Source: SAR202 cluster bacterium bin22 | GTDB lineage: Bacteria; Chloroflexota; Dehalococcoidia; Lucifugimonadales; UBA3495 | Assembly: GCA_002238505.1 (NCBI GenBank) | Contig: MPMM01000026.1 | Location: 1 to 37,877 of the forward strand | DNA length: 37,877 nt | Direction of reading: 5' to 3' | Part shown: one piece after another, positions 1 through 37,877 of the stretch | How positions within the stretch are numbered: position 1 is the first letter of the stretch | Layout of the letters: each line of letters opens with the position of its first letter | Position numbers and translations under genes: made by a program | Notes under the pieces: model-generated | What the model was told of the DNA's origin: nothing | The model's database searches: none | What the model saw: the letters and a program-made list of their open reading frames with translations, nothing else

Positions 1-129
1 ACCTCGTCTTGAAGTGCCTCAATGGTCTCTGATCGGATCTTCAGAGTGGTTGGATGTTCCTGAATAACTGGCCTAATGACCCTGATTATTTTACGATTTT
101 CTGGTAGGTAGTCCCTGATTATTCACATA
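1..129 (-). other. Left-edge stretch with partial minus-strand open frame
   Basis: On the minus strand a frame is open from about 126 to the window edge. It reads basic and helical, with PENRKIIRVIRPVIQE followed by LKIRSETIEALQDE. The second block faintly recalls the central helix of histone-fold proteins, but no ATG, GTG or TTG follows the in-frame TGA near 127, and the rest lies outside the window. An 11-bp direct repeat, CCCTGATTATT, occurs at 80-90 and 113-123. I cannot say whether this is the 5' part of a gene, a relic or chance. Confidence 0.2.
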
Positions 130-375
130 TCAGCCGGGCCCATCCTCTCTGTCCCTCACCCAGCGCGAGTACCCTGCAAAGCAGTCCGGACAAAGGCGGA
201 CTGCGAAGGTAAGTCCGTCAACCCGGGACGGAATTGTAACTCTTTCCAGGTCCCCGGACTGCCTGGAGCAGGCGATGCTCTCGCACCGCTGCTGGCTCCT
301 GCGGCGCTGATTGTAGATCAGGCCGGAAACAATCAGGCCAACCCAGAAGAGAGCGGCTGCGATCAGATAGACCAT
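130..375 (-). CDS. Small membrane protein with C-terminal cysteine cluster
   Basis: An 81-residue protein of unknown function. Residues 1-22 (VYLIAAALFWVGLIVSGLIY) form one transmembrane helix followed by a positive RRR stretch, so the C-terminus is probably cytoplasmic. That part has two cysteine pairs, CESIAC and CPDC, spaced like a small zinc-binding domain. A purine-rich GGCGGGGGCAAG precedes the ATG. The gene is alone on its strand, downstream of a decayed transposase. No named family is recognised; existence is judged from the ordered helix-plus-zinc layout rather than homology. Confidence 0.5.
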   Translation of the reverse strand: MVYLIAAALFWVGLIVSGLIYNQRRRSQQRCESIACSRQSGDLERVTIPSRVDGLTFAVRLCPDCFAGYSRWVRDREDGPG

Positions 376-420
376 CTTGCCCCCGCCTTGCTGAGATTCT
401 TACATGATTCGCTAGTCGCG

Positions 421-957
421 ATTATACTTGGGGACAATAGGCAAGTCTGGCAATCTGGCTGGAAAGCCCTGTTTGGGGAGCTGTATGTCAGCAGTGAGGT
501 GGGTACAAGCCTTGCTTGCGTCAAGATTTGACCGAACGGGGCGGATAGGAAATGAAAGGCGGAAGGGAAGGCCTCGGTGGGGGCAGTGCCCCAGCTGATG
601 GACCCGCTGCCGGTTCTGCCCGACAGACCGATTCCCCCCTCCATCAAGGTCAGGTTGGCCACGGTGGCCGCCAAGTACAGCTGGAATTACGTCCTGGCTC
701 GCCTGAAATAGCGGGACCGGCGGATGCCCGACTGGATCAATCGGGCAAATCTGTGTTCCATCACCACTCGGCGCGCTCTATGTTCGTCGTACCAGGCGCT
801 CTGTCGCAAGGCCCGATCCTGTACACTTACAGGACTGGCCGCATTCTGATCGCGGTGGCGACGTCCTCGTCGCTGGGGCGGGCATGGACGGGGTGCTGGC
901 CCAGCCACTATCCGCGGCTGCCTCCCCTTTTGTGTTTGCCGAAAGCCAAAATAAACC
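421..957 (-). pseudogene. Decayed IS1182-like transposase, C-terminal part
   Basis: Minus-strand translation gives VVMEHRFARLIQSGIRRSRY, then an in-frame TAA at 687-689, then FQLYLAATVANLTLMEGG in the same frame. This matches the usual C-terminus of IS1182-type DDE transposases, in which a conserved VEH and ARY-GRAKT block is followed by a FQL-AAAVANLTL block. A cysteine pair (CKC) lies upstream in another frame, as in the zinc-ribbon part of that family. The premature stop, the frame changes and the missing N-terminal half show that it is dead. It abuts the start of the oxygenase-family gene. Confidence 0.6.
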
Positions 958-999
958 TTGAACAGCCATCTATTAGCATGTCCTTGGCGGGAAATGCAC

Positions 1000-2154
1000 A
1001 TGAACATTCCAACAGAGTACATTGTGGGTCACGAGAAGGCCCGCCTCGTTGACTCTGACCTGGCCGACAGATACGTCACCCATACCCTCATCGGCGACCC
1101 GGTTATGGACGCGGTCGTGGAGGAGCTTTCGCCCCTGCCCCAGGACCAGGTGCACGGCTTCATTCAGGCCGGAATGCACGGCGAGGACATGGCCCAGGCG
1201 CCCGCGCTCCTCCGGGCCTTCTTCGACACTCCTCCACCGGACCCGGCCTGGCTGGACCAGGACGCATTCCTCCCAGGCGTCTACGCCTTCCAGAGAAACT
1301 CCGTGCCCGTCCTCTCGGCCTTCGTCACCGGAACCCTCATTGACGGCTTCTCCACCCTTATCGCCAAGAGTTTTGTCCAGACGGGCCGCATCTTTGATAA
1401 TGGCGTCTGGAGACTCAAGCAGAACAATCGGCACCAGATGGAGATATTCTGGCCCGGTGGACTCATGCCCAACGGAGACGGTTGGAGGTTGTCGATTCGC
1501 ATCAGGTTTGTCCACGCCCAGGTGAGGAGACTTCTGGCCCAGACCGAGGAATGGGATCACGGCGCGTGGGGCGTGCCCATCAGCGCCGCCCACCTGGGAT
1601 ACGCCGTCTCCTGCTTTGCTGCCCGGACCATCAAGCATTCCGAGGCCCTGGGGGCCCAATACACCCCTGAGGAGCGCGCCGGCTTTCACGCTGTCTGGCG
1701 GTATGCCGGGTATCTCATGGGAATTCCCGAGTCCATCCTGTTCGCGGACGAAGACGAGGCTCTTCACCTTTACCGGATTGGTTCCCTGTGTGAACCGCCA
1801 CCTTCGCAGGAATCAATAATTATGACCAACGCCCTTATCAACTCCGCGCCCCTGGTTGCCGGCATTGGTGACCGGGAACAGCGGGAGAAGCTGGTAAACA
1901 ACGTCATCTATCCGGTGTCCCGCGCCCTCATCGGGAATGACCTCGCGGACGAGCTAATGTTCCCGTCAAGCCGGCTGCCCTTTGCCCTGGCAATGTACCG
2001 CCTGGACCAGCGCCTCCAGCGCTTCAGGACAATCCTCAAGAGGCAAGGCCACCAGAGTTTCGCCACCCTTCTGGAAGCCTCGGCGTACGACGATGCCGGC
2101 CTGTCGCACTACCTCCCCGATCATGCCCACGCGGAACGCTCACGAAGGTGGTAG
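1000..2154 (+). CDS. MpaB / rubber-oxygenase family protein (DUF2236)
   Basis: A 384-residue protein that looks like the b-type-haem oxygenase-like family of latex-clearing protein Lcp and fungal MpaB (PF09995). Family hallmarks visible are an N-terminal region entering GRIFDNGVWRL, the conserved RFVHAQVRRLL block near residue 169 with its histidine, WGVPISAAHLGY, and the late WRYAGYLMGIPE block. It is all-helical without a signal peptide. Lcp cleaves polyisoprene and MpaB works on terpenoid side chains; the substrate here is unknown. An ATG at 1000 is preferred over ATG 994 and the upstream TTG 958 because of GGCGGGA about 8 bases before it. It is monocistronic. Confidence 0.7.
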   Translation: MNIPTEYIVGHEKARLVDSDLADRYVTHTLIGDPVMDAVVEELSPLPQDQVHGFIQAGMHGEDMAQAPALLRAFFDTPPPDPAWLDQDAFLPGVYAFQRNSVPVLSAFVTGTLIDGFSTLIAKSFVQTGRIFDNGVWRLKQNNRHQMEIFWPGGLMPNGDGWRLSIRIRFVHAQVRRLLAQTEEWDHGAWGVPISAAHLGYAVSCFAARTIKHSEALGAQYTPEERAGFHAVWRYAGYLMGIPESILFADEDEALHLYRIGSLCEPPPSQESIIMTNALINSAPLVAGIGDREQREKLVNNVIYPVSRALIGNDLADELMFPSSRLPFALAMYRLDQRLQRFRTILKRQGHQSFATLLEASAYDDAGLSHYLPDHAHAERSRRW

Positions 2155-2309
2155 TAATGCGTTGCCTTATCCTTACCGGTTCAGTTGCCGGACCCATACC
2201 GTGACAGCGCCTGGCCACCCGGGAAGACGCTGTTCCCCAGGGCCAGGAGACCGTCGGACTCCTCGGGCCTGATTCCTCATTGCCCTGGGAGGCTGACCCG
2301 TGCAAGCAG

Positions 2310-2440
2310 GCCCTCTGGAAAGCCGGTCACCAGGCCAGGCTCCAGGGTCTCTCCCTTCGTGGCATCGCCAGGGACCAGAGTATTTCCCGAAACATGGTCA
2401 GGAAGAACGGGGACCTGCCGACTCCAGCCGTCAATCGGAC
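2310..2440 (+). pseudogene. IS21-like transposase N-terminal HTH relic
   Basis: One plus-strand frame contains QGLSLRGIARDQSISRNMVR followed by KNGDLPTP. This is the usual N-terminal helix-turn-helix of IstA-type transposases (GLS-R-IAR-LGISRNTVRKYL). Nothing downstream resembles the DDE core and no IstB ATPase is present, so only the DNA-binding start of a former insertion sequence remains. The rest of 2155-2577 shows no convincing gene. Confidence 0.5.
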
Positions 2441-2577
2441 TGCGAGACGGGCCGCTTATCCAAACACTCAAGACACGTCTAGTGGACGTATTCGCTGAGC
2501 GCTTAACCAGATATCTTCGCGGGACATAGACACAATTCTTGGCATAGCCCTATGCTGTGATTTAGTCGGATAGCGGT

Positions 2578-3150
2578 CTAAAGACGTGCGGCGACCTCCG
2601 GCCTTGCCCGGACCGCGGGGGGGATATCATTGGGAATGGTGGCGTACCGGCCAAATGCTCTTACGAATTCCTCGCAATATTGGAAAAAGTCTGCCAATGT
2701 ATCCACCCCCAGGGGTTGGGGTATCCCTGGACGATCTCCATGTCGCGTTAGGCCTAGCCGGTACTCCCTTTTCCAATCTTCAAAGGGTCTCCGTATTCCT
2801 GTTGGATTAGTCAGGCCCCAGTACACGGCCACTGTGGCGGCCATGGCCCGCTTCTCCATGGCCAGGGGGGAATTATAGTCTTCCCATGGGATTTCCTCGC
2901 CAGAAGCAGGTATGTGGAGGCTATTGGCCAGTTCTCTCCAGGGCAGAATCCCGGACCCGGCCAGGGAGCCAGCACCGGATGGCGACAGCTTCTCAAACAG
3001 GAGTGCGGTGGACGTCGCAGTCCACGGATTGTCCTCGAAGGTCATGACAATCAACTTGACGGCGCTCTCGGGCCGCCCTGCGCCAAGGCCGACCATCAGC
3101 ATGAGCCCCAACTCAACATATCCGGCAGCCAGGTGGGCGTCGACGTACAT
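2578..3150 (-). CDS. Hypothetical protein
   Basis: A 190-residue protein of no recognised family. The ORF is open upstream to 3231, but the first 27 codons are rich in Arg and Trp and look non-coding, so the ATG at 3150 (MYVDAHLAAGYVELGL) is proposed. The sequence is mixed helical and acidic with no signal peptide: an N-terminal hydrophobic stretch LGLMLMVGLGAGRPE, then EEIPWEDYNSPLAMEKRAMA and a C-terminal LADFFQYCEEFVRAFGRYA helix. The even composition and length argue for a real gene. No ribosome-binding site closer than about 13 bases is seen. Confidence 0.4.
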   Translation of the reverse strand: MYVDAHLAAGYVELGLMLMVGLGAGRPESAVKLIVMTFEDNPWTATSTALLFEKLSPSGAGSLAGSGILPWRELANSLHIPASGEEIPWEDYNSPLAMEKRAMAATVAVYWGLTNPTGIRRPFEDWKREYRLGLTRHGDRPGIPQPLGVDTLADFFQYCEEFVRAFGRYATIPNDIPPAVRARPEVAARL

Positions 3151-3231
3151 CTTTCTTGACAGACCTCTTTGACGGGGCCACCCTGCACGTCTTAGATGGA
3201 TGAGGACGAACCACTCCAGCATTCTACACAT

Positions 3232-3663
3232 AAGTTTCGGCGTCCCATATCGTCTCGACAGAATCGTCCGTGTCTATTGCCTGGTGTGCAGATGGAGAGA
3301 AGCAACAGGTCTGAGGGGATGAGGCCGCACCCTTCGCTGAGGTGGTACAGAGCCAGGCCAGCCGGCAGGTCGGGGCGAGGAAAGAAAGGTTAAGGATGGA
3401 AGGTACAAGGCCGACCTCCAGTGCGTTTCCAGACGAAGAGGCAAGGACCTCGCTGAGACCGTCGCAGGGTGACTGGCGGAGGCGTAACGAACAGAGTTTA
3501 GCACATTGATTCCGAGATTTAACATTGTGAGAACATTCCGCTGCTCGGTACCTGACTTTGACTCGGGCTGAATCCGTTACCAGTTTGGAATAACCCCGCG
3601 AGAATCGCCGCCAGATAGAGTAAGCGCCCAGTCAAGCGGCTCTCCGTCAAGTGCGTTGCTCCC
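3232..3663. other. Intergenic, no gene supported
   Basis: Short frames on both strands have biased Arg/Pro/Ser composition and no family resemblance. I see no insertion-sequence motif, tRNA or strong hairpin here. Confidence 0.5.
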
Positions 3664-5115
3664 TTATTTCCCTGCCGGCAGGTCAAACAGGGACTCGTGC
3701 CAGTTCCAGACCGTGAAGTCTTCAAAATGGGTACTTCCACCCAGACCATAATGGAAACCGTGCCCTTCGTAATCGTCAACAACAAGGCCGACCCAGTTCG
3801 GAGGGGGAATGCCGTCCTGGGCGAGGTTGAATATACCCATCTTGCGGTCGTTGATGTAGAGCCATACTTCCTCGTCCAGCAGCACTGCCCGGACGCGATT
3901 CTTCTCTCCTTTTTCCAGGTTCAAGCCGGGTGCATCCTCTCCCCTGCTGCCTTGCAACTCCGCGTTTGGACCAGTCGAGCGCCAGTGGTGAAAGGTGCCG
4001 CCAAAGAAGCTGTTAACCTCGATAAAATGAAACGCCCCGTGCTTGCTGGTGTCGAGCCAGAGACCAAAGGTATAGTGAGACTCCTCTGGTCTAAACGGAA
4101 CCTCGAACGTGAACTCAATCATAACGTCGCCGTCTATGTCGGTGCCTTCTGAGAGCTCGTACTTCCCGTCTTCAGAGTCGTGCCTTATGCTCCCCCGTAC
4201 CGGGCCAAATATGGGCACGGAGGTGTGCGGGGTGCGGGTGGGCAACGCCGCATGGACCGGGTCCACTTCGGGAAAGTCCTTCTGCATGGAGTCGTGCCAG
4301 CGCCAGACTCGGGCGTACTTTAGCGGCGTCTCCCCTTCACTGGTGTCATCAACTATAAACCTCGCCTCGTCTCCACCGGTGTCCAGGTCCACAGGGAAAG
4401 ACCCCGCGAGAACGCCGTTCACGTAGACATACGCGCCGTCCCTAACGAGGGCAACCTGGAGCAGGTTCTCCCCTCCCGGGGTGATGTCAATAGCTGGCAT
4501 GAACTCCTGCGTGCTACCTATGAATTCGTCCTCGCCCAACCTTGCATATTTTTCCCAGTTCAGGCTACTCCTGATGGTCGTACTGTAGAAATGATTCCGC
4601 TCCCCCCGTCTGAACAGGAAGCCGTGCTCCCAGGTCAGGTACGGGTCTGAATAGGGATTCAGGAAGACGGCCTCTATGAGGATGTCCCCTGGCGCTTCCC
4701 CGGCGCTGATATGTTCAAGGAACCCGTCCCCGGACTGGTGGGTAATTCTGGTATTGTTTGCCCCAAAGATAAGAAGCGACCGGTCATAGCCAGTAGTAGG
4801 CGTCGGGGAAGGCACGGGCGTAGCCGTGGGTTCTGAGGTGGGCGTGGGTGTTGGGGTAGGGCTAGGCGTGGCCGTAGCCGTGGGCGTGGGCTGAGGGGTG
4901 GGATATGGCGTGTGTGTGGGCCTGGGCGTGGCCGTGGGGTAGGGTGTATATGTAGGGTATGGGGTTGGGGTGGGTGCAGGCGTCTCCGTGGGGATTGCCG
5001 CGAGCTCGGCTTTCACCTGGGCCGCAACCGTGGCGGGAATGTCCAGGGTCGGTTCAGGCTGGGAGCAGGCGAGGGGAAAAGCTGAGACGATAAAAAGCAA
5101 CAAAAGACCGCGCAA
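3664..5115 (-). CDS. Lipoprotein with Pro/Thr linker and two jelly-roll-like domains
   Basis: A 483-residue exported lipoprotein. The leader [14 protein letters not shown] puts the lipidated cysteine at residue 17. It is followed by the tag [14 protein letters not shown], a Pro/Thr-rich spacer (about residues 42-108, with YPTYTPYPT repeats) and two similar extracellular domains of about 170 residues. Each domain contains VYVNG or LYINDRK strands and ends in W-W-HDS/HES (VWRWHDS, VWNWHES). They read like concanavalin-type (LamG/GH-like) beta-sandwiches, perhaps binding glycans, although no catalytic motif is visible. The start is TTG, fixed by AAGGAGGT six bases upstream. The pseudoprotease lipoprotein lies 60 bases upstream on the same strand, so the two are probably co-transcribed. 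Confidence 0.75.
4987..5046 (-). repeat. Copy 1 of a repeated '[14 protein letters not shown]' coding tag
   Basis: This stretch encodes the conserved tag just after the lipidated cysteine of the 483-aa lipoprotein. Nearly the same DNA is found at about 6107-6160, where it encodes [18 protein letters not shown]. The two copies differ at only a few positions, including the shared run CTGGGCCGCAACCGTGGCGG. Confidence 0.7.
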
Positions 5116-5175
5116 ATTGGGACCTCCTTGCAGGTTGGGTGGGCCACAACATAACCGCCTCTACGAGGACGGAAC

Positions 5176-6057
5176 CTAAGGTATTGCTCGGCCGCACATG
5201 GCGGGCATCTCTTCCCTGATCCGGTTGATGAGTATGGCCTGGTCCTCAACCCGGTTTGCCGGGCCTCCCCGGATCATGCCTACCACCTCTCCATACTGGT
5301 CTATGACCGGGTGCCCACCTGTATCGGCAGTGCGGAAGTTTCCGCGCAAAGTGATGTAAGTGTCCCCGATTGCGTCCACCACGGTATCGGCAGGCAACTG
5401 GTCATCGGAAAAGCCCAGGACATAGACGGTGTCGTGGACCCTTAAACCGTCTGAGTCGCCGATACGAAGGACCCTGGCCTCGAACGTCTCAATCGGAAGT
5501 ACCGGCTGCACCCAGACGCAGGCAACGTCGTATTCCTCGCTCACGCCCAGGACCACGCCATCATTCGCCCATTCGCTCACGTCCTCAACATATACGCCCT
5601 GGTGTTCCCCTACCGTCTCCCTGCTGGTGATGACCACCACCGGAAGGGCCAACCCGTAAAGCTCGGTGAAGAACCCCACCCCGGATTCGGTCGTCCCCTG
5701 CGGGAGTATCTTCAGAATGCTGTCTATGGACTGCGCCACTCTCTGATAGGGCAGGGGAGTCTGGGTGGGCACCATCCTCGGTGGGAAGGTGGGAGGTGGA
5801 TAGGGCGTGTATGTCGGCAGCGGTACCTGCGCCTGCGCGGTCGGGTAGGGCGTGTAAGTTGGGTAAGGCGTGTAGGTGGGCGCGGCCGTCGCCGTGGGAA
5901 GGGGGGTAGGGAACGTGATGGGGGTTGGCGTTGGTAGCGGCGTCGGAAACACTATCGGCGTAGGCGTAGGCGCGGGTTCGAGCGTGGGCGCTGTGGCGCT
6001 CGGGAAGCATCCGAGGATAGCGACAACAAATACGGCCAGAGATGCAAGAAGCTTCAT
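5176..6057 (-). CDS. Lipoprotein with trypsin-fold domain lacking catalytic residues
   Basis: A 293-residue lipoprotein (lipobox AILGC, Cys17) with a Pro/Thr linker at residues 20-105 and a C-terminal domain like HtrA/S1C serine proteases. VVITSRETV (141-149) sits where active members have a VTNAHVV-type histidine strand. YDVACVWV (176-183) supplies the Asp position, IGDSDGLRVHDTVYVLGF is the typical beta-barrel strand, and TADTGGHPVID (243-253) replaces GNSGGPLID. The His is therefore absent and the Ser is Thr246, so proteolysis is unlikely; a binding or sensing role outside the membrane is inferred. AGGAG precedes the ATG by five bases. It lies upstream of the jelly-roll lipoprotein in one operon. 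Confidence 0.75.
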   Translation of the reverse strand: MKLLASLAVFVVAILGCFPSATAPTLEPAPTPTPIVFPTPLPTPTPITFPTPLPTATAAPTYTPYPTYTPYPTAQAQVPLPTYTPYPPPTFPPRMVPTQTPLPYQRVAQSIDSILKILPQGTTESGVGFFTELYGLALPVVVITSRETVGEHQGVYVEDVSEWANDGVVLGVSEEYDVACVWVQPVLPIETFEARVLRIGDSDGLRVHDTVYVLGFSDDQLPADTVVDAIGDTYITLRGNFRTADTGGHPVIDQYGEVVGMIRGGPANRVEDQAILINRIREEMPAMCGRAIP

Positions 6058-6064
6058 ATGACTC

Positions 6065-6286
6065 CTAAATCATGATCAGGGGTTCCAGGGAGGCCGCCAC
6101 GATGGGGACTACCGCAAGTTCGGCTTTGACCTGGGCCGCAACCGTGGCGGGGATGTCCGGCGCGGAAGCCGGCTCGCGTAAGCGAGCCACACGGGGGATT
6201 ATCGCCGCGATGAATTTAGTCAAGAAGGGTAATCGCCTACTCACTTGTTTCTCCCTTAGAATGCGCCGTACCTTTGCTTCGGCCAA
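6065..6286 (-). pseudogene. Remnant of a tagged lipoprotein gene
   Basis: The 73-codon frame has no signal peptide, but its C-terminal half carries [18 protein letters not shown], the tag that follows the lipidation site of the 483-aa lipoprotein (DNA copy at about 6107-6160). The Pro/Thr linker and any domain are missing. The 5' part overlaps the end of the upstream membrane gene by 50 bases. This is best read as a truncated duplicate of a lipoprotein N-terminus; a real short protein cannot be excluded. Confidence 0.4.
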
Positions 6287-6866
6287 TGAAGGATGAGACC
6301 AGGGCGGGGATTAGGGCAACCGCAGACGGGAAAAGGGCCACCATTGCCGCGAACTGCACCCACTTTATCGGGTCCAGGTTTGAGCAGGTGTTCCCCATGA
6401 CGGCGATGCAGACGTCCGCCGAAAGGAGATATGCCCACACCAGGAGCCCCTGCCCGACAAATACGGCCAGGGCAACGACGACCCCCATGATTACGCCCTT
6501 CCCGGGCGTGAGCCTCTGCCCGAAGAAATAGCCAAAGAAGACGCTCGACGCTATGGCGACCAGGGCCAACATCAGGAAGAATCCGCCTACCGAATCACTG
6601 CCCGCGCCGGCGTGGACGGCCAGGAGCATTCCGGCCAGGGTCGAAGCCGCGACCAGGGACCAGACATCGATGCTGAGGCGGGAACCCACCACCAGCAGCG
6701 CGGCGCCGGTTGCGAGGACAAGAGCGCCTGCGAGTACGGCGGCGGCGAAGGGCGCCCATTCCGAGACTTCGCCCTGGGCAGTGTCTGTGCAGTTGCCAGT
6801 CAGAAGCGCCGCCGCAAGGACCGGAAAAACCACGATGCGGAGGGGACGAATTCCTGAAGGATTCAT
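6237..6866 (-). CDS. Multi-pass membrane protein
   Basis: A 209-residue integral membrane protein of no recognised family, with about six hydrophobic segments: an N-terminal LRIVVFPVLAAALLTGNC helix, WAPFAAAVLAGALVLATGAA, VAASTLAGMLLAVHAGAG, FFLMLALVAIASSVFFGYFF, GVIMGVVVALAVFVGQGLLV and a C-terminal MVALFPSAVALIPALV. The ORF is open upstream to 6938, but the ATG at 6866 (MNPSGIRPLRI) is chosen because the extra residues look random and run into the tRNA-like sequence. The cysteine in LLTGNC might be a lipidation site. It resembles the other small membrane proteins in this block only in style. Confidence 0.6.
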   Translation of the reverse strand: MNPSGIRPLRIVVFPVLAAALLTGNCTDTAQGEVSEWAPFAAAVLAGALVLATGAALLVVGSRLSIDVWSLVAASTLAGMLLAVHAGAGSDSVGGFFLMLALVAIASSVFFGYFFGQRLTPGKGVIMGVVVALAVFVGQGLLVWAYLLSADVCIAVMGNTCSNLDPIKWVQFAAMVALFPSAVALIPALVSSFIGRSKGTAHSKGETSE

Positions 6867-6911
6867 AGCTCGCCTACTTCCGGAGACCGGATGGGTGTAT
6901 GCATAGGTGAA

Positions 6912-6986
6912 GCCCCTTTGGCTCAATGGATAGAACACTCCCGCCGCAGGGCAGATGTTGAGGGTTCAAGTCTCCCAGGGGCGCCA
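6912..6986 (+). tRNA. Degenerate tRNA-like sequence (Arg-type D-loop), probably a tRNA relic
   Basis: Seventy-five bases with tRNA layout. GCCCCTT can pair with AGGGGC, the D-arm region reads GCTCAATGGATAGAAC, the T-loop is GTTCAAGTC and a genomic CCA ends it at 6986. AATGGATAGA in the D-loop is typical of tRNA-Arg. The fold is damaged: mismatches are present in the D, anticodon and T stems, the base before the anticodon is not T, and one base is missing on the acceptor/T side. It is probably not functional, although a tRNA covariance model is needed to judge. Such sequences often mark integration points. Confidence 0.5.
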
Positions 6987-7107
6987 CCAGAGGAGTCCAG
7001 GACAGACGACAGGTTAAACACCCAACTGCCAGGAGAGTGTAATCATTATCATCGCCCACCCCGGTATCGGGCCCCTGTTATGGATATATTGATCAAGGTG
7101 CCAACCG

Positions 7108-7308
7108 CTAGCGGTATGTTCCGGCCAGGACCATGAGCGCCACCCCACACAGAACCAGCGAAATGGAGGCAAGGGGCACGAAGGGTCCAGCGCCTATCCC
7201 CTCCCTCCGGATGCGGCCGAAAGCCCTGGCAGCCAGGGCCCCAAAGCCACCGGCAAGCACCATCGGAGTTATGGGAACCCAGAGGTCAAGGATTGCGCCC
7301 ACCGGCAC
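7108..7308 (-). CDS. Small membrane protein, two to three helices
   Basis: A 66-residue protein with hydrophobic segments ILDLWVPITPMVLAGGFGAL and FVPLASISLVLCGVALMVL separated by a basic loop RAFGRIRREG. No family is recognised. The start is GTG 7308, inside the end of the preceding gene (23-base overlap), which suggests translational coupling and a shared operon. Its role is presumably with the 114-aa membrane partner; nothing more can be said. Confidence 0.5.
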   Translation of the reverse strand: MPVGAILDLWVPITPMVLAGGFGALAARAFGRIRREGIGAGPFVPLASISLVLCGVALMVLAGTYR

Positions 7309-7630
7309 TCCCGTCGTCGTCTAATCCTTCTCTCATCCGGTTCACCAGGGCACAGAGTCCCCACGTCGCCGGAATCACGCAGAGTATCACCAGGAGGTGC
7401 ATCCGGAAAGCGCCCGTCGTCATGTCCTCGGAACCGGTGTTCACCCAGGAGATTATCGCCACTACGAAGGTGGGAACGGCGGTGACCGGACCCAGGCCAA
7501 CGCCCAGGAGCAGCCCGTGCCAGATGCGGAGGTTGGACATAAACACGGCGCAGACACCGCCGGAGATGGGCCCAAGGAAAAACGGCAGATAATAGAATGC
7601 TTCTACAGGCAGCAGAAATTCGTTACCCAT
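7286..7630 (-). CDS. Small membrane protein, about four helices
   Basis: A 114-residue protein. It starts MGNEFLLPVEAFYYLPFFLG and has helices around FFLGPISGGVCAVF, LLLGVGLGPVTAVPTFVVAI and HLLVILCVIPATWGLCALV, ending with a charged tail REGLDDDGSAGG. AAAGGTGAAGT directly precedes the ATG. It overlaps the 66-aa membrane gene and lies 22 bases after the STAS gene on the same strand, so STAS, 114-aa and 66-aa genes probably form one transcription unit. The YLPFFLGP start loosely recalls the small membrane paralogues at 8.5 and 20.6-21.3 kb, but the similarity is too weak to claim homology. Confidence 0.6.
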   Translation of the reverse strand: MGNEFLLPVEAFYYLPFFLGPISGGVCAVFMSNLRIWHGLLLGVGLGPVTAVPTFVVAIISWVNTGSEDMTTGAFRMHLLVILCVIPATWGLCALVNRMREGLDDDGSAGGRNP

Positions 7631-7652
7631 ACTTCACCTTTCCTACCGGGGA

Positions 7653-7979
7653 TTAGATGCCGGTTCCCGCAAAGGCATCCTCCCGGGATTCAAACAGGGG
7701 CAGGATGCGGTCAAATCCGCTCATTGAGAAGACCCCCTGGACTTCGGGCCTGAGGCAACAGAGACGGACTCCCTGACTCCTCGACTTGGCAATCTGGAGC
7801 AGGGCCCGCAGGCCCGCACTGCTCACATAGGCAACGGCGCCAAGATCGAGAACCACAGCCTGGGGATCTTCTCCCACCTCGGTGAGCACCGCGTTCTTGA
7901 ACCCCTCGGCGGTGGCGCTGTCGATCCTCCCCACAACGACGATAAGCAATCCTGCTTCGGTCTGCCGGGTCTGCAACAT
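7653..7979 (-). CDS. STAS-domain protein (anti-sigma factor antagonist-like)
   Basis: A 108-residue single-domain protein of the SpoIIAA/anti-anti-sigma fold. After MLQTRQTEAGLLIVVVGRID comes the core VVLDLGAVAYVSSAGLRALL, where the SSAGL serine is the usual phosphorylation site of the family, followed by the last strand and helix of the fold. The ORF is open upstream to 8438, but ATG 7979 has AGGAGAGG six bases before it and begins exactly at the domain. No cognate kinase or sigma factor is nearby. It is followed by two small membrane proteins, so a membrane-associated partner-switching role is conceivable but unproven. Confidence 0.8.
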   Translation of the reverse strand: MLQTRQTEAGLLIVVVGRIDSATAEGFKNAVLTEVGEDPQAVVLDLGAVAYVSSAGLRALLQIAKSRSQGVRLCCLRPEVQGVFSMSGFDRILPLFESREDAFAGTGI

Positions 7980-8527
7980 GCGTCCTCTCCTGTCTTTGCT
8001 GCAATCAAGGGGAACACGGATACATGGGAAACGACTGGATGGCTGCCCCGTGCGGAAGCAAAAGGCTCCGCCTTTACCGGCGACGGACCTGGCGCTGCAA
8101 CCGGCAGGGGAAAGCTGAACCCTCCTCACGACTTTTTCACGGGCGAAGGGATCGCCCAGACGGATATTCAGCTCACCCAGACTGAGTCCCGCGGCAGCTC
8201 TCTTGCCCGTAGGTAGCCCTTCGTACCTCAAATCAGTTTCCGGATCCATGGGGACCCGCTTCCTCACCGCATCGTTGAAGGTGCTGCAATTAAGAACAGT
8301 CAAACGGTAAACTGCCTCCGGGCTACTATTCATTCGGGTCCGTATCCATGGCTGCAGCCACCGTGTCCGCGGAAAGAGATGGGAATGGAAGCATGCCATC
8401 GCTTCATGAGAGGGGCGGGATGGGCCGGCGGAAAACAAGACAGAGGAAGAATCGCCTGCTGAATATCTTTATGAGAGAGTGTCCACCGGCGGTTGGACGT
8501 GCCATCATCCATTCTCCACCTGCTGCT
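7980..8527 (-). other. Upstream extension of the STAS frame, coding status uncertain
   Basis: The minus frame stays open from the STAS gene up to 8438 and contains plausible protein-like sequence (MDPETDLRYEGLPTGKRAAA, SLGELNIRLGDPFAREKVV), but no ribosome-binding site is seen before any of its Met codons and no domain is recognised. It may be the residue of an N-terminal domain or chance openness. Between 8439 and 8527 nothing is seen. Confidence 0.3.
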
Positions 8528-8905
8528 CTACCGTTGGGGGGTTGCGCCGGACCCCGCCGCGACCCTGTCGTTCTTCATGCAAATATATCGCCAGGAAAGG
8601 ATTGCCCCGGCCACCCCAAAAACCAGGGGCGGCGCCACGTCGGGAGCGAGTGGGCCCCACGACCAGAGCAATGAACTCAACATGTGAAACCCGATAGTCC
8701 AGCCGACCAGGGCAAAGGCGATAAGGGTTCCGATGCCGATGACGCTCCCTGCCCCAACCCCGGAGCCCAGGCTGACGTTGGGCATCCGGTGGGCGGATGT
8801 GATTCCGGCCACCAGCGGAATGCCAAAGGGAATCAGCACATACAGGAATAACGCGACGATTAATTCGTCCAGGTCAGGGACAATAGTTTCCATTCCCATG
8901 TTCAT
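8528..8905 (-). CDS. Small three- to four-helix membrane protein, paralogue family A
   Basis: A 125-residue protein. It starts at ATG 8905, preceded by GGAGG, and its start overlaps the TGA of the 133-aa gene (ATGA), so the two are translationally coupled. The N-terminal pattern ELIVALFLYVLIPFGIPLVA followed by RM recurs in the two tandem genes at 20618-20944 and 20956-21291. It then has GVGAGSVIGIGTLIAFALV and a last helix PPLVFGVAGAILSW. No function is known. It is the more divergent member: it lacks the DEDF[FY]L motif of the other two before the last helix. Confidence 0.65.
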   Translation of the reverse strand: MNMGMETIVPDLDELIVALFLYVLIPFGIPLVAGITSAHRMPNVSLGSGVGAGSVIGIGTLIAFALVGWTIGFHMLSSLLWSWGPLAPDVAPPLVFGVAGAILSWRYICMKNDRVAAGSGATPQR

Positions 8906-9303
8906 AGCAGTGCCTCCATTGGGATAGCAAATCCACGTACCCTTGGAGAAGGCCGGTGATTCTTGACCTGTGACTGGAGCAGGGGAAGGCGAAGAACACC
9001 CGCCCGCCTGTGAGGTTGCTCCAAAGGAATATCCCTGAATTCGCAGGCCCTGCAGTAGCCCCAGCCTCCATGGACGGTGATCCATGGCAGGTACGGGACC
9101 GCCGGATCCTGTGGGTTAATGGAATGGCAATATTCGGCAATGTGGTTCAGCACAGCGCCGTTTATCAACCAACCCGCCGTGCCCCTTCCAATTCGGTTTG
9201 CCACCTCCCCAGTTTTAACGGTCTTAAGAACACCGCGTGGGCAGTGAGAATCTGCCCGATACGGACAGCGTTTCCCCCTTGGGCATTTCCTCTTCTTCGC
9301 CAC
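8902..9303 (-). CDS. Cysteine-rich small protein
   Basis: A 133-residue basic protein starting with GTG 9303 (GAAGAGG five bases upstream). The N-terminus KKRKCPRGKRCPYRADSHC and a later GYCRACEFRD give at least six cysteines in pairs, suggesting zinc binding. The remainder has no membrane segment or signal peptide. Its stop shares an ATGA with the start of the downstream membrane gene, which supports both starts. No family is recognised. A nucleic-acid-binding role would fit the charge and cysteines but is only a guess. Confidence 0.55.
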   Translation of the reverse strand: MAKKRKCPRGKRCPYRADSHCPRGVLKTVKTGEVANRIGRGTAGWLINGAVLNHIAEYCHSINPQDPAVPYLPWITVHGGWGYCRACEFRDIPLEQPHRRAGVLRLPLLQSQVKNHRPSPRVRGFAIPMEALL

Positions 9304-9348
9304 ATGTCCTCTTCCAGGGACACCAACGTGCTGTGGCCACCAAAGCTC

Positions 9349-11454
9349 CTAAAGGGCTCCAGGGCGCGCGAGCCGCCTTTCCCTTGCCCGCTCCCTTCGC
9401 CTATCCCTGAGCGCCATCAGCAGCAGCCAGACCAGGGCGAAAATCAGGCCCAATCCTCCAAGCCAGGTCGCAAGGCGCGGCCAAAAGGGAGGTTGACCGG
9501 GTACGGGCCCGCTCTGGGCCAGGACGACAGGATCCGGCGGACGCGGGATTCCTGCGTCAACCACGGGGATGTCCCATTCCGGCGTGGGTGTGGCTGTCCC
9601 GATCTTGCGGCCCGGTCCCCATCCGCTCGAGTCTATGGTCGACGTGGGATCAGGAATTGGCTTGAGCGTAGGCGTAGCCTCTGCCTTTTGCCTCACCTGG
9701 AGCGCAACCACCGGCGTGGGCGTGGGCGTGGAAGTGGGCAACTCCACCAGGACCGGCGCGGGGGCAGGCGTTTTCGTGGGCTCGGCACCCTCCACAACAA
9801 CCCGTACCTCGATCGAATCCGTGCCCCCTCTTCCGTCCTCGGCCCACAGCCGCAGGGCAAAGGACTGCCTGCCGGCAGGGAGCGACTTCGCAGTCCAGAC
9901 CTGCCCTGAGACGGTGTTCAGTATGAAATGGCCCATGTCGGCGCCGTCCCTGGAGTAGGTCACCGGGTCTCCGTCCGGGTCCGTGGCAACTACCGGCGCT
10001 CCTACTGCCGAGTTAGACCCGGCCTCCAACGTGACTGCCCTCTCCGTGCGCTCCCCGTCCACGAAGAAAGGCGGAGAGTTGGGCGGGGCGCTCGTGGGCG
10101 TGCTGGTGGGCCGGAGGGTTGCCGTGGGCGTCGGAGAAGGCGTTGGCGTGGCCGTCTTCGTGGGCGTGGGCGTCGGCGTTGGCGACGGGGTGACGGTTGG
10201 GGTCCGGGTGGGCGTGCTGGTTGCCCTGGTGGTCGGCCTGGGCGTAAGCCTCGGCGCAGACAGGGGCACTGCCGTCGCGGTTGGAGTGGGAGTGTTGGTT
10301 GACCTGTTCACAGGGCTAACATTGGCCCTCTGCGTGGCGGTAGGTGTCGGGGTATTGGTGGGTGTCGGCGTGGGAGTCTTGGTTGGGGTAGGGGTGGGCG
10401 TATTTGTAGGCGTGGGTGTAGGCGTCGGGTCTGCCTGCGCCCGCACAAGAGCCGGCTCCGAAGTGGCGTTCTTGCCCGACCGGTGCCCGTCGGTATAGGA
10501 GGCTGTTGCCCGCAGGTACTTGCTCGCGTCCTCGCTCTTGGGCGTGTAGGTATTGGCGGTCGCCCCGCTTATGGTGTCGTAGGTTCCATCCTGTTCCTGC
10601 GCTCTCTCCCATGCCCAGGTCAGAGAATCAAAACCTCCGTCCGGGTCGGAAAGGATCGCTGTAACCGTGCTCCCCACCCTGGCGGCTCCGGACAGGGTTA
10701 CCTGTCCCTCTTCATCCACGTTACCCACGGAGATGCTCACGGAGGTGCGGTCAGTCCTCCCGCCCGGGTCCCTGGCCCGGACCGTGATTGAATAGCTGTT
10801 CTTTTTCTCGTAATCGAGCACCCGTCTGGTTATGATTTCGCCTGTGCTGGAGCCAATGGCGAAATGGCTAGTATTGCCCCCAACCACCGAATATCTCGGT
10901 TCTTCCCCGTCCTCGTCATAAGCCTGCACATGGCCCACGAAGGCCCCGGCATCTTCCTTCTCGTTCACGGAGAAGGTATAGGGGGAATCAATAAAGTAGG
11001 GAGCGAAGGCGCAGTTATTGCTGTCAGGTGTCCACCAATAGACATCGTTGTCGCCGTGGTTGTGCCACACCCTTTGGCCATCTGGTTTCCAATGGCTTGG
11101 GAAGGTGACCAGGTGATGGGCCGGTATGGTTTTGTCTCCTGCTGTGGTTTTCTCCTTGAAATCTGCCCTTACCTCTTTATCGGCCAGATAGTCTTCGTAC
11201 TTCTCGGAAAACGCCGGCCAATCTTCTGTTTTGACCATCCCCGAATGAAAGCCGTCGTGGGTGTGATGACCCGCCGAATTCCTGGGCGGCACCAGGAACT
11301 CTCCCTGGTGGCAATGCTGCCCATCATAGGGGCCATCCCCCGTCCTGGCGGGTGGAGCCTGCTCGGTGGACAGGAAGAAGGCGAAGAGCAGGAGCAGCAA
11401 AGGCAAGAGGCTCACACGGAGACCTGGTCCCGGAAGACGAACACTCGACAACAT
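9349..11454 (-). CDS. Cell-surface protein with cadherin-like domains, Pro/Thr linker and C-terminal anchor
   Basis: A 701-residue exported, membrane-anchored protein. It has a signal peptide ([16 protein letters not shown]) and a His/Trp-rich N-terminal domain with [26 protein letters not shown] and [13 protein letters not shown], possibly metal-binding. Next come a cadherin-type repeat ([16 protein letters not shown] to [13 protein letters not shown]), an Ig-like AIG domain ([13 protein letters not shown]), a long PTPT linker and a second cadherin-like domain ([13 protein letters not shown] to [17 protein letters not shown]). It ends in a transmembrane helix [20 protein letters not shown] and a basic tail [12 protein letters not shown]. 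It is probably an adhesin or surface sensor. The start is ATG 11454; GTG 11463 is possible. Confidence 0.75.
10083..10435. repeat. Degenerate GTGGGCGTCGGC-type simple repeat (Pro/Thr linker DNA)
   Basis: A dense array of degenerate hexamers (GTGGGC, GTCGGC, GTTGGC, GGAGTG) encodes the PT repeats of the surface protein on the minus strand. Similar tracts occur at about 4790-4985 and 5758-5990 in the lipoprotein linkers. These are coding microsatellites, prone to length change. Confidence 0.7.
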
Positions 11455-11639
11455 ACCACACACCCCAACCCATAAAAGTTTTCCTTGCGACCTGGTTCCT
11501 TCTCCTGATCAATTGCCTAAGGATCTACGTACCGGATACTGGACGGTTCAGCCGCCCGGTAATTCCAGGCGGCATACGCTCTTCAACGTACTCCCCAGAC
11601 GCCTTCTGAATCCTCTGCCTTCAAGTACCAGCGGTCATC

Positions 11640-11885
11640 GTCCACCTCCCCTCGCAGGCCCCGGGTCCACGAACCTGGCACCTACCCGGATACCCCCAAT
11701 AATTCGATCGCCAAGCCGGGCCAGAGTGAGGCGGTGCCTGGCTCGTTCCCCGTCTATCCTCCATTTTCTCTCGATGGAAGGGGCAGGCCCCGGCCCAGCT
11801 TCCAGGACCGGCCCAGCGTCCAGGAGAGTGAGAGACCACAAACATCGCCAGGGGTTCCCCGGCTTTGGAGCAATCCATACCTGGA
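11640..11885 (-). pseudogene. Frameshifted copy of the PUA-like protein at 19948-20295
   Basis: One minus frame reads MDCSKAGEPLAMFVVSHS and another continues PSIERKWRIDGERA, then LGDRIIGGIRVGA. The intact 115-aa gene at 19948-20295 reads MDYFTIGEPLVMFSVARS, then PSLESGWRINRNRV, then DGDIIIGAYRAA. The order and spacing match once a one-base shift is allowed between the two blocks, so this is a decayed paralogue. The C-terminal third of the intact gene is not recognisable here. Confidence 0.6.
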
Positions 11886-11919
11886 TCCCTCGCTTTGTGT
11901 TGGTCCGCTCCCCTGGCCT

Positions 11920-12381
11920 GACGTTGGATTCGGATTTTCTGGCGCCGTGGATTTGACCACAGCCCTCTCGCTGAACCCCACCTGGTTAACGCAGGGCGCC
12001 AAGGCGTAATAGCTCTCCCCAGGCAGGAACTCGCAAGAATAGGCGAAACAGGCATGGCAAACCTGGTATGGGCATCCGACCTTGTGTTTGCATCTGACGC
12101 CCCCTTCTCGACCGACCGTTGTCACGGGAAGGGTTTCCGCCTGCAATCGGGTTCTCCCACTTCACGATGATGGCGCCCGTTCCGTCTTCTTCCACCTGCT
12201 CGTCGGGGGCCAGACGCTTCCCGACTCTACGCCGCCCTTTCGCTCCGGTGTAGTCGGCGGACAAGGCCGCTGGTTCTCCGACCATCGGGAAGGCGACAAG
12301 GACAGCAACGATTACAGAAAGTCCCCTGGGCCGCCTCCTGCAGGGCCTCGCCGGTGAGGGTTGGGCGAGGGTTGGGCGCAT
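11920..12381 (-). pseudogene. Frameshifted secreted FN3-domain protein
   Basis: The upstream frame begins with a signal peptide (GLSVIVAVLVAFPMVGEPAA) and reaches GTGAIIVKWENPIAGGNP, the first strands of a fibronectin type III domain. From about 12146 the continuation lies in another frame: PVTTVGREGGVRCKHK, then FLPGESYYALAPCVNQVGF and AVVKSTAPENP, a typical FN3 ending. The domain is therefore complete only if a frameshift near 12146 is bridged. It lies directly upstream of the decayed PUA-like gene, the same order as the relics at 19.9-22.2 kb. Confidence 0.55.
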
Positions 12382-12404
12382 TCAGCCTACGGCCCGGCAT
12401 TTTG

Positions 12405-12851
12405 TTAATGGCCAGCTCTTTTCCTGCTGAAGTTCATGCCCCGGAGGATTCCGCCTCTGATTGCCGACCTGGCCGGAGCCCTGGGTTGCTGTGGCAACGC
12501 GGCCTTATTGTCAGCCCGGAATTCCCGGTCGCTGCGAAGGTCCTTCTTTCCGTTGCAGGCCTGGCAGGCCAGTTGGAGATTGCCCACGGCGTCGGACCCG
12601 CCCCGGTCCGGTGGTGTAAGGTGATCCCAAACCAGAAGCAGGGCTGGAAACTTCCGGCCGCAATAATTGCAACGCCCCTTCTGTTCCTTGTAGAGCTGTG
12701 CCCTTATGTCCTCGGTGCGGTCGTCAACGCCCCGGCTAAATGCCGCGCTGTCCATCCGGTGATGGAACGGACAGAACTGCCCCCCGCGGGTGTTCACCCT
12801 GGTCCGGCAGCGGGGGTAGGCGCACAGGATGCTCTCGTCGCGGCAACTCAA
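12405..12851 (-). CDS. HNH endonuclease
   Basis: A 148-residue protein with a clear HNH domain: KGRCNYCGRKFP, VWDHLTPPDRGG, NLQLACQACNGKKDL. The two CxxC pairs bind structural zinc, and the DH pair plus asparagine form the beta-beta-alpha-metal active site. An N-terminal segment CAYPRCRTRVNTRGGQFC adds a further cysteine set. The ORF is open to 13061, but TTG 12851 overlaps the TGA of a small membrane ORF (TTGA), and upstream residues look random, so this start is preferred. Family members act in restriction, homing or phage packaging; its role here is unknown. Confidence 0.75.
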   Translation of the reverse strand: MSCRDESILCAYPRCRTRVNTRGGQFCPFHHRMDSAAFSRGVDDRTEDIRAQLYKEQKGRCNYCGRKFPALLLVWDHLTPPDRGGSDAVGNLQLACQACNGKKDLRSDREFRADNKAALPQQPRAPARSAIRGGILRGMNFSRKRAGH

Positions 12852-12973
12852 CTGTTTTGCACCGTAAAGAGGTACAGGCCGTAGAAAACCAGGAGGGTAC
12901 CCCAGACGGCGGGGTAGACCACTATTCGACCGGGACAAACGGAACGGATTGGAATTAATTGAAAATGAACCAC
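12848..12973 (-). CDS. Tiny single-helix membrane protein
   Basis: A 41-codon frame starting GTG (VHFQLIPIRSVCPGRI) with one strongly hydrophobic segment, VVYPAVWGTLLVFYGLYLF, and ending VQNS. GGAGG lies nine bases before the GTG. Its TGA overlaps the proposed TTG start of the HNH gene, suggesting translational coupling. Small membrane ORFs next to nucleases are sometimes toxins or anchors, but nothing specific is recognised. Confidence 0.4.
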   Translation of the reverse strand: MVHFQLIPIRSVCPGRIVVYPAVWGTLLVFYGLYLFTVQNS

Positions 12974-13044
12974 AGCACTGCACCTCCCCCCACACCAAAA
13001 GCCACACAACGGCGCCAATCCCAGCCCGGTTGCGCCGGGGCCAT
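12955..13044 (-). CDS. Possible 29-aa membrane peptide
   Basis: This short frame (MAPAQPGWDWRRC, then VAFGVGGGAVLWFIFN) has AAGGTG six bases before its ATG and a hydrophobic C-terminal half. The frame is open upstream to 13215 without a better start. It overlaps the start of the 41-aa membrane ORF by 19 bases. Two consecutive small hydrophobic frames in front of an HNH gene are suggestive, but a peptide this short could be chance. Confidence 0.3.
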   Translation of the reverse strand: MAPAQPGWDWRRCVAFGVGGGAVLWFIFN

Positions 13045-13298
13045 GACTGCACCTTGGTCAATGCCCCTTCGAACCCACGGACTGAGCTCCCTTTCAGGCT
13101 GGCGACAGGCCACAGCTATGACCACAGGATGCTCAAATCCACTGGCCATCGAGCCACGCCCAGTTCTCTGCAGGAATGTTGCCCCTGCTTCCCTTTCAGG
13201 AACTGCCGCAGCCACGGGTTCCCCAAAACAGACGGTAAAATCCTACACCACCAGCCGTATGCTTCATGTATTATTATGTGCCTGTATTGTGTGAAATT

Positions 13299-13329
13299 TT
13301 GGCAATTTACGCCGGACCTGTTGTATAAT
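13299..13329 (+). promoter_or_regulatory. Promoter of the hybrid kinase gene
   Basis: TTGGCA (13299-13304) and a perfect TATAAT (13324-13329) are separated by 19 bases, slightly long. They lie about 70 bases before the TTG start. The -35 region is embedded in AATTTTGGCAATTT, a motif similar to the palindrome at 22489-22510 and to the sequence before the kinase relic at 37.3 kb, so it may also be an operator. Confidence 0.6.
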
Positions 13330-13398
13330 CCAGCTGCCAGGAGGCTCCATCCTGGGCCGGCGTGATGCGATTCAGTTGGTCGGAGCAAGGAGGGAGAA

Positions 13399-15801
13399 TT
13401 GGACCGTTCAGGCTATGGGGAGAAAGAGGCGCTGGCGTTGCGGGAGCGGCTGTCCCTCCTGAGCGCGGCCAGCCTGCGCATCAATGAGAGCCTGGAGTTC
13501 GACCAGGTACTCCAGGGGGTGCTGGACTCGGCCCGCTCCCTGACCGCCGCCCGCTACGGGGTGATGACCCTGCTGGACGGGGATGGCCAGGTACAGGACT
13601 TCCTGTCGTCCGGGCTGACGGCCAAGGAGTCGGACCTGTTGTGGATGATGCCGGAGGGACCGGGCATCTTCCGGGCCTTGACCAGCATCACCGAACCGGT
13701 GAGAATCGCCGACCTGACGGAGCACGTCCGTGGCCTGGGCTTCAGCGATTTCAGGATCCCCCTCCAGGTAGGGGTCTTCCGCTTCATGGCCGCTCCCATG
13801 TTCCACCGGGGCGCCCGGGTAGGCCAGGTCTTCGTCGGGGACCGGGCGGATGGCGGGGAGTTCACCCGGAGCGACGAGGAGACCCTGGTGATGTTCGCCT
13901 CCCAGGCATCCCTGGTCATCGCCAACGCCCGCACCCACCGGGAGGAGCGGCGCGCCCGGGCTGACCTGGAGACCCTGGTCAACACCACGCCGGTGGGCGT
14001 GGCGGTGTTTGACGTAGAGTCCGGGCGAATGGCAACGGTCAATCGGGAGGCCAGGCGCATTCTGGACGGGCTGCGGGCAGAGGGCCAGCCGGCGGAGGAC
14101 CTGCTGGAGATGGTTGCCTGCGTGCGCTCGGACGGACGGGATGTCTCCCTGCGGGACTTCACCATGGCGGAGCTGGTCGGCGCGGGCGAGACGGTGCGCG
14201 CGGAGGAGGTCGCGCTCCGGGCCCCTGACGGTAGCAGTGTCCGCGTCCTGCTGAACGCCACCCCCATAGCCGGGGAGGATGGCCGGATGGCATCCTTCGT
14301 GGTGACCCTCCAGGACCTGACGCCCCTGGAGCAGCAGGAAAGGCTGCGGGCCGAGTTCCTGGCCATGGTGAGCCACGAACTGAGGACGCCGCTGGCGGCG
14401 GTGAAGGGATCGGTGGATACCCTGCTTGAGGCGGCAGGGGACCTGGACCCGGCCGAAACGGCCCAGTTCCACCGCATCATCCGGGACCAGTCAGAGCAGA
14501 TGCGCCACCTGATTGGCGACCTGTTGGACGTGGCCCGCATCGAGACGGGGACGTTGCCGGTGGCCCCGGACCCTGCGGAGGTGAAGGCCCTGGTGGAAGG
14601 GGCGGTGAGTAGATTCCTTGCCGGGACGGAGCGGAACCCCCTGGAGGTGGAACTGGCGGGGGACCTGCCCCTGGTGCTGGCGGACAGGCTGCGCATCCTG
14701 CAGGTGCTGGGGAACCTGCTCTCAAACGCCGCCCACTATTCCCCGGAGGGGTCACCCATTACGGTGTCTGCCGTGCGGGAAGGCGTTCACGTGGCGATGT
14801 CAGTGTCCGACCGGGGCCGGGGGATTCCGGCAGATCTGCTGCCGGAGTTGTTCCGCAAGTTCTACCAGGGGCACGGGACAGAGGCCGGGTCAGGCGTGGA
14901 CGGGTCCGGGCTGGGTCTGGCCATCTGCAAGGGAATAGTGGAGGCCCACGGGGGCCGCATCCGGGCCGAGAGCGGCGGCCTGGGGCTGGGAGCCAGGTTC
15001 ACCTTTACACTTCCGGCCGTGGAGGAAAGCGCCACCGCCCCGCCGGCTCCGGCTACCCGTGGGTCGAGCCGGGCCACCCGGGGCCGGCTGCGAGTGCTGG
15101 CGGTGGACGATGACCCCCAGGCGCTGCGCTATGCGCGCGACGTGCTGCTCAGGGCGGGCTACGCACCCGTCGTAACCGGCGACCCGGCGGAAGTGCCCCG
15201 CCTCTTGTCCGAGGAGAGACCGCACCTGGCCCTGCTAGACCTGGTACTGGCAGGCGGTGACGGCATCCAGCTGATGCACGACGTTCTGAGGAAGGCGGAC
15301 ATTCCGGTCATCTTCGTTTCGGCCTACGGCCAGGAGGACACGGTGGCCCGGGCTCTGGACATGGGGGCGGCAGACTACGTGGTCAAGCCCTTCTCGCCCA
15401 CGGAACTTGCGGCCCGGATTCGGGCGGCTCTCAGGCAGCGGCTGGAACCCTCCCCAGGTGAGCCAGCGACGCGCCATGCCGTGGGGGACCTCAGCATTGA
15501 CTACGCCCAGCGGCGGGTCACGGTGGCGGGCGAACTCGTGGATATCACGGCCACGGAGTACGCGTTGCTCTACGAGCTGGCGGTCCACTCCCCCCGGGTG
15601 CTGAGTCACCAGATGCTGCTCCAGCGGGTCTGGGGCCCGGAACGAGTGGGGGATGGCTGGCTCCTGCGGGACGTGGTGAAAAGGCTGCGCCGCAAGCTAG
15701 GGGACGATGCCCGGAACCCCAGGTACATCCTCACCGAAACCCGGGTGGGGTATCAGATGCCGAAGAATGAGACGGAGGGCCAGGAGTCCGAGGCCGGATA
15801 G
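13399..15801 (+). CDS. Cytosolic GAF-PAS histidine kinase fused to receiver and OmpR-type DNA-binding domain
   Basis: An 800-residue one-protein two-component system. Residues about 15-180 are a GAF sensor (LLSAASLRINESLEF onward) and 190-310 PAS-like. HisKA follows with MVSHELRTPLAAVKGS (phospho-His326). The ATPase domain has LGNLLSNAAHYSPEG, DRGRGIP and GSGLGLAICKG. The receiver has VDDDPQ and LLDLVLAGGDG (phospho-Asp614), plus the conserved Lys in VVKPFSP. The C-terminus is a winged helix ending in RRKLGDD and RVGYQMP. No membrane helix is present, so it senses a cytosolic signal and can itself bind DNA. TTG start with AAGGAGGG upstream. Such fusions are frequent in SAR202-like Chloroflexota. 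The target is unknown; autoregulation is inferred. Confidence 0.85.
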   Translation: MDRSGYGEKEALALRERLSLLSAASLRINESLEFDQVLQGVLDSARSLTAARYGVMTLLDGDGQVQDFLSSGLTAKESDLLWMMPEGPGIFRALTSITEPVRIADLTEHVRGLGFSDFRIPLQVGVFRFMAAPMFHRGARVGQVFVGDRADGGEFTRSDEETLVMFASQASLVIANARTHREERRARADLETLVNTTPVGVAVFDVESGRMATVNREARRILDGLRAEGQPAEDLLEMVACVRSDGRDVSLRDFTMAELVGAGETVRAEEVALRAPDGSSVRVLLNATPIAGEDGRMASFVVTLQDLTPLEQQERLRAEFLAMVSHELRTPLAAVKGSVDTLLEAAGDLDPAETAQFHRIIRDQSEQMRHLIGDLLDVARIETGTLPVAPDPAEVKALVEGAVSRFLAGTERNPLEVELAGDLPLVLADRLRILQVLGNLLSNAAHYSPEGSPITVSAVREGVHVAMSVSDRGRGIPADLLPELFRKFYQGHGTEAGSGVDGSGLGLAICKGIVEAHGGRIRAESGGLGLGARFTFTLPAVEESATAPPAPATRGSSRATRGRLRVLAVDDDPQALRYARDVLLRAGYAPVVTGDPAEVPRLLSEERPHLALLDLVLAGGDGIQLMHDVLRKADIPVIFVSAYGQEDTVARALDMGAADYVVKPFSPTELAARIRAALRQRLEPSPGEPATRHAVGDLSIDYAQRRVTVAGELVDITATEYALLYELAVHSPRVLSHQMLLQRVWGPERVGDGWLLRDVVKRLRRKLGDDARNPRYILTETRVGYQMPKNETEGQESEAG

Positions 15802-15838
15802 ACACTCCTTGCAACCGTAACCTGGCCCGTGACCCCGG

Positions 15839-15932
15839 CCACGGGGCGGGCCGCCCCGTGGAGAGGCTCCTCCCCAGAAGCGAAGCGGCCTGGGCGGGCA
15901 CCAGAGAGCCGTTCCCGGGTGAGGGACCCGGG
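15839..15932 (+). terminator. Two GC-rich hairpins after the hybrid kinase gene
   Basis: At 15839-15861 two perfect 11-base arms (CCACGGGGCGG and its complement) surround a single G. At 15914-15932 CCCGGGT and ACCCGGG flank GAGGG. They lie 38 and 113 bases after the stop codon and before the binding-protein gene. There is no T-run, so these would be factor-dependent or mRNA-stabilising structures rather than classical terminators. Confidence 0.45.
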
Positions 15933-16048
15933 CGGCTCCTCCTGGCACTGCCGGGGCGGCGGCGCCGCGGCGCCGACCGCGCCTTCAGAGATGACCGACC
16001 CAGGTCCTGCGACTAAGAGCAACATTTTTGCTCCGGTGCCATTTGAAT

Positions 16049-17410
16049 ATGCGAGCATTTATCGGCTTGGTTTTTCTGTCATTAATCGGGAGCTTTCATA
16101 CGGCTTGCGCGACCGAAGTTGAAAGCCCCCGCCAGGCCCCCGTTACGGTTGAAGTCATCCGCGAAGTGCCGGTGACCGTGGAGGCGCCCAGCCAGGTTCC
16201 CGTTACGGTTGAAGTCATCCGCGAAGTGCCGGTGACCGTGGAGGCGCCCAGCCAGGCTCCCGTTACGGTTGAGGTCACCCGTGAAGTGCCGGTGACCGTG
16301 GAGGTTCCCCGCCAGGTTCCCGTTACGGTTGAGGTCACCCGCGATGTGCCGGTGACGGTGGAGGTCCCCGTTACGGTCGAGGTCACGCGAGAGGCGCCGC
16401 CAACTGCCACCGGTGAGAGGGGCCGGACAATTCCGGAGAGCCGTCTCAAAGTCGTTCGGGACAGGGGCAAGCTGGTCTGTGCCAGCCGCAATGACATCCC
16501 CGGCTGGGGTTATACGGATGCTCACGGCAACCACATCGGCTTCGATATAGACCTCTGCCGCGCGGTCGCCGCCGCCGTTCTCGGCGATGCCAACGCCGTG
16601 GAGATCCGGCCCATTCGCGCCTCTGAACGTGGACCGACCATTGAAGCCGGCGAGGTTGACCTGCTGGTTCGCACCATCACCTGGACCGCCGCCCGGGATG
16701 CCGTATGGGGCAATTTTGTGCAGGTAATGTTCTATGACGGTCAGGGCTTCCTGGTCAGAAAGGACCTGGGACTGAACAGTGCCCTCGAACTCAACGGGAT
16801 CAGGGTCTGCGTGGTTTCCGGAACCACCACGGAACTCAACCTGCATGAGTTTTCCAGAGAGCACGATTTGGAGATCGCCGTGGCGCCTTTCGAGAGCACC
16901 GGCGCGGCGCTTGCGTCCTATGAGAGCCGGGACTGCGATGCCATTACGAACGACCACTCCCAGCTGGCCGTCCTGTCTTCCATACTGGACAATCCCGCCG
17001 ACCACGCGCTACTGCCCGAAACCATATCAGAGGAGCCGTTGGGGCCGGTGGTGCCGCACGGCGATGACGAGTGGTTCGACATAGTCAAGACCGTAATGGC
17101 CATCCTGATCCACGGCGAGGCCTACGGGGTGACGTCGGACTCCGTTCCCGTGGCGCCCACGGGAGTTGATGCGGTGGACAGGTTCCTTGGCTTCAGCGGC
17201 TCATTCGGCCAGGACAGCCTGGGCCTGAGCCAGGCCGTGGCGCAGGACGTGCTCAGGGCTGTGGGCAATTACGGGGAGATTTACCGCCGGAACCTGGACT
17301 CCCACGGTGTCCACATCCCCAGGGAGGGCAGCCGCAACGCCCTGTGGGCAGGGGCCCCCTGCAAGGATTGCCCCAGGGGCGGGCAGATCTACGCCGCGCC
17401 GCTCAGGTGA
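16049..17410 (+). CDS. Amino-acid ABC transporter substrate-binding lipoprotein with VTVEV repeats
   Basis: A 453-residue lipoprotein (lipobox FHTAC, Cys20). Residues about 25-115 are repeats of VPVTVEV-REVPVTVE, presumably a stiff spacer. The rest is a family-3 periplasmic binding domain of the AapJ/BztA type: LKVVRDRGKLVCASRNDIPG, GFDIDLCRAVAAAVLGD, the RTITWTAARD block, ISEEPLGPVVPHGDDEW and a C-terminal GVHIPREGSRNALW. Members deliver polar amino acids to an ABC permease, but no permease or ATPase gene is nearby, so it is an orphan here. ATG 16049 is chosen over TTG 16028. Confidence 0.85.
   Translation: MRAFIGLVFLSLIGSFHTACATEVESPRQAPVTVEVIREVPVTVEAPSQVPVTVEVIREVPVTVEAPSQAPVTVEVTREVPVTVEVPRQVPVTVEVTRDVPVTVEVPVTVEVTREAPPTATGERGRTIPESRLKVVRDRGKLVCASRNDIPGWGYTDAHGNHIGFDIDLCRAVAAAVLGDANAVEIRPIRASERGPTIEAGEVDLLVRTITWTAARDAVWGNFVQVMFYDGQGFLVRKDLGLNSALELNGIRVCVVSGTTTELNLHEFSREHDLEIAVAPFESTGAALASYESRDCDAITNDHSQLAVLSSILDNPADHALLPETISEEPLGPVVPHGDDEWFDIVKTVMAILIHGEAYGVTSDSVPVAPTGVDAVDRFLGFSGSFGQDSLGLSQAVAQDVLRAVGNYGEIYRRNLDSHGVHIPREGSRNALWAGAPCKDCPRGGQIYAAPLR
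16138..16385 (+). repeat. 60-bp coding tandem repeat
   Basis: The unit beginning CCCGTTACGGTTGA recurs with an exact 60-base period (unit starts at about 16138, 16198, 16258, 16318) and then a shortened copy. It encodes the VTVEV spacer of the binding lipoprotein. The first two units are almost identical, showing recent duplication. Confidence 0.9.
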
Positions 17411-17554
17411 GGGACGTCCCGCCTTCTTCGGATCACAGCAGGGCACCGGCGCAATTCCTGCAGCTCTCCGGGGTTTATCTCCCTGACGGTCTCAGGCCTG
17501 CAGAGATGTGCCGTTGACCGGACGACAGGCCCCGGCTAAGGCATTCCTGCGTTC
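17411..17554. other. Intergenic, no feature seen
   Basis: Convergent gap between the plus-strand binding-protein gene and minus-strand relics. No open frame or convincing hairpin was recognised. Confidence 0.4.
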
Positions 17555-17770
17555 AGCCGGCTGCCGTAGAGGCCCTTGCCTCCAAGTGGGGTGGCTCCTT
17601 TAACTCCAAAGGAACGCTCCCGCCGAGTCCATTGTCCTTCAGGTAAAACTGTTCAAGATTGGAGAGGTCCTCCACAGTCCCGGTGCTATCTCGCCGCTCA
17701 GCCGGTGGTCGCCATGGCCCCGTTGCGCCAAGGTGGAAAGGTCTCCGATTTAAGGAACCTACGATCCGGC
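17555..17770 (-). pseudogene. Leucine-rich-repeat gene relic
   Basis: On the minus strand one frame gives IGDLSTLAQ and DHRLSGEIAPGL. A shifted frame continues VEDLSNLEQFYLKDNGLGGS with VPLELKE. Together they form about two leucine-rich repeats of the L-N-LSG-IP-EL type found in secreted bacterial proteins. The frameshift and the absence of flanking repeats show a small surviving piece of a larger gene. Confidence 0.5.
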
Positions 17771-17773
17771 TCC

Positions 17774-18235
17774 CTACCCCACCTTGAATATCGTCTGCTG
17801 GTTGGAGGGATACCACAAATAGGGAACTCTCCCCCTGGGCATGTCCTCCGTTTCCCACTTCACCCGGCGCTGGTGCGGGTACACCTCATTGGGCCAGAAT
17901 TCATATCCGCTCTGGATAACTCCGCGCCGGACTAGGTGCCCTTTTGATTTCTTCCGGGGCATGATCACGGTATCCCCAGGTTGAACGGCATCACGGAAGA
18001 GCAGGACCTGGTTTAAGAAGCGAGTAGCGACACCATCCACGCGGGAGGGTTCCATCACTATTCCCCGCTCTTCGTTCCACAAGAGGTTGCTACTCCGTAT
18101 CTCCGCCCGGAGTTCATCGTCTGGCTTGCGGGCAGTTCCTTCCGCGCCAAAATAGATGCCGATGCTCTCGGACTCGAGGAACTCTTCCTCATGGAGCCCT
18201 TGGTCGCTGCCGCCGCGTATTATCCATACCGCCAT
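17774..18235 (-). CDS. Stand-alone N-terminal domain of Mrr-type restriction proteins
   Basis: A 153-residue protein opening MAVWIIRGGSDQG and containing ESESIGIYFG, VQPGDTVIMPRKKSKGH, VIQSGYEFWP and HQRRVKWETEDMP, ending near TIFKVG. This pattern (W-VRAG, I-IGW, PGD-V, G-V-G-YE, R-V-W) is the PUA/EVE-like N-terminal module that usually precedes a catalytic Mrr nuclease domain. Here the protein stops at the domain border and no nuclease follows; the downstream sequence is an LRR relic. AGGAGG is seven bases before the ATG. It may recognise modified DNA or be the remnant of a truncated restriction enzyme. Confidence 0.6.
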   Translation of the reverse strand: MAVWIIRGGSDQGLHEEEFLESESIGIYFGAEGTARKPDDELRAEIRSSNLLWNEERGIVMEPSRVDGVATRFLNQVLLFRDAVQPGDTVIMPRKKSKGHLVRRGVIQSGYEFWPNEVYPHQRRVKWETEDMPRGRVPYLWYPSNQQTIFKVG

Positions 18236-18271
18236 TTGTGGCCTCCTGTAAACGATACCGCACTGGAAGAA

Positions 18272-19030
18272 TTATCTGGACTCTGCCGCCTGTTCAAGAA
18301 TGCATGGGCAGACCTGGCCCATTCCGCCGGTCATGAAGCCACCACGCATTTCTCCACCGAAGTCTACAAGGGCAGCGGCCTCCCAGAATCCAGAGAACCA
18401 GTCCTCGCCCTTGATAATGCCAGAGAGTGCTTCAATGAAGATTCCGTGGATGTCGTAGTAAAAGTCCATGCAAACCTGGGCGTTGTTCCCGAGCTCGGCG
18501 TCCTCGGGTATTTCCCACTGGGTTTCAGGGCGGATCTGGATGAAGAACTCGGAAAGTGGTGGTGGTTCTGCGCTTGTGCAGTATTCGCCCACGGAGTCAC
18601 TATATGTTGTCTGGATTTCCCACACAAACAGGCTCAAGGCCGTGTCCCGGGTCCTGCCGGCCTCGGCCCTGATTTCCTCCGTGAACCCCGTGTAGGCGGC
18701 GCAAAACGGTTCCGCCTGCTCAATCGGCGACTGGGTGGGCAGCGCCTTGGGCGTTGGTGTGACCGTCGGATATGGCGTAAGTGTGACCGCAATTCTGGGT
18801 AATGGCATCAGATTAGGCTGGGATTGCCTGTCCTTAACCACGACTATCATTACCGACAACAGAACCGCTCCACAACTAACGATCAGGGCTACGTAGATCG
18901 CCCTCCGCAATCGCCTGGCCAAGTAACATTCTTCGCAATCCACCTGTTGCCAATCGTGGGTGAGCAGGGCCCCCCGCTCAAGAACAGCGCAACGACGATT
19001 CGACCAATGATGAGTTAGGGGCTCGCCGGG
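18272..19030 (-). CDS. Membrane protein with N-terminal zinc-type motif and extracellular domain
   Basis: A 252-residue single-pass protein. The cytoplasmic N-terminus carries HHWSNRRCAVL and DWQQVDCEECYLARRLRR, with His/Cys spacing like a small zinc site. One helix follows (AIYVALIVSCGAVLLSVMIVV), then a short Pro/Thr linker (TLTPYPTVTPTP) and an extracellular helical domain with several cysteines (FCAAYTGF, GEYCTSAEPP, CPCILEQ). The start ATG 19030 is chosen because it avoids overlap with the upstream gene; ATG 19060 is also possible. It is probably co-transcribed with the 293-aa gene 8 bases upstream. No family name can be given. Confidence 0.6.
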   Translation of the reverse strand, partial: PGEPLTHHWSNRRCAVLERGALLTHDWQQVDCEECYLARRLRRAIYVALIVSCGAVLLSVMIVVVKDRQSQPNLMPLPRIAVTLTPYPTVTPTPKALPTQSPIEQAEPFCAAYTGFTEEIRAEAGRTRDTALSLFVWEIQTTYSDSVGEYCTSAEPPPLSEFFIQIRPETQWEIPEDAELGNNAQVCMDFYYDIHGIFIEALSGIIKGEDWFSGFWEAAALVDFGGEMRGGFMTGGMGQVCPCILEQAAESR

Positions 19031-19037
19031 CATTGTG

Positions 19038-19919
19038 CTAGACGAAGCCCTTGTCGGCAAAGGCTTCGTCCCGCATCGTTGCAGCCTCCATCAAGGCCCC
19101 AGCTGTAACCTCAAACTCCTTAAGGTCGGTGTCAAGCCTCCTGGCCGCACCCTGTGCCTCATCCTGACCGGCAGTTGCTGTCTCAAGTTGGCTGGTGTGG
19201 CGCAGGAGGTTGTCTGAAACGACGGCTACTCTTGGGCGCAAATCCGATAGGACCCTCTGGTACTTCAGGTAGATGTGCTCAAGAGCGTCCATTCCGGCCT
19301 CGATCTCTTCCGCGCGCCCAATGAATTTACGTTCCTGGCTTCCGGCGACCGCAGCGCCGAGAGGGATCGTCGCCAGGGAGGCGGCCAGGCCGATAGGACC
19401 CAGCGCAAACCTTCCCACGGTCATGCCTCCACCCAGCCCCAGGGTTGCCGCTCTGCCGATCCATGCCGCCGTTGCCGCTCCTGCCGCCGCACCCGAGAGG
19501 CTGCTTATGGCGACGCCGGTTGAGGCCGCACCGTAGAGGCCAACCAGGGTCCAGACAGCGGCCGGAGTACCGACCGCCAGGCCGAACGCGGGTATGGAGG
19601 CAATCACGCTCTGGGCAACATCCGGGCCCTCTGCCATCTCCCCGGCGTCCGGGTCCGGCGTGTACCAACCGAGGACCACGTTGTTGTCGGCATCAAGGGT
19701 CAGCGCGCCGGATTCAATCAGCTTGTTTCGGGCGGTCGAGGCCCGCGCTTCCGCCTCCTCGAAAGTTGCACGAAAGGAGGCCTGCGCTTCCTCAAGAGCG
19801 GCCACCGCCGCTGCGTGTTTCTTCAGTCTCGCCTGGTGCTTGACCTCTGCCTCTTTCTTCCTGGTCGTGGCGGAAAGGCCAAAGGTGAGCGCCGCGCCCA
19901 CATCTCTGCCGAATCCCAT
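19038..19919 (-). CDS. Coiled-coil / glycine-rich hydrophobic protein
   Basis: A 293-residue protein. Residues about 20-70 form a charged helix (KHQARLKKHAAAVAALEEAQ), followed by an Asp-rich turn with DPDAGEMAEGPD. A central glycine/alanine-rich membrane-prone region of about 110 residues contains STGVAISSLSGAAAGAATAA and a glycine zipper LGLGGGMTVG. A second coiled coil covers the C-terminal third (AEEIEAGMDALEHIYLKYQR onward). The ATG has AGGAGG nine bases upstream. Such layouts occur in membrane-associated bacterial proteins of unknown role, sometimes in defence or stress loci. It sits between a PUA-like gene and a membrane protein on the same strand. Confidence 0.65.
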   Translation of the reverse strand: MGFGRDVGAALTFGLSATTRKKEAEVKHQARLKKHAAAVAALEEAQASFRATFEEAEARASTARNKLIESGALTLDADNNVVLGWYTPDPDAGEMAEGPDVAQSVIASIPAFGLAVGTPAAVWTLVGLYGAASTGVAISSLSGAAAGAATAAWIGRAATLGLGGGMTVGRFALGPIGLAASLATIPLGAAVAGSQERKFIGRAEEIEAGMDALEHIYLKYQRVLSDLRPRVAVVSDNLLRHTSQLETATAGQDEAQGAARRLDTDLKEFEVTAGALMEAATMRDEAFADKGFV

Positions 19920-19947
19920 GGGTTATCCTCCTGAATATTGTCGTCTG

Positions 19948-20295
19948 TTATTCCGGTTCCGCGTACTTTACCACGGGCCTGTTGGACGGGCCGACAAGTC
20001 CTGGCGGCACCCGCTTCCCCACGTAGTCACCCCAAACGTCACGGGCTTCCTCGACCCTCCAAAGCCACCGGCCCCAGGTGCCCTCCGCCAGGGTCCCCCG
20101 CTGCCACGACCCCTGCGCCGCCCGGTAGGCGCCAATTATGATGTCGCCATCCCTGGCCAGCATTAGGATATCCTCAACCCGATTCCGGTTGATCCTCCAC
20201 CCGCTCTCCAGGGAGGGTACTGGATCGCCCCAGTGGTCAAGGGACCTGGCAACGGAGAACATAACCAGGGGTTCACCGATCGTGAAATAATCCAT
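19948..20295 (-). CDS. PUA-like small protein
   Basis: A 115-residue protein with NRVEDILMLARDGDIIIGAY, a tryptophan-rich middle (GTWGRWLWRVEEARD) and the ending YVGKRVPPGLVGPSNRPVVK. The GxYR block, the YxGKxVP block and the terminal PVxY are reminiscent of small EVE/ASCH/PUA-like domains that bind modified bases or RNA; the assignment is by pattern only. ATG 20295 is chosen for GGAG eight bases upstream; the ORF extends to 20388. A frameshifted second copy lies at 11640-11885. It is followed 28 bases later by the glycine-rich gene. Confidence 0.5.
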   Translation of the reverse strand: MDYFTIGEPLVMFSVARSLDHWGDPVPSLESGWRINRNRVEDILMLARDGDIIIGAYRAAQGSWQRGTLAEGTWGRWLWRVEEARDVWGDYVGKRVPPGLVGPSNRPVVKYAEPE

Positions 20296-20617
20296 GCTGT
20301 CTCCGGTGGTAGCACTGAGTGGCCGGAAGGAGGAATGGGATTGGGCAGGTTCCGGAAAAATCCGGGCCCCCAGCTTGTCCGTCGGCATGGGCAGATCGGG
20401 GGCGGTAGAAGGAGGCGGACAACCGCTGAAAGGAGGTCGTGTAATGCGGGAGACTTACGGTAACCGCCGACGCCTTCCGTTGGTGAACACGGCCTGGACC
20501 ATGACCACCGGGCCGGGCCGGTTGCCGCGCCGAGCTGCGCACGCACCTCTTTCTCCCTGGCCACAGGGTAAACGCCCCGGATTGGCTCCATAGTTTCGGG
20601 AAACTCTCAGGCGGAGC
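20296..20617. other. Intergenic, no gene supported
   Basis: Minus-strand frames here contain fragments such as VVMVQAVFTNGRRRRLP that look protein-like but switch frame within a few dozen bases. It could be the worn end of another gene; no family was recognised. Confidence 0.35.
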
Positions 20618-20944
20618 CTACTCCCTCTGGCTCCAGAACCAGGCGGCAACCCAGGCAATGACCACGGCCACGGTTGTAACGAAGATCGGGACCAGGAAGA
20701 AGTCCTCGTCCAGCAGGCCCCAGGGAACCCGGACCGTGACCAGGCCGGAACCCCACCAGAGCGCGGTTACGAGGAAGGCCAGGACCGAGACGACCGCGCC
20801 GATGAGGAGTCCCGGGCCCATGCCCACATCCTCCATGCGTCTTCCCGCCAAGCCGCCTACAAGTGTGGGCAGGGCCAGGGGCAGGACCAGGTAAAGGAAC
20901 AGGCCGATGGCGAGTTCTTCCGGGGTGAATGCAGCGCCGCTCAT
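20618..20944 (-). CDS. Small membrane protein, paralogue family A
   Basis: A 108-residue protein with N-terminal ELAIGLFLYLVLPLALPTLV and GRRM, a second helix GLLIGAVVSVLAFLVTALWW, then LLDEDFFLVPIFVTTVAVVI and a final AWVAAWFWSQRE. AAGGAGG lies six bases before ATG 20944. It is clearly related to the next gene upstream (shared FLY-VP, RM, DEDF and the ending FxSQR) and more distantly to 8528-8905. With three helices and no catalytic motif, it is possibly a small transport or holin-like component. No known family name can be supported. Confidence 0.7.
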   Translation of the reverse strand: MSGAAFTPEELAIGLFLYLVLPLALPTLVGGLAGRRMEDVGMGPGLLIGAVVSVLAFLVTALWWGSGLVTVRVPWGLLDEDFFLVPIFVTTVAVVIAWVAAWFWSQRE

Positions 20945-20955
20945 AAAAAGCCTCC

Positions 20956-21291
20956 TTAGCTTCGCTGGCTCCTGAACCAGCAGGCAAACCACAGGCAGAC
21001 CAGGGCAATCAACGTAAAGGCGATGGGGGTGAGGTAAAAGTCCTCGTCGATGCCCCCGCCCACCAGCTCCGTGGTTATAAGTCCCGCCTGGGCCCAGAAG
21101 AGGGTGACCGCGAACGCAACCGCGCCCGCGACGAAGCCCGCAGCCGTGCCCCACGTGGTAGAGACCCCGTCCATGCGTTTGCTCAATACCCGGCCAGCTA
21201 GGGCGGGAACGAAGACGGGCACAAGGAAGTAGAGGACCAAAGCGATGACCGCCCCAATGATGTCGTTTTCGAAAGGCCCGCCCATGGTCAT
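20956..21291 (-). CDS. Small membrane protein, paralogue family A
   Basis: A 111-residue protein: VIALVLYFLVPVFVPALAGR with KRM, a second helix AAGFVAGAVAFAVTLFW, GIDEDFYLTPIAFTLIALVC and the ending CWFRSQRS. It is a tandem paralogue of the gene 11 bases downstream (20618-20944). Its ATG 21291 overlaps the TGA of a 25-codon hydrophobic frame (ATGA). The pair probably assembles together in the membrane; the function is unknown. Confidence 0.7.
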   Translation of the reverse strand: MTMGGPFENDIIGAVIALVLYFLVPVFVPALAGRVLSKRMDGVSTTWGTAAGFVAGAVAFAVTLFWAQAGLITTELVGGGIDEDFYLTPIAFTLIALVCLWFACWFRSQRS

Positions 21292-21365
21292 AATTCACCC
21301 CACTTGGAATATATAAAGGTTGCGAGGGCCCACACGGCAGCCGCCGACAGCGCCAGCAGGGACAT
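21288..21365 (-). CDS. Very short membrane peptide or gene end
   Basis: A frame of 25 codons, MSLLALSAAAVWALATFIYS then KWGEL, is a single hydrophobic helix whose TGA shares an ATGA with the start of the downstream membrane gene. The same frame is open ten codons further upstream, to a TAG at about 21395. It may be a tiny coupled membrane peptide or the surviving C-terminus of a decayed gene; no ribosome-binding site is visible. Confidence 0.35.
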   Translation of the reverse strand: MSLLALSAAAVWALATFIYSKWGEL

Positions 21366-21810
21366 AAAGAGCAGGGCTCGGAACGCCCTTGCCTACGGTG
21401 TGCCTCTCTGCCGGGGAACTGGCCGGTATTCGTGAATATCGAGCAAATACAGGTACTCCGACCAGTCCGTGCCCCGGGTACCCGGCCGCTGTTGATGCCG
21501 GATTCCGTGCGCCCTGGCGAATCGCTCGGAGTCAATGAGGGCGCAGCAGCTGGCAGACCCTCTACCGCTGCCGATCCCAGGCTCCCGGCAAATGATTCCC
21601 ACCGGGCAAGTCACCGATGTCCTTCCTCCGCCCGGGCATCCCTGATGACCGCGGCCAGGTGGTTTCGGATCCGTTTCTCGTCCTGGGTGTTTTCCCTCCG
21701 CATCAACCGCATCGCCATCCCAGGACAGAAGGCCACTCAAACATGGGCGGGCCGGACCTGAGGCCGTGGGGTCGGAATGTGGTCGTTTCTTCCATATAGA
21801 TGCGTCCGAC
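21366..21810. other. Degenerate stretch, no gene supported
   Basis: Minus-strand frames here are Arg/Pro-rich and change repeatedly; one carries EYLYLLDIHEYRPVPRQ, which looks protein-like. No family was recognised and no insertion-sequence end or tRNA is evident. It lies between the small membrane genes and an FN3 relic, so it probably holds decayed gene sequence. Confidence 0.35.
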
Positions 21811-22160
21811 CTACACCGGTCGGCGTGCCGCCTTCTTCTCGGCCCGGACGCGGACCTTATAGGTCTCGCCCTGTTCAAGGCAGCTGAACATGGCCCACTG
21901 GATGGGGATATCCTCCAGGTGATAGTTCGCGCTCCTGCAAATCCGTCCGCCGTTCATTTTCCTGACCTGGACCAGGTGGAGCTTGGGCTTGCCTCCGGTT
22001 GCAGGAGGCCGCCACGTAACGATGATTGCCTGCCCAAATTTCTGGTCAGGGATGAGGTCATGGACCTTGCCGTGCCTCTCCTACTTCGGGACCAGCGCTT
22101 CCCCGGGAGCGACCGCCACACCGGCTGTTGCCGCTGGAACAAGGAAGTCCGCCCACACAA
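21811..22160 (-). pseudogene. FN3-domain gene relic
   Basis: From a TAG at 22081-22083 down to a TAG at 21811-21813 the minus frame reads one FN3 domain: KFGQAIIVTWRPPATGGKPK, then LHLVQVRKMNGG, and LEQGETYKVRVRAEKKAA. Upstream of the internal TAG the same frame has a leader-like ADFLVPAATAGVAVAPGEAL. There is no start codon in the domain frame, so the TAG splits a former secreted protein. The first strands (AIIVTWRPPATGGKP) match AIIVKWENPIAGGNP of the relic at 12.1 kb. Confidence 0.5.
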
Positions 22161-22461
22161 CCGGCGCCAACTACCTGCCCCAAGGAAACCCCGGTCCTCG
22201 TATACTCATAAGCGAGAACCCCAAACGGTTACTGTTTATGCGGGATCACCCGACGAAAAGTCGGAATTTGCACATGGCGCGGTAGCCTCCTCTCGATGAC
22301 GCGCCACTGCTCTGCCCAATGCCGCAAGACAAGACATCCGACAGCGTTGTTGGTACTTTGGGTGCCTGCATGCATCGGGTCCGGCTCAGCGATACGGGAT
22401 TCAAAGATGTCCAGCAGGAATTATAGCGATTGGTGTATAAATTGTGGGTAAAGGCTATTTC

Positions 22462-22519
22462 AGTTTGGTAGAGTACCGCTAAACTTCGGGTCAATTTGCC
22501 AAAATTGACCCCATCAGGC
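22462..22519 (+). repeat. Repeat R1, copy 1, containing a perfect palindrome
   Basis: About 58 bases resemble 37308-37366 (shared AGTTxGGTA, AGTAC, TAAAC, CAATTTG, CAAAA, TGACCCC in the same order and spacing). Inside, GGTCAATTT (22489-22497) and AAATTGACC (22502-22510) form a perfect 9-base inverted repeat around GCCA, the size of a transcription-factor operator. Confidence 0.6.
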
Positions 22520-22766
22520 CTGTTTCAGCCCGATGCTCCAGGGCCTTCAGGTAGGGGAAAGGTTGGAAAACAACGGCCAGCCGGCTAGGGGAGCGGAGCG
22601 TCTTCTGTATTGACATCATTGAACTCCGTCCACTTGCCGCTGCCCATCCTACGTTGTTCCTCTTGGCCGTTTACATTACGTGTGCCGTCCCGGATGGCCC
22701 CGATGCGTGTCCGGTAACAGGTGAAGCCGGCAAGGCCAGTAAGCACCCAGCTGGAACGTCGCAACG
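22520..22766. other. Intergenic with a possible short minus-strand frame
   Basis: No gene is firmly supported. A minus-strand frame reads WVLTGLAGFTCYRTRIGAIR down to KWTEFNDVNTEDAPLP and a TAG near 22588, with protein-like composition but no clear start. Confidence 0.3.
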
Positions 22767-22991
22767 GTGATTCGTTCGCTGTTAAAGCGCACGGTGGGGG
22801 AACTGGTCGGCTTCACCGAACAGTTGGAGCGGGAGAGGGATCAGGCCCGGGCCGAGACGGAGACCGCCAGGGAGGAGTGCCGGGAGCTGGAATCGGAGCA
22901 CCGCCGGGAGCAGGCCTCCCACCGGAGGGCCAGGCGTTGGGTTGTCCGGCTGGCCGTCGCCGTGCTGCTGGTCTGGCTCCTGCTGACGTAG
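22767..22991 (+). CDS. Tail-anchored coiled-coil small protein
   Basis: A 74-residue protein starting with GTG. Residues 10-50 form a highly charged coiled coil (TEQLERERDQARAETETARE), followed by a basic RRARR stretch and a C-terminal transmembrane helix WVVRLAVAVLLVWLLLT. The topology is cytoplasmic with a C-terminal anchor. It lies 73 bases upstream of the toxin-antitoxin pair on the same strand. No family is recognised; the structured composition makes chance unlikely. Confidence 0.5.
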   Translation: MIRSLLKRTVGELVGFTEQLERERDQARAETETAREECRELESEHRREQASHRRARRWVVRLAVAVLLVWLLLT

Positions 22992-23064
22992 GAGAGCTTC
23001 CGGGGATTCCGTCCACCGCCCGGGTTCGTTGACATCAACTTCGCTATTTGCGAAACTGCTTGGC

Positions 23065-23334
23065 GTGGAGCAGAGACTGACAATCGAGTGGTCAATCAGG
23101 GCCGTCAGGGATATGCGCCGGCTGGCGCCGCAGGACCGGCAGCGAATCCTCGCCCGGGTCGAGCAGTACGCCAGAAACCCCGAGTCGCTGTCCAACCAGG
23201 TGATAATGCTTGTCGGCAGCAGGTACCGGCGATTGCGGGTTGGCGACCATCGGGTGCTTTTCAACGTCGAGCGCGGCGAGACCCCAATCATGGCAGTCCT
23301 GAGAGTTCGCCACAGGAGTGAGGCCTATGACTAG
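23065..23334 (+). CDS. RelE/ParE-superfamily toxin
   Basis: An 89-residue protein with the RelE fold pattern: LTIEWSIRAVRDMRRLAPQD, then RILARVEQYARNP, then GSRYRRLRVGDHRVLFNVER and MAVLRVRHRSEAYD. The RYRRLRVGDHRV strand and terminal VRHRSEAY carry the Arg/His/Tyr residues typical of ribosome-dependent mRNA interferases. GTG 23065 is proposed; the ORF is open to a TTG at 23029. Its stop overlaps the antitoxin start by eight bases, giving the toxin-first gene order of HigBA-like modules. Confidence 0.85.
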   Translation: MEQRLTIEWSIRAVRDMRRLAPQDRQRILARVEQYARNPESLSNQVIMLVGSRYRRLRVGDHRVLFNVERGETPIMAVLRVRHRSEAYD

Positions 23335-23662
23335 CGAAGAGACCATCACGCTGCCCCGCCGGGAATACGAGGCCCTGGTTGAGCGCAACAGTCAACTGGA
23401 GGACAGGTTGGCCGCTATCGACGCCGACGATGGCGTCCGGGTTCCTCACGAGGTGGCATTGGCAATCATGGAAGGCAAGCGGCCTATGCTCGCCTACCGG
23501 AATTACCGGGGCGTCACCCTGCAGGACCTGTCGGAGAGGACGGGACTGGCCATAAGCTATCTCTCGGAGATTGAGCGCGGGCGCAAGCCCGGTTCCGCTT
23601 CGGCCTTGTCCCGCATCGCCGGCGCCCTTGGCACCACGATAGACGTATTGGTGGCCGAGTAG
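23327..23662 (+). CDS. HTH (Xre-type) antitoxin
   Basis: A 111-residue protein. The N-terminal half, with REYEALVERNSQLEDRLAAI, is a helical toxin-wrapping region. The C-terminal half is a Cro/C1 helix-turn-helix: GVTLQDLSERTGLAISYLSE with IERGRKPGSASALSRIAGAL. It should neutralise the RelE-type toxin and repress their shared promoter. ATG 23327 lies within the last codons of the toxin gene. The pair sits just upstream of an IS607 element and probably stabilises the island. Confidence 0.85.
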   Translation: MTSEETITLPRREYEALVERNSQLEDRLAAIDADDGVRVPHEVALAIMEGKRPMLAYRNYRGVTLQDLSERTGLAISYLSEIERGRKPGSASALSRIAGALGTTIDVLVAE

Positions 23663-23728
23663 CGGACGCGAAGAACCGGGAGTACATGCCTTGCATTAAG
23701 TTGATGATACCGATAGTAATGGTTAACA

Positions 23729-24313
23729 ATGGTTAGTAACAACTACATACGCCTATCGCAATGGGCGGCCCAGCAAGGCATGCACCGCATGACGGCGTGG
23801 CGTCACCACAACGCCGGCACGCTTCCGCCGGAACTGCAGCCAAAGAGGGTCGGCAACATCATTTACGTCCTGGCCAATCCCCAGGCTCCAGCAGGCCGGA
23901 TTGTTGGCTACGCCCGGGTCAGCGGCGCTGAGCAGAAGCCCCACCTGGAGAACCAGGCCAACCGCCTGTGGGCCTACGCTGGACAGCAGGGCATCCTGCT
24001 GGACCAGGTAGTGTCCGAAACCGCCAGCGGGCTGGACGACCGCAGACCCAGGCTGCGTAAACTGCTGGGTGAGCCGACAGTCCAGACCATCATCGTTGAG
24101 CACCGGGAGCGGTTGGCCCGGTTTGGGGTGGGCCTGGTGGAATCCATGCTGGAGGCCCGGGGCGGCTCGCTGATGGTGATTGACGATGCGGAAGTATCCG
24201 GCGATCTGGTGCGGGACATGACCGAGATACTAACCTGTTTCTGCGCGCGGCTCTACGGGAGGCGTAATGCTGCCCATCGAGCACGTCGGGCCATTGAGGC
24301 GGTCAGTGGCTGA
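23729..24313 (+). CDS. tnpA: IS607-family serine recombinase TnpA
   Basis: A 194-residue protein with the IS607 layout: an N-terminal MerR-like DNA-binding domain (YIRLSQWAAQQGMHRMTAWR, HHNAGTLPPE) and a serine resolvase domain (GRIVGYARVSGAEQK with the nucleophilic serine in YARVS, VSETASGLDDRRPRLRKLL, TIIVEHRERLARFG). The C-terminus overlaps the start of the TnpB frame by 47 bases, as in many IS607 elements. It appears intact and could still be active in trans, but its own element has lost the right end. Confidence 0.85.
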   Translation: MVSNNYIRLSQWAAQQGMHRMTAWRHHNAGTLPPELQPKRVGNIIYVLANPQAPAGRIVGYARVSGAEQKPHLENQANRLWAYAGQQGILLDQVVSETASGLDDRRPRLRKLLGEPTVQTIIVEHRERLARFGVGLVESMLEARGGSLMVIDDAEVSGDLVRDMTEILTCFCARLYGRRNAAHRARRAIEAVSG

Positions 24314-24987
24314 GCTCAAAGGCAAGAAGCGAAGGCAACCCAGTTCCTGTCCTGACGGCTGGCTGCCTGCCGCCATCGTGGTACAGTTGGAACTGACTCG
24401 GAGGCAAGAAAACTACGCCCAGCGCTGCGTGGGAATCGCGCGCTTCGTCTACAACCGCATGGTGGCCAACGACCAAGCTGTCCGGGAGGCTGGCCTGTGG
24501 CGGACGCCCCACGAACTGGAGAAGGAGTTCTACGCCGTCAAACAGACAAATCCCACGCTCGGCTTCGTAACCGAAGTGAGCAAGTTCGTGGCCCAGGGGG
24601 CCTGCCGCAATTACCGCAATGCCCGGGCTCGCTGGCTGAACAAAGCTCTCAAGGCCCGCCGCCCAGTGTTGCACAAGAAATTGCGCACCGGCGCCGGGTC
24701 GTTCCTGGCCGCGTCAGGCATCGCCGTCATCCGCTACCACGGACACCGCGCATCCGGCTGCCTTATCTGGGCAGTGTGCGGATGACACGTTCACTGCCGA
24801 GGGAGTTCCCCACGAGGTGACCATCCGGAAACGGAACGGCCGCTGGTACGCCAGCATCGCCTGCTGGAAGCCGCCCGTGGCGCCGCCCCAGCGAGAGACC
24901 CAATCGGTGGGCGGCGTGGACGTGGGCATCAGTCCCCTGGCGGTGGACATCGGCGGGGCGGGCAGACTCCTGAAGCGAGACCTTTGA
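24267..24987 (+). pseudogene. tnpB: IS607 TnpB, frameshifted and truncated
   Basis: The first frame reads VVQLELTRRQENYAQRCVGI, FVYNRMVANDQ and LGFVTEVSKFVAQGACRN, the TnpB N-terminal region, and stops at 24785. A second frame gives RIRLPYLGSVRM and a third gives TIRKRNGRWYASIACW and VGGVDVGISPLAVDIGG, which is the RuvC-I motif with its catalytic Asp. It ends at a TGA at 24987 with no RuvC-II, zinc ribbon or RuvC-III. At least two frameshifts and loss of the last half make the RNA-guided nuclease inactive. Confidence 0.8.
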
Positions 24988-25024
24988 GATTGATAACCTC
25001 TGGGCAGGGGATGTGAGATAAAAA

Positions 25025-25117
25025 CAGACTTCGCCAAGTCTAACGATGGGCCTTCCAAGATGCGGCTTCGCGCCCTCTTGCGGTCTATCGTTGTTATTGG
25101 CAACTTGGCGAAGTCTG
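25025..25117. repeat. Perfect 15-bp inverted repeat with nested stem
   Basis: CAGACTTCGCCAAGT (25025-25039) is complementary to ACTTGGCGAAGTCTG (25103-25117). Inside, AACGAT (25042-25047) and ATCGTT (25088-25093) add a further stem, and GGGC/GCCC a third. The block starts 38 bases after the truncated TnpB and marks the border to AT-richer DNA. It may be a small palindromic mobile element, a structured RNA or an operator region for the next gene. Confidence 0.65.
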
Positions 25118-25147
25118 CCCGTATCTTGTCTGCAAGGGGGTTCCTCT

Positions 25148-25540
25148 ATGACTAAATTGAGGGCATCGGCGCTCTTACTTCTTGCGAGTTTCCTTATAGT
25201 TGTCACGCTTGTTTATTTCACTATGGATCGAGATGTAATTTCCTTATCGGATAGGTCCCCTAAAGCAACTCCTACTCTTGAGGTAATACAAGCTCCGTTG
25301 ATTACGCCGAATCCCTCACCTACTCCTGGGCCTACTTCTACCTCTATGCCCCGGTCATCCGGCTCCGGTTTCAGTGGCTTCAGTGTAGATAGAAATAGGG
25401 AAGGTATTAGAATCCCTGAATCTGGACCTCTGTTCTCCGGCAAAGCAGGGAAATGCCGTATCGCTAGAATAAACGCCCAGAATCAAAGCGACGAAGGGCG
25501 CCGACAACGTGGGTTGAGAGACATAGAACGGTATTGCTAA
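25148..25540 (+). CDS. Secreted or anchored small protein with Pro/Thr linker
   Basis: A 130-residue protein beginning MTKLRASALLLLASFLIVVT (a signal anchor without a lipobox cysteine), followed by a PT-rich spacer (TPNPSPTPGPTSTSMP) and a basic Gly/Ser-rich tail ending RGLRDIERYC. AAGGGGG lies seven bases before the ATG. Codon use is more AT-rich than in neighbouring genes, suggesting transfer. It is followed 65 bases later by the Nmad2 gene on the same strand, and the two may have arrived together. Confidence 0.55.
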   Translation: MTKLRASALLLLASFLIVVTLVYFTMDRDVISLSDRSPKATPTLEVIQAPLITPNPSPTPGPTSTSMPRSSGSGFSGFSVDRNREGIRIPESGPLFSGKAGKCRIARINAQNQSDEGRRQRGLRDIERYC

Positions 25541-25605
25541 TTCAAAGACCCGGCCATAGACGCACTTTCTGGCCGGGTCTAAACCAGGGGGTGAAAGCAG
25601 GACAG

Positions 25606-26289
25606 ATGGTTAGACTATATTCGTATGTAGTAGCACTTGATACCGGCTTTGCCCCCAATCCCTTTCACGGCTATTGCACCTTGGCAACGTGCATGCCACA
25701 AATACGTGAAAGGGCCCGGAAAGGTGATTGGATAATCGGCACAGGCTCAAATTCCCAAAACAGGAGGCGTGGCGGTCGTCTCGTTTTCGCTATGCGCGTG
25801 ACCGAAAAAATGTCCTTCGACGGGTATTGGAACGACCCACGGTTTTTGGATAAGAAGCCTATCAAATGTGCAGAGAGAATGTGGAGGTGCGGCGATAACA
25901 TATACTCTGCGGACCCTTGTACCGGTGAACGTAGGTCAGTTGAGTGGTCTTTCCATTGCAAGCCGGACGAAAAGTGCAAGGACTCCAACTCTGACTGGGT
26001 TCTTATCAGCAACGATTTCGTCTATTGGGGTGGTGGCGGACCATGTTTTCCTGAGTTCAACGGAATTAGCATCCTCTTTCAAGGACGGGGATACAAGAAA
26101 TTCCCTGGAAACGGGCGCGAACAAGAGAAGACTGCTCAACTGGGCGCAATACAGGAATTCGTCAACTGGTTTCGCGAACGCAATGAGCGGGGGCGGTGTG
26201 GATACCCTACGGAATGGGCATATAGGACTCGAAAGCCGTGGGGTAGTTCATGGAAACCCTGCGAAGCCCCTTCCCTGGCCTCTCTGTAG
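25606..26289 (+). CDS. Nmad2-family protein (nucleotide modification associated domain 2)
   Basis: A 227-residue protein. The opening MVRLYSYVVALDTGFAPNPF followed by GYCTLATCMPQIRERARKGD, WIIGTGS, LVFAMRVTEKMSFDGYW with DPRF, CGDNIY, SDWVLISNDFVYWGGGGPCF and ISILFQGRGYKKF is, from memory, the signature of Nmad2 domains. These occur with DNA base hypermodification systems in phages and bacteria and are predicted, not proven, to bind or process modified nucleotides. ATG 25606 has AGGA seven bases upstream. AT-richer codon use than the flanks suggests acquisition. No base-modifying enzyme is visible nearby. Confidence 0.7.
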   Translation: MVRLYSYVVALDTGFAPNPFHGYCTLATCMPQIRERARKGDWIIGTGSNSQNRRRGGRLVFAMRVTEKMSFDGYWNDPRFLDKKPIKCAERMWRCGDNIYSADPCTGERRSVEWSFHCKPDEKCKDSNSDWVLISNDFVYWGGGGPCFPEFNGISILFQGRGYKKFPGNGREQEKTAQLGAIQEFVNWFRERNERGRCGYPTEWAYRTRKPWGSSWKPCEAPSLASL

Positions 26290-26403
26290 AAAACGGGCCG
26301 CCAATGCCACCGAAATTTGCGGAGCGGTCTGGGCGTTCCCTGGTCAAAGAGAATTCTCAAAGTTTCCTACAGGGATGGATGCTTTCAGGGAATCCGCCAC
26401 CAA
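26290..26403. other. Intergenic, no feature seen
   Basis: Convergent gap between the Nmad2 gene and the end of the surface-protein pseudogene. No hairpin or open frame stands out. Confidence 0.4.
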
Positions 26404-28827
26404 CTACAGGACCTCCCTGACCTTCTGCTCTTCTGCTCCTTCGAACCACTCCAGGAAGTCCGCCACGGTGGAAAGGATACGCCGTCGGTGCGTGGCAGAA
26501 GGGGTGTAGGCAGCCCTGGGTCGGCGGCGCTGCCGCTGCCGGGGTACAGGGCGAGGCTGACCCCTTCCGGCTGGGCCGGGGCGTCCAGGGTGGCCGTGAC
26601 GGTCACCGGCCCGGCGCTTTCGCTCACCGCAGCCGCGCCCGGGGCCAGGGTCACGGCAGCGGGCGGGCCCACCCAGGTCTCGCCACCGACCCCGCCACTC
26701 TACTGCGTGCCCGTGCCGCTCCCGTCGTCCGTCACCGTCACCTTCACGCTGGGGCCGGTGGTCCCGTCCAGCCGGTCCACGCCCCACTTCTCCCGCCAGT
26801 CCTCCTCATCGAGGCCCAATTCCTCCCACATGGGCAGTCCCTCCAGTTCGCTGAACGGCAGGCTGTTGAATATGGGTTCGACCACCGTCGTCTCTCCGCC
26901 CTGGCACAATGAGGCGTCTATCTGGAGGTCCAGCCCCTCGTTCCACGGCAGCGCATACCGGTCCTCCGGCGGTCCCCACCAGGCGTCCTCCCAGAACTCC
27001 TTGCTGGGATACATCGGATTGGTGGGCAGCAGGATCCGGTGCTGCTGGTAAACCAGCCCTTCGGTCAGGCACTCCGGGCCGATGGAGTGGAAGTACACCA
27101 GCAGGGGCCACCGGGGAGCCTGAATCAGGCTCACGTTGAAGCTGCCCGAGCCGCCCTTCTCCACCTCCAGCTCCTGCGTGGACACCTTTACCGAGTGCCC
27201 GGTCAGATTCAGCGTCACCTGGATGGACCGGGACCACTCGCTGTGCCCGTAGGAGTTGCCGGCCCGCACCTGGAATTCGTAATTCGAACCGGGCGCCAGG
27301 CCGATAACCGTCACGCCGGTGGCCGTCCCGGGCTTCACCTCCCGGGGTTCGTGGACGTTGGACTGCCATTCGTAGTATTCCGCCTCCCCGCCGACGCTGG
27401 GCTTGTCCCATGCCAGCTTCACGAAGTTGCGGCCCACCTGGGTGACGCGCAGGTTCTCCGGCTCTCCCGGCAGATCGGCGGGCGCGCCCTCCGTCGTCGC
27501 GCAGGCGCGGGCGGCGAAGGGACCGACGCCCCCGGCGTAGGTCGCCGCCACCTGGTAGCAGTATTCCTGCCCCGGCAGCAGGCCGGTGTGCTCGTAGCGC
27601 CTGGGGCTGGTGCGGTAGCCGTGCTCCAGCGTCTGCCATGACTCCGGGGAGGCCGGGGTGTAATCTATGCGGTAGCCGGTGACCCGGCCGGCGCCGAACC
27701 CCGGCTGGTCCCAGGTCAGGTCGATGCGGCCCCGGCCGTCGGCCGTGGCCGCCAGATTCTGCGGCTGGCCCACCGCTTCGGTGGCGGCGTTGGCGAACAC
27801 CCAGACGCTCTCGAAGTCGGCGTTGCCCGCGCCGGTCCCCACCGCCCGCACCCGGTACTGCCGGAGGGCCCCCGGCGCCAGCGTGTCGTCGGTGTGTTCG
27901 TGGGACGTTGTCGTTGCGGAAAGCACGGTCCGGGTCTGCCCGGCCGGCAGCCAGTTCCAGGTGTTGCCGTCCGTCGAAAATTCGAGGTGGTAGCCGGTGA
28001 GGCTCACGTCGGCCACGGCTTCGGGTTCCCTCCACGACAGGTCCACCCGCGACTGGTTGATGGCCCGCGCGGTGAAGTTCCGGGGCGCGCCCGGCGTCAG
28101 GTAGTCCCTGGTGGCGGCGGCGAAGGCCCAGTCACTCTTCACGACCACCTGCTCGCTGCCGCTGCCCACCGTGCTCACCGCCCGCACCCGGTACTGCCGG
28201 ACGGTATCCGCCGCCAGCGAGCTGTCGGTGTGGGTGAAGCTCGTTCCGGGTTGTCCCGTCGCCGTCGCCACGGAGGTCCAGGTGTTGCCGCCGTCCTGGG
28301 AAAAGTCCACGTCGTAGCCGGTCACGGTCACGCCGTTCACGGCGTCGGGGGCGCTCCACGACAGAGTTGCCTGGGCGTCGCTGGACCCGCTGGTGCTGAA
28401 GCCCCCGGGCGCGCCCGGACGTTTCGCCGATGGCTCGGACCACGGCCCGGGTACATCAAAAATGTTCACCGCCCGCACCCGGTAGGCCGGATTAACGGTC
28501 TCGGAAGCCATGTCCACGTACATCGTTCCCACCACATCGTCCGCCACCGTAGTCCAGGAGTTGGCCGACCGCTGCACTTCGTAGTGGGACACCACGTGTC
28601 CGTTCAGGGCCTCCACCGCCTGCCAAGTGAGGATCTTCACCGCCTGCCTTTCCGTCGCCCGTACGCCAACCACCGCGTTGGGATGGCCCTCTCCGGTTCC
28701 CGAGCGGGCCGTGATGGTCGACGTGTCGTTGTCGCCGATGTAGTCGTAGTAGGCGGCGGTGTGCCAGCTCGCGCCGGTGTTGCCGGTGCAGGCCGTTTCG
28801 CTGCTGGCCGCTATGTCGTTGCCGTCG
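26404..28827 (-). pseudogene. 3' half of the transposon-split surface protein (FN3 repeats)
   Basis: Reading the minus strand from the transposon border, the frame is open from 28868 with no start codon: DGNDIAASSETACTGNTGAS, then at least five FN3 domains (for example YEVQRSANSWTTVADDVVG and PGAPGGFSTSGSSDAQATLS) and a domain around VSTQELEVEKGGSGSFNVSL, down to a TAG at 26700-26702. The same frame resumes behind the TAG with PPAAVTLAPGAAAVSESAGP (a Calx-beta-like domain). A further frameshift near 26520 is needed to reach the natural-looking end DFLEWFEGAEEQKVREVL. The 5' half is at 32893-34992. The C-terminus was thus already decaying or ends at the TAG. Confidence 0.8.
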
Positions 28828-28852
28828 GGGAACGTTAGGCACTTTAGACCCC
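28821..28852. repeat. Left target duplication and terminal inverted repeat
   Basis: GCCGTCG (28821-28827) is the 7-bp target duplication. The element then starts GGGAACGTTAGGCA, and the inverted repeat runs to 28852 (ending TTTAGACCCC), 25 bases in all, with one mismatch against the right end. Confidence 0.85.
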
Positions 28853-29170
28853 GGGACTTTCCCCGCTCTCAGCCCACCCCATGATCACGTACAGCATCAC
28901 CCAGAGGCACTGGCCGATGAATGGGACCAAGAGGATTAGCAACCACCTCGCGCTCATGTTCACGTCATGCAGGCGTTTGACCAAGCCGACGTTGAGCCAA
29001 AATAGCACCGGCACCAGCATGAATATGCCGAGGGCGTTCACTATCCCGCCGCCTCCCCCGATCGCGGCCAAGACCGCGATTAGGCCGAGAACATGCGAAG
29101 GGATTAGGTAACGAGTCCAATAGGCTTTGCGGCCAATGCGTCCGTGAAAGGGGAAAGTGAGAAGGTACAT
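28844..29170 (-). CDS. DUF805 membrane protein (transposon cargo)
   Basis: A 108-residue DUF805 family protein: MYLLTFPFHGRIGRKAYWTR, a first helix region VLGLIAVLAAIGGGGGIVNA, then LVKRLHDVNMSARWLLILLV and PFIGQCLWVMLYVIMGW. The FxGRxxRxxYW start and VKRLHD-x-N-S-RW loop are the family hallmarks. The function of DUF805 is unknown; it is often a small inner-membrane protein. ATG 29170 follows a GGGGG run. The stop lies inside the left terminal repeat, so the gene ends exactly at the transposon edge. It is the last gene of the cargo operon. Confidence 0.75.
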   Translation of the reverse strand: MYLLTFPFHGRIGRKAYWTRYLIPSHVLGLIAVLAAIGGGGGIVNALGIFMLVPVLFWLNVGLVKRLHDVNMSARWLLILLVPFIGQCLWVMLYVIMGWAESGESPGV

Positions 29171-29210
29171 ACGGGGAACCCCCTTTTGTGTGTCTACGTT
29201 CAACGTTGGC

Positions 29211-29627
29211 CTACCACCACCTGAGTCGGTGATACAGCCCCTTCAAAATTAGGAACAGCCCGAAGCCTGCACCAACTAGCGCGGCCCGGCCAACATTCTC
29301 GAGGAGGCCCCCTATCGGCCCTGGTTCGCCACCTATCAGAGTCGCCGGAATAAATACTGCGGCAACCACGAGTACCGCCGCACCGAATATGCTCGCTCCC
29401 CAGCGCACGGTCTTCAACCAATCTCCTTGTTCCCCTTTTCTTGCGCCCTTTTTGGCATCTCTTTCCTGCCGCCGGAGCGCGGGCATCTTCTCCTTAACTT
29501 CGGCGATTAGGTTCTCCGCGTATTCCTCTGTGTAGCCCCTGTCCACGAGATCATTCTTAATGGCGCGCTCGGACTTGCGCTGCCTGAGTTGCTGATAGAC
29601 TTCATCGGCCAGATTAGTTGCCATCAT
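29211..29627 (-). CDS. Two-helix membrane protein (transposon cargo)
   Basis: A 138-residue protein with a helical cytosolic N-terminal part (MATNLADEVYQQLRQRKSER and DRGYTEEYAENLIAEVKEKM) and two membrane helices (WGASIFGAAVLVVAAVFIPA; AALVGAGFGLFLILKGLYH). The RKSERAIKNDLVDRGYTEE part resembles short helix pairs in which a negative design binds a partner protein, but no family is named. AAGGAGG lies five bases before ATG 29627; ATG 29624 is an alternative. It sits between the lipoprotein (36-base gap) and the DUF805 gene (41-base gap), all on the minus strand. Confidence 0.65.
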   Translation of the reverse strand: MMATNLADEVYQQLRQRKSERAIKNDLVDRGYTEEYAENLIAEVKEKMPALRRQERDAKKGARKGEQGDWLKTVRWGASIFGAAVLVVAAVFIPATLIGGEPGPIGGLLENVGRAALVGAGFGLFLILKGLYHRLRWW

Positions 29628-29662
29628 GATTCCTCCTTGTGAGCTTCGCCCTGTTGGTTGTG

Positions 29663-30274
29663 TTAGCGATCTTCGGCGTAGGGAGAGGCAAAATACTGGA
29701 CCCGCTTGGTGGGAACCTCTTGAATCCAGTCCGGCCCTGCCGGTTGGAACCTTCGGAGGGTGATTTGATGACAGCCTACGTCGAAAGGCAGGAAGTCCCT
29801 CAGGCAATAGTCCTGAATGTCCATGTACGATACAAGAAGCGAGTAACAGCGACGCCTCTTGAACGTGTCCTCAGGGATTCTAGCGATGATCATGGCGTTC
29901 TTGTCACTGGTGCTTGCGGCTATCGGAGCATGAGCGAAAAAGTGGCTTCTGCGCGGCGCAGGGATATCTTGGTAACACCCCAAGAGCGAGAACGGCTCGC
30001 CATCCGCCCAGAAAGTTGGGCCGGATTCAAGCTGTCCGATTTTCGCAATCCTGTGTGGGTCTGTCGAACTAGGATGGGACAAGCCCGGGGTGGGCGTGGG
30101 CGCAGGAGTTGGCGTTGTCGTTGGTCGGGGTGTTGGCGTCGCAGGTAGTGGCGTGGCGGTGACTGTGATCCTGATTACTTCGGGTGGTGGTGGTGTGGGT
30201 GCAGGGGAGCGTTCGGCGCAAGCCAGGGTAAGACAAGTGGTCAGGAGCAAGAGCCAAAGAAACCAAAGGCGCAT
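29663..30274 (-). CDS. Pro/Thr-linker lipoprotein (transposon cargo)
   Basis: A 203-residue lipoprotein. The leader MRLWFLWLLLLTTCLTLAC has the lipidated Cys at residue 19, followed by a PT linker ([17 protein letters not shown]) and a globular domain with HRIAKIGQLESGPTFWADG, MIIARIPEDTFKRRRC and LLVSYMDIQDYCLRDFLPF. No family is recognised. AAGGAGG precedes ATG 30274, and upstream residues of the open frame are discarded. The style is the same as the chromosomal lipoproteins at 3.6-6.1 kb, so the element probably originates from a related organism. It is first in the cargo operon, transcribed away from the transposase. Confidence 0.7.
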   Translation of the reverse strand: MRLWFLWLLLLTTCLTLACAERSPAPTPPPPEVIRITVTATPLPATPTPRPTTTPTPAPTPTPGLSHPSSTDPHRIAKIGQLESGPTFWADGEPFSLLGCYQDIPAPRRSHFFAHAPIAASTSDKNAMIIARIPEDTFKRRRCYSLLVSYMDIQDYCLRDFLPFDVGCHQITLRRFQPAGPDWIQEVPTKRVQYFASPYAEDR

Positions 30275-30448
30275 CGGGAGCCTCCTTGCCGAGAATAAGG
30301 CTACTTGCGACAGGAACCCCATCCATAGCTTGCGCCAGCAAGGAGGCACGAAGGCCAAATCCTCGATAGCGCAAGCGGCCTGGTAGGCCAATGGGCATTG
30401 GGTCGTGAGTTTCCTGTCGCGCGGTAATGGTATCACCCAAATCCGGGA

Positions 30449-30547
30449 GTCTGTCAATATGGGGCGTTAGCGGCGTGTTTTGATACTTCATCCCAACGTT
30501 TGACAGACGCCCTCGTGCGGGCCTACGGTAAATTCTGACGTCTGTCA
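30449..30547. promoter_or_regulatory. Divergent promoter region with repeated TTGACAGAC boxes
   Basis: GTCTGTCA occurs at 30449-30456 and 30540-30547 and its complement TGACAGAC at 30501-30508. Read on each strand, this gives TTGACA-type -35 boxes: plus 30500-30505 with a weak TACGGT 18 bases on, and minus 30458-30453 facing the lipoprotein operon with a weak ATACCA 18 bases on. TGACAGACG (30501-30509) and CGTCTGTCA (30539-30547) form a perfect 9-base inverted repeat. This would drive both cargo operon and leader/transposase transcription, possibly under a common repressor. Confidence 0.5.
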
Positions 30548-30568
30548 GAGAACAAAGGAGGTGAAGAG

Positions 30569-30604
30569 ATGAAGAACAAGCATTCTCCCGGCCATAAAGG
30601 GTGA
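30569..30604 (+). CDS. 11-aa leader peptide overlapping a hairpin
   Basis: MKNKHSPGHKG is preceded by an ideal AAAGGAGGTGAAGAG, far better than most sites in this window. Its codons from the fifth onward form the left arm of an 11-bp hairpin: CATTCTCCCGG (30581-30591) pairs with CCGGGAGAATG (30605-30615), and the TGA lies in the loop. A ribosome on the peptide would therefore melt or block the stem. Downstream lie ATG 30627 (42-codon frame) and ATG 30704. This architecture suits translational or transcriptional attenuation of the transposase. Confidence 0.5.
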   Translation: MKNKHSPGHKG

Positions 30605-30703
30605 CCGGGAGAATGTGGTGAAGGAGATGGGAACTCCATCTACAACAATTAGCACATATGAGCTGACAAATACACAATTACCCAAACTTAAGAAGGTGAA
30701 AAA

Positions 30704-30985
30704 ATGGGAAAAAACTCCATCACCGGCCCGGCCATTGCGCTCTACGGTCCGATAAATGGGACCTGTCATTGCGAGGCCAAGTGCCCGGTCAAACCTAGGA
30801 CCAAGAGGCGGGTCTTTGCTCAGGGACACGACGCCAGATTTAGGTCAAACCACAAGTACCTACCTAGTGTTGGGAAATGGGTTTACGAAAAGCGTAATCA
30901 AAAGCGCAGGAGCCGCCGAAATATTGACAAACAGGCATCCCCCGTGGTAAAATCGAAGCATAATCAGAAGCAGGGGAAAGAGGAA
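30704..30985 (+). CDS. CxC / GHDAR small zinc-type domain in frame with the transposase
   Basis: With its own site AAGAAGGTG before ATG 30704, this segment encodes GPINGTCHCEAKCPVKPRTK, RVFAQGHDARFRSNHK and a basic tail KRNQKRRSRRNIDK. CHC, C and the GHDAR block recall small phage-type proteins with a CxCG-FxxGHD pattern. No stop separates it from the transposase start at 30986, so it could be a fused N-terminal domain of a 210-residue product or simply lack a stop. The internal promoter at 30924-30953 favours a separate transposase start. Confidence 0.45.
30924..30953 (+). promoter_or_regulatory. Transposase promoter
   Basis: TTGACA (30924-30929) and TAAAAT (30948-30953) are 18 bases apart, a near-consensus sigma-70-type promoter, 32 bases before the proposed transposase ATG at 30986 (site GAAAGAGGAA). 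Confidence 0.65.
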
Positions 30986-31979
30986 ATGGTCGCCGGAACG
31001 AAGACCAAGAAGCAAAGCGGGCTTTCTCGCCAGGAAAAAGATGAACAGGACGTAATCGGCATTTTCCAGTTCAATCGCCTGTTTCCCGATGAGGAAGCAG
31101 CAATCGCCTTCGTGGAGGAGAGACGCTGGAACGGCACCCCGGAATGTCCCCGCTGTGCTTCAACGAACGTTTACAGGGTCGAGAACAAGAAGCCCCAGTC
31201 TCACAGGTGCAGGCCCTGCAAGCGCTATTTCAGCGTTAAGACCAACACAGTCTTTCAGGGAACCCAAATTCCGATGGTGAAATGGCTTCTGGGGATCCAC
31301 CTCATGCACAGTTCCCGCAAGGCAACTTCATCGTGAACTTGAAATTTCCGCCCCTGCCGCCTGGCATCTGGGTCACCGGATTCGTAAGGCTATGGAGTCC
31401 AAAGAGATTCCGTGGCTTGAAGGGATAGTTCAGATTGATGAAGCCTATCTTGGCGGTAAGCCTAAGAACATGCACCGCGACAAGAGAGAAAAGCTTCGTG
31501 ATAACCGCGACAAGAACAAGATGATGGTCATCGGATTCCGTGACCACGAGGGCAAGATGCTGGCTTTCCCCATCGCCCGCCCAAATTCCAGCATTATCCG
31601 TGATGCGGTCAGAGACCACGTTAAGAAGGGCTCAACAATCCTCACGGATGGATTGCCGGCTTACCGACCCCTCGGACGGGAAGGCTACAAACACGAATGG
31701 GTTGACCATTCGGTGGGTGAATACGTCCGGGGCATGGCGACCACCAACGGCGTTGAAAGTTTTTGGGCCCTGCTCAAAAAGGGATACGAAGGGACGTACC
31801 ACCGGATGGCTATTTACCACATTAGAAGGTACGTGAACGAGTTCAGCTACCGGTACAACATAGGGCAAGGCTGTGGGCCACGGACGATTGGGAAATTGCT
31901 CGACAATGCCGTGGGATGCAGGCTCAAGTACCGGGTCCTGAGAGGACTCCAGCCCGCAGATTGTTTGGCTAATGCCTAA
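30986..31979 (+). pseudogene. IS1595-family transposase, frameshifted
   Basis: The first frame (to 31336) has the zinc ribbon ECPRCASTN with HRCRPCKRYFSV and the following TNTVFQGTQIPMVKW. The rest is in another frame: ELEISAPAAWHLGHRIRKAM, then VQIDEAYLGGKPK (first Asp), ILTDGLPAYR (second Asp) and GVESFWALLKKGYEGTYHRM (third acidic site), ending RYNIG and a basic tail. The break is at about 31330, where family alignment from memory also suggests a few codons are missing, so a small deletion rather than a programmed shift is likely. IS1595 (ISXO2-like) assignment rests on these motifs. Confidence 0.8.
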
Positions 31980-32330
31980 GTGTCATCACTTGCCGCAATA
32001 CTTCCTATTTCGTTTTGCCCCCTGACAGGGCGTCACCCACTATACAGCGTTTCAGGCCTGTGGTATAAGAAAGGGGTGGTTGCTCCACCGGAGCTTACCC
32101 GCCAGGTAAGTTCCACCACCCGGAGCAACCACCCTCGAAAGCGCCTCCGCAACACCTATATCAGCCAGATAGAGGGTGACCGGAGGCGCTTCTTGCCGCC
32201 GCAACTGCGCGGATGCCTGCTACCATTAAATCATGGTTGTCAAATTCTGAAGTTCGCCACAACGTTAGCTATTGCCAGCTAGTAATCCCCTGTGCTTTAC
32301 TCCCTCTACCCACACAAGCAGGAGCGAGCC
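31980..32330 (+). other. Cargo intergenic region with structured DNA
   Basis: No gene lies between the transposase and the 174-aa gene. The stretch is dominated by the inverted-repeat block at 32074-32191 described separately. AGGAG at about 32320 serves the next gene. Confidence 0.5.
32074..32191 (+). ncRNA. Candidate structured RNA: two strong hairpins with an alternative stem
   Basis: GGGTGGTTGCTCC (32074-32086) pairs perfectly with GGAGCAACCACCC (32122-32134), with CTTACC/GGTAAG nested inside. AAGCGCCTCCG (32139-32149) pairs perfectly with CGGAGGCGCTT (32181-32191). GCTCC (32082-32086) can instead pair with the nearer GGAGC (32090-32094), so two folds compete. There is no T-run after the second stem. 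It lies between the transposase and the 174-aa gene; an RNA regulator, a sub-terminal transposon structure or a small palindromic insertion are all possible. Confidence 0.4.
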
Positions 32331-32855
32331 ATGCAAGAACGCCTTGGACGCGCCGTAGACGCTCTACTCAGGCCCAAGCAACCGGAGCCCGCCGAGTATG
32401 TTCGGGTTCTCCTGGTTCATGGGGGCACTCCACCAGCCTATAACCTTGAAGGGGATGCCCAGATCGTGGCCCAAGTGGTAGGTGTCCCAAACGATAAGTT
32501 CCTTGACGTCCCGGGGACTCCTCTATTCGACCTCCTGATTTCTGAAACGGATGCTCTTTGTGTTGACACCACTCTCAGATATTTGTCCGTGCGAAGGCCC
32601 CCGGTGTTCGTCCTGCTTGGGCAGGACATCAACCAGAGCCGACAGGAGACTGTCAAAGCCAAGGCAGAGCGGATGGGCTACGAAGTCCGGTCGGGAAAGC
32701 TCTCGGATGGGGCAGAGGTAGTGGCGGGGACTTTGATAGGGGTTGCGCCCAGATGGGAAAGCCTTGTGCTATTGGAATTTGATGACCCCCTAGCGTTCGA
32801 CTCCCAAGGGATCATCAATGAGGCCGTAAAACTGGCGAAGTGGACAGGGGAGTAG
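32331..32855 (+). CDS. Transposon cargo protein of unknown function
   Basis: A 174-residue soluble protein. MQERLGRAVDALLRPKQPEP is followed by alternating beta strands and helices: YVRVLLVHGGTPP, AQIVAQVVGVPNDKF, LFDLLISETDALCVDTTLRY, PPVFVLLGQDINQSRQETVK, AERMGYEVRSGKLSDGAEVV and VLLEFDDPLAFDSQGIINEA. It reads as a small alpha/beta fold with a GHGGTPP-like turn, but no family is recognised. AGGAGCG precedes ATG 32331. It ends 12 bases before the right terminal repeat, so it is genuine cargo, not host sequence. Confidence 0.6.
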   Translation: MQERLGRAVDALLRPKQPEPAEYVRVLLVHGGTPPAYNLEGDAQIVAQVVGVPNDKFLDVPGTPLFDLLISETDALCVDTTLRYLSVRRPPVFVLLGQDINQSRQETVKAKAERMGYEVRSGKLSDGAEVVAGTLIGVAPRWESLVLLEFDDPLAFDSQGIINEAVKLAKWTGE

Positions 32856-32867
32856 GGTTGCGGGCCG

Positions 32868-32899
32868 GGGGTCTAAACTGCCTAACGTTCCCGCCGTCG
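32868..32899. repeat. Right terminal inverted repeat and target duplication
   Basis: The 25-base end (GGGGTCTAAACTGCC onward to CGTTCCC, 32868-32892) is the complement of the left end with one mismatch. GCCGTCG at 32893-32899 repeats the 7-mer found left of the element. Confidence 0.85.
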
Positions 32900-34992
32900 C
32901 TGCCGATGCAGACCGCGTAGTCCTGGGTGTTGGCGATGGCGGCGGTGATGTCAGCGGGCGTCGCGAGGGTGGTGATAAGGCTCAGGGTTGGCGTCTCGGT
33001 CAGGCCGGAGGCCAGCCGGCCATCCGGGGTGTGCAGCTCGCCTATGGTCCAGACCCCCCGACAAAGACCGCTCTGGCAGGCCCCCTCGGTGTAGATTCCC
33101 TCGCTGGGGATGGCCTCCGCTCCCTCCGGCACGCCTTCCAGCGTCACCCGGGCGGCGGGTGCGGCGTCCGGCCCATTGTTTATGGCCGCTACGGTATAGG
33201 CCTTCTGGCCGGCGCCGACTTCGGGGCTCGGCCCGGCGTCCCGCACCCCCAACTCCGCCACCGGGCCCACGTGGAAGGTGTAGCGCCCCGTGTCGGTGTC
33301 TGTCGTTTCCGTGTCCGTGTGCGTGGCCCCCATCGTAATGTCCGCAACGTAGGTGCCGAGGGTCCCGAATTCAACGACGACGGACAAGAACTTTAAAGTT
33401 GTGTCTATTGGGCCAAGTGACTTCTTGCTCTTCGCGTCCAGGATGGTGAACCCGACATTCCCCGCGTTGACAATTTTCATGCTGCCCGGCAGCGTGCCCA
33501 CACCGGCGATGGCGAAGGTGTAGCTCGTATAAGCCGGTGAAGGCAGGTCGAATGCGACAATCACGCCTGGGATGATGCCCGCCTGCGTCCCACCGGCAGT
33601 GATAGCGGTGGCGCTGCCGGTGCGCCACACCAGGTTCGCCCCATTTCCTTCCCGCGCCTCAGCGGTATCCTCCACGTTTAGCACGATGCTCTCCGGCTGC
33701 AGAATGGTGACATCAATGGGGACATCCCCGAAGTCAGTTAGCCTGGCGTCGTTCCGGGCGTTGCCGATGCCACGCTCCAACATGTCAACGCGACTTATGG
33801 GAACCACCAGTTCCAGGGCATCCTGGGCGGTGCAGGGGTAGGCGGTCTCCCCGACGCAGGGATAGACGGTGAAAGGCCGGAATCCGTCCCCCTCGGTCGG
33901 CGGCGTAATGTGCTCGCCGACCTCGTCCCGGATCAACACCGTCGGGTCCTCGCCCAGGCATATCCGGCCCCGGTTGTTCCGCTGGGTATTCCGATTATCC
34001 GGTGTCAGATCAAGGGCAGGTCTCTCCGGGGGCACAACGTTGTCCAGCTCCGCGGTCAGGCACGCCTCTTCCAGGGGGACGGCGCCGGTGTACCGGACCT
34101 CTACGGGCATCTCTATGTTCAGGTGACCAGTGGGCTCAGGAACATAACCGAGATCCCAGATCCCGGTGGACAGATCGAAAGAAGAGCTGATCGAAATTTG
34201 GCTACCAGTTTCGCCGAACATGCCACTCGGGGCGTTGGCGCTCACCAGATCCAAACCCGGGGAAGGGCTCACCTTCACCCGGACCTCGTGCATGTCGTGA
34301 GAGTAATGAAGAGTGTCGTGATAGGCATCATCATTTCTAAACCTGACGGTGAAGTCAACCGTATCGTTCGCCTGGGGGAACAGGACTCCGCGCAGCAGCA
34401 TGTCCACAACGGCATCCCCTTCGGCTGCGTGCTCGCCAAAGGAAAACTCTTTCCATGCCTCGTGCGTCACGTTGTTGTACCGAAACATAGGTTCCTCCTT
34501 GGGTACGGAACTGATGATCTCCCCGCGCCCTTTCACTAGGGTCTCGCCTTGGCTTCGGCTTGCCGCAGTTCCATCAGACTTCAAACCAATGCTAGTGTAC
34601 AAATGCAATTCAGCCGTTTCGCCAGGTCGAAGGTTTCTGAAGTGCCATATTCCCGTTGCCGGGTCAAAGTGCCCAAACTTCGGATCAAGGCCTGTTGCGG
34701 CTTGGCCGATTGGTACCGACGACACAACTGTAACGTCACCACGGTAGGGAATGAATGTGACCTTGACCTGTCCGCTGTGGGCGTGTTGTCCGCCCTGGTT
34801 GGTCAGTATAAATATCCAGCTGATGAAGCCGTCCGCACGAACAGATATGCCGTGCCGATAACGGAGAGCCAGGTCGTGAGGGGGCGGGGGTTCCTGGGCC
34901 TGGGCGACCTGAGGGGCAAATGCCGCCGCCAGGATCATAGCGACGGCCATAGCCAAGAGTAGTGCCTTCGGTTTTGATTCCATTAAACGCAT
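32893..34992 (-). pseudogene. 5' half of the transposon-split surface protein (DUF11-type)
   Basis: Minus-strand start ATG 34992 (GGGGG nine bases upstream) with signal peptide KALLLAMAVAMILAAAFAPQ and cleavage near AQAQ. It is followed by about 660 residues of beta-sandwich domains of the DUF11/CARDB kind (SWIFILTNQGGQHAHSGQVK, VDFTVRFRNDDAYHDTLHYS, KAYTVAAINNGPDAAPAARV). The original sequence ends at QDYAVCIGSDG; the ORF then runs into the transposon end and stops at 32815 after a foreign tail. The true C-terminal half lies at 26404-28827. The gene was one secreted protein of about 1,406 residues; the 5' part may still be expressed as a truncated protein. Confidence 0.85.
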
Positions 34993-35033
34993 TGCAATAC
35001 CCCCGAATGACCCTGCCGGGCCCGTATGGTTTG

Positions 35034-35059
35034 GCGGGGCGTCCTAAGGGACGCCCCGC
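35034..35059 (-). terminator. Strong hairpin between the two surface-protein genes
   Basis: GCGGGGCGTCC (35034-35044) and GGACGCCCCGC (35049-35059) form an 11-bp perfect stem with a TAAG loop, 23 bases after the stop of the upstream minus-strand gene. No T-run follows on that strand, so it may attenuate or stabilise mRNA rather than end transcription fully. Confidence 0.5.
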
Positions 35060-35081
35060 AGCAGTAAGCCTGAAACCTGGT

Positions 35082-36728
35082 TTAGGGACTGTCCGTCCAG
35101 GTCGCGCTGACGATATTTGATCCCAGTTCTCCAGCGGAGAATCCAGCGAAGGACAGGTGCGCCTGATAAGTCCTTTCGCCTGCGGTACTGTGGGTCGCGG
35201 ATACCGAGACGACTCCCCATCCATTGTTGCCGCTAAGACCGACGCGTTCGTCGGAGGCCAGCTCACGCTCCACCCAGTCATATTCGATCAATGCGGGCGG
35301 CGGAATGTCGCCGCTGAGCGAAGACGTGAGAGTTACGGTCTGTCCGATTGTAGGGGAGGCATTGTCAACCTGGATGGTGACGGTGGGAGGCCCGGTCACG
35401 TCCGTCAGGCTTATTTTCAGAGCCACGGTGCTGTCCACCGACGGGTCACGCTGCCCTTCATGGTCCTTGCCGTCGCTGACGCCCAGGACCAAATCGTAAA
35501 CAGGTTGGGTCTCGTAATCCAGCAAGGCTCCTGGGGCCACGGTGATCTGGGCACCGCCGCCGGGCGCACTGGAGACCCGGAAATGGGAACTCCCTTTCCC
35601 GGAAAGCCCGTAGGTCAGGGTGTCGCCATCGTTGCTCCCGGCCACCGGCACCGGAGCGCCTACCTTTACGTCGGAGGCGGAGTTCTCGGTCACCGACCGT
35701 TCCACCTGGAACATGGGTTGCTCATTGAAGTGGAGGGGTCCCGTCTGGATGGTATACACCCGCACTTCGCTGGTGACGGTTTTCTCTTCAGGGCGATTCT
35801 GCTTCCAGTCATCGCTGGGGTCTTCCGGAGTTTCATTTACGTGGCCAACGACGTGAACCTGGATGTGATGGGTGCCGGGCTCGGTGAAGATCCATTGGAG
35901 GTTCCGGCGCTCCCCTGGATCCATCTTCACCTGTCTAGAGTCAGCTTCATAGGTGTCCCAGACAGCTTCCTTTTGGGGTCTATCGCCTGCCATGGGTGCA
36001 TCGAAAGCGAAGAAGTGGGGCCCGTGGACCTCGAATATGTTGTCCCGCTCCGACTCGAATTCGTAGTAGAAGGGCTTGTTGTCGCCCCTGGCTACCCAAT
36101 ATTGGCTCTCGAAGAGGGCGGTGGAGAAGCCCAACACCAGGTCGGAGGTCTCGTCCTCGGTGGTGGTGTCGGGGTCGTCCAGTTGGAGCCAGTAGACCTC
36201 GGTGCCGGCCTCGGGGGCCTCGTTCAGGCCCAGACCTAGCCCCTTTCTAAGAGGGTGGTATTCGGCCACGTCTATGATTGGTCCGGAAACGGCACTGGGG
36301 TCGTAGCCGGCAGCTTTGCTGTTAACCACCGTAACCTTGTAGTCATCGGTGACGTGGATCACAGTCTTGGCGATGTCGATCTTGGCATCGCTGCGGGTGA
36401 CCGTAACTGTCTCATTTCCGAGCGCATCACTCTGTGTTGTTTGAAGCATCTCGGGCGGGCAGAGGTTGTTGTTGATGGTCCTGGTCGGGATGTCCCAGTA
36501 GGCGTCGAAAAGGGCGATCTCGCCGCTGGTTATCTGGTTCGCCACGTTCTCGGCGACCTTGGCCTGCCCCTGTCCGCAGGGTTGGGGCTCGGGGTAGGTC
36601 TTGGACTGGGCCGAGGCCGGGCCGGTGGCAAAGGTCAAAGCCATCAGGGTGATGACCAGGGCGGCCACGGCCAGAATCGCCGCGTAGAGAGTGAAGCGCC
36701 TGGGCGCATTGGTAATGGTATCCATCAT
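35082..36728 (-). CDS. Secreted surface protein with cadherin-like and Ig-like domains
   Basis: A 548-residue exported protein. The N-terminal leader has a helix LYAAILAVAALVITLMALTF and a cleavage site near ASAQS. A first domain with SGEIALFDAYWDIPTRTINN, YWLQLDDPDTTTEDE and WIFTEPGTHHIQVHVVGHVN looks like the surface-anchored-protein type of beta fold. Next comes a cadherin-like domain (VPVAGSNDGDTLTYGLSG, LDYETQPVYDLVLGVSDGKD) and an Ig/PKD-like C-terminal domain (VTIQVDNASPTIGQTVTLTS). No membrane anchor is seen at the C-terminus. It lies 89 bases upstream of the split DUF11/FN3 gene, so the two probably formed a surface-protein operon. Confidence 0.75.
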   Translation of the reverse strand: MMDTITNAPRRFTLYAAILAVAALVITLMALTFATGPASAQSKTYPEPQPCGQGQAKVAENVANQITSGEIALFDAYWDIPTRTINNNLCPPEMLQTTQSDALGNETVTVTRSDAKIDIAKTVIHVTDDYKVTVVNSKAAGYDPSAVSGPIIDVAEYHPLRKGLGLGLNEAPEAGTEVYWLQLDDPDTTTEDETSDLVLGFSTALFESQYWVARGDNKPFYYEFESERDNIFEVHGPHFFAFDAPMAGDRPQKEAVWDTYEADSRQVKMDPGERRNLQWIFTEPGTHHIQVHVVGHVNETPEDPSDDWKQNRPEEKTVTSEVRVYTIQTGPLHFNEQPMFQVERSVTENSASDVKVGAPVPVAGSNDGDTLTYGLSGKGSSHFRVSSAPGGGAQITVAPGALLDYETQPVYDLVLGVSDGKDHEGQRDPSVDSTVALKISLTDVTGPPTVTIQVDNASPTIGQTVTLTSSLSGDIPPPALIEYDWVERELASDERVGLSGNNGWGVVSVSATHSTAGERTYQAHLSFAGFSAGELGSNIVSATWTDSP

Positions 36729-37307
36729 GGGTTTGTTGATACTCCTTTGTATCGTCGTTTACTCGATAAGTGCTCTTGTTAAAACGCTGTATGCGTGCTC
36801 AGAAGTCCTACACTGGTTCAGCCCCCTTGATAAATTGGTTGCCGCCGCAAGGTGCAAAGGCCCCGGCGGGCGGCGGTCCCTGCTAATGCCAGGTTTCGGT
36901 AGATGCGGTGCTGATGTAAAGTCCCACGGCTGTCCAATGCTTGATTGCAGGTATCAATAATGCTCAAAAAAAGAGAGTGGCCCCTACCGGCTGGCGCTGG
37001 CGGAAACGCCCGGACCGGTAACCGGCCGGGAGACAAGGGGCGGAGCCGCTTTCACCAAGCGGCCCCACTTCCTGCGGTTGCTATTGACATCGGACATGAC
37101 GTGGCTTCCTACCTATGGTTGGCGCTCCGCCTTCCCGGCCGGTCCCAAGAGATTCGGCCTCTGGCGGCGCGGTTGCTGTTCTGGTTAGGCGGGTGGCCAA
37201 CGCCCGCAATCAGTGCATCTCAGTGACATGCAGTCGCAAAAAGGCCAGAGGACATTATAGAGAATCTCGGGCAAATAAGGGGTCAAGTATAGGTCAATGT
37301 AAGAGCG
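36729..37307. other. Upstream region of the surface-protein operon, no gene supported
   Basis: AAAGGAG lies about 13 bases before the 548-aa start on the minus strand. Short frames are present but none resembles a protein family. Self-complementary CCGG-rich sequence occurs around 37010-37030. Confidence 0.4.
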
Positions 37308-37366
37308 AGTTCGGTAAAGTACAGGTAAACCCCGGACCAATTTGGCAAAAGTGACCCCAAACAGGC
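37308..37366 (+). repeat. Repeat R1, copy 2, before the kinase relic
   Basis: This segment matches 22462-22519 in order and spacing of its blocks (AGTTCGGTAAAGTAC, GTAAAC, CAATTTGGCAAAAGTGACCCC split by a few changes). The palindrome is imperfect here. It ends 23 bases before the TTG start of the relic kinase, a position like that of AATTTTGGCAATTT before the intact kinase at 13.4 kb. Confidence 0.55.
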
Positions 37367-37388
37367 TCCTCTCCGAGGAGGTGAAGAG

Positions 37389-37704
37389 TTGCAGCATGAG
37401 GCCCAGCCGGCGCTGGGAACCGAACCGCCGGCAGGCCGCCTCTCCCGCCTGAGTGCGGCCAGTCGGCGCATCAACGAGAGCCTGAACGTGGACGTGGACG
37501 CGGAGCCCCAAGCCGCGATGGACGGCGCCAGGTCCCTGGCCCGTGCGCCCTACGCCGCCATCGTCACCCTGGACGCGGGGGCGCTAGGCCCGGCTGCTCC
37601 GGCGGGTGTGGATCCCGGTCAAGGCTGCCAACCTGCGGGTGCTGCGCAAAGCTGGGCGAGGACGGCGAGAACCCCAGGTACATCTTTGCTGAGCCTGGGG
37701 TGGG
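37389..37704 (+). pseudogene. Internally deleted relic of a GAF-kinase/winged-helix hybrid
   Basis: TTG start with GAGGAGGTGAAGAG upstream. LSRLSAASRRINESL and the following DGARSLARAPYAAIVTLDAG match LSLLSAASLRINESL and DSARSLTAARYGVMTLLDGD near the start of the 800-aa hybrid kinase. From about 37605 the DNA instead matches its last 30 codons: CGCAAAGCTGGGCGAGGACG then, in a shifted frame, KLGEDGENPRYIFAEPGVGC and a TGA, against RKLGDDARNPRYILTETRVG. About 700 codons between are missing and one extra A shifts the frame, so it is a dead paralogue. Confidence 0.75.
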
Positions 37705-37877
37705 ATGCTGAATGCCGGAGGGGTTCATAACTGCCGGATGAAATCCATACTAATCTGTTCTAATGGGTACTAATCTATGACACTTGCTGGTTGATAACTG
37801 ACAGTTCACCTGGGTACGATAGCAGCATCTGCCCTCCGGTTATGTGACTGCTTCCATTGCCAGGGCTTCTTTGCAGG
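37705..37877. other. Right-edge stretch, no gene supported
   Basis: After the relic the sequence becomes AT-richer with direct repeats of CTAATCTGT/CTAATCTAT type (about 37750-37780). No frame or RNA gene is recognised. Confidence 0.4.

Follow-up and report, generated by a model that had tools for sequence, protein, structure and literature searches.

A stretch of the SAR202 cluster bacterium bin22 genome (GCA_002238505.1, contig MPMM01000026.1, positions 1-37,877, forward strand; this whole stretch of 37,877 nucleotides is referred to as the window) carries a transporter insertion sequence (tIS) of the IS1595 family that entered a host surface-protein gene, lost its transposase by deletion, and probably retains a 174-amino-acid remnant of a C5-cytosine methyltransferase. 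The element occupies positions 28828-32892 (4065 bp), and is a recent insertion that by now is apparently disabled. Its ends and the flanking host sequence comprise the following features.

28828-28852, plus strand: left terminal inverted repeat GGGAACGTTAGGCACTTTAGACCCC, matching the right end at 24/25 positions
32868-32892, minus strand: right terminal inverted repeat, matching the left end at 24/25 positions
28821-28827: left copy of the target-site duplication GCCGTCG (sequence and empty-site reconstruction)
32893-32899: right copy of GCCGTCG (same evidence)
26700-28820, minus strand: 3' portion of the host gene split by the element, which encodes a large secreted protein (in-frame joining with 32900-34992)
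32900-34992, minus strand: 5' part of the same gene (in-frame joining with 26700-28820)

The repeats start with GG (GGGAACG...), as in the IS1595 family, and when 28 bases of each end were compared the best match was 26, a value that shuffled sequences (n=30) did not approach (18 at most). The target duplication is exact and 7 bp long; we scored this as agreeing with the family, in which 8 bp is the standard length and IS1016 elements have duplications of 7-9 bp (PMC12561309). This direct repeat is absent from an earlier note on the same DNA. Removal of the element together with one copy of the duplication joins both flanks in frame and restores a single minus-strand host ORF of 1423 codons. 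The ends are single copy in their own genome, were found in none of 293 other genomes of the class, and are unlike the GGGGATTATA type that is usual there. The element entered the large surface-protein gene, generating the 7-bp duplication, and has lost its transposase by an internal deletion.

The transposase is of the IS1595 type, based on matches to PF12760, PF12762 and NF033547, and is distributed over two reading frames.

30986-31331, plus strand: transposase part 1, zinc ribbon, first frame (PF12760, E 5e-10)
31332-31979, plus strand: transposase part 2, catalytic DDE domain, other frame (PF12762, E 2.4e-41; NF033547, E 5.7e-42)
30704-30985, plus strand: in-frame stretch ahead of where the transposase probably starts, containing the motif C-x-C...C...GHDA (translation)
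30924-30953, plus strand: promoter-like TTGACA-18-TAAAAT (11/12), directly before the likely start at 30986 (consensus match alone)

Both the N-terminal zinc ribbon (PF12760, 39.6 bits; cut-off 25.4) and the ISXO2-like DDE catalytic domain (NF033547, 144 bits; cut-off 75) score well above threshold. The frame is broken, and intactness is not needed for membership of the family. Alignment to 36 relatives indicates that about four residues are absent at the joint, which fits the loss of about 11 nt from within the gene. Programmed frameshifting was considered and rejected as less likely, because these residues of the relatives are missing. The split of the transposase is absent from the earlier note, whose identification of an IS1595-type element with 25-bp ends is borne out by the family matches, the repeats, the target duplication and the restored host ORF. 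The stretch at 30704-30985 has no family match, and a search of genome contigs with the transposase fragment returned nothing.

Cargo-carrying elements of this kind are already known as transporter ISs, for which tISCpe8 and MTnSag1 are examples given in the literature (PMC5704250; Siguier et al. 2009 as cited in PMC3129680, PMC8496243). The window element shares with them an IS1595-type DDE transposase, terminal inverted repeats, a short target duplication and passengers unrelated to transposition, of which there are four ORFs between its repeats; the expectation that IS1595 elements pick up passengers applies to it. It differs in having no resistance gene, a broken transposase, a 7-bp duplication, and two cargo blocks, one on either side of the transposase.

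Such elements are common in this class. Clear ends were found for 37 of 40 related loci, with target duplications of exactly 8 bp in 34 of the 37 elements and sizes of 1.5-7.0 kb, all except one exceeding 1.8 kb. The ends of 31 of the 37 relatives start with GGG, a count to be read with the fact that the end finder itself demanded a GG start. N4/N6 methyltransferases are cargo in about 10 elements and C5 methyltransferases in 2; nucleases, antitoxins and many secreted or lipoproteins also occur, and gene sets vary between elements. IS1595 elements have so far been known mostly as short ISs, with a small number that carry resistance genes. In this class they appear to form a class-wide gene-carrying system, with cargo largely of two sorts: genes for DNA modification, and genes for secreted proteins or lipoproteins. 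A literature search, which covered few subscription papers, found no report of Chloroflexota IS1595 elements with such cargo, nor of a bacterial transposon-borne pseudo-methyltransferase.

The left cargo block of the window element lies on the strand opposite the transposase.

28844-29170, minus strand: DUF805 membrane protein, 108 aa from ATG, or 119 aa from TTG at 29203 (PF05656, E 3.8e-15)
29211-29624, minus strand: 137-aa orphan with two hydrophobic segments (no family)
29663-30274, minus strand: 203-aa lipoprotein with lipobox LTLAC and a Pro/Thr linker (sequence)

The PF05656 match of the DUF805 protein (56.8 bits) exceeds the curated cut-off of 25.7. Its TAA stop (28844-28846) falls within the left repeat, and the three genes are spaced such that they may form one transcription unit that borrows the stop codon of the repeat itself. 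The right block consists of the 174-aa gene, which follows the transposase in the same orientation and has a stop codon that ends 12 bases short of the right repeat. All four ORFs, including these two stop positions, were confirmed where the earlier note had placed them.

That note had proposed an envelope-directed selfish or host-interaction module, carried by a defined transposon, in which the lipoprotein would work with the two-helix and DUF805 proteins. The tight packing of genes between the ends is compatible with this idea, as is the lack of a resistance or metabolic gene, which a family search of the cargo proteins confirmed. However, the other 37 elements contain no convincing second occurrence of any of the three genes, and a dedicated envelope module is thus unsupported. 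For the two-helix protein, a search of 118 other genomes gave no relative. The DUF805 protein has ordinary relatives at 29-42% identity, located at various other places in 13 other genomes and at a second place in the same genome. Apparent lipoprotein relatives in 35 other genomes were rejected as low-complexity similarity, since nearly all matches are confined to the Pro/Thr-rich N-terminal part; the sole lipoprotein match among the other elements (L057) is likewise Pro/Thr-rich. The finding of DUF805 relatives outside such ends, and of different genes in other elements, is much of what the earlier note had said would count against its proposal, and together with the single-copy ends it makes a defined module of this type improbable. 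A broader version survives, namely a class-wide excess of lipobox ORFs within elements: these are about three times denser within IS1595 elements of the class than in flanks (P = 0.011, crude scan), and the cargo of other elements includes Pro/Thr-rich lipoproteins (L047, L057) or proteins that are secreted. PADLOC anti-phage defence models contain no family for the four cargo proteins.

The one cargo gene that does recur is that of the right block.

32331-32855, plus strand: 174-aa protein, a proposed pseudo-C5-methyltransferase (AF2 with VIA/Foldseek, hhalign, sister copy)

Its sole relative found, at 33% identity, is encoded at the equivalent position, following the transposase, in the other IS1595 element of this genome, L033. 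The 174-aa protein has no Pfam or NCBIfam match (none to PF00145 at E <= 1), and its sister has no Pfam match at E <= 0.1. A plain HMM search did not separate the pair from shuffles; a two-sequence profile of the 174-aa protein against genome contigs and a plasmid search found nothing, and a PDB sequence search returned only an insignificant P450.

The earlier note had described it as an unknown alpha/beta protein and had missed its resemblance to a catalytically dead C5 methyltransferase. C5 methyltransferases make up nearly all of the best 50 rows in the VIA comparison, where the model matches M.HhaI with Z 11.8 over 149 residues, and the separately predicted sister model matches it with Z 10.3, such that both predicted models have a class-I methyltransferase core in C5-type order. 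The match of the 174-aa model extends to the C-terminal helix, which in C5 enzymes comes after the recognition domain. Foldseek matches the 174-aa model to C5 enzymes with E 1.6e-3 to 6e-3 and also lists DNMT3L, and ranks METTL16 and PrmA, methyltransferases other than C5 enzymes, first for the sister. Model quality is middling (pLDDT 66 for the 174-aa protein and 58 for the sister), with a two-sequence alignment as input. Those low-confidence models, the lack of a Pfam match, and receiver domains in the match lists (6swb, Z 8.7, for the 174-aa model; 4qpj, Z 9.3, for the sister) would also suit a different Rossmann-like protein, for example a receiver-like one, unrelated to DNA methyltransferases. 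We consider this unlikely, given that the list is dominated by C5 enzymes and that the matched region takes in the C-terminal helix. Furthermore, profile comparison of the 174-aa protein with about 30 C5 methyltransferase sequences, including a few fragments, scored 26.6, above all shuffles (n=60, maximum 19.3) and in the right register (LRxLxVRRPPxFVL, GYEV). Relatives of the element also carry C5 enzymes at the corresponding position. From the predicted folds and this distant alignment we infer that the 174-aa protein is what remains of a C5-cytosine methyltransferase, with the Rossmann core and last helix kept.

The closest guide to its origin is L041 (G086:C39), in which the transposase is followed directly, on the same strand, by a C5-methyltransferase-type gene. 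In a MAFFT alignment, read without row L077 (wrong ORF), the N-terminal segment and motif I of the 174-aa protein align with this IS1595-borne enzyme, and the core also lines up. The L041 enzyme is intact (344 aa; PF00145, E 1.5e-82) and is accompanied by Vsr, whereas the 174-aa protein and its sister lack the catalytic motifs IV (PCQ) and VI (ENV) as well as the target-recognition domain. In the transposase tree, the window element and L033 are sisters (support 91/93), with placement unsure because the L033 branch is long (2.23), and L041 is the next deep lineage. L033 (G000:C53, 7032 bp) resembles the window element in having a lipoprotein-like gene in its left half and strong stem-loops after the transposase. 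It differs in its ends (GGTACCGAATCC...), a 9-bp duplication, an intact transposase ORF, and larger, otherwise different cargo. The most likely history would be a transposase with a C5 methyltransferase, followed by loss of catalysis in this lineage, which would have shed PCQ with its nucleophile, the glutamate of ENV and the recognition domain.

The remnant could simply have decayed into a functionless neutral relic of a C5 passenger, within a dead transporter IS carrying random host cargo. The transposase is broken too, the protein has lost its catalytic loop and recognition domain, and no relatives were found outside this genome. Conversely, two copies with 33% identity and differing ends, both open and both devoid of the catalytic parts, are unlikely for unconstrained DNA, and a GGAG stretch resembling a ribosome-binding site precedes the start codon of the 174-aa gene. 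We regard plain decay as possible but not the leading explanation. DNMT3L is a non-catalytic DNMT3 relative in mammals that has the C5-methyltransferase fold without catalysis. By analogy, the most likely role of the 174-aa protein may be that of a non-catalytic DNA- or protein-binding partner, modulating either the element or a host methyltransferase, as DNMT3L does in mammals. The likeness is one of kind, with common descent unsupported beyond the fold; the 174-aa protein is bacterial, transposon-borne and much shorter. It is perhaps a catalytically dead methyltransferase from transposon cargo that was kept as a regulator. More tentatively, IS1595 transposons of this lineage might have turned a methyltransferase passenger into a maintained dead regulator of transposition or of a host methyltransferase. 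If it is a maintained pseudo-methyltransferase, it offers a testable case of a transposon reusing a dead modification enzyme; if it is a mere relic, the element is a dead transporter IS of the ordinary sort.

The element also contains predicted stem-loops.

30581-30615: 14-bp stem-loop separating the divergent halves, followed on the minus strand by a T-rich tail (z -6.5 versus shuffles for 30560-30640)
32074-32191, plus strand: two strong neighbouring stem-loops 3' of the transposase (z -9.2 for 32060-32200)

The region 32074-32191 has no match in Rfam and no repeat elsewhere in the genome. Both of its stem-loops contain AGGGTGACCGG, which has no other exact copy in the window and was not found in L033. 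The second stem-loop spans 32139-32191, and the first (32074-32134) has a perfect 13-bp outer stem.

The IS1595-type insertion proposed in the earlier note proved real and spans 4065 bp, as its ends, the flanking direct repeat and a restored host frame all indicate. The main features are as follows.

28828-32892: the element, between two halves of a host gene
28828-28852 and 32868-32892: terminal repeats, 25 bp with one mismatch
30986: likely transposase start, with a promoter-like TTGACA-18-TAAAAT upstream
31331/31332: frame switch in the transposase
32331-32855, plus strand: gene for a 174-aa protein, behind the transposase

The 7-bp direct repeat GCCGTCG occurs on both sides of the ends. 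Excision in silico of the element and one repeat yields a single 1423-codon minus-strand ORF (junction ...CIGSDGNDIAASS...); because the adjoining frames fuse, the insertion must have hit a large secreted-protein gene. That the repeats are still clean suggests a fairly recent insertion. The same ends were found just once in the genome (an assembly of 58 contigs, 4.39 Mb) and in 0 of the 293 other class genomes. Every IS1595 family feature tested for was found, and the element is of an already described kind, the transporter IS of this family. The term denotes IS1595 copies bearing passengers (Siguier et al. 2009, as cited in PMC3129680 and PMC8496243), such as tISCpe8 and MTnSag1 (PMC5704250). 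For the IS1016 subgroup, the reported duplication length is 7-9 bp (PMC12561309).

The transposase is split between two ORFs that carry the zinc ribbon (PF12760) and the catalytic domain (PF12762, NF033547) of the IS1595 family. In an alignment with 36 full-length relatives it still has the acidic catalytic-domain residues and is ~4 residues short at the frame switch, which fits a deletion of about 11 nt. We found no matching transposase source in trans, because the ends differ in L033, the element with the genome's only other IS1595 transposase. The region 30704-30985 is open in the transposase frame and encodes a C-x-C...C...GHDARF motif resembling a small zinc-binding domain, with zero Pfam matches.

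No family matched the 174-aa protein confidently. Its sole relative in 197 class genomes, supplemented by a profile search of 400 phylum genomes, is P0008 (33% identity), likewise encoded directly behind the transposase, in L033. The fold evidence for both consists of predicted models (AlphaFold2 from a two-row alignment; pLDDT 66 and pTM 0.66 for the 174-aa protein, 58 and 0.48 for P0008). Among the top 50 VIA matches to the 174-aa model, almost all are C5 methyltransferases; the M.HhaI match (Z 11.8, rmsd 3.8, 149 residues aligned) covers the core from its beginning and extends as far as the final helix, beyond the recognition domain. C5 enzymes also lead the VIA list for P0008 (Z 10.3); Foldseek alone puts other methyltransferases on top. 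In a profile comparison against some 30 C5 methyltransferase sequences the score was 26.6, whereas 60 column shuffles reached no more than 19.3; the register places LRxLxVRRPPxFVL and GYEV at the C5-enzyme helix and the strand preceding ENV, then GY-V. In a MAFFT alignment, both motif I and the DA(V/L)L-P segment near the N terminus match up with the enzyme of L041, an IS1595 element from another class genome. PCQ, ENV, the QxRxR region and the recognition domain are absent from both proteins, and the 174-aa protein is therefore not assignable as a C5 methyltransferase. We regard it as a probable pseudo-methyltransferase, a type of cargo for which we found no description in the literature.

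In a maximum-likelihood tree, the window and L033 transposases are sisters (91/93; L033 branch long), adjoined by the deep lineage of L041, which has an intact C5 methyltransferase and Vsr in the same position. This arrangement suggests that transposase and methyltransferase may have travelled together, catalysis then being lost in the window lineage. Both copies are open at 33% identity and share the same losses, suggesting that these are old and that the protein has been maintained for something else. It may have a regulatory role; the main rival explanation is that the 174-aa protein is a relic.

Of the 294 class genomes, 69 encode related transposases (best identity 40-44%). Clear inverted repeats, mostly GGGGATTATA-like, were present at 37 of 40 loci inspected for ends (L033-L072, e.g. 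L038, L050, L052, L060, L068, L069), with an exact 8-bp duplication in 34 of the 37. Element size ranges from 1.5 to 7 kb (median 2790 bp) and exceeds 1.8 kb in 36 of 37; thus, cargo is the rule. Pfam identified N4/N6 methyltransferases of one homologous cluster in about 10 of the 37, C5 methyltransferases in L041 and L059, and SocA/Panacea antitoxin-like genes, possibly members of toxin-antitoxin pairs, in L051 and L053. Other Pfam-named cargo comprises Vsr, MvaI/BcnI endonuclease, GIY-YIG, HNH, KilA-N, P63C, trypsin-like protease and DUF3800. Five elements (L042, L045, L051, L063, L065) carry a secreted protein type with the motif EVRI-A--L-DGR-EFGLQQ, a part that matches no Pfam family; in L051 a trypsin-like protease domain lies alongside it. 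The transposases of L060 and L062, from two different species, are near-identical (branches 0.001, 0.006), suggesting that a methyltransferase-carrying element spread very recently.

The left-cargo genes, for a lipoprotein (203 aa), a two-helix protein (137 aa) and a DUF805 protein, lie on the minus strand. Their 38-40 bp spacing and the ribosome-site-like sequence upstream of each start make a single transcript likely; the left repeat provides the DUF805 stop codon. None of the three was convincingly found again in other elements. Ordinary relatives of the DUF805 protein exist elsewhere, one at another site of the same genome, and the two-helix protein is an orphan, with zero relatives in the genomes searched. 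A predicted envelope location is the safest statement for these proteins. Lipobox ORFs number 0.117 per kb within elements (9 ORFs) versus 0.040 per kb in flanks (21; P = 0.011), a hint of enrichment from a crude scan in which some matches are doubtful.

Two very strong stem-loops stand side by side between the transposase and the 174-aa gene (32074-32191, z -9.2), and strong stem-loops (z -5.8) that differ from these in sequence also occupy the equivalent spot in the genome's second element (L033:9422-9878). They are possibly terminators; those of the window copy have no long T run. The 11-mer AGGGTGACCGG occurs twice, in a stem-loop 5' of the transposase gene (30598-30608) and in one 3' of it (32173-32183).
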